NCBI GenBank assembly: GCA_947458405.1
Contig: CANGZW010000009.1
Span: forward strand, 1 to 63,986
Direction: 5' to 3'
DNA from: Leptospiraceae bacterium
Lineage (GTDB): Bacteria > Spirochaetota > Leptospiria > Leptospirales > Leptospiraceae
Length of the DNA: 63,986 bases
Positions 1-63,986 of this stretch are shown one piece after another. The translations under genes and the position numbers were made by a program. Positions within the stretch are counted from its first letter, which is position 1. Each line of letters begins with the position of its first letter. The notes below the pieces were generated by a model, which had not been told where the DNA came from, made no database searches, and worked only from the letters and a program-made list of their open reading frames with translations.

Positions 1-1892
1 CGATTTTCATACTCCAAGAGGAGAGCTTGAAATTTATCATAAGATTTATGTATTTCAGAGACCTCCGAAATTTTAGAAAATATTTCCAATAAATTTTCCT
101 GAAATTCTTTTACGAATTTGGGTGTATCCCGTTTTCTTATCATCATTCCCCTGACTTTGACCCCCCCTTTAGTATCTCTGGCAAAATAACGGGTAGCTAC
201 AGATATTTCTTCGTTTAATTTTGATTTTGGAAATACTATATAGGAGTAGGTAGCTTCTTCTAGTATAAGGATTCCTACTTTTTCTGTGATACTTTTCGTC
301 AAATGATTTATCTTTTGGGGAGATGTATCACCCATGAGCCAGAGAGAGTCCGTAAGACCATGCAAAAAAACGTATCCGTTGTCTTCGGCGATTTCCTTGG
401 CGACTGAGAGTGCCTCTCTTCCGTGGGCTGTAATTGCCTCATGAGCCTCTCTTTTACCGTATTTAGCATGTTTATAGCCTGTATATCCGAAACTCGTCAC
501 GAGTGCCCATTTTAATGCACTTGCTCTTAGACTAAATGCCTTTTTTTCTTCCTCTGTTAGGTCGGGATTTTTTAGTATTTCTTTTAGTTCGTCTCTTCTG
601 TCTAGCAAGAGCGAGATGGTTTCCCCTACAATTCCCTTGCGTTTGCGACAAGTGTGATACGGAGTAGCAGGAACCACCCTGGGAACATCGCTACAACAAT
701 GGCAATTGATAGTCTCCCCGCTGATATTATGAAGACGCATAAGATTCGGATAAAGAGAGCGAAAATCCAATTCTACTACATTCTCAAACACCCCCACGGG
801 AGGTCGAAAGCTAAGTCCCCCCTGATCAACTGCAAGTAGCACACCCAAACTTTTAATCTCGGGTGCCTGCCCCTTGCTTCGGGGAATGGCATATCCCATC
901 TTGAGCGCTGTCTCATCTTCCATAGCACTCATAGCCGAACCGGGAGAGGAGCGGGCTATCTTTTGTAATGTAAGACGGCTAAACCTGCTCATCTCAAATA
1001 TTCCCTCAAGCTCCGATTCCAGATAAAAAAATGACACCCCCCTGTCTATATGCAGTCTTCCAAAGAGGGGAAAAGGAGTAGTCTTAGCAATCGCCCTCCC
1101 GTAGCTAAAAAAAGATTTTTTTCGTATTTCCCCTTTTCTAATAACTCTCACGGAATCTCTGTCTAAGCAAAGGGAAATATTAGTATCACGAGACCATCCA
1201 AAAAGAGCAGGAAGAATTTGCTCATCCCCGCTATGCGTAAAAATCAAATCGGGATCTCTTTCTCGTAGTACGTTATTTAGTGTCTCTAAGGTTTCGAAAT
1301 TACTTGTGTTGCAAACTATTTTCTCTGACTCAGAAAAGGAAATTTCGAGTGGATTGTCTTTGCCCATTGGCATAAATCTTCCCCGGGGAGTAGAGAGCAA
1401 AATAGCGCGAAAGGGGGGAAGGGTGGTCTTTGTTTCTTTGAGTCGATTCGATAAAACATGTATAAAGAGATTGCCCAGTAAATTGTAGCCTATATTGATT
1501 TTAGCCAGTGGATATAGATCCATCTCTAGAAAGTATCTATGAACGGGTAAAATATCGGTATCGTAGTATTCTATATCCTCAGAGCTTTTCTCTGCCTCTG
1601 CATAGATAATTCGAAAAGAACGGGAATTGAGTATATACACCCGAAAAAGGCTTAGATCTTCCCCCGTCCAAACATCTTTTCGTACTACATTGGTTGGTTC
1701 GGAATAGATACTTTCTTTGATACATTTTCTAAAAAATGCCTCTCCCCGTGGGGTTAAAACTCTAATATGGATAGGAATATGATAGGTATCATGGAAAAAA
1801 TGATCTTTCCCGGAATCTTCTTTTACCCAAAGTGTTATCTGGTCTCCCGAAGACCATCCATCGAGTAGATACCCTGTGATACTATCTGTCAA
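1..1892 (-). CDS. Family B DNA polymerase (archaeal-like), partial, exonuclease-degenerate
   Basis: About 630 codons are visible and the gene runs off the left edge, so its C-terminal thumb is missing. Polymerase motifs in order: motif A DFRSLYPNLM (D376), motif B KWALVTSFGYTGY (K461), motif C HGLTDSLW (D515). An upstream segment YDTDILPVHRYFLE matches the part of archaeal PolB that precedes the 3'-5' exonuclease. Where DIET is expected, the sequence reads ILLSTPRG (near residue 167), so proofreading is probably lost. Motif B has V-T-S-F-G in place of N-S-x-Y-G, and motif C keeps only the second Asp. The start chosen is TTG at 1892-1890, the only start codon after the last in-frame stop; it overlaps the upstream gene by 11 bp, which suggests translational coupling. 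The region is visibly richer in G+C than its neighbours, which may indicate transfer. The family is confident; activity is inferred. Confidence 0.85.
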   Translation of the reverse strand, partial: MTDSITGYLLDGWSSGDQITLWVKEDSGKDHFFHDTYHIPIHIRVLTPRGEAFFRKCIKESIYSEPTNVVRKDVWTGEDLSLFRVYILNSRSFRIIYAEAEKSSEDIEYYDTDILPVHRYFLEMDLYPLAKINIGYNLLGNLFIHVLSNRLKETKTTLPPFRAILLSTPRGRFMPMGKDNPLEISFSESEKIVCNTSNFETLETLNNVLRERDPDLIFTHSGDEQILPALFGWSRDTNISLCLDRDSVRVIRKGEIRKKSFFSYGRAIAKTTPFPLFGRLHIDRGVSFFYLESELEGIFEMSRFSRLTLQKIARSSPGSAMSAMEDETALKMGYAIPRSKGQAPEIKSLGVLLAVDQGGLSFRPPVGVFENVVELDFRSLYPNLMRLHNISGETINCHCCSDVPRVVPATPYHTCRKRKGIVGETISLLLDRRDELKEILKNPDLTEEEKKAFSLRASALKWALVTSFGYTGYKHAKYGKREAHEAITAHGREALSVAKEIAEDNGYVFLHGLTDSLWLMGDTSPQKINHLTKSITEKVGILILEEATYSYIVFPKSKLNEEISVATRYFARDTKGGVKVRGMMIRKRDTPKFVKEFQENLLEIFSKISEVSEIHKSYDKFQALLLEYEN

Positions 1893-2145
1893 TTCCTGTG
1901 TCTGCGGAGAGTTTCCCTTCGAGAGACTCTACTTTTTTTAAGAGTTCTAAAACTGTAGAAAGTAGCACCAACTCTAGGGGATCATAGTGACCCTGTGCAT
2001 TGCCCGCCTGTATATGTTTGGAAGCCAGACTGAAAAGTCTATCAAAATAAAACTGATCTTCTTTGCGAAGAGATTTGCGAAAAGTTTGGAATTCGCTTTT
2101 TAATCTATCCACAGAAATAGAATAAGCAGGAAGAATTACACCCAT
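1882..2145 (-). CDS. Small hypothetical protein upstream of polB
   Basis: An 87-aa soluble protein that I do not recognise. It is rich in charged residues and is predicted to be mostly helical: a segment with DRLKSEFQTFRKSLRKEDQF is followed by a leucine-rich stretch, LELVLLSTVLELLKKVESLEG, which could form a coiled coil. The ATG at 2145 is preferred over one eight codons upstream because AGAGG lies 5-6 bases before it. Its 3' end overlaps the polymerase start by 11 bp, so the two are almost certainly co-transcribed and may be functionally linked, for example as a polymerase accessory or regulator. That role is inferred from position only. Confidence 0.6.
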   Translation of the reverse strand: MGVILPAYSISVDRLKSEFQTFRKSLRKEDQFYFDRLFSLASKHIQAGNAQGHYDPLELVLLSTVLELLKKVESLEGKLSADTGIDR

Positions 2146-2167
2146 AAATACCTCTAATATATATACC

Positions 2168-2192
2168 AATAGATATATAGTATATATCTATT
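2168..2192. promoter_or_regulatory. 25-bp perfect palindrome upstream of the polB operon
   Basis: Two 12-bp arms mirror each other exactly around a central G at 2180, with core AGATATATA-G-TATATATCT. It lies about 23 bp before the start of the small gene at 2145, where a promoter would be. A TTTACA-like -35 lies further out on the minus strand. The sequence is A+T-rich, but palindromes of this length are rarely accidental. It is likely an operator for a dimeric repressor. Confidence 0.5.
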
Positions 2193-2302
2193 TAAGTAAA
2201 TAATTGTAAAGTTAAATTTTTAGGTAATCCTAGAAAAAATATTCGAATGGAATGTGGTTTTTGCAAATTTTAAAATTACCAATAGAAATACCCCGGAATT
2301 AG

Positions 2303-2358
2303 TAATTAAAATCCCCTTTTTTTATTTCTAATGGAGAAAAAAGATGGGATTTTAATTA
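2303..2358. repeat. Long inverted repeat (13-bp perfect arms)
   Basis: The arm TAATTAAAATCCC at 2303-2315 is perfectly complementary to 2346-2358. The 30-nt loop itself contains facing T and A runs that could extend the stem. It sits in the 375-bp gene-free stretch between the polB operon promoter and the 3' end of the MBL-fold gene. It could be a terminator-like hairpin or a miniature repeat; no T-run follows on either side that would settle it. Confidence 0.5.
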
Positions 2359-2391
2359 GAAAAAAGAGTTTGTAAATACTCAGAGATTCGC

Positions 2392-2468
2392 TTCAACCAT
2401 ACCGAAAATTGGCAAGGGAGCAATCGGCATGGTTCAAACCTCACCATAAAACTCGGGCTACCGCCCAA
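2392..2468. repeat. Imperfect hairpin plus attC-like core
   Basis: Positions 2392-2405 and 2424-2437 pair over 14 bp with one mismatch and one wobble. Just beyond, TCGGGCTA (2453-2460) faces GCCCAA (2463-2468). On the minus strand this reads TTGGGC, a short gap, then TAGCCCGA, the same two half-sites seen at 51812-51835. It may be a degraded integron attC or an interspersed repeat. No function is claimed. Confidence 0.35.
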
Positions 2469-2567
2469 ACCTGTATATTTATCACATGATAAGTAATTAC
2501 AATAATTTACTTGAATCCATAATACTACTTAAATAGTTAGTTTATTTATATATGGATATTATAATAG

Positions 2568-3641
2568 TTATAATAATCTACTAAAATTTATCTTTGTGCT
2601 TCCAGTGGGCAAACTAATGATATCTCCGTCTAGCCCTATATGAATTTTACCAGAAAAGATTTGTTTTGAATTTCCTAAAAAAATAGGTTCAAGAAGAGAG
2701 GTAGGTAAAGGGGGGACTATGTGATGAAATACTAAAGTATTTACTTTTGCTTCACGTGCTATTTCTGCCGCTTCTTCGGGAGAAGTGTGGTAGTTTACAA
2801 TGTCTTTCATGATCTTTTGTAAATTGGGGCGTTTAACTTTAACAGCACTTTCTTCGATTAATCCAACTAAGTAAGGAGATAGAGCTTCATGTAGCAAGAG
2901 ATCGACTCCTTTTGATTCCTCCAAAACCTTTGTATTTTTTTTCGTATCACCACTTATTACTATACTTCTACCTTTATAGGTAATTTTATATCCAACCGCA
3001 GGCTCTATAGGCGAATGATCGACAAGAAAAGAAGAGATTTCTAAGTCTTTATCCTGTAGTACAACGATTTTATTAGTAGCACTATCTAATTTAAAACTCT
3101 TGGGAATAGCTCCAAAACCCGTAGAGGGAACAGTAGCATTGCCATGATGAGAAATCCGGTAATTTTTATCAAGGCTGTAAGCCTGCATAATACCTGTAAT
3201 TACAGTATCTAGACCTTGTGGCCCATAAATCGGAAGTGGGCTTGAGTTACCAACAGAAACCCATCTTTGAAGCATTAATTCTCCTAACCCATCTATATGA
3301 TCAGAATGATAATGAGTTAGAAATAAAGCTTCAATATTACCATTATTTAATTTCATTCTACTAATATTTCTACTCCCACCGGTTCCCGCATCAAATACAA
3401 ACATTCTCTGTCCAGCAAACACAACTGTACAGGGACCCATTCTTTTTTCATCAGGAAAAGGAGATCCTGTACCACAAAGTACTACATGCAGTCCGTCAGG
3501 AAGTTTTGCTATCGGATTTGCAGAGAGATTTGACTCAATAGTTTTTTTGGCAACTGCTACTAATATTTTATTTTTTATAGAACAAGAAAATAAAAGAACA
3601 GTAACTATTAAATATACAAATAGTAGTTTTTTATTATTCAT
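2568..3641 (-). CDS. MBL-fold metallo-hydrolase, lipoprotein
   Basis: A 357-aa metallo-beta-lactamase-fold hydrolase of the RNase Z/arylsulfatase-like branch. The metal-binding motif THYHSDH (H110, H112, D114, H115) is intact, and further ligands are plausible in VISGDTK and the C-terminal FHHIVPP. The N-terminus is a lipoprotein signal ending LLFSC (C20), so the enzyme should be anchored in the cell envelope, facing the periplasm or outside. The ATG is supported by AGGAGAGG four bases upstream. The substrate cannot be read from sequence; a phosphodiester or sulfate ester is typical for this branch. It is separated from the neighbouring YHYH gene by 269 bp in which I see no gene. Confidence 0.85.
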   Translation of the reverse strand: MNNKKLLFVYLIVTVLLFSCSIKNKILVAVAKKTIESNLSANPIAKLPDGLHVVLCGTGSPFPDEKRMGPCTVVFAGQRMFVFDAGTGGSRNISRMKLNNGNIEALFLTHYHSDHIDGLGELMLQRWVSVGNSSPLPIYGPQGLDTVITGIMQAYSLDKNYRISHHGNATVPSTGFGAIPKSFKLDSATNKIVVLQDKDLEISSFLVDHSPIEPAVGYKITYKGRSIVISGDTKKNTKVLEESKGVDLLLHEALSPYLVGLIEESAVKVKRPNLQKIMKDIVNYHTSPEEAAEIAREAKVNTLVFHHIVPPLPTSLLEPIFLGNSKQIFSGKIHIGLDGDIISLPTGSTKINFSRLL

Positions 3642-3910
3642 AAAACCTCTCCTAGGTAGATAATAGAGTAATGTTAACTTTGTGTATATATAATTATCAA
3701 TAGCTTATTGAATGGTCAAGTCGATTTTATTTTCTAATGGAGGAATATATGTTATATTAATTTGGATGTTGGATGACTATTCACTACCTGTCATATCTAT
3801 TAACTATGATTGAATTGCTGACAAATTGAATGTTTTCAACTATCTTAAGAAGATAAAAATAGATAGTAAATTTGGATTACTAAAATACATACCCAAAGTT
3901 AGGCCATATT

Positions 3911-5068
3911 CTATCGACAGAAATTTATATTTGTACTACTTGCCGCATTGGGAAATTGAAAATTCCAACACTTAGTTTTACCAGTACCGGCAGATGCTAG
4001 GGCAGTAGTAAGGTCTGTACCTGTCAATTGTTTGTACTTTATTTGGTTTACTCCCGAAGAATTGGGTATACTGTATGTAGAGTTAGTAACTCTTGTAAAA
4101 AAAGTACTTGATGAAGTAAATTGTAAAACACTGTACCCACTAGAATCGGTAGTTAGTGTCATACTTGAAACTGTAAACGGAGTGACAGGGTCATTTCTAA
4201 GATTTGTAAAATGTGCCGCCTGCCCTGCAAAGTCAGAGCTGGGAGTTCCCCGTAAACAGGATAGAATATAAGGAAAAGTATCAGTTAAATGATAGCTATA
4301 TCCACTAGGACCATTATAAACAGTATTTGTATTTCCACCACATACAGTGTCTCTTGTTGCAACGGAACCAGTAGAGTCGTAGTATCCATAGAGAGCAAAT
4401 CCATCAAAAAGCCATCCTACAGGGTGGGTATTCCAATAAGTAGTGGATTGTCCTGCCATCATGCATGTTGGGGCGGCATGGTAGTGATAATCATCTGATC
4501 TGCCTGCGTGCCCATTGCAAGTGTCTAATTCTCCTAGTGCCTTTGTATCTCCTGAAGTAGATGAACATCCTTCTTGTTGCTTACAGGGGTTGTAGAGAAG
4601 TACTCCATTGATTGCCATACCGATGGGTCCTGTAGTGGGTGATGTGGTAGTAGTTGCAACAGCTGGATTTAATGGAATTTTCCATGCAGTTGTTCCCGAA
4701 AATGACTGTGCAGTTGGAACTTGCAGATTGGTTCCTGTAATTCCATTCATCATTGTGTGTGTTGGATATGCATCCGAAGACATATAAGCATAAGTCGTAT
4801 CGCAATAAACAGTGACAGTTCCTGTAGTGGAAGCGGTAACGGAGGTTTTTATATATGAGCAATTAACAGAATCAGTGGAGGCAGACGGTATTACAGGGGC
4901 TTCGGTTGTTGCAAGCCCTGTTAAGCTCATTAAATAGGAACTAATTAGTGACATTGGATTTTTAGGGTCTATTGTCAAATACTCTGCTTTAACACAGGAA
5001 ATTGTAACGAGGAAAGTCCCCAATAGAATGAGCTCTTTGAATTTAAGTTTTAAGACGATAGATTTCAT
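3911..5068 (-). CDS. YHYH-domain lipoprotein
   Basis: A 385-aa secreted protein with a lipobox VTISC (C25), a low-complexity Thr/Ser/Ala-rich region up to about residue 150, and then a YHYH domain carrying DDYHYHAAPTC (YHYH at 194-197). It has many cysteines (CNGHAG, PTCMM, CKQQEGC), consistent with disulphides outside the cytoplasm. The domain's function is not established; a metal-binding role is often suspected from the paired histidines. It is divergent from the sigma factor gene at 5267, with a strong inverted repeat between them. No strong ribosome-binding site is seen ahead of the ATG. Confidence 0.8.
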   Translation of the reverse strand: MKSIVLKLKFKELILLGTFLVTISCVKAEYLTIDPKNPMSLISSYLMSLTGLATTEAPVIPSASTDSVNCSYIKTSVTASTTGTVTVYCDTTYAYMSSDAYPTHTMMNGITGTNLQVPTAQSFSGTTAWKIPLNPAVATTTTSPTTGPIGMAINGVLLYNPCKQQEGCSSTSGDTKALGELDTCNGHAGRSDDYHYHAAPTCMMAGQSTTYWNTHPVGWLFDGFALYGYYDSTGSVATRDTVCGGNTNTVYNGPSGYSYHLTDTFPYILSCLRGTPSSDFAGQAAHFTNLRNDPVTPFTVSSMTLTTDSSGYSVLQFTSSSTFFTRVTNSTYSIPNSSGVNQIKYKQLTGTDLTTALASAGTGKTKCWNFQFPNAASSTNINFCR

Positions 5069-5142
5069 TTTTTTGCTAATACGATTTCTAATATTTCAAC
5101 TTTTCTTTCACCTGTAAAGATATAATATCATAAATATGAGAT

Positions 5143-5184
5143 ATTTATATCTAATTTTGTCTCTTGAATAAATTAGATATAAAT
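5143..5184. promoter_or_regulatory. 15-bp inverted repeat between divergent YHYH and sigma genes
   Basis: Positions 5143-5157 and 5170-5184 are perfectly complementary (core TTTATATCTAATTT), with a 12-nt loop. The repeat lies 75 bp from the YHYH start and 27 bp upstream of the -35 proposed for the sigma operon. It is likely a shared operator or a hairpin in one leader. Confidence 0.45.
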
Positions 5185-5210
5185 TTAAACTAAAATCCTT
5201 CTATATTTTT

Positions 5211-5238
5211 TTGAAACATAATAATATTGCATTATAAC
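5211..5238 (+). promoter_or_regulatory. Sigma-70-type promoter for the sigma factor operon
   Basis: TTGAAA (5211-5216), a 16-bp spacer, and TATAAC (5233-5238). The start codon at 5267 lies about 22 bases past the expected transcription start. This is prediction by consensus only. Confidence 0.55.
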
Positions 5239-5266
5239 ATATATTTTTCAATTATGGAACCAAAAG

Positions 5267-5833
5267 ATGGAGTCAGTAGAATTTTCAAATATGCTTTCTG
5301 GATTAATTTCTGGAAAGGAAAGCTCATGGACTCTTTTCATAGACACATTTTATCCTCTCATCCGCGGTAAAATCTCCAAAATGGCACCCCATTTGGATGT
5401 AGATGATATCACACAGGAAGTATATGTACAACTCATAAACAATGATTATAGGGCATTGCGAAAGGTAGAGGGGGGATTTCCCTCCTTTCTGAATTTTTTA
5501 GTCTCTCTAATTGAAAATGTTATCAAAAGCCAATCTTTCAAGTACTTTCGAAATCTAAATAGGCATGCTGAAAATACAAATCTTGAAAAAAAGGCGGATC
5601 ATCGATTCTCCATTGAAATTGAGTTTACCCGTAGGGAAGAGGAATCGAATTTGAAGGGTTTGATAGAAAAATTAGATTTAACCTATTTAGAAGTCATGCA
5701 ATTGAGATCTAAAGGCTACAAAGCACGAGAAATTGCAAAAATTTTAAATATTTCCCAAAATACAGTTCTCACAAAAATGAAACGTGGAAAAGAAAAATTA
5801 AAAAATTTGTTAGGTTCTGAAATAAAATCATGA
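5267..5833 (+). CDS. ECF-like RNA polymerase sigma factor
   Basis: A 188-aa sigma-70-family protein. Region 2 is recognisable around DVDDITQEVYVQLIN (residues 43-57), and region 4 is a helix-turn-helix in the C-terminal third: LTYLEVMQLRSKGYKAREIA followed by KILNISQNTVLTKMKRGKEK. There is no sigma region 1 or 3, as in ECF sigmas. The stop overlaps the start of the next gene (ATGA), a sign of coupling with a partner that is probably its regulator. Two large sensor kinases follow on the same strand but have their own promoter-like sequences. The target regulon is unknown. Confidence 0.85.
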   Translation: MESVEFSNMLSGLISGKESSWTLFIDTFYPLIRGKISKMAPHLDVDDITQEVYVQLINNDYRALRKVEGGFPSFLNFLVSLIENVIKSQSFKYFRNLNRHAENTNLEKKADHRFSIEIEFTRREEESNLKGLIEKLDLTYLEVMQLRSKGYKAREIAKILNISQNTVLTKMKRGKEKLKNLLGSEIKS

Positions 5834-6477
5834 ATGAAGAGAATGTATATTCGAGAGGAAAGTTAACTCCAGAAGACCTCCATCTTTTTATAAAAGGAGA
5901 GTTGAAGGAAGACAGAATGAAAGAGATCGAATATATATTAAAGACATCTATAGATGATTTTAAGCAGTATGTATCCCTAAAGGAGTCTCTATACTTAATG
6001 CAAAGTGGACCAAAGCCAAGTTTACAATTTAAAAATTCTATCTTGGGTTTGGTAAGAAAACAGTCTTCTATTCCCCATATTCAGCTCCTTATAAAAATAT
6101 TCAAAGATAAGGTATCCGTAAGTTCATCCGATCAAGAAATTTTAGAATTTCAGGGAATTATGACAGATTTTACATTCAGAGGCAGTGAACCGGGACCTAT
6201 TTCGATCACAAGAAAAGTAAATGGAAATGAAGTAACACTTTCCTTTACTCCCACAAGTGATGGTAGTAATTATTTATTAGAAGTTGTTCTTTCAAAAAAA
6301 GAAGACTTAGTCGCCATTCTTTATATAGAAGGAGAAGAATGGGAAGTGTTACGAGATCTATCTAAAAAATCTCTATTTGAAAATTCATTGCCCCTCCATG
6401 GGAACATGGAATTGATTTTTAAGAAAAAAGGGGAAGTACAGTTTACTATAGGAATTGTATTACATAATGATAGATAA
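5830..6477 (+). CDS. Soluble partner of the sigma factor (putative anti-sigma)
   Basis: A 215-aa protein translationally coupled to the sigma gene by a 4-bp overlap. The N-terminal ~60 residues (LTPEDLHLFIKGELKEDRMK) resemble the short helical start of anti-sigma domains, but there is no Cys/His zinc motif and no transmembrane helix. The C-terminal half (about 90-215) is predicted beta-rich (GNEVTLSFTPTSDGSNYLLE). If it is an anti-sigma it would act in the cytoplasm and need another way to sense a signal. The role is inferred from gene order; I do not recognise the family. Confidence 0.6.
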   Translation: MNEENVYSRGKLTPEDLHLFIKGELKEDRMKEIEYILKTSIDDFKQYVSLKESLYLMQSGPKPSLQFKNSILGLVRKQSSIPHIQLLIKIFKDKVSVSSSDQEILEFQGIMTDFTFRGSEPGPISITRKVNGNEVTLSFTPTSDGSNYLLEVVLSKKEDLVAILYIEGEEWEVLRDLSKKSLFENSLPLHGNMELIFKKKGEVQFTIGIVLHNDR

Positions 6478-6529
6478 ATAGAAAAGGAAATAATCTCAAT
6501 TTTAATGATAAAAAATTTATAATTATTTT

Positions 6530-6561
6530 TTGACTTGCAAACTCTCGACAAAGGATATAAT
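6530..6561 (+). promoter_or_regulatory. Promoter-like site before the GAF histidine kinase
   Basis: TTGACT (6530-6535) and a perfect TATAAT (6556-6561) lie just ahead of the ATG at 6598. The 20-bp spacing is longer than optimal; an alternative -35, TTGCAA at 6535, would give 15 bp. It supports independent transcription of the kinase. Confidence 0.45.
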
Positions 6562-6597
6562 TGTCAAAGACTTTTAGATGGTTTAAAAATAGATATA

Positions 6598-9500
6598 ATG
6601 CTTAATAAATACACAAATCCGAAAGTAATATCAATATATACCATCATTTCAATATTAATATTGTCTATTTTGAGTTTTTTTTATAATTGTGCCCCCGCTA
6701 AAAAAGTGCCCCCAAAAGCAGAGAATGGATTTCTCAACCTCAGAGATTGGGATTTTGAACCCTCAAATGATTCTATAGAAGGTAATATTAATCTCGATGG
6801 TGAATGGGAGTTCTACTGGAATGAATTTCCGGAGGGAGAAAATTTAGTGCTTCCAGAAAATAAGAAAGAGTTCTTGGAAGTTCCTAATTCATGGAAAGGG
6901 GCTGTTGTAAAAGTAGGCAATGAGTCAACAGGTATAGTTAGCGATAAGCGTAGGGGAGTTGGTTATGCGACATACAAGCTAAAAATTCTCTTATCTAAGG
7001 AATTGCCTCTATCCATTCGGTTGTCCGATCAGGGTACCGCTTACACTTTATATGTCAATAATAAAGAAATAATAGAATCCGGTAAAATAGGGAAAACAAG
7101 AGAAGAGTCTTCTCCCAATCGGGAAATAGAATATATAAATGTAACACCTGAAAAAGGAGAATTGAATTTACTCTTATCAATTTCTAATTTTCATTATTCT
7201 TCCGGTGGATTTTGGTTATCTATAATATTGGGTAGTACAAAAAATATTCATACTCTAAATTTGTATAATGTGAGTCTAGATTTATTTATCACTGGAATTC
7301 TTTTTATTATGGGAATTTATCATTTATTTCTTTATTTTCTAAGAAAAGATGACAGGTCTCCATTCTATTTCGGATTATTTTGTTTGTTATTGTCCTTAAG
7401 AAGTGTGCTCACCGGAGAGAGAATATTTTTAACATACTTTCCCAATGTAGATTTTGATAGTTGCCTGAAACTTGAATATTTAACTTTTTATTTGAGTAGC
7501 CCATTATTTTCAGAATTTATTTATTCACTCTACCCCCTAGAGATGAATCAAATCTTACGTAGAGCTAATGTATTTATTTTTATGATCTTATCATTAATTG
7601 TAGTACTATTCCCACCCCTTTATTTTACAACTACACTTCTTACTGCTCAAACAATTATTCTAGTGTCTATCTTTTATATTATATTCATTTTATTGAAGGC
7701 TCATTTTAATAAAAAAGATGGAGCAAGTGTATTTCTATCGGGATTTATAATTTTCTCAATAGTTATGATAAATGATATACTACATAGTAACTATATTATA
7801 AATACTGGTTTATATAGTCCCTTTGGATTTGTTGCTTTTATTTTTTCCCAAACTTATATTTTAACTTCTCGTTTTACAAATGCCTTCCAACAAGTAAAAG
7901 ACTTAAGTCTAAACCTAGAAAAAAAAGTAGAAGATAGAACATTAAATCTCGAACTTGCAACTAAAACTTTAGAAGTAGCCAATCATAAAATCTTAGAGTC
8001 AAGAAAAGAAATCGAAGAACTCAATGAAATGATTGGAATTATCATTCAATCAAAATCTACAGATGAGATTTTTGAAAAAATATTTGATTTATTTTCAATA
8101 AAATATGGTCTTACAACGTATCTAGTTTATATATTAGATAAGAATGATGGATTTATAAAGCTTTATAAACATTATGGAGACGCAAATTTCGATCAAAATT
8201 ATATAGATTTAATAAATAGAAATAAATTTTCGATAGATGACGAGCATTCTCTTCAAAAGAAATGTATAACACATAATAAACCTTTTTGGGCTAAAAATGT
8301 TCGCATCCCTCATCCTTGCAAGCCGGAAGAAGAAAATATTATTTTTGCTGGAATCAAATCATTCTATATTGTACCACTGAGTATTGACAACGCTTCTTTT
8401 GGAACAATTATTTTTTCACATAATAAATATCAATATTCAAATGTAAAAAATTTAACCAAAAAGGAAAGAGAAGAAGTTGAAGGCTTCATTAAACTAATTT
8501 CTCCTTCCATCTATCAATCTTTACAAAAAAATATTATAGAAAAAGCCTATAAGGAAATAGAGTTAAGGGGCGAGGAACTCAGTGCACAAAAAGCACAATT
8601 AGAAAGACTTCATTCTATGAGTCAGGAGATACAGCGTAAAACAAATTTTGAAGATATGCTAATTTCCTTAGAGCAAATTTTTTGGGACTCATTTCATATT
8701 GAGGATTACTTACTATTTATACAAAACACTGAAAATGACTTAATAGAATGTTACTCCATGAATCAAAATCTAAAAAGACAGGGATTTGATAAATTATTAA
8801 AAAGTATATCCTTAAAAGAAGAAAAAAGTCTTCATAGGTTGATCTTTGAAAAAAAGAGAAGTCTTTACTTACCCAAATTAAAAAATATTTCCAATGGAGA
8901 AGAGGAAGATTTCAATCGTAAATTATTGGGAATGCAATCCTATTTTGCAATACCCTGTATTATAAACGATGAAACTTTTGCAGTACTCAGTTTTTCTGAT
9001 ATTTCTGCCGAATTTTCAAGAGATCCTAATTCGAATGGTGTAAAAAACTTAACATACAAACAGAGAATGGAAATTGAACAATTAGTTTCTCTCATTGCAA
9101 ATGCTCTTTATCAATCTCTCCAAAAAACAAAAATTCATAAGGCTTATATTGTATTACAAGAAACCCAAGATCAATTAATGGAAGCAGAAAGACTCGCAAG
9201 TCTGGGTCAATTGGTGAGTGGAATTGCCCATGAGATAAATAATCCAATATCTGTGATACGAGCACAATCCGAGTTGTTAAAATCAAATATACTAATGACT
9301 TTAAAAGACATTCCTCTTTTTCTGCAATCTCTGACAGAAGAAGAAAAAACAATATTTTATGAAATTGTAAATATTTCCCTTAAAAATACAGAAATTCTCA
9401 CCTCTAGAGAGGAAAGAATAAGAAAAAAAGAAATCCAGGTTGAAATTACTAAACTACTGAATAGCTCTGATGAGGAGCATTCATTTATAGCAGAACAAAT

Positions 9501-10218
9501 TTTGATTTTGAAACTTCCACCACCATATAATCATTACATTGATAAATTGGGAGTAGAAGGCTGGAAGAAATATCTATCTATAGCACAAATATTTAAGAAT
9601 CAGACCAATTCCCTTTCTAATATAGAAATTTCTGTAGAGAAGGCATCCCGCGTGGTTTTTGCTCTCAGAACTTATTTAAACACTGAACTCTATCTCCAAA
9701 AAAGAGAAGTAAATCTAGTTGATGAAATAGAAAAAGCCCTTCATGTGTATGATAACTATATCATTGGAAAAATTAATACTAAAAAAGAATATCCAAATGA
9801 AATGAAGTACACATGTATTATGGAAAATCTATCTGAGGTGTGGAAAAATATAATATTTAACGCAGTACAGTCAATGTACAATACTAAAAGGAAATTTGAG
9901 ATTAAGATAGAGAAAGTTGGTGAATTACCTGAAAGTTTAAAACATTATAGATCATCAAGTATTATTGAGGAGATTCCTTTTCAAAATCATGACTTATCTG
10001 CTTGGATATTGGTAAGTTTTCAGGATTCTGGTATTGGAATTTTGCATGAATCCCAAAACAAAGTTTTCACTCCATTTTTTACCACAAAATCATTAGGAGA
10101 GGGGATTGGTCTAGGATTGTACGTATGCAAAAAAATAGTAAACGAGCATGGGGGTTTTATATTTTTTAAGAGCGAAGAAGGTAACACAGAGTTTATTGTT
10201 GCCCTACCTGAAAAGTAG
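6598..10218 (+). CDS. 7TMR-DISM sensor histidine kinase with two GAF domains
   Basis: A 1206-aa hybrid sensor. Order: lipoprotein-like signal (SFFYNC, C31); an extracytoplasmic jelly-roll-like domain (NLRDWDFEP, INLDGEWEFYWNEF); a 7TM block starting GILFIMGIYHLFLY; a coiled coil; two successive GAF-like domains, each ending in a similar helix (SIYQSLQK and ALYQSLQK); then the kinase. The H-box is SGIAHEINNP (H878), the N-box FNAVQSM (N1088), and the G-boxes FTPFFTTKSLGEGIGLGL. The 210-residue gap between H- and N-boxes is about 100 longer than usual. There is no receiver domain and no adjacent response regulator. The ATG at 6598 is preferred to an upstream TTG because that TTG lies inside the promoter. 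The protein presumably phosphorylates an unlinked partner. Confidence 0.88.
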   Translation: MLNKYTNPKVISIYTIISILILSILSFFYNCAPAKKVPPKAENGFLNLRDWDFEPSNDSIEGNINLDGEWEFYWNEFPEGENLVLPENKKEFLEVPNSWKGAVVKVGNESTGIVSDKRRGVGYATYKLKILLSKELPLSIRLSDQGTAYTLYVNNKEIIESGKIGKTREESSPNREIEYINVTPEKGELNLLLSISNFHYSSGGFWLSIILGSTKNIHTLNLYNVSLDLFITGILFIMGIYHLFLYFLRKDDRSPFYFGLFCLLLSLRSVLTGERIFLTYFPNVDFDSCLKLEYLTFYLSSPLFSEFIYSLYPLEMNQILRRANVFIFMILSLIVVLFPPLYFTTTLLTAQTIILVSIFYIIFILLKAHFNKKDGASVFLSGFIIFSIVMINDILHSNYIINTGLYSPFGFVAFIFSQTYILTSRFTNAFQQVKDLSLNLEKKVEDRTLNLELATKTLEVANHKILESRKEIEELNEMIGIIIQSKSTDEIFEKIFDLFSIKYGLTTYLVYILDKNDGFIKLYKHYGDANFDQNYIDLINRNKFSIDDEHSLQKKCITHNKPFWAKNVRIPHPCKPEEENIIFAGIKSFYIVPLSIDNASFGTIIFSHNKYQYSNVKNLTKKEREEVEGFIKLISPSIYQSLQKNIIEKAYKEIELRGEELSAQKAQLERLHSMSQEIQRKTNFEDMLISLEQIFWDSFHIEDYLLFIQNTENDLIECYSMNQNLKRQGFDKLLKSISLKEEKSLHRLIFEKKRSLYLPKLKNISNGEEEDFNRKLLGMQSYFAIPCIINDETFAVLSFSDISAEFSRDPNSNGVKNLTYKQRMEIEQLVSLIANALYQSLQKTKIHKAYIVLQETQDQLMEAERLASLGQLVSGIAHEINNPISVIRAQSELLKSNILMTLKDIPLFLQSLTEEEKTIFYEIVNISLKNTEILTSREERIRKKEIQVEITKLLNSSDEEHSFIAEQILILKLPPPYNHYIDKLGVEGWKKYLSIAQIFKNQTNSLSNIEISVEKASRVVFALRTYLNTELYLQKREVNLVDEIEKALHVYDNYIIGKINTKKEYPNEMKYTCIMENLSEVWKNIIFNAVQSMYNTKRKFEIKIEKVGELPESLKHYRSSSIIEEIPFQNHDLSAWILVSFQDSGIGILHESQNKVFTPFFTTKSLGEGIGLGLYVCKKIVNEHGGFIFFKSEEGNTEFIVALPEK

Positions 10219-10241
10219 GATAAATATTCTAATTTTATATC

Positions 10242-10269
10242 TTGACAAATTCATCCCGTTGTTTAAATC
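10242..10269 (+). promoter_or_regulatory. Weak promoter before the second kinase
   Basis: A perfect TTGACA (10242-10247) is followed after 16 bp by TAAATC (10264-10269). It lies 24 bp after the first kinase ends and just before the ATG at 10283. The -10 is poor. Confidence 0.35.
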
Positions 10270-10282
10270 TTTTAGAATTAAT

Positions 10283-12703
10283 ATGAAAAGGTTTGAAGAG
10301 AAAATGTCTATAGTTTTAAGATTTCTTTTTTTAATTACTTTTCTATCATGCAGTACGGCTAAAACTCAACCTGTAGCCATAAATGGGATTATTGACTTAC
10401 GTGACTGGTCATTTCAAAAAGATGGTATATTAAGACTAAATGGTCAATGGAATTTATTTTGGGAAGAGATTTTAAGTCCTTCTCAAGTATTAGAAAGAAT
10501 TAATTCGAATGAAAAAATATATACACTAGCAGTTCCGGGGGCATGGAATGATCAGGATTGGAAGGGCTTAAAATTATCCGGACATGGTTATGCAACCCTT
10601 CATCTGAGATTGATCAATGTTCCTCAAGAAAAATTGGGGGTATATGTAAATATTATCGGGACTTCTTTTCGTTTGTTTTGTGATAATAATATTATTTATG
10701 AAAATGGAAAAGTAGGATCCGACTCAAATTCTGCAATTCCTCAAATGATTCCCGGGAGTGGATATATTTCATGTGTTGGAAGAGATATAGATATTGTAAT
10801 ACAGATATCTAATTATTTCAATAATACCGGAGGGATCTTTACACCTATTGAGATAGGGGAAGTGAGAACTATAGAGTTTCAAAAAGAACGAAGCCTTGTA
10901 ATTGATTTTTTTCTTTTTGGAAGTCTTTTGATTATGGGACTTTATCATTTTGGTTTATTTGCTTACAGGAGAAAAGATAAATCTCCACTCTATTTTGGAC
11001 TTTTTTGTTTTCTAATGGGATTTAGGAGTATATTTACTGGAGAAAGATTTATTTATAAGGTGATACCTTCAATGAGTTGGAGTTTAGGTGTAACACTGGA
11101 ATACTCTACTTTTTATTTTGGTCCTCCCATGCTTGTTTTGTTTATATCTTCCTTATTTCCAAAAGAAATTAATTCTAAAATTGTTAAGCTCAATGTAGTA
11201 TTCTATTTTTTCTTTACTTTTGTGGTGATATTTACGCCTCCATCGATATTTAGTTATACACTTTTGTGGGTCATGATTGTAACTTTATTTACTTCATTGT
11301 ATTTAGTTTATTCAACAATATTAGCGGTAATTAGAAAGAGAGAGAGTTCTGTTACTTTAATGATTGGTATGAGCATATTTTTAATATTTATAATAAATGA
11401 TATATTACTAAATATTATTTCTTTTAATTCAGACTATCTGAGTCCTCTAGGATTTTTCATTTTCGTATTTTTTCAGGCTTTCATTCTTTCCACAAAATCT
11501 TCAAAGGCATTTATAAGATTGGAAGAATTTACTGACAGTTTGGAACAGAAAGTTAAAGAAAGAACCTTGGAGCTAGAGAATGAAAAAATATATGCTGATA
11601 ATGAAAGGCTAAGAGTAGAAAAGGCTTTACTGGATTTGAAAAATACTCAGGAGCAATTGATTGAAGTAGAAAAAATGTCAGCTCTTGGTAGTTTAGTTGC
11701 GGGCGTAGCACATGAAATAAATAATCCTATAGGAGTTATAAAATCTAACTCTGAATTAATAAGTATCAATTTGAAAAATAGCTACTCTGAGCTTCCTAAT
11801 TATTTGGGTTCAATATCAGAAATAGAAAAAAATGTTTTTTACGAATTATTAAATCTCTCAATAAATAAAAAGGAATTTCTTACTTCAAAACAAGAAAGAC
11901 TTCTTAAGAAAGATATACAAAAAGAATTGGAATCGTACAGTTCTATAAATCCAAATCAAATTTCAATTCTCTCTGAGCAATTAATACGATTGAAAATAAC
12001 TCCACCTTTTAATGATTATATTGAAAAATTAGGAGGAGTAAAATTTAGTAACACAATAAATAATTTATTATTTATAACTGGACAATTCAATTCTATTTCT
12101 AATATCGAGATAGCAATTGAAAAAGCTAGTAGGGTGATATTTGCTTTAAGAACTTATCTAAATACAGAAAATTATACCACAGAAAAGATAGTAAACCCAA
12201 GCGAAGAAATTGAAAAAGCCCTGAAGGTATATGATAATTACATTGTAGGAAAAATAAATATTAAGAAAAATTATATATCTGATTTATCATTGAAATGTTC
12301 ACAAGAAGCATTCAGTCAAGTTTGGAGACATCTAATTTTTAATTCTATTCAGGCAATGCAAAATTCACAGGAGAAAAATATTGAAATCAAAATGAACCTA
12401 TATTCTAATATACCAGATAAATATAAAGCATATAAATCATCCTATTCCTTTGGAACAAATATAGAAGTTCAATTTAAAAATTCATGGGTCGCAGTATCCT
12501 TCCAAGATGATGGAGAAGGTATTCCAAGAGAAATGTATGACAAAGTATTTACACCTTTTTTTACAACAAAGTCACAAGGGGAGGGCATAGGACTGGGGCT
12601 ATTCGTAACAAAAAAAATAGTTCATGACCATGGAGGACTCATATTCTTTAAAAGTGAAAAAGCAGATACTGAGTTTACTGTTTTTGTTCCAATTAACTCA
12701 TAG
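10283..12703 (+). CDS. 7TMR-DISM sensor histidine kinase
   Basis: An 806-aa paralogue of the preceding kinase without GAF domains. It has a lipoprotein signal LITFLSCSTA, a sensor domain with the family signature IDLRDWSFQKDG, a 7TM block (GSLLIMGLYHFGLF), a coiled coil, and the kinase H-box AGVAHEINNP (H477). The N-box is FNSIQAM and the G-boxes FTPFFTTKSQGEGIGLGL. It shares the long insert between H- and N-boxes, including EKASRVIFALRTYLNTE, nearly identical to the neighbour, so the pair arose by duplication. Starts at 10283 or at 10304 both give good lipoprotein signals; 10304 has GAAGAG just upstream. An in-frame extension into the previous gene is not credible. Confidence 0.87.
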   Translation: MKRFEEKMSIVLRFLFLITFLSCSTAKTQPVAINGIIDLRDWSFQKDGILRLNGQWNLFWEEILSPSQVLERINSNEKIYTLAVPGAWNDQDWKGLKLSGHGYATLHLRLINVPQEKLGVYVNIIGTSFRLFCDNNIIYENGKVGSDSNSAIPQMIPGSGYISCVGRDIDIVIQISNYFNNTGGIFTPIEIGEVRTIEFQKERSLVIDFFLFGSLLIMGLYHFGLFAYRRKDKSPLYFGLFCFLMGFRSIFTGERFIYKVIPSMSWSLGVTLEYSTFYFGPPMLVLFISSLFPKEINSKIVKLNVVFYFFFTFVVIFTPPSIFSYTLLWVMIVTLFTSLYLVYSTILAVIRKRESSVTLMIGMSIFLIFIINDILLNIISFNSDYLSPLGFFIFVFFQAFILSTKSSKAFIRLEEFTDSLEQKVKERTLELENEKIYADNERLRVEKALLDLKNTQEQLIEVEKMSALGSLVAGVAHEINNPIGVIKSNSELISINLKNSYSELPNYLGSISEIEKNVFYELLNLSINKKEFLTSKQERLLKKDIQKELESYSSINPNQISILSEQLIRLKITPPFNDYIEKLGGVKFSNTINNLLFITGQFNSISNIEIAIEKASRVIFALRTYLNTENYTTEKIVNPSEEIEKALKVYDNYIVGKINIKKNYISDLSLKCSQEAFSQVWRHLIFNSIQAMQNSQEKNIEIKMNLYSNIPDKYKAYKSSYSFGTNIEVQFKNSWVAVSFQDDGEGIPREMYDKVFTPFFTTKSQGEGIGLGLFVTKKIVHDHGGLIFFKSEKADTEFTVFVPINS

Positions 12704-12785
12704 CCGATCCTTAAAATAATTTGTTCATTTTATTGGACATAAATCATAATTTTTACCTTTATATAATAACTAATTAATTTACAAT

Positions 12786-14270
12786 CTATCTAGAATGATA
12801 CAATAACCAATCCTCATAACTCAAAAATGTATCTATGGGCTTACCGATTGTTTTTTGGATAAATATCCTTGTAATACCAGGAGTTGAGGCATGAAAAGAA
12901 TTTTTAATGGAAGGATATTTCTCTAAGGCATTTTGAAATTGGTAACCACTAGACCAAAAAAAATGTGTAAAAGTAGTTAAGTCAGGAAATTCATTTAATT
13001 CTAAATGATACGTAAAAACCCTTTTATAACGGGATATAACCGATGTGCTTTCCGCATGAGTTAACTTTAAAAATTGAGAGTTAACTAAAAATTTAGAGAG
13101 ATCGGGATCTTCACCTTCCCCAAACCCATCTGAGCAACCACTGACCCAAATATCTCTATCTGCGAGATCTTTCATTGCTTTTAAGCCCGCACACCATATG
13201 ATTCCCCCAATATTTTTTTCTTCCCAATGACTTTGCCATGCTTCTGAAAGTGTTACATATAAATTTCCAGTCGGTGGAGTAGAGAGGTTTTCAATAGATG
13301 TCTTATTGGAATAGGAAATGTAGTTTGGTTGTGGAAAGAGGGCAGAAATAGATTTTGCCTTAGGTTGGTGGGAAGTATGTAATTCTTTAATAGAGGAGAT
13401 ACTCCCATCAGGATTGATTTTTTTTTGAAGTAAAATTGTACCATAGCCCCGTTTTAAATAACTGATACCGAGTGAGTTAAAGGGAAGGGACAATTTTTGA
13501 AAATCTTCTTTTTCTTGGGTAATTTCTTCTCTAACACAATGTAGTACGATTTTTTCTAATATTACTATTAAGTCTTCTCTGCCTTTTTTAAATTCTACTG
13601 CAATACCACCTTCCCCCGGAAGAGAAGGATTTTCAGACAGAGGTATCACAATAAAGAGTGAATCCAAAACTATTTTCTGAGTAGTTTCCCTTACTCTTTT
13701 CAAATCCTCTTCGTCACATTGAGGATAATCTCTAAGTAGTAGTCTATCTATTTCATATTTAGGTAATACAAGACCATCCAAATCAGAATTGTACCACTCT
13801 TCTAATCTATTTATAGTATCTCCCTTAGAAGGCATATAATGAATCGATTTAGAACGTAGGCTTAGAGGAAAATAAGTTTTCAAAAATTTATCTATATTCA
13901 AATGCTTTTTGAAACTATGCTCATTTTGGTCAGTAGAAATGAAAATCTTTATCTCATTAGAATTGTTTGGGTAGGAAGATCTTTTGAATAAGAGTACATC
14001 CCGACTGTCACCTCTTTTCAGAACGGAAAATATCTCTGTATCACTATTAGGATCCTGATGAACATTCTTATGAGAATGAACGATAACATCTACCTTATCA
14101 ACTAATAAATCTTTTTTGAAATATTGATAATTTTCTAATTCTGGAGGATCATTAAATTCAATCTCCATGGTCTTATCGAGCTTGAATTTTCGAATAGCAT
14201 TGAAAACCAAATATCCCTGAATTTTATCGAGAGCTGATTTTCTGGAGGTGATTCGAATAGAGCTGTACAA
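12786..14270 (-). CDS. HemC-HemD-like fusion (hydroxymethylbilane synthase / uroporphyrinogen-III synthase)
   Basis: A 494-aa protein with an N-terminal porphobilinogen-deaminase-like half: RITSRKSALDKIQGYL, VHSHKNVH, VLKRGDSRDVLL, DGLVLP, LPGEGGIAVEF. A C-terminal half from about residue 300 is compatible with uroporphyrinogen-III synthase. Such HemC-HemD fusions are known in Leptospira. Key HemC residues differ: the catalytic Asp of HSxKD is Asn (N69), and the loop that should hold the dipyrromethane-cofactor Cys (about 266-276, NSLGISYLKRGYG) has none. The deaminase half may therefore be inactive or use other residues. The start is TTG, backed by AGAGGA seven bases upstream. It converges on the kinase gene with 82 bp between them. 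Confidence 0.68.
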   Translation of the reverse strand: MYSSIRITSRKSALDKIQGYLVFNAIRKFKLDKTMEIEFNDPPELENYQYFKKDLLVDKVDVIVHSHKNVHQDPNSDTEIFSVLKRGDSRDVLLFKRSSYPNNSNEIKIFISTDQNEHSFKKHLNIDKFLKTYFPLSLRSKSIHYMPSKGDTINRLEEWYNSDLDGLVLPKYEIDRLLLRDYPQCDEEDLKRVRETTQKIVLDSLFIVIPLSENPSLPGEGGIAVEFKKGREDLIVILEKIVLHCVREEITQEKEDFQKLSLPFNSLGISYLKRGYGTILLQKKINPDGSISSIKELHTSHQPKAKSISALFPQPNYISYSNKTSIENLSTPPTGNLYVTLSEAWQSHWEEKNIGGIIWCAGLKAMKDLADRDIWVSGCSDGFGEGEDPDLSKFLVNSQFLKLTHAESTSVISRYKRVFTYHLELNEFPDLTTFTHFFWSSGYQFQNALEKYPSIKNSFHASTPGITRIFIQKTIGKPIDTFLSYEDWLLYHSR

Positions 14271-14448
14271 ATGAAATTCCTCTTGGAAAACCTAATTTTA
14301 AGAAGAATACTATTGGTTTTCTGGATATTTATTTCCAAAATCTATCTTACACCTAATATTTCAAGGTAATATTTGTTAAAAAGATAGATTTACATATTCA
14401 ACTTCGGCAGGGATAATTAAAATTATTAAAATTTAGGATGGAATGAAC

Positions 14449-14485
14449 AAAAAAGAAGTCGGGAATTCATTGGAAATTTCCCGAC
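14449..14485 (-). terminator. Intrinsic terminator for the minus-strand hydrolase operon
   Basis: GTCGGGAA (14458-14465) pairs perfectly with TTCCCGAC (14478-14485) across a 12-nt loop. Reading the minus strand, the stem is followed by CTTCTTTTTT. It lies about 95 bp past the stop of the gene ending at 14579. Confidence 0.7.
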
Positions 14486-14493
14486 CTTTCGAA

Positions 14494-14580
14494 TTGACAA
14501 CTAGATCTTGACCACACTTATAATATTAGCACGTCCCAAAAAGGGATTGTCACGGTATTGTCACCCGAAGGTTTTTTTTT
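14494..14580 (+). promoter_or_regulatory. Promoter-like site followed by a short T-ended segment
   Basis: On the plus strand TTGACA (14494-14499) and TATAAT (14519-14524), 19 bp apart, face a segment with no ORF. This segment contains TCCC-aaaaa-GGGA, two copies of TTGTCAC, and a run of nine Ts at about 14572-14580. It could be a small RNA of about 50 nt or antisense to the hydrolase 3' end. This 14271-14578 gap holds nothing else besides the terminator. Confidence 0.3.
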
Positions 14581-15865
14581 AAAAATTTTCGGTAATTTCA
14601 ATTTTTTTTTGCACTTGGAAATCTAAATAATCGGAAGAAGTGTCTTCAATCGAAAGAAAAAGCGTTTTTGCATTTTCGAGTGCCCTTTTGGATTCTTCCG
14701 GATCATTCGAATAATTATGCAAATAGGCTAAGAGGAGATTAATCTCTGCAGAAAAAATTCCTGAAATCATAGGCTCGTATTCTCTTAAATTTGATTCCAA
14801 ATAATGAATAAAATACTTTCTTAGTTTATCATCACTCTTTAATGTAATACGTAAATCTTCAAATAATTGAGGGATATTTTTTCTGGAAATAGTGGGATCG
14901 TTGGTATGAATTTCGAGAGAGTTATAAAAACTTCTCTTAAAAAATTTTAATTTTCCTGAGAGCAAAGAAGCATGGGCATATCGGGAATGGGTGAGGGGAA
15001 ACACAGGATTTAGCTTAAGAGAAGACTTAAAATACTCTATACTTTTTAGATAATTTCCCTTCTGAAATTCATCTTCCCCCTTGGAATACTCTCCGTAAAA
15101 GTCTCCCTTATTCATCCAGAAAGATTTTTTAAAATTAGAGCTATCTTTTATATACCATTTAAATATATTATAGGCAAATAAGGGAGAAGTCTCATGAAGG
15201 TGCCCCTTAATAATTGTTTGGTTGATTTTTGTATATTGCGAGAATAAAGCTATTTTTTCATTCATCCTTCGCAAAGTATAAATCTCTCCGGGTCCTGTAT
15301 CCCCTGATATAAACAGGAGCTTTATTTTTGTTATATTGGGATGATTCTCTACTGGAATTTCAGAATATCCTCCGGATAGAACAGCGACGGTCTGCCAGAT
15401 TTCAGGATCGCGTAGAGCCATATAAAAAGCCTGGTTTGCTCCCTGTGAAAAACCTATCAAGAGAGGATTGTCATACACATTGTATTTTCTTTTTATATAA
15501 TCCAAAAAGGTCTGTAAATACTCAATGGAATCTTCGCTTCCCCATTTGGTAGCATATCGACTTGGATCGGGAATATTCCCATTAGGACAGACTAATATCA
15601 TATTCATATAACGGGAATAGATAGAAAAATCCTTTGCCATAAACTTCCCACTCCCGTAGAGACCGTGTAAACAAATTCCAAGGAGATACTTTTTTTCTTT
15701 TTTGAAAGTTACAGGTAGAGAAATTGCATAAGTAAAACCATCTTCTTGTATTACGCCATCTAATTTATTTTGAGAATTTATGGGTAGATTGAAAATGAAT
15801 AGAAACAAAAATATTAAAAATTTATAGTAGGGAGCCTTAACCTTTATAAAAAAAGTTTTTTCCAT
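14579..15865 (-). CDS. Secreted alpha/beta hydrolase (esterase/depolymerase-like) with C-terminal repeat region
   Basis: A 428-aa protein with a signal peptide (FLIFLFLFIFNLPINSQ) and an alpha/beta-hydrolase core: an oxyanion region ICLHGLYGSG, the nucleophile elbow GFSQGANQA (S140), an acid probably in FISGDTG, and a His in KGHLHET. This resembles the phospholipase/carboxylesterase or PHB-depolymerase group. From about residue 265 the protein is helical and TPR-like (EFQKGNYLKSIEYFKSSLKL), perhaps for protein contact. The ATG at 15865 is preferred because it gives a clean signal peptide; a GTG nine codons upstream is possible. It follows the lipase-like gene by 41 bp and may share its transcript. 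Confidence 0.75.
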   Translation of the reverse strand: MEKTFFIKVKAPYYKFLIFLFLFIFNLPINSQNKLDGVIQEDGFTYAISLPVTFKKEKKYLLGICLHGLYGSGKFMAKDFSIYSRYMNMILVCPNGNIPDPSRYATKWGSEDSIEYLQTFLDYIKRKYNVYDNPLLIGFSQGANQAFYMALRDPEIWQTVAVLSGGYSEIPVENHPNITKIKLLFISGDTGPGEIYTLRRMNEKIALFSQYTKINQTIIKGHLHETSPLFAYNIFKWYIKDSSNFKKSFWMNKGDFYGEYSKGEDEFQKGNYLKSIEYFKSSLKLNPVFPLTHSRYAHASLLSGKLKFFKRSFYNSLEIHTNDPTISRKNIPQLFEDLRITLKSDDKLRKYFIHYLESNLREYEPMISGIFSAEINLLLAYLHNYSNDPEESKRALENAKTLFLSIEDTSSDYLDFQVQKKIEITENF

Positions 15866-15906
15866 ATAAATAGTTTTTCTTTTGTTTATCACAATTTAAA
15901 GTAATT

Positions 15907-16623
15907 TTAATATAATTGTATTTCACCATTAAGAGCTTTTGCGGTTAATGAATATGTTTCCAATGAATAAATAAGACCGATATGTGTAGTATTCACTTTT
16001 ATATGTCTAATCCTCGGAGAGAACGAATCAATGCAGGCTTGCCAGGATACAATATTATCCTGCTTTGAATAGAAAGCTAAAACAGGAATCTCAATGGGAA
16101 CTTTATAACGCTTATCAATTTCTTTTTCTAAGAGGTCAGTATCCACTCCATTAAACCTATATATGTCTTTTATAGATGTATATTTGGGTCCACCGATCAC
16201 AGGAGAGCCAAGAGTGATTGCCATCTTAACATAATTGGGGTAGTCTCTTGCCGCTTCTCTAATTAAATATCCCCCGAGACTCCAACCTATGAGAGTGATT
16301 TTTTGTTTCTTAGATTCAGCCAGTTCTTTGACCAGCTTTGAAACCCTGGGTAATAATCGGGGAACATTCCCGGTATTCAAACCCAAACCCCAACCGTGCA
16401 CATCATATCCAAGAAAGCTTAAATAATTACGAAAAGGAAGGGTAATTGTATCACCTGTTCCAAATCCCGGAACAAAGAGTATAGTTTGTCCGGATCCCCT
16501 CGAAGAGCTTAGTAGTTCAGGAATCCCCAGGATTAGCTTTGAGACATCCAAAATACCGGTTGCTTCCATAATAATTTGCCCTAAGAGTGGAACTTGATAA
16601 TTATCTCTGCTTTCAAAGTCCAT
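15907..16623 (-). CDS. Alpha/beta hydrolase (lipase-like)
   Basis: A 238-aa cytoplasmic alpha/beta hydrolase. HG-like loop FVPGFGTGD, nucleophile elbow LIGWSLGGYL (S115), probable acid in YSKQDNIV and catalytic His in NTTHIGL, all in the expected order. There is no signal peptide. The ATG is supported by GGAGGA five bases upstream. The short chain and the GWSLGG elbow fit lipase/acyltransferase-type hydrolases rather than haloalkane dehalogenases; the substrate is unknown. It is the first gene of a probable two-gene minus-strand operon with the secreted hydrolase downstream. Confidence 0.78.
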   Translation of the reverse strand: MDFESRDNYQVPLLGQIIMEATGILDVSKLILGIPELLSSSRGSGQTILFVPGFGTGDTITLPFRNYLSFLGYDVHGWGLGLNTGNVPRLLPRVSKLVKELAESKKQKITLIGWSLGGYLIREAARDYPNYVKMAITLGSPVIGGPKYTSIKDIYRFNGVDTDLLEKEIDKRYKVPIEIPVLAFYSKQDNIVSWQACIDSFSPRIRHIKVNTTHIGLIYSLETYSLTAKALNGEIQLY

Positions 16624-16933
16624 AGTGTTCCTCCAGAAAATTTTCTTTCTACCCCAAAAAAACAGTTTTTGAATTTAAAATGTTCTCAGAGAAAAGAAGA
16701 GAGTTGGATACTTTCGCCAAGGTATTAGATAGTTTTCTAAAATAAATTATTATATCAAAGAAAGGATTTTTTTTAAATTACTCCTCATAAAAAAGAGATT
16801 TTTCATCCTATATACTACTTCCCATAAGTTAGATTATGTCGCATTAGAATAATTAAAGAAAATCGAGGAGGGGAAAGTTGCAATTTTTTAGAAAATATTA
16901 TCTTCTAAATCGAATAGGAAAATAAAATCAGCA

Positions 16934-16985
16934 GTTCCTCTCTTGACAATTACTCTGATTATCAAAACCCTTCACTGAGAGGAAC
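16934..16985 (+). promoter_or_regulatory. argB: Inverted repeat masking the argB ribosome-binding site, with TTGACA
   Basis: GTTCCTCTC (16934-16942) is the exact complement of GAGAGGAAC (16977-16985), and the right arm is the Shine-Dalgarno of argB. A TTGACA lies at 16943-16948 inside the loop. If transcription starts upstream, the hairpin could hide the ribosome-binding site; if it starts after TTGACA, the arms could instead be an operator. The rest of the 16624-16992 gap shows no gene. Confidence 0.4.
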
Positions 16986-16992
16986 ATTATTC

Positions 16993-17874
16993 ATGCAAAA
17001 TGCCATTTCCCAGGTAAAAAGTATTTTAGAAGCTCTTCCCTATATCCGGGAATTTTCAGAAAAAATCATCGTAATCAAATATGGTGGTGCGGCTATGGTG
17101 AAAGAAGAACTAAAAGAATCTTTTGCAAGAGATATAGTATTACTAAAATATGTCGGAATAAAACCCGTGATTGTTCATGGAGGGGGTCCTGAAATCAATC
17201 AATTTTTAAAAAATCTAAATTTACCTTCCAAATTTATACAGGGACACCGTGTTACAGATAAGGCTACAATGGAAGTAGTTGAAATGGTTTTATCGGGAAA
17301 AGTGAATAAAGAAATAGTAAGTTTAATTTCCTCTAAGGGTGGTAAATCAGTTGGAATCTCCGGTAAAGATGGAAGAACAGGAATAGCTGAGATACATAAA
17401 TTAGAAATTACCAATGAAAAGGGCGAAAAGGAATTTGCCGATTTGGGACTTGTGGGAGAAATCAAAAAAGTGGATTCCTCACTTTTGCAAAGTTTACTTT
17501 CCCATGATTTTATTCCCGTGATATCCCCCGTAGCTGAGTCTGAAGACGGAGAAACTCTCAATATAAATGCGGACACTATGGCAGGAGCAATTGCAGGAGC
17601 CTTGAATGCGGAAAAGTTAATTTTACTCACCGACACAGAGGGGGTTTTGTTGGATGGAAAACTCGCAAATTCCTTAACAAAAACAGAAGTTTTTGAAAAC
17701 ATCAGCTCGGGTAAAATTTCGGGAGGAATGATTCCAAAGGTAAATTGTTGTATTACAGCTATTGAGCTTGGAGTAAAAAATGCTCATATAATTGATGGTA
17801 GATTGGAGCATTCTATTTTATTAGAACTATTTACCAATACGGGAATTGGTACAATGATTGGTAAATCCAAATGA
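16993..17874 (+). CDS. argB: Acetylglutamate kinase
   Basis: A 293-aa amino-acid kinase that phosphorylates N-acetyl-L-glutamate in arginine biosynthesis. Diagnostic motifs: the phosphate-binding start VIKYGGAAM, the glycine loop [22 protein letters not shown] (substrate), [13 protein letters not shown], and [10 protein letters not shown], with [10 protein letters not shown] near the C-terminus. Length is normal for the family. The ATG has GAGAGGAA upstream, part of an inverted repeat. The stop overlaps the next gene by 4 bp. This is a housekeeping gene with no nearby arginine genes in the window. Confidence 0.96.
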
Positions 17875-18299
17875 AATTTATATTTTTAATCAATTTTGTT
17901 TCTTGTGTATTTATGACGGGACTAATCTGGTGCATTCAGGTAGTTCACTATCCCCTCTTTGCAAATGTGGGAAAAGAAAATTTCCCTGAGTACCATTCTC
18001 TTCATAGTATAAATATTACTTATATTGTATTACCTGCAATGTGTGCAGAAATTTTCACGGGATTTTTACTGCTGGGGGAAAATGAATTTATGAGTTCCCC
18101 TTATAGTTCAGTTCTTTTCGGGATGATACTAGCCATCTGGGCATCTACCTTCTTTTTACAGGTTCCAATACATGGGGAGATCTCAGGGGGAGAAAAGCTT
18201 GACTTAATAAATAGATTGGTGAGTACGAATTGGATTAGAACCATTTTTTGGACGGGGAGAACTGTTATTCTCAGTCATTTACTTTTCAATAAATTGTGA
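17871..18299 (+). CDS. Small multi-pass membrane protein
   Basis: A 142-aa hydrophobic protein with about four predicted transmembrane segments ([55 protein letters not shown], and a C-terminal one). A conserved-looking VHYPLF, HSLHS and [13 protein letters not shown] lie in the loops. I do not recognise the family with certainty. It starts inside the end of argB (ATGA overlap) and ends at the start region of the macroglobulin gene, so it is co-transcribed with both. Nothing suggests a role in arginine synthesis. Confidence 0.7.
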
Positions 18300-18352
18300 T
18301 ACGAATCAAGGAAATAAATTTGTTTAAAATTAGAATTCAACAAAAATACTCA

Positions 18353-21300
18353 ATGAATATTGGCATAAAAATAACTTTTTTCTTAATTCTTTTATTAACG
18401 AGTGGAGAAATATTTTCAGAGGCTCAGCGGGAAAAAAAGAAAGAGAGTACAGATTCATCCACATTTTACAATGAAAATTGGGACAATGTTAAAACTCTTG
18501 AGGGAGAGGGAAAGCCACGTTCAGCATTAAAAATATTAGATCTCATTTATAACAAGTCAAAAGAAGAAAATAATACTCCCATGCTTGCAAAAGCAATCAT
18601 TCATCAATTAAAATTTGTGTCTGTCCTCGATGAAGAAGAATTCTATACAGCCTTTAATAAAGTAAGACAGGAAATAAAAACTGCCAATACTCCATCAAAG
18701 CAAATTTTTCACTCTATGCTTGGTGAAATGTATTGGAATTATTATCAAAGAAATAGGATTCAATTTTTAGGTAGAACTGAAATCAAAAAAAATAATGAAA
18801 CGGATGTTAGAAAATGGGATCTATCTACAATAGTTAAGTACTCTTCCTCCGAATACATCAAATCCCTAGAATCTCCTGAAGAATTAGCAGAAATACCGAT
18901 CAATTCCATAGAACCTATCTTAAATTTTAATAAGGAAAATGATAGTGAAAGACCTACACTTTATGACTTTTTGATTCATAGGGCTATTGATTTTTATACT
19001 AATTCAGAATCCACTCTCACTTCTCCAAAAGATAAGTTTTACATTTCTAAAAATACCATTTCCCTAGATGATAAGAAAGATTACTTATTGTATCATTCTG
19101 ATATTGAAATATTTATAAGTGCCAATATTTCAAATATTGAAGAAAATTCCTTTCCATATAAAGGTGTATTACTACTTCAAAAATTACTAAAATTTAGATT
19201 GGATGTTTGGAAAAAGACTAAATCTGAAAAAGATTTCTATGCCCTACTCTCTGCGGATATTAAACGTCATACAATTATCTACTCTTTATCCATTGAGCCT
19301 AACAAAAGAAGTCATTATTTGAATGCTTTGGTTAAATTAAAAAGCAAATATGAATCTCATCCCGCATCCTCTGAAATTTCATATCTGATTGCAAAAGAGT
19401 ATGCTCTAACTGCGGCATTGTACAATCCTAAATTTGGAAATTTACACAAAGATTCAGCCCAAAAAGCTGTAGAGGTATGTCTTGCAGTGGCATTTGAATA
19501 TCCTGATAATTTTGGGGGTAAAAATTGTAATGCATTATTAAATAGCTTACGAGAAAAGGTCATACAAATTCAAGTAGAAAAAACTTCAATTCCTGGTAAA
19601 GATTTTCCCCTACTCTTAACCCACAAAAATTTAGATGAAATAACTTTTTCCGTCTTTCCAGTGTCAAGCAGTGAAACAGAAAGCCTTAGAAAAGTATACG
19701 AAGAAAAAAAGAGAAGGTCAGGCTACTATCCATTTGAATCAGAAGTAATTAACTTTTATGCTAACAAAAAACCACTAAAAAGTTTTACTGTAAATTTAAA
19801 AAATCCAAGGGATTATAATACTCACAGTTCAGAAATAATCATTCCTGCATTTCCTGTTGGAGAATATATTCTTTTTGCTTCCGAAGACAAGAAAATGAAT
19901 ATAGATAGAAATGGTATTTCGTTTGAAATATTTAGAACTTCCGATATTGCGTATTTTAACAGAATAAATAATAAAAATTTAGAATTTTATTTAACATCTA
20001 GAACTTCGGGTGAGCCCTTACAAAATATTTCTGTAAAACAATTTGTAGAGAGTTATGATAATAAAAACTATAAATATAATGATGTTCTAATAAAAACATT
20101 TAAGACAGATGGTCGTGGATACTTTTCGCTTCCCCAAATGGATAAAACATATCTTAACTATTATTTGGAAGTTGAAAATAAGGATGAGAAATATTTAATC
20201 GGAAACCCTTCTTCGCCCTTAGGAGACAATCCAAAGGGTCTTTTTTATCAGGGTGTTTATCAAGAAAATTCTCAATTAGAAACTCCAAACTTAAAAACAT
20301 TTTTTTTTACTGATAGAGCAATATACAGACCGGGTCAAAAAATATATTTTAAAGCCATACCTATTTCCTCATTGAGTAATACAAATAAAATTCTACCAAA
20401 TGAAGAAACAGTAATACAACTATTAAATGTAAATAAGATTATGGTTTCAGAGATTGTTTTAAAAACCAATGAATTTGGCTCAATCTCAGGAAGTTTTACA
20501 ATTCCAACCTCAGGGCTTACAGGTAAATATACTCTTCGATGTGCTAATTTTTCAGGAGAATATAGTATTTCAGTAGAGGATTACAAAAGACCTAAATTTA
20601 AAATTGAAATACAAAAACCCAAGACTGACTTAAAGTTAAATGAGAATGTATCAATTAAAGTAATTGCAAAGGCATATTCCGGAGCTCCTATCGATAATGC
20701 TAAAGTAAAATACACAGTCAAAAGGTCGGCTATTTTTCCGCATCTCAGATATAGTTATGGTATTATGCCTCCCATCTCTTCAGAAGCTATTATCAATGTT
20801 GGAGAGACTCTCACTAATAACAAGGGTGAGTTTGAGATACCATTTGAATCTTTACCCGATGAAACTATTTCTTCTCAAAATGAACCTATATTTACATTTC
20901 AGATAGTAGCCGATGTGACTGATGTCAATGGTGAAACAGTCAGTAATTCATTAAGTATTCCTATAGGTTATACATCTATGAGAGTTGAATTAAACACTCC
21001 GGATGTTATTTTAACAGAAAAGTTTAAAGAGATTTCAATAGAAGTAAAAAATCTTTCTGGTAGTACAGTAAGTAGCTCTGGAACACTTGAACTCTATCGA
21101 CTGCAAGCCCCACCCTACCCCCTTAGATCGAGGGTTTGGAATCTACCCGATCATCTTTTATATACACAGGAAGAATGGCATAATTCTTTACCCTTAGATC
21201 CCTATGGAGGGGAAGATAATCGAGAAAACTGGACAAAAGAAGAGAAGGTCTATTCTACTTCATTTAATACAGTCAATGGAAATAAAATCCCTGTAGTTGT

Positions 21301-24300
21301 TTCAGAGCCCTTAAAATCAGGGGTCTATATAGCAATGGTAACCTGCATTGATTCTTTTAAATTAGAAGTAAAAGATTATCAAATATTCAGTATTACAAAT
21401 AATTCTGAAAAGAAACTTCCTTCTCCTGATAATAAATATTTCCATATTTCTAAGAAAAAATTGGAAGTGGGGGAAAATCTTGAAATTTATATAAGTAATG
21501 CCTATAAAGGGAAATCATTGCTTGAAATAGAAAAAGATGATAAAATAATTTCATCCGAATGGCTCGATCCTGAAAAATTGGACTCAGAGCAACGTTTTAT
21601 AAATATTCCAATTACTGAAAATGAAAGGGGTAATTTTGGATTACATTATACTTTTATAGCAAATAATCGTTTATATAGCCGAACTGAAACTATTTTGGTC
21701 CCATTCTCTAATAAAGAGTTAAATATTAGTTTTCAAACTTTCAGAAATAAACTTCAACCGGGACAAGAGGAAGAATGGAAAATAAAAATAGAGGGTAATA
21801 ATAAAGATAAGGTGATAGCAGAGCTACTGGTAACTATGTATGACGCTTCTCTGGATGCATTTAGAGTAAATAACTTTTACTTTGATATATATTCTCTATA
21901 CTATGCAAGTAAAAACTGGAGTAGTAGTAATTCCTTTCAGATTTCAAACGGATACTTTTATTCTCATAACTGGAATTCACAAACTAACTATATTTCTAAA
22001 TCGTATCGAAATTTGAATTGGTTCGGATATACTTACACATTTGTGAGTCCTGTGTACTACAAAAGAATGAGAGTTTATTCTCAGGCTCCACAACTTGATG
22101 ATGGAATAATGAGAAGTGAAAATGTTCCCACATCGCCAATTCCAAGTTCTAAAAAAGGAAATCGTGAAAAAAAAGAAGAAAAGGAGGATATTCCTGAAAT
22201 TAATCAAAATATTCGTTCTGATTTTAGAGAAACAGCCTTTTTCTACCCCGATTTAAAAACAGATGAAAATGGGAATATCCTATTATCATTTAAACTTCCC
22301 GATAGTCTTACAACATGGAAAGTATTAGGTTTTGCACATACTAAAGATTTAGAATTTGGATTTACCAAAAATGAACTTATTGCAGAAAAAAAATTGATGG
22401 TCGTTCCTAATGCTCCCCGTTTTTTTAGAGAAGGTGATACGCTTGAATTTTCAGCAAAACTGAAAAATTTATCAAAAGAGTCCCTCTGGGGAAAGACTGA
22501 ATTAGAGTTATTTGATCCGAAAACTATGAAAAATATTAGTTCAAAATTTTTTCCCGGTGATAAAAAAAAGCAATCCGAATATGAAACTTCTTTTGAAATA
22601 AAAGAGGAAGGTAGTACTACAGTATCATGGGTACTACGGATTCCACAGGGAATTAGTTCCGTGCTCTATAGAATAAATGCAAGCTCTGGAAAATATTCTG
22701 ATGGAGAGGAAATGATTTTACCAATTCTGACTAACAGAATGCTCGTAACTGAAACACTCCCACTTTCTATAATAGGAAAGAAAACAGAGACCTTCACATT
22801 TTCAAAACTTCTAAATTCAGAAAAGTCTGAAACCTTAAAACATCATAGATTAACACTGGAATATACTTCCAACCCCATTTGGCTTGCCCTCTCTTCATTG
22901 CCTTATTTAACGGAATATCCTTATGAGTGCATGGAACAAACCTTTAGTAGATACTATGCTAATTCCATTTCACTCCATATCACAAAAGAAAATCCCGAAA
23001 TTCAAAAAGTATTTTCTGAATGGAGAAAACTACCTCAAAAAAATCAAAATAGCCTAACCTCTAATTTAGAAAAAAATCAGGAATTAAAAAGTCTCATTCT
23101 TGAAGAAACTCCATGGGTAGCAAATTCTAACGAAGAAAATGAAAATAAAAGACGTATTGCAAATCTATTTGAGACATCTAAGGTCTCGGAAGAATTGGGA
23201 AGAGCACTCTTTAAATTAAAAGAAAACCAACTCTCGGATGGGTCTTGGTCTTGGTTTAAAGGTATGCAGGGAAATCGTTTTATTACTCAATATTTACTTG
23301 GTGGTTTTGGTCATTTAAAAAAAATTGGGATCTACTCTAAAGCACCTAACACATCTGTAGAGAAAATGGTCGATTCAGGAATTCGATATCTAGATAAAAC
23401 TATGCGAGAGGATTACGAATATATCAAACAACTCGATAAAAAGAAGATTATAGATATGAATGAAAATCAACTTTCTCCAATTGTAATACATTACCTATAT
23501 ACCAGAAGTTTTTTTGTAAATAATAAAATTTCCGAAATTAATAAAGAGGCTTTTGATTACTTTGTTTCACAGGCAAAAAAGTATAAATTCAGCACATCAA
23601 TTTATAGTAGAGGTATGATTGCTCTAGCTTTAAAAAGATTTGGTGACTCAAAATCTGCAAATAAAATTATTGAATCATTAAAAGAAAATGCTATTGAATC
23701 AAAAGAACTAGGTATTTATTGGAAATCTAATTGGTCATACAATTGGTTTGAAATGCCAGTGGAAACACAGAGTCTATTGATAGAAGCGTTTTACGAAATT
23801 GAGGGAAATTCTGATTATTTAAATAAAATGAAAGTTTGGCTTTTAAAACAAAAACAAACAAATCAGTGGAGCACAACTAAATCAACCTCTTCAGCAATCT
23901 ATTCCCTACTGTTAGGAGATAATGGCATACAGAAATCAGAAATCCCTGAAATATCTTTAGGTGAGATAATCATCAATAAAGATACTCCAAACATAAAATT
24001 TGAATTAGGCTCAGGATATTTTAAAACTCTAATTCCAGGAAATGAAATATCCCCTATTATGGGAAATATAAAGATTAAATCAATGTCTAAAGGAGTATCA
24101 TTCGGAGGTGTGTATTGGCAATATTTTCAAAATTTGGATAAGATTTCCAAGGCAAGCACTCCCTTGCATATTGAAAAGAAATTATTCCTCCAAACTACCA
24201 CTACTAAAGGGGTGACACTATCTCCTATCAAATCTGAAACCTTAAAAATTGGTGATCTTTTAAAGGTAAGAGTTGAAATCAGTGTTGACAGAGATATGGA

Positions 24301-24577
24301 ATTCGTCCATTTAAAAGATATGAGAGCCTCTTCCCTAGAACCATTAAATGTTATCTCATCCTATAAATATAGAGATGGACTTGGTTTTTATGAATCTACA
24401 CGTGATGCATCTACTAACTTCTTTTTTGATCGTTTACCCAAAGGTGTTTATGTATTTGAATATCCATTACGTGTATCACAAAAAGGTGAATTTTCGAATG
24501 GAATTACAACGATTCAATGTATGTATGCACCCGAGTTTTCTAGTCATAGTGAAGGAATTAGGATAAAAGTAGAATAA
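18353..24577 (+). CDS. Bacterial alpha-2-macroglobulin family protein
   Basis: About 2074 aa, a secreted giant with signal peptide FFLILLLTSGEIFS. The domain order matches bacterial A2M: an N-terminal helical region, MG-type beta domains (TDRAIYRPGQKIYFKA, LRCANFSGEYSISVEDYKRP), the central A2M region (FYPDLKTDENGNILLSFKLP), and the thioester site YPYECMEQTFSRYY with Cys 1526 and Gln intact. An alpha-helical TED follows (ELGRALFKLKENQLSDGSWSW). It would trap proteases in the periplasm. The ATG at 18353 gives a clean signal; a TTG at 18320 has a better ribosome-binding site (AAGGA). No penicillin-binding protein 1c gene, its common partner, is adjacent. Confidence 0.9.
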   Translation: MNIGIKITFFLILLLTSGEIFSEAQREKKKESTDSSTFYNENWDNVKTLEGEGKPRSALKILDLIYNKSKEENNTPMLAKAIIHQLKFVSVLDEEEFYTAFNKVRQEIKTANTPSKQIFHSMLGEMYWNYYQRNRIQFLGRTEIKKNNETDVRKWDLSTIVKYSSSEYIKSLESPEELAEIPINSIEPILNFNKENDSERPTLYDFLIHRAIDFYTNSESTLTSPKDKFYISKNTISLDDKKDYLLYHSDIEIFISANISNIEENSFPYKGVLLLQKLLKFRLDVWKKTKSEKDFYALLSADIKRHTIIYSLSIEPNKRSHYLNALVKLKSKYESHPASSEISYLIAKEYALTAALYNPKFGNLHKDSAQKAVEVCLAVAFEYPDNFGGKNCNALLNSLREKVIQIQVEKTSIPGKDFPLLLTHKNLDEITFSVFPVSSSETESLRKVYEEKKRRSGYYPFESEVINFYANKKPLKSFTVNLKNPRDYNTHSSEIIIPAFPVGEYILFASEDKKMNIDRNGISFEIFRTSDIAYFNRINNKNLEFYLTSRTSGEPLQNISVKQFVESYDNKNYKYNDVLIKTFKTDGRGYFSLPQMDKTYLNYYLEVENKDEKYLIGNPSSPLGDNPKGLFYQGVYQENSQLETPNLKTFFFTDRAIYRPGQKIYFKAIPISSLSNTNKILPNEETVIQLLNVNKIMVSEIVLKTNEFGSISGSFTIPTSGLTGKYTLRCANFSGEYSISVEDYKRPKFKIEIQKPKTDLKLNENVSIKVIAKAYSGAPIDNAKVKYTVKRSAIFPHLRYSYGIMPPISSEAIINVGETLTNNKGEFEIPFESLPDETISSQNEPIFTFQIVADVTDVNGETVSNSLSIPIGYTSMRVELNTPDVILTEKFKEISIEVKNLSGSTVSSSGTLELYRLQAPPYPLRSRVWNLPDHLLYTQEEWHNSLPLDPYGGEDNRENWTKEEKVYSTSFNTVNGNKIPVVVSEPLKSGVYIAMVTCIDSFKLEVKDYQIFSITNNSEKKLPSPDNKYFHISKKKLEVGENLEIYISNAYKGKSLLEIEKDDKIISSEWLDPEKLDSEQRFINIPITENERGNFGLHYTFIANNRLYSRTETILVPFSNKELNISFQTFRNKLQPGQEEEWKIKIEGNNKDKVIAELLVTMYDASLDAFRVNNFYFDIYSLYYASKNWSSSNSFQISNGYFYSHNWNSQTNYISKSYRNLNWFGYTYTFVSPVYYKRMRVYSQAPQLDDGIMRSENVPTSPIPSSKKGNREKKEEKEDIPEINQNIRSDFRETAFFYPDLKTDENGNILLSFKLPDSLTTWKVLGFAHTKDLEFGFTKNELIAEKKLMVVPNAPRFFREGDTLEFSAKLKNLSKESLWGKTELELFDPKTMKNISSKFFPGDKKKQSEYETSFEIKEEGSTTVSWVLRIPQGISSVLYRINASSGKYSDGEEMILPILTNRMLVTETLPLSIIGKKTETFTFSKLLNSEKSETLKHHRLTLEYTSNPIWLALSSLPYLTEYPYECMEQTFSRYYANSISLHITKENPEIQKVFSEWRKLPQKNQNSLTSNLEKNQELKSLILEETPWVANSNEENENKRRIANLFETSKVSEELGRALFKLKENQLSDGSWSWFKGMQGNRFITQYLLGGFGHLKKIGIYSKAPNTSVEKMVDSGIRYLDKTMREDYEYIKQLDKKKIIDMNENQLSPIVIHYLYTRSFFVNNKISEINKEAFDYFVSQAKKYKFSTSIYSRGMIALALKRFGDSKSANKIIESLKENAIESKELGIYWKSNWSYNWFEMPVETQSLLIEAFYEIEGNSDYLNKMKVWLLKQKQTNQWSTTKSTSSAIYSLLLGDNGIQKSEIPEISLGEIIINKDTPNIKFELGSGYFKTLIPGNEISPIMGNIKIKSMSKGVSFGGVYWQYFQNLDKISKASTPLHIEKKLFLQTTTTKGVTLSPIKSETLKIGDLLKVRVEISVDRDMEFVHLKDMRASSLEPLNVISSYKYRDGLGFYESTRDASTNFFFDRLPKGVYVFEYPLRVSQKGEFSNGITTIQCMYAPEFSSHSEGIRIKVE

Positions 24578-24613
24578 TCTACTAGCAAATTTACCGATGA
24601 GTTAAATAAAGAA

Positions 24614-25759
24614 ATGTCTATTCAACTAAAACTTAAACCAATCATTGGAGTAGATGCCCGCCCACTCTCTTATGGGTATACAGGAAACTCCCGTTATTTA
24701 ATTGAAGCCTTGAAATATTTGGTCAGAAAGGACTCTCACTTTGAATATCGCTTATATTCCAACAAAGAAATTCATCCTGTATTTCTTCCTACACTTGAGG
24801 AGTTAAAATTAACTTTAAGTCCAATAAAAAAATTTCCTGGAATACTCTGGCTAAACTTCATACTTCCCGGTCTACTGAGTGCAGAAAATGTGGATATATT
24901 TTGGGGAACCCTTCAACTTCTACCTCTGTTTAAGTTACCACTACCCACTGTGGTGAATTATCATGATCTTAATTTTATTTCGGCTCCAGAGACAATGTCA
25001 TATCCAAATTTTATCCAACACAAACTCCTCTCATCTTTCACACTGAATCATGCAGATCGAATCTTTTGTTTATCAGAGAATACAAAAAATGAAATTTCAG
25101 AATTCAAACCGGATATTGCTGAAAAATTAACTGTGATATATCCGGGTGCCAATCGAATTACAGAAAAAGAAAACGATTCCGGAACAAAAGATTTTATACT
25201 TACAATCTCCACAATAGAACCCCGAAAAAATCTCCGAACTTTAATTGATGGATATTTGGATGTCGTATCACATAATTCAGAATATCCTTATAAGTTAGTC
25301 ATCGCTGGTAGGATTGGATGGGGGGAAGAAAGTTTAGTAAATTCATTAAAAAATGGAGCTTATTCCAATAAAGGAATTATATTTATTGAGAATCCAGATG
25401 AGGGTACCCTTGCATTTCTTTTACGAAATTGTAAATTTTTTCTTTTCCCGTCTAAACATGAAGGATTTGGTCTTCCCATAATTGAAGCAATCGTAGAAGG
25501 AAAATTATGTATTACTTCTGATATACCAGTATTTCGTGAAATAATAGAACCAACCTATGATTTATTAGCTGAAACATTAAATGTCAAATCATGGTCATCT
25601 AAAATTATAGAAATGACCGAAAGAGTATCAAAAATTAAATCAAGAAATATTAAAAATGGAAAGTGGTCTTGGTTATCAACTGGAAAATTAATTGAATCAG
25701 AGATCACAAATGTCTGGGATAGTTATATTAAAGAGAAAACAATGAGCCATGCTATTTAA
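24614..25759 (+). CDS. Glycosyltransferase family 1/GT4
   Basis: A 381-aa GT-B glycosyltransferase. The N-terminal half carries GVDARPLSYGYTGNSRYLIE, and the C-terminal half the donor-binding E-x7-E motif in HEGFGLPIIEAIVEG. TISTIEPRKNLRTLIDGY is the typical linker strand of GT4 mannosyl- or rhamnosyltransferases. There is no membrane segment. It overlaps the MBOAT gene by 11 bp and heads a cassette (GT, MBOAT, SGNH) that most likely builds and acylates a surface glycan. The sugar donor cannot be read from sequence. Confidence 0.88.
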   Translation: MSIQLKLKPIIGVDARPLSYGYTGNSRYLIEALKYLVRKDSHFEYRLYSNKEIHPVFLPTLEELKLTLSPIKKFPGILWLNFILPGLLSAENVDIFWGTLQLLPLFKLPLPTVVNYHDLNFISAPETMSYPNFIQHKLLSSFTLNHADRIFCLSENTKNEISEFKPDIAEKLTVIYPGANRITEKENDSGTKDFILTISTIEPRKNLRTLIDGYLDVVSHNSEYPYKLVIAGRIGWGEESLVNSLKNGAYSNKGIIFIENPDEGTLAFLLRNCKFFLFPSKHEGFGLPIIEAIVEGKLCITSDIPVFREIIEPTYDLLAETLNVKSWSSKIIEMTERVSKIKSRNIKNGKWSWLSTGKLIESEITNVWDSYIKEKTMSHAI

Positions 25760-27161
25760 CTCGATTGATTTTTTAATTTTTTTTCCTGTAATACTTATTC
25801 TGGGAAATATCTTAAAAGGTAACACACAAAAATTATTACTGTTATTTGCCAGTTTTTATTTTTATATGGCTTGGAATCGCTATTTTATATTTCTGATTTT
25901 AGCCTCTACTCTATTGGATTATATTGTAGCCCTCTATTTAGATAGCACACCGATTGAAAAAACTACTAAGAGAAAATGGATTTTGTCTATTTCAATGGTT
26001 GGTAATTTAGGATTTTTAGCTTATTTTAAATATACTAACTTTTTAATTGGGGTAGTGAATGATATAAATTTTTGGGGTAGTGAGAGCATAGCACTGCAAG
26101 ATATCACTCTACCTGTGGGTATTTCTTTTTATACATTCCAATCAATGAGTTACACCATCGATGTATATAGAAAACAGTTGGCAGCTAAAAGATCATTTAT
26201 TGATTTTTCATTATATGTTGCATTTTTCCCTCAACTTGTTGCAGGTCCAATAGTACGTGCTACAACATTTTTTCGCGACTTAGAAGTCAGACTTCCTGTT
26301 TTAAATGAAGATATTCAAATTGCAATTACTAGAATTTTAATTGGGTTTGTCAGAAAAATAGTATTTGCTGATAATTTGGGGAATGTAGTCGATCATACTT
26401 TTTTATTTTATTCCACAATGGGTCCCCTGGAAATTTGGACGGGAGTGATTGCATTTGGTTGGCAAATATATTTCGATTTTGCAGGTTATACAGACATCGC
26501 AATAGGAGTGGCGAGACTTTTTGGTTTTAGGTTCGACCCCAACTTCAATTTTCCAATGTCAACAAATAGTATTACAGATCATTGGTCTAAATGGCATATA
26601 TCATTTTCAACATGGATTAAGGACTATATTTACATACCTCTAGGGGGATCGCGTGGAGGAGAACATATTACCTATAGAAATTTATTTATTACCTGGTTTT
26701 TTGCGGGAGTTTGGCACGGAGCAGCGTATCACTACATTGCATGGGGACTCTGGCAGGGTATAATGATTGGAATTCATAGAGTATATAGTAGATCACAAGT
26801 TTGTAAATTACTCAACGAAAATGGAGGTAATTTCTATGATATTTCTTGCAGAATATTTACAATGTTTTGCCTTTCCTTTGGATTTGTGATGTTTAGGGCA
26901 GAAAATATGGCTAAAGTTAAGGAAATTATTAGTTCTATGATCTTATTCAATTATACCGAGGGATCAATTACCACTTATTCAAATTGGAGATATGGTGTAC
27001 TACTAATCATTTGTTTTACAGCATCAACCATATTTTCTAAAAGGAATATCGAAACAATGTCCAGTTCTCCTTTCAAATTGATGATGGCAAATACAGTTAG
27101 TATTTTCCTCTTATTATTTTTTGGATTTGAAAGTACAAATTTCCTATACTTCCAATTTTAA
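25749..27161 (+). CDS. MBOAT family O-acyltransferase (AlgI-like)
   Basis: A 470-aa polytopic membrane protein of the MBOAT family. Family signatures: TLPVGISFYTFQSMSYTIDV, YVAFFPQLVAGPIVRA, DHWSKWHISFSTWIKDYIYI and the catalytic-histidine region FFAGVWHGAAYHYIAWG. It transfers acyl (usually acetyl) groups across the membrane to a periplasmic glycan partner. Its neighbour at 27163 is an SGNH-like exported protein, the usual second half of such AlgI/AlgX-type systems. Start and stop overlap or abut both neighbours, so one operon is clear. Confidence 0.93.
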   Translation: MLFNSIDFLIFFPVILILGNILKGNTQKLLLLFASFYFYMAWNRYFIFLILASTLLDYIVALYLDSTPIEKTTKRKWILSISMVGNLGFLAYFKYTNFLIGVVNDINFWGSESIALQDITLPVGISFYTFQSMSYTIDVYRKQLAAKRSFIDFSLYVAFFPQLVAGPIVRATTFFRDLEVRLPVLNEDIQIAITRILIGFVRKIVFADNLGNVVDHTFLFYSTMGPLEIWTGVIAFGWQIYFDFAGYTDIAIGVARLFGFRFDPNFNFPMSTNSITDHWSKWHISFSTWIKDYIYIPLGGSRGGEHITYRNLFITWFFAGVWHGAAYHYIAWGLWQGIMIGIHRVYSRSQVCKLLNENGGNFYDISCRIFTMFCLSFGFVMFRAENMAKVKEIISSMILFNYTEGSITTYSNWRYGVLLIICFTASTIFSKRNIETMSSSPFKLMMANTVSIFLLLFFGFESTNFLYFQF

Positions 27162-27162
27162 T

Positions 27163-28392
27163 ATGACAGAATTTAATAAATTTTACAAAGATAAACGATT
27201 TTTCTTTCCAATTCTAGCATTCTTAATGTTTGAATTAATATTAGAATCTGGTATTTATACTCCATTCCTTAAGAAAAATTCTTATGCAGCAAATATAAAT
27301 CGTATTACTAATCATGTGATTTCAAAAAAAGAATCTCATGATCCTGATATACTTATTCTTGGAACCAGTGTAGCCTATCAGGGACTTTCTACGAGAATTT
27401 TACAAGAAAAAATAAATCCAACTGGACTAAAGATCCAATCAATTGCAATCCCAGGCTCGGAACTAATTGTACAGCATTTGGTATCTGAAAAAATACTGAA
27501 AGAATTTCCTAATGTAAAACTACTCGTATATGTAGGAGAAGTTACAATGCCCTGGGTTAGTCAGACAGGATTGGGACTTCCTACATTGGCTATGATTTCT
27601 GAATTTTCACGATTTGACGTAATACCCTTACTTAAAGAATTTGAGTACACTTCTAAATTCAGAATTCCTGTAATTGAGAAAGAATTAGAAACTCACTATG
27701 GAATATCAGATATATCATACATTCTCTTTAAAACAATTGCATATAGAAGGGATATGAATGATTTTATCTTGGATCCAGGTAAACGAATTAAGTATATTTC
27801 TAGAGATAGAAAAAATCCTAATAATAATTTTTACTATTTTGAGAATGATCATACCGAAAAAATGAGCTCTTATGAATTTTCGAGCTTAGATGATTGTGTT
27901 AGTAAAACTAAAGATTTTAATAATCCTCCCTTCCCTGAAAACTCTAATATAGATCATAAAAAAGCTATTCTTGATACATGTGCTCTATCCATAGATACAA
28001 TCAATAGACTAGCACCGACCAAACAAGCAAAAACTGCTGATACCGATTCCACACGATTATATTTTAAAAGACTAACCCGTGTATTTCAAAATTATAAAAA
28101 TAAAAATATAAATGTGTTAACAGTTCTCGCACCATATAGTTATACAATGGGAAAAATTGGTGGTCCTGAGAAAATGGAAGTATGGGAAAGAGAAATTTCA
28201 AATTCATTAGGTAAAAACAGTGCAGGCTTTTTGGATCTTCAGGATTTATTTGATAATGATGACAGTAATAAATATTGTTATGATACAATTCATTTGAATA
28301 AAGATGGTATGGAAAAGTTTTCGATTGCCTTAGGAGATTATTTATTCACTCAAATCACAGAAGGAAAAGTAGATGGAAAAATTAGAAAATAA
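27163..28392 (+). CDS. SGNH/DltD-like exported acyl-transfer partner
   Basis: A 409-aa protein with an N-terminal membrane anchor (FFFPILAFLMFELILESG) and an SGNH-like fold. The nucleophile block is DILILGTSVAYQG (S69), and the C-terminal Asp/His block is YDTIHLNKDGM. It lies one base after the MBOAT gene, an arrangement that fits the periplasmic enzyme receiving acyl groups from MBOAT. The ATG at 27163 is preferred; upstream in-frame codons lie inside the MBOAT gene. The glycan acceptor is unknown. It overlaps the following MazG-like gene by 20 bp. Confidence 0.78.
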   Translation: MTEFNKFYKDKRFFFPILAFLMFELILESGIYTPFLKKNSYAANINRITNHVISKKESHDPDILILGTSVAYQGLSTRILQEKINPTGLKIQSIAIPGSELIVQHLVSEKILKEFPNVKLLVYVGEVTMPWVSQTGLGLPTLAMISEFSRFDVIPLLKEFEYTSKFRIPVIEKELETHYGISDISYILFKTIAYRRDMNDFILDPGKRIKYISRDRKNPNNNFYYFENDHTEKMSSYEFSSLDDCVSKTKDFNNPPFPENSNIDHKKAILDTCALSIDTINRLAPTKQAKTADTDSTRLYFKRLTRVFQNYKNKNINVLTVLAPYSYTMGKIGGPEKMEVWEREISNSLGKNSAGFLDLQDLFDNDDSNKYCYDTIHLNKDGMEKFSIALGDYLFTQITEGKVDGKIRK

Positions 28393-28720
28393 TCTCACAC
28401 TAAACGAGGCTCAAAAACAGGTAGATGATTGGATAAAATCATATGGAGTAAGGTATTTTTCCGAGCTTACTAATTTAGCAATTCTTATGGAAGAAGTAGG
28501 CGAATTATCTAGACTTATGTCCCGGACTTATGGGGAGCAATCATTCAAAACATCAGATAAAATTAATTCTATACCCAAAGAAATGGGAGATATTCTGTTT
28601 GTACTAATCTGTATGGCTAATCAAATGGGTATATCCTTAGAAGACGCACTACAACAAACCATAAAGAAAAATACTGAAAGAGATAAAGACAGACATAATC
28701 AAAACGAAAAGTTAAAGTAG
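28373..28720 (+). CDS. MazG-like nucleotide pyrophosphohydrolase
   Basis: A 115-aa all-helical protein with the MazG/YpjD signature: an EEVGEL motif (ILMEEVGELSRLM) and a second acidic helix KEMGDILFVLICMANQMG, which together bind the metal used to hydrolyse NTPs to NMP and pyrophosphate. It ends in a charged tail (KNTERDKDRHNQN). It overlaps the SGNH gene by 20 bp and so is translated from the same message, though a role in glycan acylation is unlikely; house-cleaning of nucleotides is the family norm. Confidence 0.85.
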   Translation: MEKLENNLTLNEAQKQVDDWIKSYGVRYFSELTNLAILMEEVGELSRLMSRTYGEQSFKTSDKINSIPKEMGDILFVLICMANQMGISLEDALQQTIKKNTERDKDRHNQNEKLK

Positions 28721-29176
28721 TAGTACCCAGATAGTAATACAAGTCATAAGAATAAAAAAGCCCAAGTAGATTTTACCATATTTTTTCCAGTCTCTTCTTT
28801 CTAGTTCCTGTATATGTTTTTTTAAATCTTCTGGTGAAATTTCCAATAAAGTTCTATCAAATCCAAGACCATATAATGATTTGAATAAATCTTTTAATAT
28901 TTTATCTTTATTTTCATGTATTACAGGATAAAGATCATCGTTCCCATTTGCAAAATCATGTACTAAATTAGGAACTTCATAATATTTGAAGATCATAATT
29001 CCCCCTACTCTACAAAGAATAGAATAATAAGTTAATATACTATATTTTATGTGTATATCTTTCATAAATATCATAATCAAAATAAAGGAAGAAAGTGCCG
29101 AATATCCTAATAATTTTGCAAACAATGATATTCTTGCATAAATTAATCTTTCTTTATCGTACTCCTGAATATTCAC
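28712..29176 (-). CDS. Membrane protein of unknown family
   Basis: A 154-aa protein with three likely membrane segments: two near the N-terminus (ALSSFILIMIFM and YYSILCRVGGIMIF) and one at the very C-terminus (IYLGFFILMTCITIWVLLL). Between them is a soluble part with LLEISPEDLKKHIQELERRD. I do not recognise it. The start is GTG, sharing one base with the ExbD stop (TAGTG), so it is the second gene of that operon and may be an accessory to the ExbD protein. It converges on the MazG-like gene. Confidence 0.6.
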   Translation of the reverse strand: MNIQEYDKERLIYARISLFAKLLGYSALSSFILIMIFMKDIHIKYSILTYYSILCRVGGIMIFKYYEVPNLVHDFANGNDDLYPVIHENKDKILKDLFKSLYGLGFDRTLLEISPEDLKKHIQELERRDWKKYGKIYLGFFILMTCITIWVLLL

Positions 29177-29574
29177 TATTTCAATTTTAATCCTAAATCA
29201 ATTTTTTCTAATCCAGATTCTTTTATTTTTTCTGTAATTCGAATGAAATTTTCATAACTCAATTCTTTCTCCCCATTTAATCTTAAACGGGAAGGAGGAT
29301 TTTTCTTGATATTTGTGATCAAATCCTCTAGTAAAATTTCTTTGTTTTCAGTCATAATTTTCCCATTAGCAAGAACTGAAATCTCTAAATCAGCTTCAGT
29401 CGCCTCTGAGCTACCTATTGATGATGGCAAATCCATTTCCATAACAGTAAACTTTTTTTGAAAACTTATACTCAACATTACGAATACCAAGAGTATAAAA
29501 ATAATATCCATAAAAGGCGACATATCAAGAGCCGAAGATTCCAATCGTTTTCTTTTAGGTCTACTTTGTTCCAA
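29176..29574 (-). CDS. ExbD/TolR-family biopolymer transport protein
   Basis: A 132-aa protein with one N-terminal transmembrane helix carrying the essential Asp: LDMSPFMDIIFILLVFVML. The rest is a short periplasmic domain (SVLANGKIMTENKEILLEDL), as expected for ExbD/TolR, which uses proton flow with ExbB/TolQ to energise outer-membrane processes. No ExbB/TolQ or TonB gene is adjacent; the next gene in the operon is an unknown three-helix membrane protein. It lies 7 bp after the HAD phosphatase gene on the same strand, so those genes are probably co-transcribed. Confidence 0.88.
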   Translation of the reverse strand: MEQSRPKRKRLESSALDMSPFMDIIFILLVFVMLSISFQKKFTVMEMDLPSSIGSSEATEADLEISVLANGKIMTENKEILLEDLITNIKKNPPSRLRLNGEKELSYENFIRITEKIKESGLEKIDLGLKLK

Positions 29575-29581
29575 AATATTT

Positions 29582-30439
29582 CTAAATCCTAACTATATCA
29601 AAATCTAATAATGTCTTACCCACTCCATCTTCTGAATGGGAATATTTACTCACATGTTTTGCGATTTCTTTTAATGACTGAATCGAGTTTGATAGTGCAA
29701 CTCCGATTCCACTTTCTTTTATCATCTCAAAGTCATTTGCTTCATCCCCAAAAGCTATCACACCTTCGTACGTATCACCTCTACGACGTAGAATTTCTTC
29801 AACTCCCACCCATTTAGAAGAGTCTGCATGTATTACCTCTAGGCAGGGACCTATTTTATGAATAGTTGTTAATACAGTTCTAATTCCTTCATTTGGATAT
29901 TTCGCTAAGATCAATTTACCAAAGTCTTGTAGTACATCAATAGATGCATTAAAAAAACAAAGTACAGTAACATTATAAAGTATGTCTGCTGATTCTATTT
30001 TTTCATGCCAGAAAGAACGATCTATCCCCCCCGAATAATCTTCGTGAATGGAATGTGTGGGCTTTTCTGTTATAAAGTCAATTTTTTCCTCTTCTCTATC
30101 AGTATGCATTAGAAAAGTAAATTTTTTCTCTTTTCCTATCATCAAAATTTGTAGTACCAATTCAGGGTGAAGGTACTTTTGCCATATTTTTTCTCTGGAT
30201 GGATATATTCTGAGAATTTGCCCATTGTTGCAGATAAGAGGTAGAGTTCCACTAAAACTAGAAGCTAACTTATAAGTACTATAGAAACGCCTTCCTGTAG
30301 CAAGAACCACCTCAATCCCATTATCAATAGCTTTTTGAAGAACTTTTTGATTCAATTCCGAAATAGTCCCCTCTTTAGTGAGTAGAGTTCCATCTAGGTC
30401 GGTTACAATTGTGTGTACTTTTCCTGTTTCCAATTTCAT
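29582..30439 (-). CDS. HAD-superfamily Cof-type phosphatase
   Basis: A 285-aa HAD hydrolase of the Cof/YidA type. The nucleophile motif VTDLDGTLL has the Asp pair, the second motif is VVLATGR, and the acidic motif AFGDEANDFEMI is near the C-terminus. The Cof-type cap is present, with PLICNNGQ after the first motif. It probably removes phosphate from sugar phosphates or flavin/pyridoxal precursors. The gene heads a minus-strand operon with exbD and a membrane protein and is divergent from the ferritin-like gene. Confidence 0.88.
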   Translation of the reverse strand: MKLETGKVHTIVTDLDGTLLTKEGTISELNQKVLQKAIDNGIEVVLATGRRFYSTYKLASSFSGTLPLICNNGQILRIYPSREKIWQKYLHPELVLQILMIGKEKKFTFLMHTDREEEKIDFITEKPTHSIHEDYSGGIDRSFWHEKIESADILYNVTVLCFFNASIDVLQDFGKLILAKYPNEGIRTVLTTIHKIGPCLEVIHADSSKWVGVEEILRRRGDTYEGVIAFGDEANDFEMIKESGIGVALSNSIQSLKEIAKHVSKYSHSEDGVGKTLLDFDIVRI

Positions 30440-30500
30440 GTGCTTCCAGAATTTACCCGATTAAGGCGGGGTCGAGTATAAAAAATTCTAAAAAAACAGC

Positions 30501-30528
30501 TTGCTTTTAAAGGGAGATTAATTATAAT
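30501..30528 (+). promoter_or_regulatory. Promoter of the ferritin-like gene
   Basis: TTGCTT (30501-30506), a 16-bp spacer and perfect TATAAT (30523-30528). The ATG at 30548 follows after a short leader with GGGAGA as ribosome-binding site. Confidence 0.6.
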
Positions 30529-30547
30529 ATTTGAGCGGGAGAACGAT

Positions 30548-31093
30548 ATGAATCCAATCAAGAATACAACTCTTTTAGACGCAGTAGCAATGGCAATCCA
30601 ATATGAAAAAGATTGCTTTGATTTTTATTTGAAAAACTTTGAAAGTTCAAAAGAAGGATCATCTGTAAAAGAGTTCTTCCAACAATTGGCGGAAGACGGA
30701 GATGAACACATAAAGCTGATTCAAGATATGTATAAAGAACTTAGCGGTGGTGTGGCTTTTCCTAATCTCAAGCAACTTGGGGAAATTCACAAGTTTCATG
30801 CAACTGCTATCTTTAAGGTAATGAAAAAAATCGAGCGAAATGTGTCGAAAGCAGTTACGGATGATCAGGATAAAATCGAAAAAGCCATGAGAGCGGCCGA
30901 AGATGCAAGAGATTTTTATAACAAAATGAAAGATAAATTCCCAGCACCAGATATTAAGCTCTTGTTCAAGCGATTAGCAGATTATAATGAAGAAAATAGG
31001 CTCATGATGGAAGCTCAATATGGTTTTATAACACAAAAAGATAAACCAGATTACTATTGGGATGATGAAGAGCTTGTAAAACAATCAAAATAA
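30548..31093 (+). CDS. Ferritin-like / rubrerythrin-like diiron protein
   Basis: A 181-aa four-helix protein. Metal ligands in the first pair of helices are intact: Glu in IQYEKDCFDFY and E-x-x-H in DGDEHIKLI. In the second pair, AAEDARDFY is present, but the expected E-x-x-H reads EENR, so one His is lost. There is no C-terminal rubredoxin domain with Cys pairs. A role in iron storage or peroxide reduction is likely, if the site still binds two irons. It has its own promoter; the aminotransferase gene follows after 3 bp. Confidence 0.75.
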   Translation: MNPIKNTTLLDAVAMAIQYEKDCFDFYLKNFESSKEGSSVKEFFQQLAEDGDEHIKLIQDMYKELSGGVAFPNLKQLGEIHKFHATAIFKVMKKIERNVSKAVTDDQDKIEKAMRAAEDARDFYNKMKDKFPAPDIKLLFKRLADYNEENRLMMEAQYGFITQKDKPDYYWDDEELVKQSK

Positions 31094-31096
31094 CCA

Positions 31097-32236
31097 TTGC
31101 AAAAAAATGATTTTTCTCTGTTTCAGGAAGCCTTTCCTGTTAACAGAGAACTAATTTGGCTCAATAACTGTGGTACCACCCCTTCCTCAACAAATGTTTC
31201 AAATGCAATACAGTCCTACTTAGATGGATATTCTAAAAATGGTATATTTTCAGAAGTAGAATCCTTTTATTCTGTTAAAAACGAAATCAAAACTAGTATT
31301 GTAGAGTTATTGGGTGGTGAAACATCAGAATATGCATTCATTCACAATACTTCAGAGGGAATGAATATATTTTCTTATGGAATTACTCTTCCTCAAAATA
31401 GTACGATACTTCTTTTGGAAGATGAATATCCAAGCAATGTATATCCATGGGAACATCTTAAAGATAAAGGTCATACAATAAAGTTTATACCAATCGGTAA
31501 GTCTCCCTCTGAATTTTTAAGTAATTTTGAGAGTTGTATAACAAATAATGTATCACTTGTATCACTATCAGCGGTTCATTGGTGCACAGGCATTCCTCTT
31601 CCCTTAAAAGAAATTGGAGAAATGTGCAAATCAAAAAATATTCATTTTGTTGTAGATGGAGCTCAGGGCGTAGGACATATCCCAATGAATGTAAAAGAAA
31701 TGAATATTTCCTATATGGCTTTTTCGGCATGGAAGTGGTTACTCGGACCTCTTGGACTTGCAATAATCTATGTTTCCAATGATAAATTAGAAACTCTCAA
31801 GGTAAAATTTAAAGGAACAGAGTCTGTTTTAGGATCCGAAAATTATTTACCTTATAAAGAAATATACAAAACTGGGGCAGAACGGTATGAAGTCTCCACT
31901 CCGAGTTTTATAGATTGGGTATATCTAAAAGCATCTTTACAATTAATCCGTAGTACGGGATTTACCAAAGTTAGAGAAAGAATTTATTATCTTTCTGATT
32001 TATTAGCTAATGGCTTAGGAAAGCAAAATTTTATGATCAATACGGACTCTTTTGCAGAAAAAACAGGAATTATAGTTGCAAAAAAAGAAAATATAGATTC
32101 GAATAAAGCTGTAAATTATCTTAGAGAAAATAAGATAATCACAGCAAGTCGATTAGGTGGAATAAGATTTGCCCCCCATGCTTATAACACAGAAGAGCAA
32201 ATTGAAAAAACTCTAACAATATTAAAAAAGTTTTAA
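31097..32236 (+). CDS. Class V aminotransferase (cysteine desulfurase-like)
   Basis: A 379-aa PLP enzyme of aminotransferase class V. Motifs: WLNNCGTTPSS at the N-terminus, FIHNTSEGMN (PLP phosphate), VVDGAQGVGHIP with the ring-stacking Asp, and the Schiff-base lysine in AFSAWKWLLGPLG (K213). There is no conserved catalytic Cys loop of the IscS type, so it could equally be an isopenicillin-epimerase-like or selenocysteine-lyase-like enzyme. The start is TTG, three bases after the ferritin-like gene, with no clear ribosome-binding site; translation probably depends on the upstream gene. Confidence 0.8.
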   Translation: MQKNDFSLFQEAFPVNRELIWLNNCGTTPSSTNVSNAIQSYLDGYSKNGIFSEVESFYSVKNEIKTSIVELLGGETSEYAFIHNTSEGMNIFSYGITLPQNSTILLLEDEYPSNVYPWEHLKDKGHTIKFIPIGKSPSEFLSNFESCITNNVSLVSLSAVHWCTGIPLPLKEIGEMCKSKNIHFVVDGAQGVGHIPMNVKEMNISYMAFSAWKWLLGPLGLAIIYVSNDKLETLKVKFKGTESVLGSENYLPYKEIYKTGAERYEVSTPSFIDWVYLKASLQLIRSTGFTKVRERIYYLSDLLANGLGKQNFMINTDSFAEKTGIIVAKKENIDSNKAVNYLRENKIITASRLGGIRFAPHAYNTEEQIEKTLTILKKF

Positions 32237-32240
32237 GACT

Positions 32241-33824
32241 TTATTCTTTCCACTCTGTATCATACCAATTTAACCACTCTTGTGGTGAAAAGAAATGTTT
32301 ATCAGTAATATTCACTAGTGCTGCAACGGTAACTCTCATTTTATTAGAGTCATTATCTTTCAATATATTCATAAGAAATGGAATACTTTCTTTTTCTCTT
32401 CGATGACCAATATTTTCAATAGCAGGGTTATAAATTGTAGGCTCTTTGCTTTTGGCAAAATTCTCTAAAGACTTTCGTGCTTCTACTCCCGGTGTATTTG
32501 CTATAGCTCGTAATGCAAATACAGATATATTTTTATTTTCAGAGATTCGTTTTTCCATTACAGGTATCACTTCAGGAATTCTGAGATTGGATATACTTTC
32601 TGTGGCAATACTAGCGAGTCTAAAGTCACTACTGGAGGTCGCCTTCTCTAAGGCTTTGAAAGTAGACTTGTCTGCAAAAATCCCTAAGGACCAAGCCGCG
32701 CCGTATTTCCCTTCTCCATCTTTTTCTTCCATTACAGAAATTAAGAGAGGAATACTTTCTTTATTATGTATCCATCCTAAGGATTGAGCAATGACTTCTC
32801 TTTCTGCATTCGTTTTATCTTCGAGTGCATCTTCAATTAGAATTCTAGCCTTATCTGATTTAAACCTACCCAAAATATAAGAAGCAACACCAATTGATAC
32901 TTTTTTGTTCTCCTCTAGCAGTTTTATACATTTATCTATTATCAATTGATCCTGAATTTGAATTAAAACATTCCCCGCGAGATAACGTATGTCATGACTT
33001 TGATTCTCTAAGTAACCAAGAAGGAAGGGTATAGAAGATTTGTCTTTGATATGAATCAGTGCCTCTGCAGAATTTTCCCTTCCTTTATCAAAATCTCCCC
33101 CTAGAGCCTTTGCCAAAAGTGGAATGCCTTTCTTACTTTCAATTCTCCCTAATGCTAGATAAGTTGCCGCTAGCGTGGGAGATGGTTTTGTCCTGCCTGC
33201 GAGTGAAATTAACCAGTCTTCCGATTCCTTGATTCTCAATTTTCCAAGAACCATAGCATAGGTCTTATTTTTCTCTTCATCCTTACTGCGATTTGCCATC
33301 ATAAGAATTTCTTTTCCAAGACTTCTATCATTCAAATGGGCTAATACATCTACGGCTTCTAAACGTATGGCATGAATATCAGATTCTAAAAGAGGTAGAA
33401 TTGGCTTTGCCGCTCGAACATCTTCCATACGAAAGAGAGCATCTAAAACTATATCTGCTGAAATTCCACTATCCGGTTTTAATAATTCAATGATAGCTGG
33501 AGTTGATTCTTTATCATGAACTTCACCGAGAGCAATTGCGGCTGTGCCCCTAACATTCGGATTGGGATCTTCCTTCAATAGGGAACGAAAACGGGGTATA
33601 TATCTTTCCGAAGGGATGGAAGCTAATTCTAAGATAGCTTCTGTTCTATCACTCCATTCTGGGGAGTCGAGATCGGCTAAAAGCTCTGCCTCTGATTTTG
33701 CAGGAAGCTCACTTCTGGGATTATCTGGATTTGGAATTGGTTTTGGTGGACCACAAAAGAAAAACATGAATAAAATAATTATTCCCCATAAAGATTTTAA
33801 ACTAATTTGGTTATGATTTATCAT
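32241..33824 (-). CDS. HEAT-repeat lipoprotein
   Basis: A 527-aa protein with a lipoprotein signal (IIILFMFFFCGPP). The remainder is helical repeats of the HEAT/PBS-lyase type, about 30 residues each, from residue 60 to near the end (VRGTAAIALGEVHDKESTPA, IRLEAVDVLAHLND, YGAAWSLGIFADK). These form a curved solenoid for protein binding. The protein is exported and membrane-anchored, so it probably acts as a scaffold in the envelope; the partner is unknown. It converges on the aminotransferase gene with a 4-bp gap. A good promoter lies just upstream. Confidence 0.85.
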   Translation of the reverse strand: MINHNQISLKSLWGIIILFMFFFCGPPKPIPNPDNPRSELPAKSEAELLADLDSPEWSDRTEAILELASIPSERYIPRFRSLLKEDPNPNVRGTAAIALGEVHDKESTPAIIELLKPDSGISADIVLDALFRMEDVRAAKPILPLLESDIHAIRLEAVDVLAHLNDRSLGKEILMMANRSKDEEKNKTYAMVLGKLRIKESEDWLISLAGRTKPSPTLAATYLALGRIESKKGIPLLAKALGGDFDKGRENSAEALIHIKDKSSIPFLLGYLENQSHDIRYLAGNVLIQIQDQLIIDKCIKLLEENKKVSIGVASYILGRFKSDKARILIEDALEDKTNAEREVIAQSLGWIHNKESIPLLISVMEEKDGEGKYGAAWSLGIFADKSTFKALEKATSSSDFRLASIATESISNLRIPEVIPVMEKRISENKNISVFALRAIANTPGVEARKSLENFAKSKEPTIYNPAIENIGHRREKESIPFLMNILKDNDSNKMRVTVAALVNITDKHFFSPQEWLNWYDTEWKE

Positions 33825-33836
33825 ATATCTGAATGA

Positions 33837-33864
33837 AATATAGTGTGCGTAGAAGAAATGTCAA
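33837..33864 (-). promoter_or_regulatory. Promoter of the HEAT lipoprotein gene
   Basis: On the minus strand TTGACA (33864-33859), a 16-bp spacer and TATATT (33842-33837), 12 bp before the ATG. The leader would be only a few nucleotides long. Confidence 0.6.
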
Positions 33865-33879
33865 GTGAAAACTTAGAGA

Positions 33880-33903
33880 CCCGATGGAGGTAAGTCCACC
33901 GGG
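33880..33903 (-). terminator. Hairpin after the 34593-33913 operon
   Basis: CCCGATGGA (33880-33888) pairs with TCCACCGGG (33895-33903) with one mismatch and a 6-nt loop. It begins about 9 bp past the stop at 33913. The T-run after it on the minus strand is weak (TAAGTTTT), so termination is plausible, not certain. Confidence 0.5.
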
Positions 33904-33912
33904 CGATAATTC

Positions 33913-34593
33913 TTAGGTGTTAGGTACTGTCTTAGAAACTTTTTGAAGGTCCTCCAACTCCTTCTTCCACTGAGCAATATCTCTGTCGGCGATTTTTTCC
34001 TGGTCAGAAGAGAGTCCTTTCTGTTCGCGAGCGTATTGAATCAACTCTATTTTTGACTCCACCTCCCTGATTTTATAATCAAAGAAAGATCTCTGTTGGT
34101 CAGGTGTTACTCCGGCATCCTTAGGCGTAACGGGGTCTTTTCCTGGTTCTGCATAACGCACCCGTGACGTCTCCCTGTAGAAATATGTGTCCACACTAGT
34201 TATGGTATCTAAAGAAGCTCTTCTCTCGGCTACTTCCTTCTCTGTGAGAGGTGCACGAAATTCGTTAAGAACATAGATATTCTTAGGATATTTACTTGCA
34301 AAGTCTCGCCATTCTTCTCTTACCTTTTCTCTGTGGGCATCGTCTTTGGTACTTTTGATAGCTGTAGGCCATAAATTACGGGCCTCTTCTTCAGCTTCTC
34401 CGTTTACAAATGGAGAAGGAGCATCAGGATACATTGAGTCGGAATATCCTGTTGAATTCTTAAAAATGGGAATCTCCTCTGACTCCCCGGTAGAAACTAC
34501 TTTTTTCTTTTCTTCGCTTTTTGAGGAAAGGAAGAATAGAAGAAGTGCCAATGAACCCGCTACTCCTAGTAATATATAAAATCTTTTATCCAT
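33913..34593 (-). CDS. Membrane-anchored hypothetical protein
   Basis: A 226-aa protein with one N-terminal membrane helix (FYILLGVAGSLALLLFFL) and a long, charged, mostly helical external part. There is a Glu/Lys-rich region after residue 120 and a C-terminal segment that could form a coiled coil (REVESKIELIQYAREQ, KKELEDLQKV). I do not recognise it. It lies 9 bp after the GDSL-hydrolase gene and is followed by a hairpin, so the two form a bicistronic unit and the protein may assist the hydrolase at the cell surface. Confidence 0.65.
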   Translation of the reverse strand: MDKRFYILLGVAGSLALLLFFLSSKSEEKKKVVSTGESEEIPIFKNSTGYSDSMYPDAPSPFVNGEAEEEARNLWPTAIKSTKDDAHREKVREEWRDFASKYPKNIYVLNEFRAPLTEKEVAERRASLDTITSVDTYFYRETSRVRYAEPGKDPVTPKDAGVTPDQQRSFFDYKIREVESKIELIQYAREQKGLSSDQEKIADRDIAQWKKELEDLQKVSKTVPNT

Positions 34594-34602
34594 TCCAATC
34601 TC

Positions 34603-35859
34603 CTATGCAAAGATACCGATTAGCCATGATATAACTTGACCAATTATAGTGTTAGTTAAGAATTTTTTGAGATCAATGGGGTTACGATTTAAGCTATCAT
34701 TGTACCACGCATTGTACTCGCTTACCTGAGGAATTGTTGTATTATATTTTGTATTGATGACCTTAATTAATTCATTAGCCATCACTGCATGACCATACAT
34801 ATTGGGATGTACTCCGTCCAATCCGAATAATCCTGGTTGATTCGGTAAAGGCCAGTTTGCTCTTGCACTTCCAGGTGAATATCCATCGGAACTGCGGATA
34901 GGTCTTCCATTTTCTTTTATATCATCAAACATAACTTTTGCATCTAACATTGCAAAACCCATCGCGGTAGCCTGAGCTTTGATTTCGTTGTTGAGTGTTG
35001 TAAGAAATGTTGTGATAGTTTGAACTTCGGTCTGATCGAGAACTTCATCCGGGTTAGATACAGAGCTTCTGTAGAATGCCTTGAGTCCGGAATAGTTAGC
35101 ACGACCTTGAGGATCAGTATACTTTTCCAAGTATGCTATTGCTGTAACATTGGGAACTGTAAAAATTACACCTCCTTTTATTGAACCTATAGCCGCCATA
35201 CGTCTCATCACTTCGCGAATATCTCTCTTAAATCTTGCTTCATCGAGACAAGCTGTGGAAGTGGCAAGTGCTGTACAGAGAACGTGATTTGCTCCTACTG
35301 ATCCGAAGAGGAAAGTAGGTTTGACCTTTTCCATGACTTCCATTTGTGTGCCGGAATCACGGAGCCCATACTGATGAAATTTATCTGGAGATTGACAATC
35401 TTGAACGGTTATCCAGCGATATGTATACCAATACCATGTCGCCCAATACCATTGTTTTTCTTGTTTTACTGCTGTTATATCATTACATTTTCCACTAGTT
35501 CTCAGGACATTGGTATAATCCGCTCCTGTGATACCCGCATGGGTTGGAAGTTGAAGAGTTGAGTCATTGCCCCCAATTATACTAGATGCAATACAAATGG
35601 GACCGCAATTGCCTTTTAAAACATCTTCAAAGTTAAGGTAGGGTCCTTTTAAAACATTATAGCTAACACTAGATCCTGCTTGTTTAGATACTAATACGGG
35701 GTATGCCCATTCTTGGGATTTTTTTTCTACGGTTACGCCAAAGAAACCCTGACTGAGGGAATCACCGATGACACCGGGGCGGGCAAATAGCTCTGCTTTA
35801 GTCTGTGCGGAAAGTCCTCCGAGACTGATGAGAGTGATGAAGTAAAGAAGTTTGAACAT
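34603..35859 (-). CDS. Secreted SGNH/GDSL hydrolase
   Basis: A 418-aa exported esterase-like protein. The signal peptide ([16 protein letters not shown]) is followed by block [14 protein letters not shown] (S34), a block II-like [10 protein letters not shown], block [13 protein letters not shown], and block [15 protein letters not shown] with the Asp/His pair. It carries an aromatic-rich insert ([12 protein letters not shown], about residues 138-149) that might bind a glycan or lipid. The C-terminal end is hydrophobic ([14 protein letters not shown]) and may associate with membrane. The first gene of a two-gene operon. Confidence 0.82.
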
Positions 35860-36043
35860 TTTTAAAATATTCCCCCTTAATATATTTTCAATTTAAGTTT
35901 TTCGAACATCCTTTAGGATTATCATTTTACAGAAAGTGCAAGCAAAAAAAATTATTTTTAGAAAAAAAAATCTAAAACCAATAAACTTGGAACTATTCCA
36001 AGAATTTGATAGAATTTTTGAACAAGAACTCCAATTTAAGTAA

Positions 36044-36604
36044 ATGCAAAGAATCCTATTTTTAAGAATACCTCTATGTTTAATTATTTTATTTGTAATA
36101 CAATGCAAACCTTTGAGTAGAAATCAAGAGACCAAGATTGATTTTACTTTAAATACAGTAGACTCGAAGTTTGTTCTCTCCAAAACCGATAAAATTCGAT
36201 TGGTCTATTTTGGATTTTTATCCTGTCCGGATGTTTGCCCCACCACATTTCAGACAATAGCAAACTCAATGAAAGCTTTAACTGAAGAAGAAAGATCAAA
36301 AGTCGAAATCCTTTTTATAGATATAGATTCAAAAAGAGATACACTTCCTCAAATAAAGAAATATGTTGACCATTTCTATCCCGGAATCATTCCCCTCTCT
36401 GGATCAGAAACTGAGCTAAAAAAAGTTGCTGAACAGTTTAATGCTTTTTTTATGGAAGTTCCTATCGATTCGGAGATGAAATATACGATGGATCATTCCA
36501 CTAGAGTATATGTTATTGATAAAGATAATTATTTAATTGACACAATTCCACATAACATTCCAATAGAAGTCTTTACTCAGTACATTAGAAAAAACTTAAA
36601 TTAG
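36044..36604 (+). CDS. SCO1/SenC-family copper chaperone, lipoprotein
   Basis: A 186-aa thioredoxin-fold lipoprotein (signal LIILFVIQC). It has the copper-binding CPDVCP motif in YFGFLSCPDVCPTTFQ and the distal His in MDHSTRVYVID. Sco proteins deliver copper to the CuA site of cytochrome c oxidase in the periplasm or keep its cysteines reduced. The next gene, 13 bp on, encodes a PCuAC-type copper chaperone, the known partner in CuA assembly, which makes the assignment firm. No oxidase genes are in the window. Confidence 0.92.
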   Translation: MQRILFLRIPLCLIILFVIQCKPLSRNQETKIDFTLNTVDSKFVLSKTDKIRLVYFGFLSCPDVCPTTFQTIANSMKALTEEERSKVEILFIDIDSKRDTLPQIKKYVDHFYPGIIPLSGSETELKKVAEQFNAFFMEVPIDSEMKYTMDHSTRVYVIDKDNYLIDTIPHNIPIEVFTQYIRKNLN

Positions 36605-36617
36605 TTTGGAGATTCAC

Positions 36618-37061
36618 ATGAAAAAAATATTAACCTTGATAGTATTCATATCACCCCTTTTTCTTTATTCTCAACAGAAAGAAGATATAACTATCCAAGA
36701 GCCTATGATTAGATTAGTTCCATCTGCCAGTCCGAATACAGGTGGATTTATGAAAATTTCCAATAATACACCAAAAGAGATTAAACTCATAAAAGCTGAA
36801 AGTGACTTCAGTCAGACAGTTGAACTGCATAATGTAGTATTTGAAAATGCTAAAATGATGATGAGACCAATTGAATCAATAGTGATACCTGCTAACTCTA
36901 CAGTTGAACTTAGACCGGGAAGTTTACATATCATGTTTATTGGATTAAAGAATCCATTAACAACTAGTGATACAAAAAAAGTTACATTAACGTTTGATAA
37001 CAACAAAAATATCGTTGTTGATATGCCCGTTAAAGAAATCTCTATGCAAATGAAAAAATAA
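36618..37061 (+). CDS. PCuAC-type periplasmic copper chaperone
   Basis: A 147-aa exported protein with signal peptide ILTLIVFISPLFLYS. The copper ligands of PCuAC (H, M, H, M) are visible as VELHNVV, KMMMRPIE and GSLHIMFIGL. It binds Cu(I) and passes it to the oxidase CuA site, working with Sco1 encoded just upstream. The ATG at 36618 is chosen over an upstream TTG because GGAG lies six bases before it. The gene converges on the unknown 735-aa gene with 23 bp between them. Confidence 0.88.
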   Translation: MKKILTLIVFISPLFLYSQQKEDITIQEPMIRLVPSASPNTGGFMKISNNTPKEIKLIKAESDFSQTVELHNVVFENAKMMMRPIESIVIPANSTVELRPGSLHIMFIGLKNPLTTSDTKKVTLTFDNNKNIVVDMPVKEISMQMKK

Positions 37062-37084
37062 TTTTCTAAATCATGACTTTTTTA

Positions 37085-39292
37085 CTAGAAATAGAGAGAG
37101 AAGTCATGGTCTAAAATTTCGGCTAGATACTTATAGTATCTTTCAAGATCTGTACTTTTATTAAGTTTGGCGACTTTTTGTTTGTTAAGACAAAATTCTA
37201 AAAGTTGTGCTTTTATATAATTATCTTTCAAATTTTCTTTAGCGATGTAGATTTGCTTTGCCATATTCCCTTTGCTAATTTCGGGAGGAACAGTTATCAC
37301 AAGGGAAAATCTTTCAGTGATATCTATCATATTTTCGATTATATTTTCATCGGAAACTTCATTGGTCATAGAAGGTCTATTTTCCCGTATTTTTGGAATC
37401 ATAGAAAGGAATATAAAACTTAATTTATGTTTATCTAAAAACTTATCTTCTATTTTGGAAGAATCATTATATAATAATTTTTTGACTATATCTATATAAT
37501 AAGAAGAATTTGAATCAAAAGCAACCTCTGTAAAGTGGTTTAGATTTGGATTATTATTTAATAAGTCTTTTTTAGCTTTTTTAATCACCCCACCTAAGTA
37601 ATAGCTTAAGATGAGAGATACAGGAATTAAAGTCATTATAATTGGGTTTTGGTAAATCATCAAAAGAACCATTATAAATATAATGGAAGTTCCCCCTGAT
37701 GCAAATGCTACCATACTGTTATAACTTCTTTTCTTTTCTTTTACCTCTTCTATTTTTTTTTCTTTTTCTTTAATTTGTTTGAGATTTTTATCTAAGCTAT
37801 TTTTTTGTTTTAATTCAATGTTTTGATCAAGATCTGTGATACCATCTTTGATCATCTTATCTCTTAGCAACTTAACTACTTTGTATTGATTACTATAGGA
37901 GTCATTATTTTGTGCTAGATCGGCTAGATTTACCATTACTTCGAGACAGCACTTAGGACTCAATATGTAATAGAATGGCCTACCATCATGTGTGCTTGTC
38001 TCATAATAATAAAAATTTTTAAATATATAGTTTTTCACTAAAATTTTATTATCGGGTGTATTTTTATCTCTCTCATATGATTCCACAAAGGGTCTTTCGG
38101 GGTCATACACATACAATGTTTTTTTTACTTTGAAATGATCCTCTATATGAAGAGAGATGTTTTCAAGCATTTGTTTTTTGCGGGCTTCAGATAAGAAATC
38201 ATTTGTTTTTTTAATTAAACTATCAAATTCATAAAGCAATGAAATACCTCTCTTAATAGAGGAGATCATTTTCTTTTCTCCAGATTCCATTCTAGGGCTA
38301 GCATTAACTTTCTGCATGATAGAATCAAGGGTTGCTAATCTTTCAGCTAGTAAATTAGGGTCTTTAATTGATGTTTTTGGAAATTTACGAATGTATTCTT
38401 TGATTTGTGACTTTGTAACAGAAAGTCCGTATTTGTCGCATAATTCATTTATATCTACGAGTATTAATATTTCAACTGTATTATAAATAGATAGATAATG
38501 AAAGAATACTTCTGGCTCTCGAATTGGAACACCCTGATGATTCAAAACTATTTCATACTTATTTAAATAATATAAATCGTTAAGCCTTAATGCAAATTCA
38601 GAATTAGAACAGTATTCGCCTGTATCTTGAAAGAAATCGTTTAATTCAATAGGTGTAAATGGACTGAAACCATCATTTATAATTTCACGAAGCGTCTCTA
38701 AAATTGAAAGACCAAAAGGATTAAAAACCTTAATTCCATTTTCCACTTTAATCAAATATCCATTGGGATTTTTATAATAATCACTCTCAGGGTCATGTCG
38801 AAAGGATGATAAATAATTTAGTATATATGACTTATTGTACTTTATAAAAATTCCGCGATATACAGCAGTTGGGAGAGCGACCATCTCCGGTGTTATTGAA
38901 ACTAGTATCTTTGCCTTTAACTCATTATTTATTTCTTGTAGTACAGGATATAGGTATCCATACTTTATCCTTCCCTTATTATTCAAATCAATCATTTCTT
39001 TGAGGGCTTCGTCTATTGATTCTGTACTTTTATGGGATTGAGTTAAAGAACTATCAAATTTTAAGGTTTCAAATAATTCTTGGATTGTATAGAAATCATT
39101 TAATCGTAATATATACTTTTTAAATTTATCAATTCTTTCCATTTCCGCTTTTTCAGCTTTCTGTTTAGAGTGATATACAATCCTTGAAAGGATTGCAGAT
39201 CCCTGCGTTTCGTTGAATGGATAAATATATTGAACAGAGTTTCTGTTTTCAGGATCGGTATTTGAAATTGGGTTGTTTGTGATGTCTGCCAT
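37085..39292 (-). CDS. Large protein of unknown function with central membrane hairpin
   Basis: A 735-aa protein I do not recognise. The N-terminal 480 residues are soluble and mainly helical. A highly charged coiled coil (LKQIKEKEKKIEEVKEKKRS, about 505-525) leads into two membrane helices separated by a few residues (about 530-575: IIFIMVLLMIYQ, LIPVSLILSYYLGG). A C-terminal domain follows. There is no signal peptide, so both ends are probably cytoplasmic. It stands alone as a transcription unit, flanked by a convergent copper-chaperone operon and a 411-bp gap upstream. Confidence 0.7.
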   Translation of the reverse strand: MADITNNPISNTDPENRNSVQYIYPFNETQGSAILSRIVYHSKQKAEKAEMERIDKFKKYILRLNDFYTIQELFETLKFDSSLTQSHKSTESIDEALKEMIDLNNKGRIKYGYLYPVLQEINNELKAKILVSITPEMVALPTAVYRGIFIKYNKSYILNYLSSFRHDPESDYYKNPNGYLIKVENGIKVFNPFGLSILETLREIINDGFSPFTPIELNDFFQDTGEYCSNSEFALRLNDLYYLNKYEIVLNHQGVPIREPEVFFHYLSIYNTVEILILVDINELCDKYGLSVTKSQIKEYIRKFPKTSIKDPNLLAERLATLDSIMQKVNASPRMESGEKKMISSIKRGISLLYEFDSLIKKTNDFLSEARKKQMLENISLHIEDHFKVKKTLYVYDPERPFVESYERDKNTPDNKILVKNYIFKNFYYYETSTHDGRPFYYILSPKCCLEVMVNLADLAQNNDSYSNQYKVVKLLRDKMIKDGITDLDQNIELKQKNSLDKNLKQIKEKEKKIEEVKEKKRSYNSMVAFASGGTSIIFIMVLLMIYQNPIIMTLIPVSLILSYYLGGVIKKAKKDLLNNNPNLNHFTEVAFDSNSSYYIDIVKKLLYNDSSKIEDKFLDKHKLSFIFLSMIPKIRENRPSMTNEVSDENIIENMIDITERFSLVITVPPEISKGNMAKQIYIAKENLKDNYIKAQLLEFCLNKQKVAKLNKSTDLERYYKYLAEILDHDFSLYF

Positions 39293-39703
39293 ATATTTCT
39301 ATTTTATGTAATTTCCTGTAGTATTGCTACGAAGCATTTGATTAGATTATCGTATTTAAGAAAAAAATTATACAATAAGATTATGTCTAAACTTTTATAA
39401 CTTGAGAATTAGATAAATTAAGTCTAAAGTTAATTACAATGTTTAAATTATAAAAAAATGTGCAATAAATTATTAGTTCTATTTTCTGAAAGTAAATATT
39501 TTATTTTAATTCTTATTTAAATTATGGGATATGGACTCTCTTTTTAGTGCATAAAGGAGAATATATTTTCATCGCATATTTACCATTTATATATAGGGAG
39601 GGGATTTAAGGGATGCTTCATAAACCAGTTGAATCCAAATAGAATTAAAAAGCTATGGAATCCGCTATTTGGAAATTGATTTTTCAATTAAATAATTTAG
39701 TCC
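39293..39703. other. Gene-free stretch of 411 bp with one inverted repeat
   Basis: No credible ORF on either strand. It must hold the promoter of the 735-aa gene near its left end. TCCAAATAG (39634-39642) and CTATTTGGA (39665-39673) form a 9-bp inverted repeat with a 22-nt loop, just past the end of the minus-strand gene at 39704. No T-run follows, so it is a weak terminator candidate. Confidence 0.4.
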
Positions 39704-40582
39704 TCAATTTCCCAAGAGTGAAATCCCTTTCAAAGCCTGCACAAGTGTCATTACTACAATTATAAAATAAAATATTCCTGTAGTACTAAGTAACTTTTTT
39801 TTATTTGTAAGAGAAAGGTTTATTCCATTCAATAAAAGAGCTAGGATTGGTAAAATTTGTAACGCATGGAGTCCTAAGAAGTGGGCAATCCGAAGATCTC
39901 CTCCTGTTTTTGCCCAACCTGTTAGAGGATACGTTTGGCTTGGATCTTTTTCATCTACAGTATGGGAACCCACTATCAAACCAATTTGGGATTTATTTTT
40001 TATGATTTCTTGGAGCTGTGTTTTACTTGGCTGTGGCATAACAAATGCAAAGGGCATTGTAAGAAAAGTGATAAATGCACCCACTTGGATTCCTTTCAAG
40101 AGTAAATCATTCCCGAATTCAGAGGTTCTAAATAATTTCCAGGCATACACACCAAAACCCAGCCATACACAGACTATTGTGATTGCCATGATCTGAAATA
40201 AAATCATATCTTCGAATGTTTGGTTATTAAAATGACTCATTTTACCCCGAAATACCTGAAAAAATATGATGATTAGCTCAATCATTAATCCGTATGACAC
40301 TATTTTATTTGTAATAATAATAAACTTCTTATTTGAAATATATTTTAACAAGAAAAGAATAGAACCAATAAAAATCAAACTGGATACAGAGAACTTAAAG
40401 GGTTTTAACCAGATAGGAACATACAGCAAAATCCTATCGTCTATAAGAAGTCCTATGATTGATACAACAAGACATACAAAAGAAAAGTAAAATCCTATCC
40501 AAAGATCCTTTTGTGTAGAATTTTTTATTCCATTCTGTATCTCATTCAAAGCTGAATTTATTTTATTATTTAATTGATTCAT
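39704..40582 (-). CDS. Polytopic membrane protein, unknown family
   Basis: A 292-aa protein with about eight predicted membrane helices after a soluble amphipathic N-terminus. Polar signature stretches include VPIWLKPFKFSVSS and GGDLRIAHFLGLHALQILP, where histidines sit inside a helix and could bind haem or metal. It has no recognisable transporter motif. The ATG is supported by GGAG four bases upstream. It lies 82 bp from the DUF2141 gene on the same strand, but operon membership is uncertain. Confidence 0.65.
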   Translation of the reverse strand: MNQLNNKINSALNEIQNGIKNSTQKDLWIGFYFSFVCLVVSIIGLLIDDRILLYVPIWLKPFKFSVSSLIFIGSILFLLKYISNKKFIIITNKIVSYGLMIELIIIFFQVFRGKMSHFNNQTFEDMILFQIMAITIVCVWLGFGVYAWKLFRTSEFGNDLLLKGIQVGAFITFLTMPFAFVMPQPSKTQLQEIIKNKSQIGLIVGSHTVDEKDPSQTYPLTGWAKTGGDLRIAHFLGLHALQILPILALLLNGINLSLTNKKKLLSTTGIFYFIIVVMTLVQALKGISLLGN

Positions 40583-40664
40583 AGGTCTCCTATACTACAT
40601 CTATTTAATTATTTTGATTTCTCATTTTCTGTAAAAATATTAAAGACGATTCTGCGAACCCTCA

Positions 40665-41114
40665 TTAATAAATCATTCGAATAGACATTTTTTTTAATTG
40701 ACTCTCGAGAGAAAAAGAAGTTTCAGAAAACTTAGGGGGTCCCAGTTTTCCTACTGCATTATTGGAAAATCCATACCCTTCTTTGGGTATTCCCACAAAA
40801 TTTTTATCTAGTTTTTTATTTTTATTTTCATCGTGAAATACTGCAATTGCATATTTTCCAGCCTCTAAATTTGGAATGGAAACCTGAACTTCTAAACTTG
40901 CAGGTACAGCTATTATATAAGAAAATTTATCCATATCAAAATCTGTATCACTTCTATAAACAGCGACTTGAATGAACCCCGTATTGTTTTTAATCCCTGT
41001 TATATCCAACTGTATTATATTCTTAGGTTTTTCCTGAGACTGTAATACTCCCAAAGTTATTAAAAATATTAAAGTACAAATGAATTTAACATTCCTATAA
41101 ATTTTATTTTTCAT
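40665..41114 (-). CDS. DUF2141 secreted protein
   Basis: A 149-aa exported protein (signal FICTLIFLITLGVLQS) with the DUF2141 pattern: GFIQVAVYRSD, GKYAIAVFHDENKNKKLD, FVGIPKEGYGFSNNA, GPPKFSETSF. It should fold as a small beta-sandwich with a Ca-like acidic loop (DENKNKKLD). Its function is unknown. It overlaps the upstream PadR gene by 4 bp (ATGA), so this pair is co-expressed and probably under PadR control. Confidence 0.85.
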   Translation of the reverse strand: MKNKIYRNVKFICTLIFLITLGVLQSQEKPKNIIQLDITGIKNNTGFIQVAVYRSDTDFDMDKFSYIIAVPASLEVQVSIPNLEAGKYAIAVFHDENKNKKLDKNFVGIPKEGYGFSNNAVGKLGPPKFSETSFSLESQLKKMSIRMIY

Positions 41115-41680
41115 GATTTTTCTCCTTTTTTGAAATTTTTTTCTATTGTTGTATTTGTTTCATCAATCCAACGGATATAGGTTTCTTCATACATCTCACC
41201 GAGTCGTCGGGTAGCTTCCCATAATAATGCATCATTTGGTTTGCATTTGTCATTTTTTTTCGCATTTTGGATAATCTCTTTTGTTTCTGTTTGGTAAATT
41301 TTTAATTGCTGTTCATGTAATTTTTTCATGTATAACAATTCGCTCTGTATCTCTTTTTTTGGTTTACTGGCTGAAAAAAATAATTTTAACAACAAATCAT
41401 CTTTTTTAGGAGATATTTCTTTTAGAGGATTATTCAGTTCGGTATTAAATTCATCTTGACCTAGATTTGTAATTGTATAGCGTTTTCTATCCGGTTTTTC
41501 ATTTTGATTTTCAATCTCTGAAATTACCAAACCTTCCTCTTCCAATGATTTTAAAGTTTTGTAAATTTGGCTCAATTTTGCCTGCCAAAAAAAGCTAGTA
41601 GAACCATCCATAACCTGCTTTATCTCATAACCAAACATAGATCGATAATTTAAAAAACCCAAAATGATAAATCTAAGCAA
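41111..41680 (-). CDS. PadR-family transcriptional regulator
   Basis: A 189-aa winged-helix repressor. The PadR signature is at the N-terminus: ILGFLNYRSMFGYEIKQVM, FFWQAKLSQIYKTLKSLEEE, GLVISEIENQNEKPDRKRY. The C-terminal helical half (SKPKKEIQSELLYMKKLHEQ) provides the dimer coiled coil typical of PadR-s1/Vir-like proteins. The start is TTG with GGAGA nine bases upstream. A 30-bp perfect palindrome lies just upstream, the likely binding site of the protein itself. It is coupled to the DUF2141 gene. Confidence 0.88.
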   Translation of the reverse strand: MLRFIILGFLNYRSMFGYEIKQVMDGSTSFFWQAKLSQIYKTLKSLEEEGLVISEIENQNEKPDRKRYTITNLGQDEFNTELNNPLKEISPKKDDLLLKLFFSASKPKKEIQSELLYMKKLHEQQLKIYQTETKEIIQNAKKNDKCKPNDALLWEATRRLGEMYEETYIRWIDETNTTIEKNFKKGEKS

Positions 41681-41708
41681 AGTTTTAGTTCTCCATGGAA
41701 TAGTATCT

Positions 41709-41738
41709 ATTTTATATATAAATATTTATATATAAAAT
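41709..41738. promoter_or_regulatory. 30-bp perfect palindrome, probable PadR operator
   Basis: The 15-bp half reads ATTTTATATATAAAT and is mirrored exactly by 41724-41738. It is centred about 44 bp before the PadR start, over the expected promoter (TATAAA-like boxes on both strands). PadR proteins bind such inverted repeats. Confidence 0.6.
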
Positions 41739-41811
41739 TTGCAAGCTTTTTTTATCAATAAAATTCCATTTAAAATTAGGGATTTATTTAAAAGGCAAGG
41801 CTACTGTAAAA

Positions 41812-42636
41812 CTAAAATAAATATGCAACTTGCGATCCCGTCACTAAAGAACGAATCGACAAACAGATACAAAACAACCCAAACCAAAAAGGAGATAAAT
41901 CTTTTTTTCGTAACGAGTACAATCCAATGTGATACATTCCCATTACAGTCAATACTCCACATATAAATATATCTGAAATAATTATATGAATTAAATCCAA
42001 ATAGAGACTTTCCGGTTTTCCCATTAGAAATGGTTCCCAGGTTCCTCCCGCCCTATGATAATAATTAGAAACCTGTAGTACAATTTCTAATTTTTCCCCA
42101 GAACTTTCAAAGGTATGATCTAAACTTTTTTTACTGGGAATACTCTCTTCTTTGCTTTTGCCTACCCTACCTATCTCTTGAATGAATTCTCCATTTATAA
42201 ACAACTTATAGGCTGTATTGATATAGTATAGATTGAGGCTTAAAACTTTTTGCTTAAAATTTTTAATTTTTAGTCTATAGGTGGCATATCCCAAGTTTCC
42301 AAAATCATTATTTTTTGAGCTATTATTTGGATTACTTTCTTTGAGATTTTCCCTAGTCCATAGAGAAGGAATCTTTATATAATCAGGTTGGGGGATGAAA
42401 TTATCACAGGATTTAGATTCAGGTGGACATTTGTTGGTTTTAAAATCCTTGGGCTCTAAAAGTTCCCCCCAGTAAAACTCCCAATCTCCCTCAAGTTTTA
42501 AATTTCCATCTCTTTCAAACTCCCAGGTTTCCAAATCTAGCACTCCCTCTATAGCCTTGGGAGAATTTTTATTTGATTGGTAGCAAGATAGAGTAAAAGC
42601 TAATACAAATATTGAAAATATAACAAATTTATTCAT
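41812..42636 (-). CDS. Truncated 7TMR-DISM sensor lipoprotein
   Basis: A 274-aa protein homologous to the N-terminal part of the three full 7TMR sensors in the window. It has a lipobox FTLSC, the signature LDLETWEFERDGNLKLEG, a jelly-roll sensor domain, then the first membrane helices (ICGVLTVMGMYHIGLY, SPFWFGLFCICLSIRSL), and stops at TGSQVAYLF. The full-length relatives continue for five more helices and an output domain; no continuation is visible in other frames before the PadR promoter. It is either a decaying pseudogene or a stand-alone binding protein. The ATG at 42636 is preferred over a TTG four codons upstream. Confidence 0.75.
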   Translation of the reverse strand: MNKFVIFSIFVLAFTLSCYQSNKNSPKAIEGVLDLETWEFERDGNLKLEGDWEFYWGELLEPKDFKTNKCPPESKSCDNFIPQPDYIKIPSLWTRENLKESNPNNSSKNNDFGNLGYATYRLKIKNFKQKVLSLNLYYINTAYKLFINGEFIQEIGRVGKSKEESIPSKKSLDHTFESSGEKLEIVLQVSNYYHRAGGTWEPFLMGKPESLYLDLIHIIISDIFICGVLTVMGMYHIGLYSLRKKDLSPFWFGLFCICLSIRSLVTGSQVAYLF

Positions 42637-42905
42637 GAGTAAAACCAAGATAATTATCTTTAGTTAAAAAAATTCACAAGTGAATTAAATTATGAATTAT
42701 TAATTTTTTGTAACAATTTGATCTTAAAAATTAAATGGAATATTTCAAATAGAAACGGTATTATAGTAATCATAGAAGTAATACACTTAATTGGAAAATA
42801 ATAATTGAGTTTATATTTATTTTTCATTTTTGATGGATACTTAGCCTGCAAGAACCCTCCCCACCCACCAATTATTTTTTCATTAGCCGCAATAAATTTC
42901 TTGCA

Positions 42906-43955
42906 ATGAGACATAATCCTAGAGATTTTGAACCTATGAATGGGATTTGGTCCTTAGTTTTACTTTTGTTCACGTTTCCTTTGTGGAGTGATGTTTTAAT
43001 GGGCATGGAGGACGATCTATTGCGTGCTTCTGCCCGAAACAATTATCGTATGGTAGAGATTCTTTTAAAAGAGGGAACGGATATACATTGCCGGGAACCT
43101 AAATCGGGTTTTACTCCCCTACATATAGCTGCTCGAAATGGTCATTATGGGATTGTTGAAATACTGCTTCAATATGGAGCGAATCCCAATAAAAAAGATA
43201 TTGAATACGGTTTTACACCCCTACTCGTGGCGACATTTCATGGAAATCATAGTATAGCAAAACTTTTATTAGATAAAAGTGCCAATCCGAATGAACAAGA
43301 AGCTAAAAGTGGTAATACAGCATTACATATCGCTTCTCAAAAAGGTTATCTGGATATTGTAAAACTTCTCATAGATCGTAAAGCTGACCATACTCTAAAA
43401 AACTCGAGGGGTAAGAACTTTCTTGACAAAGCACATCCTATTGTGAGAGATTATTTCAAAGGTATCACGATTGCTAATAGTGAGAAATCTATATCCGAGG
43501 GATGCAGGGCACTCATCTTGGATTTGAATGAAATAGGTTTTTCATCAGAAGAATTGAGTAGAAAAGGACAGGGTATTTTTTTTGAAAGAATATATCTTGC
43601 ATACAGCAATAAGCCTAACTTTTTAAATTGTTTAAATTACTTTCTAGATAAAGATTCAGAGAAGTACTACTGGATAAGTTTATTTTTATTTGATGAAGAA
43701 TATACGAATCTTAGATATTTTAGTTTAGCAAGAGACGTATTACAAAAAGGAATTGAACACGGGGAAGATAAATCCATAGCAGTTTCTATGAACTTTATCT
43801 ATGGTCTTTCCTATTGGAGAGAAAACAATAGAAAAGAAGCAAAGCCTTATTTTGAAAAAGCTTATGAACTTTCTACAAAATTCCCGGGAACAATTCCAGC
43901 TCTATCCTTAGACGAAAAAGTTGAAATCGACAAATTTATGGGATTTACCGAATAA
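42906..43955 (+). CDS. Ankyrin-repeat protein, exported
   Basis: A 349-aa protein with a signal-like hydrophobic stretch (SLVLLLFTFPLWSDVLM) and at least three ankyrin repeats between residues 45 and 175: GFTPLHIAARNGHYGIVEIL, GFTPLLVATFHGNHSIAKLL, GNTALHIASQKGYLDIVKLL. The C-terminal half is helical, with a TPR-like end (KEAKPYFEKAYELSTKF). It is a protein-interaction module, probably periplasmic. The start could instead be the ATG ten codons later; neither has a strong ribosome-binding site. It lies 23 bp upstream of ubiE. Confidence 0.82.
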   Translation: MRHNPRDFEPMNGIWSLVLLLFTFPLWSDVLMGMEDDLLRASARNNYRMVEILLKEGTDIHCREPKSGFTPLHIAARNGHYGIVEILLQYGANPNKKDIEYGFTPLLVATFHGNHSIAKLLLDKSANPNEQEAKSGNTALHIASQKGYLDIVKLLIDRKADHTLKNSRGKNFLDKAHPIVRDYFKGITIANSEKSISEGCRALILDLNEIGFSSEELSRKGQGIFFERIYLAYSNKPNFLNCLNYFLDKDSEKYYWISLFLFDEEYTNLRYFSLARDVLQKGIEHGEDKSIAVSMNFIYGLSYWRENNRKEAKPYFEKAYELSTKFPGTIPALSLDEKVEIDKFMGFTE

Positions 43956-43978
43956 GCCCTAACAGAATTCTTGAGACT

Positions 43979-44716
43979 ATGACTGATTTCCAAATGCCTC
44001 CTAAGGATGAAAAAGCTGAATTCGTTCGGAAAAATTTTGATATAATTTCTGGTAAATATGACTTATTCAATGATCTCAATACTTTTTTTATGCATCGACT
44101 CTGGAAAAACCGTGTTGTATCATTGGTAAATTCTTCCGCCAATGGAAAACGTATCACGTGTATGGACTTATGCTGTGGTACAGGGGATATTTCCTTGAGA
44201 TTAAACCAAATTCCAGCTTCCGAAAAAGTCTATGCTGTTGATTTTTCTGAGAAAATGTTAGACATCGCAAGACATAGGTTAGAGACTTTTGAGAGTTGCA
44301 GTGTACAACAGGGAGATGCGACTTCGTTGAAAGATTTTTCTGATTCTAGTTTGGATGCTGTTACGGTGGGTTTTGGTTTGAGAAATGTTTTTGATCTTCC
44401 GCTAGCATTAAATGAAATCAAAAGAGTGCTTAAACCGGGTGGAATCTTCATCAATTTAGATGTGGGAAAAGTTCCCTACCCAATCATTCGTTTTTTTGCA
44501 GATTTTTATTTTTTTAAAATAGTTCCAATAATGGGATACATTATATGGGGAGGCAAAAATAAGATGTTTGACTATTTGCCCATATCTTCTTTGCAATATC
44601 CCGATCAAGAAAAACTGCAAAGCATGTTTAAAGAAACAGGATTCGAAAATACATCCTATGAAAACTTTGTTTTTGGCAATGTAGCCATGCATGTGGGTTA
44701 CAAACCAGTTTCTTAG
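43979..44716 (+). CDS. ubiE: UbiE/MenG demethylmenaquinone methyltransferase
   Basis: A 245-aa SAM-dependent C-methyltransferase that makes menaquinone (or ubiquinone) from its demethyl precursor. Signatures: FVRKNFDIISGKYDLFNDL, SAM-binding MDLCCGTGDISLRL, YAVDFSEKML, VGFGLRNVFD and RVLKPGGIFINLD. Length and order match the family fully. Leptospirales use menaquinone, so the MenG role is the more likely one. The gene overlaps the 3' end of the convergent polymerase-like gene by 4 bp. Confidence 0.95.
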   Translation: MTDFQMPPKDEKAEFVRKNFDIISGKYDLFNDLNTFFMHRLWKNRVVSLVNSSANGKRITCMDLCCGTGDISLRLNQIPASEKVYAVDFSEKMLDIARHRLETFESCSVQQGDATSLKDFSDSSLDAVTVGFGLRNVFDLPLALNEIKRVLKPGGIFINLDVGKVPYPIIRFFADFYFFKIVPIMGYIIWGGKNKMFDYLPISSLQYPDQEKLQSMFKETGFENTSYENFVFGNVAMHVGYKPVS

Positions 44717-46782
44717 AGACCTTGTCCTAAAAATTCATTTTTAAGAGAGAAACATTCCGCACGAATATTAAAGATAGTCCCACGATTCATGGGGAAATCA
44801 GCAGAGTTTAACTCTTCGAGTCTCACAAAACTAGCGGACTCAGGAATATTTATAGTTGAAGACGTATCATATCTAGAGATGGACATATCTTCATGTCCCC
44901 TATCCTCATAATTATCATCTAAATATGTCCATCTCATCCGAGTAGTTTCCAAGCCCGTTTCTTCTCCTAAAAATGCACAGGATTTTAATTTACCTCTATT
45001 TTTAATCTTCCAGATTAATTTTCCCCTAAAAGAGTGATACAGAGTTTTCTTATCTTGTTCATCTTTGACTTCAGGGTAAAGAATATCATTTTTAATTTCT
45101 TTATTTTGAGAGTAATACGATATTTGAAAAAAGGAGTTTATATTCTCTCTAAAAAGAGGAACTTTTTTCTCGGTTAAAATTGTACTCACAGGTTTTATCA
45201 AAAATATTAATGAAATAACTATAATTGAAATACTTACATATCTAGATTTGTTATCAGGAATAATTTTTAACCTATGAAGGGGACCAATAATTAATAAAAT
45301 AAACACTGCTCCATCAGGGTGGGAAATGTGATACCCAAATAGCATGGGTATTAAGAGGTACAAAATATATGAAAGGTGACTTCTCCAATATATCTGCAGA
45401 CCCACCCATAAGAGTATGGCAATGGTTCCGAGTATTCCTATATCTGCTGGAAGACCCGTATAAAGTGATCCGGGACCATCCACAACTCCTAATGGATTTG
45501 GAATTGAAAAATTCGGGTTTTTTAGACTCACTGTGACCCCTGCAATACCACCGCCAAGGATGGGATTTTCACTGAAAACTCTGAGGGCGACCTCATTCAA
45601 ATAAGTCCTTGCAGGATCGAGTTGAAGGACTCTCGCAATAAAACTATCCCCAATGGTAAAGGATGTAATTAGATTCCAAAGCCTACCTTCATTTGTAAAC
45701 TTTGCAAAAAAATAAAATCCAACCGTTGTAGCCCAAAGTAGTAAAAAAACATAAACAATGGTTTGAAATATTCCTAAATTATTCTTATATCTCTTTAAGT
45801 TTTTAATATGAAAAAGGACAAATGAAGAAAATAAAATGAGATTGTACGCTCTACCCTGTCTATATCCCAAGATTCCCCCCAAAAATAAGAGAAATAATGA
45901 TAAAAATAAAATACGCTTTGGGTGACTTATATTTAATTCTTTTACTGCGTAGTGCAATGAGTAAATTAGTAAAAGAGGATACATCCATGTAGCACTCCCT
46001 GCATCACGAAATAATCCTGTAGCACGACCTAATAATGGAGCATTGTTTGTCCCTTGAGCCAGAAAATCTATAGAGATAAAGGTCTGTATAAATATAACAA
46101 TAGACTGTATTACAAAAGCATACAAAATACCTTCTCCAAAATCTCTAAATGCCCCCTGATTATAATTATAAAAAGACCTTTCTTCTGCATAAAAATAAAT
46201 TAATGCGTATAGCATTGGGATAATTATATTTGCAGAAAGTGAATAGAGAGATCGAGATGGTTCATTTGGAAAATAAAAATAGTCCTGTATATCAGTGCCC
46301 GTGAGAAGGGGCAAATGAAAATAATTTATAAACCTATCTAATAGTAGTACAGAAAGAAACAAAATAATCGGAAAATAGACAAAGGATACTCCCCTATATT
46401 CCAAACCCCTCGTGAATGTAAATCTATCATGTATAGAGCGAACAAATGGAGAAATATTTGAATAGTCTAGATAGATTTTGAATGCTAGTCCCATTACTCC
46501 ACCGGTAAAGAACCCACCTACAAGAAGGATACTGGAATCAGGATAGGCAAATGAACTCAATCTGGATAATAAAAACACACCTGTGATGAGTAGAACCCTT
46601 CCCAAGCGAAAAGAAATTGAGTAACCTATAAATACCAACAAAAATTGAAAGAAAAAAACAGCATAGTACTGGTCTCTGGGGACAGGATTTGCAAAATTAT
46701 GAAGTTTACCCAATAAAAAACAGATTGATCCCAATACTACAAGGGAAAAAAAATGCAGAATATTTCTATATCTACTCTTCAT
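44713..46782 (-). CDS. O-antigen ligase/polymerase-like membrane protein
   Basis: A 689-aa polytopic membrane protein with roughly a dozen helices. The Wzy_C-type signature is visible in VALRVFSENPILGGGIAGVT, followed by a periplasmic loop and more helices, as in O-antigen ligases (WaaL-like). The C-terminal ~150 residues form a soluble domain outside the membrane (KLIWKIKNRGKLKSCAFLGE), not found in minimal WaaL proteins. The ATG at 46782 is preferred to a GTG three codons earlier. It probably transfers or polymerises surface glycans. No LPS gene cluster is adjacent, so its substrate is open. Confidence 0.75.
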   Translation of the reverse strand: MKSRYRNILHFFSLVVLGSICFLLGKLHNFANPVPRDQYYAVFFFQFLLVFIGYSISFRLGRVLLITGVFLLSRLSSFAYPDSSILLVGGFFTGGVMGLAFKIYLDYSNISPFVRSIHDRFTFTRGLEYRGVSFVYFPIILFLSVLLLDRFINYFHLPLLTGTDIQDYFYFPNEPSRSLYSLSANIIIPMLYALIYFYAEERSFYNYNQGAFRDFGEGILYAFVIQSIVIFIQTFISIDFLAQGTNNAPLLGRATGLFRDAGSATWMYPLLLIYSLHYAVKELNISHPKRILFLSLFLLFLGGILGYRQGRAYNLILFSSFVLFHIKNLKRYKNNLGIFQTIVYVFLLLWATTVGFYFFAKFTNEGRLWNLITSFTIGDSFIARVLQLDPARTYLNEVALRVFSENPILGGGIAGVTVSLKNPNFSIPNPLGVVDGPGSLYTGLPADIGILGTIAILLWVGLQIYWRSHLSYILYLLIPMLFGYHISHPDGAVFILLIIGPLHRLKIIPDNKSRYVSISIIVISLIFLIKPVSTILTEKKVPLFRENINSFFQISYYSQNKEIKNDILYPEVKDEQDKKTLYHSFRGKLIWKIKNRGKLKSCAFLGEETGLETTRMRWTYLDDNYEDRGHEDMSISRYDTSSTINIPESASFVRLEELNSADFPMNRGTIFNIRAECFSLKNEFLGQGL

Positions 46783-46918
46783 AAAGTTCACGATAAGAAT
46801 ATCAAAATCTATTGCTTTTCTGTAAATAAATTAAGTACTCTTTTTTTAAAAGAATACTTAATTTATAATAATTCAAATTAAAACCTTTGTAGAGAAATTA
46901 AGGCTGAAAACTAAGGTC

Positions 46919-48550
46919 TCAATCCCCTTCTCTAATCTGATTTGGATCTATCTCCGGTTCAGGAGGAGCCATTCGTATTACAGTTGGATTTACAGATCTC
47001 GTGGGTCTAATTGTTACGACTTGGGTAAGGCTTTCATTTTCATTTTTGTAATTTATGTTAAGAGTATAATCTTTATCTTCTAAGACCATTTTTTGATAAA
47101 GTCCCGTACTTGGGCTGGAGGAATATTTTTCATTGTTAAAATAAGAAAATTCATCAATTTCAATATCTGCTTTTATTGGATTGCCCTGTGCATCAATAAT
47201 TTTTACTGCAATTTTCAATCCTTCTACACATTCTTTTAACATTTTTACCCAGAGAGGTTTAAAGCCTGTGAGTATTTTTTTTATATTATGCTTATAATAA
47301 ATATTTTTATGACTACTCTCTGCTAGAAGTGCAATTGTACCATATTTAAAGTAATAATAATCCTGATCTGTACCATCAACTGGATAAATATTTTTTATTG
47401 CTTCAAATTTTCTTTTTACGGGATGAAAAGATTTTGCCAGATCTGCAATTTCAATCGCAAATTGTTTTGGATAATCGGGTTCAGGGTTTTTTATATTTTC
47501 GATTGTATAGGGATATAATATTTTAGTAGCAAAAGAATGAAAGCTAAGGGAAAATAAAAATCTTTCTCTCTCTGCTAATGCCATCATAGCCATAGTTTCT
47601 ATTTCGGACCCTTCCCTGTCTCCCCTGAAAAAGGGATGTTTTGGATTGGAAGAGGATGCTTTCGGATGTCCACTATCCCATTGAAAAGGAAAATTTCTAT
47701 TTAGATCTACTCCCCGATAATCATCATTTTCATGTTGAATAGGGGCTTTTAGAGTTCCATTCTTTCTACCCATATTGATAGAGTTCTCCCAAAAGAGAAG
47801 ACTCCCATCCGGATTTACAATAGGTACTACCCATATATTAACATTATCTAATATATCTTTGAAATTATTCTGAGAAGGATTTTTCTCTATACTATCCATT
47901 AAAGTATATATTATATCATAACAATGTTCCACACCTATCAATTCATTGGGATGGATGCCCCCACTGAAAAGTATTGAAACTTTATTTTGGTTGTGATTTG
48001 GATTTGTAATTAAAACAGCAGAAATTTTATTTTTGAATTTGGGTGTTTCAATGACCCGACCATTTTCATCAGTTAAGTCCATATAAGTTACATACTCAGG
48101 ATATTTTTTAGACAATCCGATTAGTAACTTTTTGTTTAGTTTATTTGACTTATAACCTGTTTCTAAATCTTTTAATTCAACAAATCCCCTTTCTACTAAT
48201 GAATGATGACCCGGAACAAAATATTTAAAGGGAGGGTTTAGTTTAATACTACATTTTTTAAAATATATATCCACTAACTCCAATTCATTTTTACTCAACA
48301 TAAAAACAGTTTCTTTATCATTGTGATAAAACTTTTTTGATTTTAAATCAAACTCTGTTTTTTCTTTAACTTTATTTATAATTTCTGTTGTATCTTTGTT
48401 ATGACAGTATATTAGGCTTTTGGATTCATAAAAATTTTCTATAGGAATAGTTTCTTCTGCTTTAATACCGAGAAGTGAACATCCCAAAATAAAATAGTAA
48501 AAAGAAAATTGTAATAATATATTTAATAATTTATACTTTCTATGATACAT
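46919..48550 (-). CDS. M14-family zinc carboxypeptidase, lipoprotein
   Basis: A 543-aa lipoprotein (FYYFILGC, C24) with an M14 metallocarboxypeptidase domain: zinc ligands H200 and E203 in SGGIHPNELIGVEH, substrate residues in DYRGVDLNRNFPF, third ligand H338 in LSFHSFA, and catalytic Glu E411 in ALLAESSHK. It is active outside the inner membrane. A C-terminal beta-sandwich (VKIIDAQGNPIKADIEID) resembles the transthyretin-like domain of eukaryotic-type carboxypeptidases. It lies 12 bp before the amino-acid permease stop region on the same strand, suggesting peptide degradation coupled to amino-acid uptake. Confidence 0.9.
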   Translation of the reverse strand: MYHRKYKLLNILLQFSFYYFILGCSLLGIKAEETIPIENFYESKSLIYCHNKDTTEIINKVKEKTEFDLKSKKFYHNDKETVFMLSKNELELVDIYFKKCSIKLNPPFKYFVPGHHSLVERGFVELKDLETGYKSNKLNKKLLIGLSKKYPEYVTYMDLTDENGRVIETPKFKNKISAVLITNPNHNQNKVSILFSGGIHPNELIGVEHCYDIIYTLMDSIEKNPSQNNFKDILDNVNIWVVPIVNPDGSLLFWENSINMGRKNGTLKAPIQHENDDYRGVDLNRNFPFQWDSGHPKASSSNPKHPFFRGDREGSEIETMAMMALAERERFLFSLSFHSFATKILYPYTIENIKNPEPDYPKQFAIEIADLAKSFHPVKRKFEAIKNIYPVDGTDQDYYYFKYGTIALLAESSHKNIYYKHNIKKILTGFKPLWVKMLKECVEGLKIAVKIIDAQGNPIKADIEIDEFSYFNNEKYSSSPSTGLYQKMVLEDKDYTLNINYKNENESLTQVVTIRPTRSVNPTVIRMAPPEPEIDPNQIREGD

Positions 48551-48562
48551 TTTTTACTCGAT

Positions 48563-49999
48563 TTATTTTTTAAACCTTCTCCATGCCTCATAAAGAATGA
48601 GACCGAGTATTACGCTGACTCCCGCCGAAATTAAGATAGAATATCTTTCTTCTTTTATATATCCAATTGTAATTAATACTAAGATTGCTAGGGAAGATAC
48701 TATATAAAGTACGGGCGTCAGGGGATACCCGTAGGCTTTATAGAGATGTTCAAGTTGGTGTTTTTTAAATCTAAGCAAGAAAACAGAAAATACAACCATT
48801 ACAGAAAGTAAAGTGATAGCTATAAATGAAAAATTGAGAAGATTTGATTCCTTACTAATAAACAGAACAAGTAAAATTGCCCACAAACTCTGTAACCAAA
48901 TACTGATTGTGGGACTTTTTTTGACAGGATCGAGCCTTCCTACTTTTTCCCAAAACAGACCATCTCTAGCCATTGCAACATAGATTCTACTTCCAGAAAC
49001 TATTGCCGAATTTGTATTACCCATTACAATTAAAAATATTATCAAACTAACTATTTTGGGAAGACTTTCCAGTAAAATTTCATTGTTAATACCTAGATTG
49101 TGTAATAAAAATTTTCCCATTATCAAATATGGATCCACATTACCTGATTGAAGTATATTGTATGGTACGATGGAAATAAATACAAAAGAAAATATACCAT
49201 AGATTGCAGTTACAATCATCGGACCCAAAATCATTGTAAGTGGAATGATTTTATTGGGATCACGAATTTCTTCGCCGAGAGCCAAAGGAGAATTCCATCC
49301 CGAAAATGTCCAATAGACAGGAACAAGTGCGGCACCGAGTCCGAGAAGGGTTGGATTTGAATAGGGAATACTCATATTAGAAAATAGAATTTTTTCTCCC
49401 CCTGTATTAAAAATATCCAACTGAATAAAAAAGAGGGAGAGTGCACTCAAAAATAATAGAAATACAATAGGTACTAAGGTCGCCACTTTTTGTAAAAAGA
49501 AGGATGTATGTATTCCATAATGATTGATAATAGTAAGAATAAATATTATAAAAGAAGCTACTATTTGATAATTGTAAAACTTTAAATCTAAATAGGTTAT
49601 CTCAAATAAAACATCTCTCACCCAGGGTCCAAAAAGAGATTCCCCCTGATAATGAACCGTAAGACCCACTCCGATGGCAATAGATCCGGGATAGGTAATA
49701 AAAAAAGTAAGAAACCCATAAAGAAAAGCCCAACGTTTTCCATAGGCATTTCTGAGATAGGCATAGTCTCCCCCTGCTTCGGGAAAGAAAGTTCCGAGTT
49801 CTGCTGAACTCAAGGCTCCTGTGAGGGCAATAAAACCACCCAATATCCAAACCCCCACAAACCAAAGAGGATGGGGTAGATGGATGGATATCAGAACGGG
49901 ATAGATAAAAATACCTACTCCGATCATATTTCCCATCATGTGTAAGATAGCCTTTCGTAAGCCAATATTTCGATTAAATGTGGAATTGCTCTGTTTCAA
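48563..49999 (-). CDS. APC-family amino-acid permease
   Basis: A 478-aa transporter with 12 predicted membrane helices. APC/LAT signatures: GNMIGVGIFIYP in helix 1, ALSSAELGTFFPEAGGDYAY in helix 2-3, and SGWNSPLALGEEIRDP in helix 6. The last resembles the substrate region of eukaryotic light-chain (LAT) amino-acid exchangers. It imports or exchanges amino acids across the inner membrane. The M14 carboxypeptidase gene follows after 12 bp on the same strand, a sensible pairing in which the peptidase supplies free residues. Confidence 0.92.
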   Translation of the reverse strand: MKQSNSTFNRNIGLRKAILHMMGNMIGVGIFIYPVLISIHLPHPLWFVGVWILGGFIALTGALSSAELGTFFPEAGGDYAYLRNAYGKRWAFLYGFLTFFITYPGSIAIGVGLTVHYQGESLFGPWVRDVLFEITYLDLKFYNYQIVASFIIFILTIINHYGIHTSFFLQKVATLVPIVFLLFLSALSLFFIQLDIFNTGGEKILFSNMSIPYSNPTLLGLGAALVPVYWTFSGWNSPLALGEEIRDPNKIIPLTMILGPMIVTAIYGIFSFVFISIVPYNILQSGNVDPYLIMGKFLLHNLGINNEILLESLPKIVSLIIFLIVMGNTNSAIVSGSRIYVAMARDGLFWEKVGRLDPVKKSPTISIWLQSLWAILLVLFISKESNLLNFSFIAITLLSVMVVFSVFLLRFKKHQLEHLYKAYGYPLTPVLYIVSSLAILVLITIGYIKEERYSILISAGVSVILGLILYEAWRRFKK

Positions 50000-50123
50000 A
50001 TTGATTTAACTCGGTAATAACTCTATTATGGAATTTAAGAATTTTACTCTGTCAGAGTCCCATGAAACCCCAAATTGTCAATAAAACATAGCCAAAATAG
50101 TTTTCTAAAAAATCCTGAGCAAT

Positions 50124-51044
50124 ATGAAGTTGAAATTAATAAATAGAATCCTTAAACAATTACAATATTTTCAAATCCACCACCCATTACTATTGCTTAT
50201 TTTTTCTATTCTATTTACCTGCACAGATTTAAGACAGGAAACATCGAATGTTTTAGTTTCAGAATGTGAGTCAAAATATTCGGGAATGCAATGTATTCCA
50301 GCGGGTGAGTATATAAGGGGAAGTAATTCATACGAGGCAGATGAAAAACCAGAAACAAAAATATTTATTTCTGAGTTTCATATTGATATTTATGAAGTTA
50401 CCAATGAGGATATAAATAAATGCTTCGCCCAAGGAAAATGTAAGGACTGTCTTACAAATAAAAAATGTTCGTATGTCGGTCCCAAATATGGAAAGCCTTA
50501 TCTTGGTGCCAAACAACCTGCCGCAGGTATTCCGTGGTACACTGCAAAAGACTATTGTGAATTTGTAGGAAAAAGACTTCCTACTGAATCGGAATGGGAA
50601 AAAGCGGCACGTGGACCCAATGGAAATGTATTTCCCTGGGGAAATGAATGGGCAACCTGTGAGAGAGCTATCATTGAGGATGATCAGGGCAGAAAAGGTT
50701 GTGCTCCGAAGAAAATAGATCCACCCCGTCTTATGCCCACACAGGTTGTGGGTTCACGACCTGCCGGTGCCTATGGTTTGTATGACATGGCTGGAAATTC
50801 TTGGGAATGGGTAAATGATTGGTATCAGCCTTATGAAAAGTGCGGGGCATCTTGCTTCGGAAAAGATCCCAAGGGACCCTGTGATGGGGCTGCAAACTGC
50901 AAAGAATCCAAACATAGGGTATTAAAGAGTGGTTCCTGGTGGTGGCCCGCAACCTATGCGAGGGGCTCAAAACGTCGGCACAATGACCCGGGATTTAAAG
51001 AAGAATATCATCATTTTGGATTTAGATGCGCTAAAGATAGCTAA
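50124..51044 (+). CDS. SUMF1/formylglycine-generating-like lipoprotein
   Basis: A 306-aa lipoprotein (signal ending LFTC) with an FGE-sulfatase/SUMF1 domain: MQCIPAGEYIRGS, HIDIYEVTNEDINKCF, GKRLPTESEWEKAARG, YDMAGNSWEWVNDWY and a C-terminal HHFGFRCA. The domain in bacteria often serves as a non-catalytic binding module. The cysteines used for formylglycine generation are not obvious, although the protein is Cys-rich elsewhere (CFAQGKCKDCLTNKKC), which suggests disulphides. Two TRL genes follow on the same strand after 66 bp. Confidence 0.87.
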   Translation: MKLKLINRILKQLQYFQIHHPLLLLIFSILFTCTDLRQETSNVLVSECESKYSGMQCIPAGEYIRGSNSYEADEKPETKIFISEFHIDIYEVTNEDINKCFAQGKCKDCLTNKKCSYVGPKYGKPYLGAKQPAAGIPWYTAKDYCEFVGKRLPTESEWEKAARGPNGNVFPWGNEWATCERAIIEDDQGRKGCAPKKIDPPRLMPTQVVGSRPAGAYGLYDMAGNSWEWVNDWYQPYEKCGASCFGKDPKGPCDGAANCKESKHRVLKSGSWWWPATYARGSKRRHNDPGFKEEYHHFGFRCAKDS

Positions 51045-51110
51045 AGATGAGGACAATTTCTCTTTCGTTTTTTCTCTTTCCCTTCGATAGAGAAATTAGG
51101 AGAATTTGAA

Positions 51111-51440
51111 TTGAAACATATCAAGTTAAGCCTTGTATCATTTTTATGCATTTTTATACTGAATTGCAACAGCGGATACAGGGCACCATATGGATTTTTT
51201 TTACAGCAAACTACTTTTAATAAGGATATTTATTCCGGAAATAGTCTTGGTGAAAAAGTTGGAGAAGGATGCATAGTTGCCTACTTACTATTAATTTCAC
51301 AGGGAGATGCTTCCATAAAGTCTGCCGCCCACAATGCTCCCAATGGTGGTATCACGAAAATTTACGCAGTAGACTATAGAAAAGAGCAATTTTTAGGATT
51401 TGTACAGCAAAAACTTTGTACGGTAGTTTACGGAGATTGA
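51111..51440 (+). CDS. TRL-like family lipoprotein (copy 1)
   Basis: A 109-aa lipoprotein (LCIFILNC) of the TRL-like family, recognisable by a Cys-bearing helix (VGEGCIVAYLLLISQGDASI), a Gly-rich NGGITKIYAVDY and a C-terminal CTVVYGD. The family's function is unknown; the fold is small and exported. The start is TTG with AGGAG eight bases upstream. The next gene is a paralogue starting 1 bp after it, so the pair is a tandem duplication expressed together. Confidence 0.82.
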   Translation: MKHIKLSLVSFLCIFILNCNSGYRAPYGFFLQQTTFNKDIYSGNSLGEKVGEGCIVAYLLLISQGDASIKSAAHNAPNGGITKIYAVDYRKEQFLGFVQQKLCTVVYGD

Positions 51441-51441
51441 T

Positions 51442-51762
51442 ATGGAAATAGCCGCCGCAATACTAGCAGTTTTACTATTCGCCGCTCCAAAAGATGATCT
51501 AACTCCTCCCTTTGGATTAATAGTTCAACAAACTTATATGAATAAAGATTCGCATAACGTAAGTAAATTAGGTACTAAAACAGGACAAGCCTGTATTACG
51601 TCGTATCTAGGATTAATATCACAAGGAGATGCTTCTATAAAAACAGCATCCCAATCAGCCCCTAATGGTGGTATTACAAAAATCTATGCAGTAGATTATA
51701 AAAATAATAATTTGGGTGGATTTATAGTTATGGAAACCTGTACTATTGTTCACGGAGAGTAG
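51442..51762 (+). CDS. TRL-like family protein (copy 2)
   Basis: A 106-aa paralogue of the preceding gene: PPFGLIVQQTYMNKDSHN, GQACITSYLGLISQGDASI, NGGITKIYAVDYK, CTIVHGE. Its N-terminus (AAAILAVLLFAAPKDD) has a hydrophobic stretch but no lipobox Cys, so this copy is either a soluble periplasmic or a membrane-anchored protein, unlike copy 1. It starts 1 bp after copy 1 ends. An attC-like hairpin follows 40 bp downstream. Confidence 0.8.
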   Translation: MEIAAAILAVLLFAAPKDDLTPPFGLIVQQTYMNKDSHNVSKLGTKTGQACITSYLGLISQGDASIKTASQSAPNGGITKIYAVDYKNNNLGGFIVMETCTIVHGE

Positions 51763-51802
51763 TTAAATTCATGATGGTCCAAGAGTAAGGATCGTAAATT
51801 CT

Positions 51803-51835
51803 GCCTAACGCTTGGGCTCGCAGAAACTAGCCCGA
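51803..51835. repeat. attC-like / interspersed hairpin
   Basis: GCCTAAC (51803-51809) fits the integron R-box pattern RYYYAAC. It is followed by TTGGGC (51812-51817) and TAGCCCGA (51828-51835), which can pair. No matching GTTRRRY box is found within the next 30 bases (GTTGAGA is close). The same TTGGGC/TAGCCCGA pair occurs at 2453-2468 on the other strand, so it may be a dispersed element. No integrase is in the window. Confidence 0.3.
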
Positions 51836-51868
51836 TCATAGCATTTGTGTATAGTTGAGAATGATTTT

Positions 51869-52087
51869 TTATCTGTCCCAATCCCCTCTTGATTCCTCTC
51901 TATGCTTATCCCATTTTACTAGAGTCTCTTCCTTTACTAAATATTCTGGATTTGAGTCTAAAAGTTCCAAAATAGCTAAAGGAGAGGGTTTATGGACGAT
52001 CCTTTCTAATTCATTTTTGACGCACCGACGAATAACTTCAGCCTTAGAAATCTTCCACAAAAAAACTAGATTTGCAATTATATCCAT
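51869..52087 (-). CDS. Small ribbon-helix-helix-like protein (possibly truncated)
   Basis: A 72-aa protein starting 4 bp after the cyclase stop. The segment KISKAEVIRRCVKNELER resembles the second and third elements of CopG/Arc-type ribbon-helix-helix DNA-binding proteins, but the usual N-terminal beta strand is absent or replaced by MDIIANLVFLW. The rest is acidic and Trp-rich (VKWDKHREESRGDWDR). No toxin gene sits beside it. It might be a decayed antitoxin, a cyclase-linked accessory, or a chance ORF; the plus-strand ORF in the same place is less convincing. Confidence 0.4.
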   Translation of the reverse strand: MDIIANLVFLWKISKAEVIRRCVKNELERIVHKPSPLAILELLDSNPEYLVKEETLVKWDKHREESRGDWDR

Positions 52088-52091
52088 ACTC

Positions 52092-54311
52092 TTACTTTTT
52101 ATCCAAACTATGAATATAATCCCAATTGGATGGTAATTTCTTAGTTATTAGTTTTCCTTTTGAATCTCTTTCCAGTAACTTTTCACATCTCTGAAGGAGA
52201 ACAAAACTTGCTTTATCAACAGGATTTCTACTAAATAAGTATTTAAAAACTGAGTGTGCTTTCTTAATTTCACCTTTTTTATATAGGGAGTATGCATATT
52301 CATATTTTTCATGGTATTTCATTTTTAAGTCAGTATAATCATTCCATCCTTTCTTATACAATTCATAGAGAGAAACTGATACTTTTTTGCCGATCACCCT
52401 CACCTCATCAACTACTCTATAGCTGAATTCTTTTTTTTCTTCTTCTGTCAGTCTGTCATACGTAGCGTTACTAAAAACTATATTCATTCCATACTGTTTG
52501 GTTAAACTCTCCAATCTCGCAGAAAGGTTTACTACATCACTCATAATGGTAGGCTCCATTCTACCCTTATCCCCTATAATGCCAATCATGGATGTTCCGG
52601 AGTTTATACCTATTCCAATCTTTATCTCATGTTGTTTTTCCAGAAATCTTTTTTGGTTGAGTCCATTTAAAGCTTCCATGATTCCTAATGCGGATCTCAA
52701 AGCATCTGATGGTCTGTGTGGAAAAGCCGCCATAATAGCATCACCGAGGTAAGTAATCACAAACCCATCAAACTTATGAATCAAAGGTACTACTGTACTT
52801 AAATATGTATTTATAAATCCTATCAATTCTGGAGGTGTCATACCCTCTGCCAAAGTACTGAAGGATCTCATATCTGAAAAAAGAATAGTAAAATCTCCCT
52901 CCATTGCATCACCGAGCTCAAACTCAGTAATATTTGTTTTACCTAGCTCATTTAAAAAATCTTTGGGCACAAACTTTGACAATGTGAGATTTACATCATT
53001 GAGTTCATTTACCTTACTCTGTAGTATAGATTTCATCTCTGAATTTTCTTTAAATGCTTTAGAAAAAAGGGAAGATAATAAACTAGCCTGCCCGAGAAAG
53101 AATATCAAAAAGCCAGTTGATCCCAAAAATACACCATCAATTATCCTAAGGAATAATAACATATCATTTAAGGCACAGACTAAAAATACAAGAAAGGTTG
53201 CCAAAAATATCTTACCCTGCGTGGTTCTAATATTACTAATTATAACATATAAAATATGTATAAATATAATCGGTAGTACGTAAAATGAAATCTTGGTTAG
53301 GGTATTTAGAATAGTTAAATCAGTAAAAAGAATAATTAAAGCAATCAAAGAAAAAAGTATTTGATAGGAATAATAAAGTTTTAATAAGGAAACTTTAAAC
53401 AAAGACTTCACGTAAGACAAAAAGAATACTACTGCTAAAAAATAAAATAGGTGCCCAATAATTGTAGCCCAATACCAAGAAATATTAGGAATAAATTCAT
53501 GAATTGTATCATTTCCAGTAAGAAATTGTCTAAAACTTAGCGTAATACATACAATAGAAAAATAAAGACTTGATCTGTCATCTGACCTTTGAAGATAAAG
53601 TACAATATGATACAATCCAATCACTAAAAGTGAACTAAATATGATAAAATCCCAAGCAAGATTTTTCTTTTGTTCCAATTCCAACTCATCTTTTAAACCA
53701 ATATCGGGAGCCTGTGTCAACCCTCCATTTCTCAATAAAAAATTGGATACATGAATTGTGATACTTTGTACCTCTAAGTTGGGTAATAATAGTTCACGTT
53801 GTGCTCTGGGGGGAAGAGAGGTATCTTTTGAAAGGGAGGATGAGCTTACATACTCTTCCGAATTTAGAAATACTTCTTTTGAGCTTGCAATCATATTGAG
53901 CTTTACTGCGGGTTTAAAGTCTTTAGGCAAAAGTATCTTTAACTGATACGTTCCAAATCCATAAGAAGGATGTTCTTCCGTCCCTAAATGATTCCAGTTT
54001 CCAGGAACCTTGAGATAAGAACTTTCACTTTGATTGCAGTCTGTATAAAATTCAGTCTCTCGATTTGAATGTATCTCACTGACTCTACAAAATTTTTTCC
54101 AGTGAAACTCCCACTCTCCCTCTAGCCTTACCCTCCCGTCCTTTTCAAAATCCCATTCTCTGAGATCAATCACACCTTTTTCTACTTTGGGAGGATACTT
54201 TTTACGGGAGTTACACGAATAAAATGCTAGGCTTACAATTATGAATAAACAAAGGATTTTTCCTGATCTGTTTACTCTATCAAAAAAAGGAGAACCTTGA
54301 ATATAAGCCAT
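52092..54311 (-). CDS. 7TMR-DISM class III adenylate/guanylate cyclase
   Basis: A 739-aa membrane cyclase. Lipoprotein-like signal (AFYSC, C33), the family sensor start IDLREWDFEKDGRVRLEG, 7TM (SSLLVIGLYHIVLY onward), a short coiled coil, then the catalytic domain. The first metal Asp is in TILFSDMRSFS (D480), the second in YLGDAIMAAF (D524), with SDVVNLSARLE near the end. The Lys that reads the purine in adenylate cyclases (usually DK before the x-GD) is Thr here (T520), and the EYT motif is EPT. Nucleotide preference is therefore uncertain. A C-terminal TPR-like tail follows. It is a paralogue of the kinases at 6598 and 10283. Confidence 0.88.
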   Translation of the reverse strand: MAYIQGSPFFDRVNRSGKILCLFIIVSLAFYSCNSRKKYPPKVEKGVIDLREWDFEKDGRVRLEGEWEFHWKKFCRVSEIHSNRETEFYTDCNQSESSYLKVPGNWNHLGTEEHPSYGFGTYQLKILLPKDFKPAVKLNMIASSKEVFLNSEEYVSSSSLSKDTSLPPRAQRELLLPNLEVQSITIHVSNFLLRNGGLTQAPDIGLKDELELEQKKNLAWDFIIFSSLLVIGLYHIVLYLQRSDDRSSLYFSIVCITLSFRQFLTGNDTIHEFIPNISWYWATIIGHLFYFLAVVFFLSYVKSLFKVSLLKLYYSYQILFSLIALIILFTDLTILNTLTKISFYVLPIIFIHILYVIISNIRTTQGKIFLATFLVFLVCALNDMLLFLRIIDGVFLGSTGFLIFFLGQASLLSSLFSKAFKENSEMKSILQSKVNELNDVNLTLSKFVPKDFLNELGKTNITEFELGDAMEGDFTILFSDMRSFSTLAEGMTPPELIGFINTYLSTVVPLIHKFDGFVITYLGDAIMAAFPHRPSDALRSALGIMEALNGLNQKRFLEKQHEIKIGIGINSGTSMIGIIGDKGRMEPTIMSDVVNLSARLESLTKQYGMNIVFSNATYDRLTEEEKKEFSYRVVDEVRVIGKKVSVSLYELYKKGWNDYTDLKMKYHEKYEYAYSLYKKGEIKKAHSVFKYLFSRNPVDKASFVLLQRCEKLLERDSKGKLITKKLPSNWDYIHSLDKK

Positions 54312-55145
54312 AATTCCAAGAAATTAATGGGAAGAATTCATTGTAAACAACTATATCAATTTTGTTGAGGATTGACTGGGCTCTAAAAGTTGATTTAGAG
54401 GGTTTTTAAAAGCTGTTTTGATTTAAGATTTTTCGTATAACGAACTCTGCATTAGAAAGAAAACAATATTTCATATGGCATGATTATACAGAGTAAAAAT
54501 ATTTAAATAAAATCTGGTTATTGCATTAACCTAGAATTTATTTATCATTAGCGTGCTACGATATTTTGATTTTTAATAAGAACATTTTTCTTTAAATATA
54601 TCTATAAAGAATTTGTACTAACATTAATGTTTTATATAATCTAAAGATATGGAAGCGAAATACTCCAAGGTTTAGTCATCCTAATCTGTGTTCATAGATT
54701 TTTAAGTTAACTTTGTATGACAAATTTAACCCTTAGAGGTATCTATCCTAGTTTCAGCCGATGGTCTAGTTGTTACTTTTTATTTGACATTTTTCATTTT
54801 TTTTGTAAATAGAAGGGTTTTTGCTCTATTTTAGTCCGTCGGGGCTTTATGATTAAGTTAGACCTAAAAGGGATTGTTATGTAAAATTAGTGAATTTAAC
54901 ATAATTGGAAAAATAAAATCGTATTTAGCTTATGAAATTCTCTAAATTTTAAGGCAAATTATCTGACGATTTTATGAATTAATTGATGATTATTGTAATA
55001 TTATTTTAAATTTAGTAACTTATTCGATTTTTTTTTAGTATTTATATAATAATTCTTGCACTTTGTATTTTATTGAGTCAATAGTATTTACTCGTTGAAT
55101 TAGGTTTTTTTGGGGTTTTAGTGTCTTGGGGGGAAGGATGGGTTG
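54312..55145. other. 834-bp gene-free region upstream of the cas operon
   Basis: No credible ORF. On the plus strand TTGACA (54784-54789) with TAAATA (54806-54811, 16-bp spacer) is a possible promoter with a leader of about 330 bases to cas3. A TATAAT at 55045-55050 lies closer but lacks a good -35. CTCTAAA and TTTAGAG form a 7-bp hairpin at 54381-54400 followed by GGTTTTT. No CRISPR-like repeats or tRNA are seen here. Confidence 0.45.
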
Positions 55146-57950
55146 ATGAGTAAGGATTATTATAACTATTGGGGAAAAGCGGATAAAGATGGGAATTATC
55201 ACTTACTGGTTTATCACAGTTTAGATGTAGCAGCAGTGGGAGAGGTGATGTTTAGGGGTAATCCTAAACTCTTAAATCGATTTGCTAAATTACTAAATTT
55301 GGATGAAATACTATTTAAACACCTTTTTCTCTTCTTTCTTTCCATCCATGACCTAGGTAAATTTGCAGATTCTTTCCAAGGTCAAATTAAAAACATTTAT
55401 TATAAGTTAAATCCTGATTCAACTCCAAAGACCTACAATATTCGCCATGATAGTTTGGGTTTTATTCTTTGGAATAAAGAATTTTTAAAAAATAAAAGAG
55501 GAAAATTAAATGGAAGAATTGTAGAGTCTAATTATTTCCAATTAAACTCACTTGAAAATAGAGAAATTAATAACCTATTGAATATATTAATATCAATTAC
55601 AACGGGTCATCATGGAAAGCCCCCTTCCAATACAGGTTATACTGGGAATGCAGTGGATATAAATTCTCATTTTATTACTAAAAATGTGAATGATTCTTAT
55701 CAATATTTATGTTTTGCATATGATCACTTTGTGAAACAATTAGATTTAACAGAATTAGAAGGTATTGATTTTGAGAAAACCCAGTTGGCATTAAATAACA
55801 CCTCCTTTTGGTTAGCGGGTTTTAGTGTGTTATGCGATTGGATAGGTTCTAATAAAGATATTTTTAAATTCAAATCAGATGAAATCTCATTAGATCAATA
55901 TTGGAATAAATATGCGATTCCCAATGCTCAGAGAGCAATTGAAATTGCTGGAATTTTACCAAGTAATAGATCCATATACGCAACTCCACAAGAATTATTT
56001 TCTAATCCATCTAATAATAAAACTTTCATACCTACACCTTTACAAACTGCTTGTGATTCCATTCATTTAAATAATGAACCACAATTAATTATATTAGAAG
56101 ATGTGACAGGTGCCGGAAAAACAGAAGCATCTTTTATTCTCGCAAAGAGGTTAATGGCTACTTGTGGGTACGAAGGTTTCTTCATAGGACTTCCAACTAT
56201 GGCAACAGCTAATGGAATGTATGACCGTGTTGCATCTTATTATAAAAAATTGTACGAACCTTTACCGAATATGGAGCCTTCTTTAATTTTAGCACATGGA
56301 GCAAAAGCCCTATCTAATAAATTTCAAAAGTCAATCATTGCTGATACAATTCCAGATGATATATCCTATGCCAAAGATGAAGAGTCCGCATCTGCAAGTT
56401 GCTCTGCATGGCTAGCAGATAGTAGTAAAAAAGCAACACTTGCCCATGTTGCTGTTGGAACAATTGACCAAGTACTAATATCAATACTACTATCAAAATT
56501 TCAATCTTTACGACTATTCGGAATGATGAATAAAATTTTGATACTTGATGAAGTTCATGCGTATGACACTTATATGAATCAACTAATTGAAACATTACTA
56601 ATTGCACAGGCTAAAATTGGTGGGAGTGTTATTCTACTCACAGCAACCATGCCAAATAAATTAAAGAAGAAATTCATTACCGCTTTTCAATTGAATAAAG
56701 TCAAAGTAGAAAAAGAGGAGCAACTAAATCAATATCCTTTAATTACACAAGTCACTCAGAACCAGCCACCAACCCAAATTCCTGTTGAAACTAGAGATGA
56801 AGTTAAGCGAACAGTTCAAGTAAAATTTATTCATAAAGTAGAAGATATATACAACTTAATCCAGGAATCAATCAAAGATAAAAAATGTGTTTGTTGGATT
56901 CGAAACACAGTAGCTGATGCGATGAATTCTTATGAAAGGTTGAGTTCTAATCAAGATTACAATAAAGATAGTCTAATCCTATTTCATGCTCGTTTTACAA
57001 TGGGAGATAGGTTGGATAAGGAACAAGAAGTTTTAAAACTCTTTGGAAAAGATAGTAATTCAAAGGATCGTAGTGGTAAGATTGTAATTGCTACACAAGT
57101 GATAGAGCAATCACTCGATTTGGATTTTGATATAATGATTACAGATCTTGCCCCTATAGATTTAATTATCCAGCGAGCAGGGCGATTAAAAAGGCATACA
57201 CGAGATGTATTAGGTAATCGAATCTTTAGAAAAGATGAGAGAGCTAAACCTATGCTCTATTTGTTCTCCCCTGATATTATTGATAATCCAGAAAAGAATT
57301 GGTATAGTTCAGTTTTTCGTGGAGGTTCCAAAGTATATCCCGATCACGGAAAATTATATTTAACTGCAAAGATTCTTTATCAAAAAGGAGAATTAAAAAT
57401 GCCAGAAGAAGCACGTAACTTAATTGAATTTGTGTATGGTGAACATGAAAAGATCCCCCAAAATCTTATAGAAATTAGTATAGAAAATGAAAATAAGAAT
57501 AAACAGAAATCATCTCAGGCAGAGAATAATACGATCAAACTTGATTCTGGTTATACTGCTTTAGAGAATGAAACAATTTGGAATGACATTAATGCCCCCA
57601 CACGTTTAGGGGAAGAGACGATTAGAGTGATCTTAGCAAAATATGAGAATGGTTTTTTAAATCCTTGGTTCTCTGAGGGAGTACATCTTTGGGAAAATAG
57701 TGAAGTAAAAGTAATGTCTTACATTCTGCAATCAGAAAAAGAAAATGATGATGAGCAATTAAAACAAGATATAAAAAATTGCAAGGAGAAATTACCGGAT
57801 AAAGGAAAATATTCAATACTAATACCTTTACAAAAAAATATAAATGGAAATTGGATAGGATCTGCTTTGGATAAGAAAGGAAATGAAATGAATTTTATAT
57901 ATGATACAGAAATAGGATTTCGGAAAATAAAAGGGAGTGAAAGGATATGA
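55146..57950 (+). CDS. cas3: Type I-E Cas3 nuclease-helicase
   Basis: A 934-aa effector that unwinds and degrades DNA recognised by Cascade. An N-terminal HD nuclease: H24 in VYHSLDVAAV, H68-D69 in SIHDLGKF, and further His in TTGHHGKP. Then the superfamily 2 helicase: Walker A DVTGAGKTEAS (K325), DEVH (468-471) in ILDEVHAYD, motif III LLTATMP, motif VI QRAGRLKRH (676-684). All key residues are intact. The ATG at 55146 follows GGGGGGAAGG; a TTG one codon earlier is less likely. The stop overlaps cse1 by 4 bp. This is the first gene of the operon. Confidence 0.96.
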   Translation: MSKDYYNYWGKADKDGNYHLLVYHSLDVAAVGEVMFRGNPKLLNRFAKLLNLDEILFKHLFLFFLSIHDLGKFADSFQGQIKNIYYKLNPDSTPKTYNIRHDSLGFILWNKEFLKNKRGKLNGRIVESNYFQLNSLENREINNLLNILISITTGHHGKPPSNTGYTGNAVDINSHFITKNVNDSYQYLCFAYDHFVKQLDLTELEGIDFEKTQLALNNTSFWLAGFSVLCDWIGSNKDIFKFKSDEISLDQYWNKYAIPNAQRAIEIAGILPSNRSIYATPQELFSNPSNNKTFIPTPLQTACDSIHLNNEPQLIILEDVTGAGKTEASFILAKRLMATCGYEGFFIGLPTMATANGMYDRVASYYKKLYEPLPNMEPSLILAHGAKALSNKFQKSIIADTIPDDISYAKDEESASASCSAWLADSSKKATLAHVAVGTIDQVLISILLSKFQSLRLFGMMNKILILDEVHAYDTYMNQLIETLLIAQAKIGGSVILLTATMPNKLKKKFITAFQLNKVKVEKEEQLNQYPLITQVTQNQPPTQIPVETRDEVKRTVQVKFIHKVEDIYNLIQESIKDKKCVCWIRNTVADAMNSYERLSSNQDYNKDSLILFHARFTMGDRLDKEQEVLKLFGKDSNSKDRSGKIVIATQVIEQSLDLDFDIMITDLAPIDLIIQRAGRLKRHTRDVLGNRIFRKDERAKPMLYLFSPDIIDNPEKNWYSSVFRGGSKVYPDHGKLYLTAKILYQKGELKMPEEARNLIEFVYGEHEKIPQNLIEISIENENKNKQKSSQAENNTIKLDSGYTALENETIWNDINAPTRLGEETIRVILAKYENGFLNPWFSEGVHLWENSEVKVMSYILQSEKENDDEQLKQDIKNCKEKLPDKGKYSILIPLQKNINGNWIGSALDKKGNEMNFIYDTEIGFRKIKGSERI

Positions 57951-59644
57951 ATTTATTAAAAAATAAGTGGATTACTGTAGTACGAAAAAATGGAGAAAAG
58001 GAAAAAATAGCACCCCACGAAGTTACTGATCAAATTGATTCAAATCCAATTATTGAGATCATATCCCCTCGACCAGATTTTAAGGGAGCATTGTACCAAT
58101 TTCTAATAGGATTATATCAAACTGTTTATGCTCCTAAAAATGAAAATATATGGGAAGATAGATTTAATACCCCACCTAGCCCGAAAGATTTAAAGAATGA
58201 AATGGATAAAGTTGCTTTTGCATTTGACTTATTTGGAGAGCAGATTCGGTTCATGCAAGATGTGAGTCTTACTGAAAAGGATTCAAGAACGAATATTTCT
58301 TCATTATTTATTGATTCACCAGGGGAAAACACTCTCAAAGAAAATAAAGATCACTTTATTAAAAGAAATACTATAGATAAAGTTTGTCTTGAGTGTGCTT
58401 CCTTAGGATTATTTACTCTACAAACTAATTCACCCTCTGGTGGGCAAGGGCATTTAACATCTATTCGTGGAGGTGGCCCCCTAACTACTTTATTAAAATA
58501 TGATACAAAAAATGAGGAGGATTTAAAATATAAGACTTTATGGTCGGATATCTGGCTTAATGTATTACCAGAGACTAATTTTAACGGTAATATTGGCTTT
58601 GGTGATCAATATAAATATGTATTACCATGGACTATAACGCAATTCATAGAAAAAGATAAATATAATGATCTTAAAAGAGAGGAAAAAAAGAAAGGTAAAA
58701 CAGTTGAACTTTCAGGAATTATCGCTACAACACAAGACTTACATGGGTACTCCATCTATTGGTCTTATCCTAGAAGAATATTATTAAATTCTAATGAACG
58801 GACAGAGCTTTGTGATATATGCGGAGAAAAGTCTAAAACTATAATTGATTCATATTTAGCTAAGACCTATGGCTTTGATTATGGTGGTGGAGGTTGGATC
58901 CATCCACTCAGTCCGTACTACTTTAAGAAAGATAAAGATTTAGGTGAAACTTGGTTTCCATATCATCCGCAACCCGGTGGGATAATTTATAATAACTGGC
59001 AAGCATTCATTTATGGAGTAAATGGAAAAGATAAGAGTGCGAAAGTAATTAGTTATTTTCTTGAGTCAGGAAGGAAAGAGGGGCAAACAATCGTTTATGC
59101 TTTTGGTTATGATATGGATAATATGAAGGCTAGATGTTGGTATGAAAGTCTAATCCCTATTTATCACATTGAACCTAAATATAACGATAAGTACGAATCT
59201 ATCATTTCATCAATCTTACAATCTGCATCTCAAGCTGCTAATAATTTACAAACAAAAGTAAAGGATGCATGGTTCAATGAAGGAGCAAAACCAAGAGGGG
59301 ACTTTGATTATTTAAAAATAGAATTCTTTAAATCAACAGAAGTAAAATTCTATGAATTAGCAAAACTAATTCGAGACTATCTTGATAGAGTAGATCCATT
59401 TGATGACCAAGCTAAAATGGATTGGTTAAAATATTTGAATACCGAGTCTTTGAAAATTTTTGATCTCTATGTAGAATCAGGTTCAATTGAATTTGAAAAT
59501 ATTCAAAGAATAGTAAATGCAAGAAGTTCTTTAATATCTTGGAATCTAGGAGATAAAATGAAAAAGAACATTGGACTACCCACCCAAGAAAAACCAATAG
59601 CAAAGAAAAAATCAACTAACAAAAAAGGAGAAAAAACCAAATGA
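57947..59644 (+). CDS. cse1: Cse1/Cas8e, Cascade large subunit
   Basis: A 565-aa large subunit that recognises the PAM and recruits Cas3. Type I-E signatures: NLLKNKWITVVRKNGEKEKI at the N-terminus, the L1 region PSGGQGHLTSIRGGGPLTTL, and two Cys pairs (CLECA and CDICG), which may bind zinc. There is a C-terminal helical bundle with a Lys-rich tail (AKKKSTNKKGEKTK). Length is slightly greater than the E. coli protein. It is coupled to cas3 and cse2 by ATGA overlaps. It shows no sign of damage. Confidence 0.94.
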   Translation: MNLLKNKWITVVRKNGEKEKIAPHEVTDQIDSNPIIEIISPRPDFKGALYQFLIGLYQTVYAPKNENIWEDRFNTPPSPKDLKNEMDKVAFAFDLFGEQIRFMQDVSLTEKDSRTNISSLFIDSPGENTLKENKDHFIKRNTIDKVCLECASLGLFTLQTNSPSGGQGHLTSIRGGGPLTTLLKYDTKNEEDLKYKTLWSDIWLNVLPETNFNGNIGFGDQYKYVLPWTITQFIEKDKYNDLKREEKKKGKTVELSGIIATTQDLHGYSIYWSYPRRILLNSNERTELCDICGEKSKTIIDSYLAKTYGFDYGGGGWIHPLSPYYFKKDKDLGETWFPYHPQPGGIIYNNWQAFIYGVNGKDKSAKVISYFLESGRKEGQTIVYAFGYDMDNMKARCWYESLIPIYHIEPKYNDKYESIISSILQSASQAANNLQTKVKDAWFNEGAKPRGDFDYLKIEFFKSTEVKFYELAKLIRDYLDRVDPFDDQAKMDWLKYLNTESLKIFDLYVESGSIEFENIQRIVNARSSLISWNLGDKMKKNIGLPTQEKPIAKKKSTNKKGEKTK

Positions 59645-60174
59645 GAGAGTTCGAAAAAAATTCTCCGAGTGGAGAAATTGTTTTACAATGGTGGAATGAC
59701 TTACAAAGAAATAATGGTAATAAAGCAAATTTAAGAAGATGTAGTACGCCATCTGAAACAGTTTTCTTACCCATTAGCCATATCCTAATTTCTAAATTAA
59801 AAGAAAGTAAAGATATAAAGAGTAAACTTTCCTCTGATCGGATTTGTGCAATTGCAGGAGTTTTATCGCATGTCAGGGAAAACAACCCAATAAACTTTGC
59901 AAGACAACTATCACAAAAAAAATCAGGTAGTGACCAAGCTTTACTAAGTGATATTCGATTTAGAAGAATATTACAATATTCTAATATTTATGAAGATGAT
60001 TTATTTTTCCAGAAGATTATCCGAGTCATCCACCATGTAGATTATAAAGTAAATATTCTAGATATCTTCTCCTCTCTCTACTTCTGGGGAGATAAAGTTA
60101 AAAAGCAATGGGCTTATGATTACTATGGATCAGCTAACACAAGTGAAAACGAAATAGAAGAGCAAATAAATTAA
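59641..60174 (+). CDS. cse2: Cse2, Cascade small subunit
   Basis: A 177-aa mainly helical protein in the position and size of Cse2. The N-terminus carries GEIVLQWWNDLQRNNGNKAN, in line with the WW/R-rich start of the family, and a basic RRILQYSNIYEDDLFF lies later. Cse2 dimers stabilise the R-loop along Cascade. It is coupled to cse1 (ATGA) and followed by cas7e after 19 bp. Family assignment rests on position plus the N-terminal pattern. Confidence 0.88.
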   Translation: MREFEKNSPSGEIVLQWWNDLQRNNGNKANLRRCSTPSETVFLPISHILISKLKESKDIKSKLSSDRICAIAGVLSHVRENNPINFARQLSQKKSGSDQALLSDIRFRRILQYSNIYEDDLFFQKIIRVIHHVDYKVNILDIFSSLYFWGDKVKKQWAYDYYGSANTSENEIEEQIN

Positions 60175-60193
60175 AATGCACAAGGAGCAGACA

Positions 60194-61252
60194 ATGAATA
60201 GATTCATTCAACTACACTTACTTACCTCATACCCACCTTCTAATTTAAATAGAGATGATTTGGGACGACCCAAAACAGCCATCATGGGTGGAGTCAATCG
60301 TTTAAGAATATCTTCCCAAAGTTTAAAACGAGCTTGGAGAACATCGGATGTTTTTAAAGAAAAATTATCCAATAATATTGGAACTAGAACAAAAGAGATG
60401 GGCATTCAAATATTTGAAAGCCTAAATGAAAAGGGAATTAAAGATAAAGATGCAAAAGACTGGGCCAAAAGTATTGCTGGTGTTTTTGGAAAACTAAAAG
60501 GTGAAAAAAAAGATAACCTAAATAATGATTTAGAGATAGAGCAATTAGCACACTTTAGTGTTGAAGAGAAGAATGCTATTGATGCTCTAATAAAAATATT
60601 AGTTACAGAAAAAAGAGCACCTACCGAAGCAGAATTAAAGCTTTTAAAAAAGGAAAACACTTCTGCAGATATTGCTATGTTCGGAAGAATGCTTGCTTCT
60701 TCTCCTGCGTTTAATAAAGAAGCTTCTATTCAAGTAGCACATGCAATTACAGTTCACAAAGTAGCAATTGAGGATGATTTTTTTACTGCTATTGATGATT
60801 TGAATAAAAATGATGTGGATGCTGGAGCGGGACATTTAGGTGATACAGAGTTTGGAGCTGGTCTTTTCTATTTATACATTTGCATTGATAGAAATCTTTT
60901 ATTAGATAATCTAAATGGCGATAGAAACTTAACCAATCAAACAATTGCCTCTTTTTTAGAAGCCAGTACTACAGTTTCTCCAACTGGTAAGCAAAACAGT
61001 TTTGCTTCCCGAGCTAGAGCTATGTTCTGTCTTGCAGAAAAAGGAAATCAGCAACCTCGCTCATTACATGCTTCTTTTTTAAAACCAATTGAAGATAAAG
61101 ACATGTTGACCAAAGCCATAAATGAGATCAAAACAATGAAAGATAATTTTTCTAAAGTTTATGGAAAATGCTCAGAGGGGGAACAATCCTTTGATGTTCT
61201 AAAAGGGGAAGGAAGTCTAGAAAATATTTCTAAATTTATACAGGAAGATTAG
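60194..61252 (+). CDS. cas7e: Cas7e/CasC, Cascade backbone subunit
   Basis: A 352-aa protein forming the six-copy backbone that holds the crRNA. Signatures: IQLHLLTSYPPSNLNRDDLG, RLRISSQSLKRAWRTS (RNA-binding), DVDAGAGHLGDTEFGAG and TGKQNSFASRARA. The ATG at 60194 is chosen because AAGGAG lies six bases upstream; a more upstream ATG at 60176 lacks this. The gene is intact and lies 2 bp from cas5e. Confidence 0.94.
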   Translation: MNRFIQLHLLTSYPPSNLNRDDLGRPKTAIMGGVNRLRISSQSLKRAWRTSDVFKEKLSNNIGTRTKEMGIQIFESLNEKGIKDKDAKDWAKSIAGVFGKLKGEKKDNLNNDLEIEQLAHFSVEEKNAIDALIKILVTEKRAPTEAELKLLKKENTSADIAMFGRMLASSPAFNKEASIQVAHAITVHKVAIEDDFFTAIDDLNKNDVDAGAGHLGDTEFGAGLFYLYICIDRNLLLDNLNGDRNLTNQTIASFLEASTTVSPTGKQNSFASRARAMFCLAEKGNQQPRSLHASFLKPIEDKDMLTKAINEIKTMKDNFSKVYGKCSEGEQSFDVLKGEGSLENISKFIQED

Positions 61253-61254
61253 AG

Positions 61255-62019
61255 ATGAGAGATTATCTAATCTTTAGATTGTATGGACCGATGGCTTCTT
61301 GGGGAGAAATCGCTGTGGGGGAAAATCGCCATAGCTTTTCCTATCCTTCCAAGTCTGCAATCATGGGTTTAGTTGCATCAGCGTTAGGATATAAACGAGA
61401 AGAGGATGAAAAACATGTTTTTTTAACCAAATCCCTATCATTTGGTGTGAAAGTTTATAACTCAGGGATTTTATTAAGAGATTATCATACTGTTCAAGTG
61501 CCTCCTAATAAGGGAAAAGTGATATACTCCACTCGTAAAGACGAGCTAAGAGATAAACTAGATTTGAATACAATCCTATCCTCTCGTGATTATAGAATGG
61601 ATGCTATGTACGACGTTTGCATCTACAAAAAAAATGATGAGATAAACTTAGTAGATATTCAAAATAAATTGAATGAACCAATCTTCCCTTTGTTTCTTGG
61701 TAGGAAATCATGTGTACTTGCATCACCCTTATTTGCAAGTTTAATCAGTGAGAATGATTTATTTTCTGCATTTTCTAAGTATACCAAATACTTGGATTTA
61801 AAGTTTAAAGATGCGAAAGTTGATAACTTCTTTGAAAATAAAAAACTAAATTCTAATTATACTGAATATATTTGGGAAAATGATTCTAAAGAAAGTTCTA
61901 CTGAAATTAGAACAAGACGGGATGAAGTTCTAAGTCGTAAGAGATGGCAGTTTAGTGAACGTAAAGAATTTTACAAAATGATACCAAAGGAGGATCATAA
62001 TGTTTCTATCCAATCTTGA
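61255..62019 (+). CDS. cas5e: Cas5e/CasD, Cascade 5'-handle subunit
   Basis: A 254-aa RAMP protein that caps the 5' handle of the crRNA. Type I-E hallmarks: YLIFRLYGPMASWGEIAVGE, the glycine-rich turn SYPSKSAIMGLVASALGY, and FPLFLGRKSCVLASPL. AGGAAG precedes the ATG by seven bases. Its last 20 bases overlap cas6e, whose ribosome-binding site (AAGGAGG) lies inside this gene. Nothing looks damaged. Confidence 0.94.
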   Translation: MRDYLIFRLYGPMASWGEIAVGENRHSFSYPSKSAIMGLVASALGYKREEDEKHVFLTKSLSFGVKVYNSGILLRDYHTVQVPPNKGKVIYSTRKDELRDKLDLNTILSSRDYRMDAMYDVCIYKKNDEINLVDIQNKLNEPIFPLFLGRKSCVLASPLFASLISENDLFSAFSKYTKYLDLKFKDAKVDNFFENKKLNSNYTEYIWENDSKESSTEIRTRRDEVLSRKRWQFSERKEFYKMIPKEDHNVSIQS

Positions 62020-62782
62020 AATAGATTACAAGAGTAATAAAGTGAATAATTGGTTAACAAATCCTTACAAAATCCACCAAAGACTTTGGATGGGTTTTGA
62101 AAAGCAGAAAGATGAAATTTCCAAACCAGACTTTTTGTATAGAGTAGAGGAGGATTTTAGACAGGCAAGAGAATTGAAACCAAGAATATTAGTTTTATCT
62201 AATGTATCACCTCTTTGGGATAATGCTTTTAGTGGTGAGGAGTTTTTAAAAGGGAAACCTCAGATTCTAAATTTGAATTTGGATAATTTTATAGAAGAAG
62301 ATCGCTCTTTCCGATTCTCATTAAAAGCAAATCCGACTAAGAAGATTAAAAATTATAGGCTACTTTTTCGAGAGGAGTTAAAAGACTTTCCAGAATTAGA
62401 AACAAGGGACACCCGGGCAAAAAATTTAGAGGGAAAGGAAAAACTGGCAAAATTAGTAGAGACTGTCTCAAAAGAACAAAGAGAAAAATTGCCTTCAAAA
62501 CGGATAGGCATCTACAAAGAGCATGAACAGGTAGAATGGTTAAAACGTAAGGGAGAACAATCAGGCTTTGAAATATTAAACTTACAATTTGATAAGGGTG
62601 AAAAAGAAAAAGTATCTAAGAAATCTGATGGTAAGGTATTACATAGTTTAGATCTTTTGCAAGTCCACTTCACAGGCATCCTTCGAGTAAACAACGTGGA
62701 TGATTTCAAACGTGCCTACTCTAACGGAATAGGCTCTGGCAAAGCGTTTGGATGCGGGATGTTACTCTTAGCGAGAGTGTAG
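62000..62782 (+). CDS. cas6e: Cas6e/CasE, crRNA-processing endoribonuclease
   Basis: A 260-aa RAMP endonuclease that cuts the repeat RNA. The N-terminal catalytic His lies in NPYKIHQRLWMGF, and the C-terminal Gly-rich RNA-binding loop is SNGIGSGKAFGCGMLLLARV. It should process the hairpin repeat seen at 63839. Its last codons (GCG AGA GTG TAG) form most of the left copy of a 12-bp repeat flanking the two inserted genes. In normal type I-E operons cas1 would come next; here it does not. Confidence 0.94.
   Translation: MFLSNLEIDYKSNKVNNWLTNPYKIHQRLWMGFEKQKDEISKPDFLYRVEEDFRQARELKPRILVLSNVSPLWDNAFSGEEFLKGKPQILNLNLDNFIEEDRSFRFSLKANPTKKIKNYRLLFREELKDFPELETRDTRAKNLEGKEKLAKLVETVSKEQREKLPSKRIGIYKEHEQVEWLKRKGEQSGFEILNLQFDKGEKEKVSKKSDGKVLHSLDLLQVHFTGILRVNNVDDFKRAYSNGIGSGKAFGCGMLLLARV
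62770..62781 (+). repeat. 12-bp direct repeat, left copy (cas6e 3' end)
   Basis: AGCGAGAGTGTA, identical to 63466-63477. It spans the end of cas6e. Flanking bases differ (T before, G after; versus A before, A after in the other copy), so the match is exactly 12 bp. Confidence 0.8.
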
Positions 62783-62785
62783 AAG

Positions 62786-63295
62786 ATGTTAAAAATAATT
62801 AAATTACTAAATGAGATGAAGGAAAAAAAGATCATCCAAGAATACGGAATTGGTGGGGCTACGGCGTTGATTTACTATTTTGAGCCGATACAGACTCAGG
62901 ATATTGATGTGTTTGTTGTGATTGACAGTTCTAGTTTACTCGTGAGTTTGCGTCCGATTTATGAATTCTTAGAGCAGAATGGGGGCGAGGTAAAAGACGA
63001 ATACATAATTATCCACAATACACCCGTTCAATTTTTAGTTCCCTATAATCCACTGATTGACGCCGCATTAAACGATTGTATTGAAGCAAGCTATGCGGAC
63101 ACATGGGTTCGTATCTTTTCTTTTGAATATTTGATGGCTATTATGATTCAGACAGGAAGAGGAAAAGATAAGGCTAGGTTGGAAGAGATATTAAAAGTAA
63201 AGCTTGCGTTTAATCAAGATAAGCTTCAATCTATTTTAACAGAATTTGAGTTATCTTATAAATGGGAAAAAATACAATCAGGATTTGATCTATGA
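62786..63295 (+). CDS. Nucleotidyltransferase-fold protein in the cas1 position
   Basis: A 169-aa protein of the MNT/AbiEii-like nucleotidyltransferase group (DUF6036-like). GIGGATALIYYF (Gly-Gly at 23-24) and TQDIDVFVVID (D39, D41) form the GS/GG and DxD-like metal site. The usual third acidic residue is not evident (VQFLVP). The C-terminal half is helical. Such proteins occur as toxins or as partners in two-gene modules. It overlaps the next gene by 4 bp (ATGA). It has no resemblance to Cas1 and lies where cas1 should be. The start is the ATG four bases after the cas6e stop. Function is inferred only. Confidence 0.72.
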   Translation: MLKIIKLLNEMKEKKIIQEYGIGGATALIYYFEPIQTQDIDVFVVIDSSSLLVSLRPIYEFLEQNGGEVKDEYIIIHNTPVQFLVPYNPLIDAALNDCIEASYADTWVRIFSFEYLMAIMIQTGRGKDKARLEEILKVKLAFNQDKLQSILTEFELSYKWEKIQSGFDL

Positions 63296-63465
63296 ATGAA
63301 GAAGAGTATATTGAAACAATAAAAAAGGCAAAGCAAGCAATGAAGAAAGAGTTAATTGCTCTTTCCTTTGAAGAAAAAATTCAACGGGTCGTAGAGATGC
63401 AAAAGTTCTCTAGAGATTTTAAAAAAGACAAGGATAAAGTTATCTATGTGTGGGATTTAATCTAA
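63292..63465 (+). CDS. 57-aa partner of the nucleotidyltransferase
   Basis: A small helical, charged protein: MNEEEYIETIKKAKQAMKK at the N-terminus, ALSFEEKIQRVVEMQKFSRD in the middle, ending KDKVIYVWDLI. The ATG overlaps the stop of the upstream gene (ATGA), so translation is coupled. Its size, charge and coupling suggest the antitoxin or regulatory half of a pair, although no DNA-binding motif is visible. It ends one base before the right copy of the 12-bp repeat. I do not recognise it as any Cas protein. Confidence 0.65.
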   Translation: MNEEEYIETIKKAKQAMKKELIALSFEEKIQRVVEMQKFSRDFKKDKDKVIYVWDLI

Positions 63466-63477
63466 AGCGAGAGTGTA
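63466..63477 (+). repeat. 12-bp direct repeat, right copy (cas2e 5' side)
   Basis: AGCGAGAGTGTA, identical to 62770-62781. It lies immediately after the stop of the 57-aa gene and 3 bp before the cas2e ATG. Read in the cas2e frame it encodes S-E-S-V, which continues as I-M-S-E. Confidence 0.8.
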
Positions 63478-63480
63478 ATA

Positions 63481-63777
63481 ATGTCGGAGAAATCTACACC
63501 TTCCCAGAGGGGAGAGATGTCGCGACTAACTCTTGAAATCAAATCTGGTGTATTTATAGCTAATTTGAATGCGAGAGTGCGTGACAAGCTATGGGAAAAA
63601 ATTTGTAACGAATGGAATTTAAATTCTATACTCTTATACACCACAAACAATGAGCAGGGCTACTCCATACTATCCCACGGCCATACAAATCTAGAAGTCA
63701 TTGACCTAGATGGAATCCAGCTCTTAGCTAAAACAAAAAAAAATAAAACAACCTCCGATCCTGACGAATTAGAGTAA
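63481..63777 (+). CDS. cas2e: Cas2e with truncated N-terminus
   Basis: A 98-aa Cas2 of the type I-E kind: PSQRGEMSRLTLEIKSGVFI, RVRDKLWEKI, TNNEQGYSILSHG, IDLDGIQLLAK. Compared with E. coli Cas2 (VVVTENVPPRLRG), the first beta-strand is missing from the translated protein. Upstream in-frame codons (E-S-V-I before the ATG) still match that strand, but no start codon lies between them and the stop at 63463-63465. No ribosome-binding site precedes the ATG. The protein is probably defective in pairing with Cas1, which is itself absent. A Lys/Asp-rich tail is added at the C-terminus. Confidence 0.85.
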   Translation: MSEKSTPSQRGEMSRLTLEIKSGVFIANLNARVRDKLWEKICNEWNLNSILLYTTNNEQGYSILSHGHTNLEVIDLDGIQLLAKTKKNKTTSDPDELE

Positions 63778-63838
63778 TTTATAAACATTCTAAATTTTTC
63801 TTTACTTTACGATGGTTTTATCTATACATAGTTTTAGC
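63778..63838 (+). promoter_or_regulatory. CRISPR leader
   Basis: The 61-bp A+T-rich stretch between the cas2e stop and the first repeat. Repeat orientation (TTGAACCG at the 3' end of each repeat, as in E. coli ATAAACCG) places the leader on this side. No clear -35/-10 pair is seen in it; part of the leader may lie in cas2e. Confidence 0.6.
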
Positions 63839-63986
63839 CTATTCTCCACACACGTGGGGTTGAACCGATGAAAGTGATAAAATTTCTATTTCAAAAGAAC
63901 TATTCTCCACACACGTGGGGTTGAACCGATGAAAGTGATAAAATTTCTATTTCAAAAGAACTATTCTCCACACACGTGGGGTTGAA
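63839..63986 (+). CRISPR. Type I-E CRISPR array (start; runs off the window)
   Basis: Three repeats: 63839-63867, 63900-63928 and 63961-63986 (the last cut by the window edge). The 29-nt repeat begins CTATTCTCCACACACG and ends GGGGTTGAACCG, with a stem CTCCAC/GTGGGG (one U-G wobble) and loop ACAC. It is a typical type I-E repeat with the Cas6e-type hairpin. Both complete 32-nt spacers (63868-63899 and 63929-63960) are identical, beginning ATGAAAGTGATAAAATTTCT. The period of 61 bp is exactly the E. coli one. Confidence 0.95.

Follow-up and report, generated by a model that had tools for sequence, protein, structure and literature searches.

The question raised by the first gene of this stretch is whether a family B DNA polymerase that has lost its proofreading motif and altered its polymerase motifs is a decaying relic, a recent acquisition or a working, specialised enzyme. 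The gene lies at the edge of the window (the whole stretch of 63,986 nt analysed here), which is contig C9 of genome G000 from base 1, and its reading frame runs off the contig end, with some 110-120 C-terminal codons lost by comparison with complete relatives of 739 and 758 aa. Recovery of the missing C-terminus had been proposed by a sequence-only reading of this DNA; the 3' end was sought on the other G000 contigs and was not found there. The gene and its motifs are placed as follows.

3..1892, minus strand: polB2, PolB2-type family B polymerase, 630 codons (630 aa), TTG start
1368..1397, minus strand: place of Exo I, reading LLSTPRGRF, no DIE
747..767, minus strand: motif A, DFRSLYP (D376), full context ELDFRSLYP
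345..362, minus strand: motif C, HGLTDS (H511-S516), of the PolB2 HxxxD form, D515 kept

Throughout, the clade comprises the genes of G000, G002 and G003, which represent three genera (class, order and family being ranks as given by the analysis tool), and the canonical set comprises the 31 other PolB2 genes of the class, joined by two phage copies where 33 rows are stated. The PolB2 fragment of G212 is left out of this set, and G163 and G203 are included though cut at contig ends. Alignment A1 is without L059, L061 and L062, alignment A2 holds 16 of 28 canonical PPB2 and alignment A3 holds 24 of 30 iRadA rows.

That the gene has an archaeal-like family B framework, as first proposed, is borne out by Pfam (DNA_pol_B, 6.1e-18), by NCBIfam (NF004416, 3.2e-91, 306.7 bits, which does not reach the model cut-off of 516) and by PDB matches to 58 sequences, most of them archaeal PolB or engineered forms, followed by eukaryotic alpha and delta and E. 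coli Pol II. A PolB2 profile of the 33 canonical rows, made without the clade, finds the window gene at E 1.3e-172, and a haloarchaeal-only PolB2 profile (5 rows) finds it at E 1.5e-86. The published mark of PolB2, as given in the available portions of the papers cited here by PMC number, is the loss of the Exo motifs together with the change of YxDTD to HxxxD (PMC8764526, PMC2527604, PMC7544198), and an archaeal origin of bacterial PolB2 has been published (PMC11791011, PMC7544198). The erased Exo I, the changed motif B (LVTSFGYTG, without NSxYG), the HGLTDS motif C and the retained D376 and D515 that had been described are all present. An intact Exo I was also looked for elsewhere in the window gene, and the single D-x-E found, DIE at 106-108, lies about 60 residues ahead of where Exo I should stand and is HIE in both G002 and G003, and is therefore not taken as Exo I. 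However, these oddities are not peculiar to this gene but run through the family. When the window gene is aligned with 33 class relatives, DIE stands at the Exo I place in no row, while the FGYxG motif B and an H(A/G/S)xTD motif C stand in every row; H511, T514 and D515 are found in all 33 canonical rows (31 genomes and 2 phages), and the H and D of motif C in 5/5 haloarchaeal PolB2. Motif A reads SL in the window gene and in all five haloarchaea and QM in 33/33 canonical rows. Judged from these alignments, the loss of Exo motifs, the HxxxD and the absent NSxYG are the published PolB2/G2 signature, shared with all 31 canonical genes, and the proposal of a proofreading-dead, specialised polymerase fits PolB2. 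An AlphaFold prediction of the window PolB2 from four sequences reached a pLDDT of 44.9 and was set aside.

The G+C content of polB2 does exceed that of its surroundings (41.1% vs 32.8% for the window) and is the second highest among the 35 window ORFs of at least 200 codons. This had been offered as a sign of transfer, but a recent transfer does not follow, as G+C is elevated in G000 and G002 and not in G003, and PolB2-like genes are present in 35 of the 48 class genomes (one of them the G212 fragment).

Immediately upstream lies a small gene that the sequence-only reading had called private, together with a putative operator that it took as a sign of tight control.

1882..2145, minus strand: PPB2, 87 aa from ATG 2145, sharing 11 bases with polB2
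2168..2192, no strand assigned: perfect 25-bp palindrome (12-base arms, 1-base centre), candidate operator, 22 bases upstream of the PPB2 start

The small gene is real and is not private. A profile of the 16 canonical PPB2 alone finds the window ORF at E 1e-19, as the best of 645 ORFs from the window, L075 and L033, and gives 1e-18 for the PPB2 of G002 and 6e-18 for that of G003. Translation of the window gene most likely begins at ATG 2145, which has AGAGG ahead of it, and not at TTG 2169, and the resulting N-terminus, MGVILPAYS, is not of the MGRT type. The same holds for the clade as a whole (MGVI in G000, MGVQ in G002, MGAQ in G003; MGRT absent in 3/3), whereas PPB2 begins with MGRT in 30 of the 31 canonical genomes, one with a GTG start. 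No match to the window PPB2 was found among phages. As for the operator, the palindrome itself stands: perfect palindromes of such size occur at 2 sites in the window vs 0.03 expected from 30 first-order Markov simulations, and the one at 2168-2192 is the sole match in G000 at up to 3 mismatches. Nothing else favours tight control. One LexA is present in 7 of 8 family genomes, and a comparison by eye of the seven lexA promoters with promoters of the complex genes recognised no shared SOS-like or LexA box. The other window palindrome, at 41710-41737, is perfect and consists of A and T only.

In bacteria, PolB2 has been described as part of an iRadA-PPB2-PolB2 operon (Timinskas et al., 2025; PMC11791011), where iRadA is an inactive RadA, a RadA-like protein that lacks the N-terminal domain and the ATPase residues. 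No iRadA was seen before the window PPB2, the next long same-strand frame upstream of it (2568-3641) being a metallo-beta-lactamase-fold protein, and a search of G000, G002 and G003 with the canonical iRadA profile yielded no match at E up to 5; the profile scores 1e-79 to 1e-82 in three g5 genomes that contributed their iRadA to it. Directly before PPB2, however, G003 has a gene of 201 aa and G002 one of 210 aa, whose products share 28% identity over 163 residues, and a profile of these two returns a single G000 match, on contig C135, at E 9.3e-29.

C135:4744-5424, minus strand: iRadA-like ORF of G000, 226 aa

A three-row profile of these proteins matches canonical iRadA weakly (E 2.2e-5 over 146 columns, probability 76.6), with a profile-profile score of 40.3, whereas 60 column shuffles reached 17.9 at most and the reversed control 13.9. 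The canonical profile itself has 11 PDB matches at E up to 1, all RadA/Rad51 (best 0.0075); the diverged profile has no RadA match in PDB. Where canonical iRadA reads RAFTPYQ the clade has VNGHHM, VNMYHL or LNMYHL, and KQFFDGDV is replaced by GHYLDDTI, KQYIDENV or YHYLDEGV. Among 48 class genomes the three-row profile finds its own three at E of 1.2e-93 or lower, which is circular for G000, G002 and G003 as its source genomes, and has no clear match in the others, the next hit (4.2e-4) carrying an internal stop; plasmids gave no match either. The weak profile-profile match, taken with the position before PPB2 in G002 and G003, indicates that the C135 gene is likely a strongly diverged relative of iRadA. 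A profile search can thus falsely report iRadA as absent.

The divergence of PPB2 and iRadA has a counterpart in the polymerase. The published model has the PPB2 arm contacting the D(K/R) motif of PolB2, a motif described as invariable, and iRadA held by the stretch that precedes this motif, the interface being an AlphaFold prediction and not a solved structure (PMC11791011). The motif was located in the window gene at D356-Q357 by alignment and by distance to motif C, and the interface assignment is transferred via the motif.

822..905, minus strand: residues 330-357, at or near the modelled iRadA/PPB2 loop, with W338 changed to R, E344 to P and K357 to Q

Position 357 is K in 33/33 canonical rows and R in 5/5 haloarchaea, yet the clade reads DQ (G000), DQ (G002) and DN (G003) with D356 kept; given the missing K/R, the window gene is classed as a PolB2 variant. 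In addition, W338 has become R in all three clade members and E344 has become P, P and S. Columns conserved across canonical rows and haloarchaea number 92, and 10 of them depart in all three clade members, 5 of 12 within 317-357 vs 5 of 80 elsewhere (p 0.003, with limits set after seeing the data) and 3 of 8 within the narrower 330-357 vs 7 of 84 (p 0.04). When the comparison is limited to canonical bacteria, departures are seen in 35 of 155 conserved columns and are spread along the whole of PolB2, the densest bin being 46-90 (5 of 6) and the loop, 316-360, holding 8 of 21, so that a general rise in rate is part of the picture. The clade has also fixed residues of its own (P317, M321, S322, R338, G341 and G392, each in 3/3). 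Joint change of D(K/R), the MGRT arm and iRadA is seen in the three clade genera and in none of the 31 canonical genomes. Such concerted change of predicted contact residues offers natural evidence for the contact, as well as ready swaps with which it could be tested.

The arrangement of the genes has loosened as well. In canonical genomes the iRadA gene lies 5' of polB2 in 30 of 31, with G188 as the exception, where neither iRadA nor an MGRT PPB2 was seen in the stretch examined. (A transposase-looking gene lies near polB2 in G188.) Within the clade, all draft genomes with contamination of about 1%, G003 alone keeps the order iRadA-like, PPB2, PolB2; in G002 the iRadA-like and PPB2 genes are on C17 and PolB2 is on C27, inside a 146-kb contig, and in G000 PPB2 and PolB2 are on C9 and the iRadA-like gene is on C135. 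The operon is therefore split in two of three clade genomes, and differently in each, whereas for the bacterial PolB2 mutasome only the order iRadA-PPB2-PolB2 is reported in the available text, where some operons hold inserted genes or fusions (PMC11791011). Nevertheless, 8 of 8 family genomes have either the full set of three genes of the complex or none of them, and genes that are unlinked yet all kept argue that the three subunits cooperate without needing the operon.

Taken together, these data allow a model in which the window gene probably encodes the catalytic subunit of a PolB2 translesion complex that works and whose parts have diverged together, its activity being judged from sequence. 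The complex would consist of PolB2, a PPB2 trimer and iRadA. By analogy with Sulfolobus Dpo2, PolB2 would act as an extender polymerase, adding bases beyond lesions or mismatches, and in the modelled assembly iRadA and the PPB2 arm may grip a loop near the PolB2 active site. All three subunits would then have changed at this modelled contact while the operon broke and all three genes were retained, and the simplest account may be that the contact was rebuilt by co-evolution and not lost. The Dpo2 of Sulfolobus islandicus has an HxxxD motif C and yet is an active extender polymerase with no 3'-5' exonuclease (PMC8764526), so that "inactive" should not be assumed for the window gene; the two share the missing Exo motifs, the HxxxD and the retained second Asp (PMC8764526), although Dpo2 is archaeal and has its D(K/R) as 253-DK-254 (PMC11791011). 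E. coli Pol II, also of family B, is damage-induced and acts as a single subunit with an active exonuclease (PMC11791011).

How the clade came by its variant is less clear-cut. The window protein has matches in 46 of 296 phylum genomes, the 11 outside the class being partial (E 1e-6 to 1e-10, within residues 324-605) and not entering the comparison, and polB2 is present in 6 of 8 family genomes, the two without it being estimated as 99% (G005) and 75% complete. Vertical descent throughout is at odds with the absence of polB2 from G005, with the phage copies and with the discordance between PolB2 and LexA identities. PolB2 identity among the three clade genera is 44-48%, and between clade and canonical copies of the same family it falls to 31-34% despite LexA identities of 73-79%; G000 and G004 share 76% in LexA and 34% in PolB2, whereas G000 and G002 share 71% and 48%, so that PolB2 identity does not track LexA identity. 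One possibility, plausible but short of an even chance, is that the clade stems from another, deeper PolB2 lineage, whose acquisition was independent of the lineage canonical for the class. Such a separate origin would account for the low identity to the family's canonical copies and for six columns in which the clade agrees with haloarchaea and not with canonical rows (E374, S379, L380, I487, S516 and W518), and it is consistent with a haloarchaea-rooted tree that sets the clade, a single branch (100/100), outside the remaining 33 rows (89/95, which falls short of the tool's star). However, 15 other columns agree with canonical bacteria against haloarchaea, and the tree, which is without PolB1, PolB3 and the PolB2 of other bacterial phyla, carries a tool warning that two long branches meet where the clade attaches. 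In addition, the AU test does not reject a single clade for the whole family (p 0.147).

This last result speaks for accelerated vertical descent, by which a family ancestor with the canonical operon changed rapidly on the clade branch, and the excess of departures along the entire PolB2 points the same way. That scenario, which is tenable as a tentative account, would require motif A to revert from QM to SL and four other columns to return to archaeal states. Further, the canonical copies of the family (g5) group with two LE1-type phage copies (96/95), which makes exchange by phage plausible and means that the g5 copies may be newcomers.

It could also be argued that the complex is a decaying relic, in which selection was lost and the arm, D(K/R), iRadA and operon erode together, as several conserved positions are gone at once, the operon is split in two of three genomes and iRadA is barely recognisable. 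This appears improbable. The three frames remain open in three genera although their PolB2 are only 44-48% identical, D376, H511 and D515 are retained, the clade has conserved residues of its own, and all three genes persist although unlinked in two genomes. That the gene is some other family B polymerase (Pol II, G3 or phage type), as matches of PHROG phrog_262 and NCBIfam Pol II models to the palm might suggest, is scarcely credible, those matches being far weaker than the PolB2 profiles and the Exo and HxxxD signature and the partner genes being those of PolB2.

Set beside the bacterial PolB2 (G2) mutasome, the co-diverged complex shares the signature, an adjacent PPB2 and likely a RadA-like third gene (PMC11791011, PMC7544198), but is without the K/R of D(K/R) and the MGRT arm and has an iRadA that is hardly recognisable. 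The one paper in the literature searched that names at least two of PolB2, iRadA and PPB2 contains no mention of Leptospira, spirochaetes, phages or viruses in its main text, and the available main text of a 2026 survey of bacterial polymerases holds no word beginning Spirochaet or Leptospira (PMC12926913); the clade variant is regarded as undescribed in the main-text literature searched. A bolder proposal, unlikely on present data, is that it constitutes a second type of PolB2 mutasome in one Leptospira-related family, a deep lineage with a contact code of its own that would not cross-react with the canonical one; the lineage and the phage-linked canonical operon of the sister genus would then be separate acquisitions.

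The LE1-type Leptospira phages KF114880 and KF114878 (L089, L090) carry the full iRadA-PPB2-PolB2 operon with MGRT and DK. This three-gene module, whose PolB2 shares 45-46% identity with the G108 protein, differs from the clade in being phage-borne and in its canonical DK, MGRT and RAFTPYQ. The annotated PPB2 starts of both phages fall downstream of the MGRT start. An IMG/VR locus (L087) likewise holds the full operon, with MGRT and DK, followed by a SRAP-like gene, and further phage PolB2 matches are found in KF114879, KX656785 and L088. At L040 and L042, the mutasome operon is preceded by two divergent genes, one SRAP-like with an MCGRF start and one small and resembling a DNA-binding protein, and in G003 (L033) a gene with an MCVSY start follows polB2. 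In G059 (C1:46610-50626; L052, L117), a divergent lexA lies upstream of iRadA, with a similar order in L054 and L055, and the G059 LexA is 24-30% identical to the other LexA compared. Finally, the PolB2 of G003 ends in EQGSLF, and the iRadA of L052, L054 and L055 end in QMQFAF-like sequences, both of which resemble by eye the beta-clamp binding motif QLxLF as given in the available text of PMC11791011.
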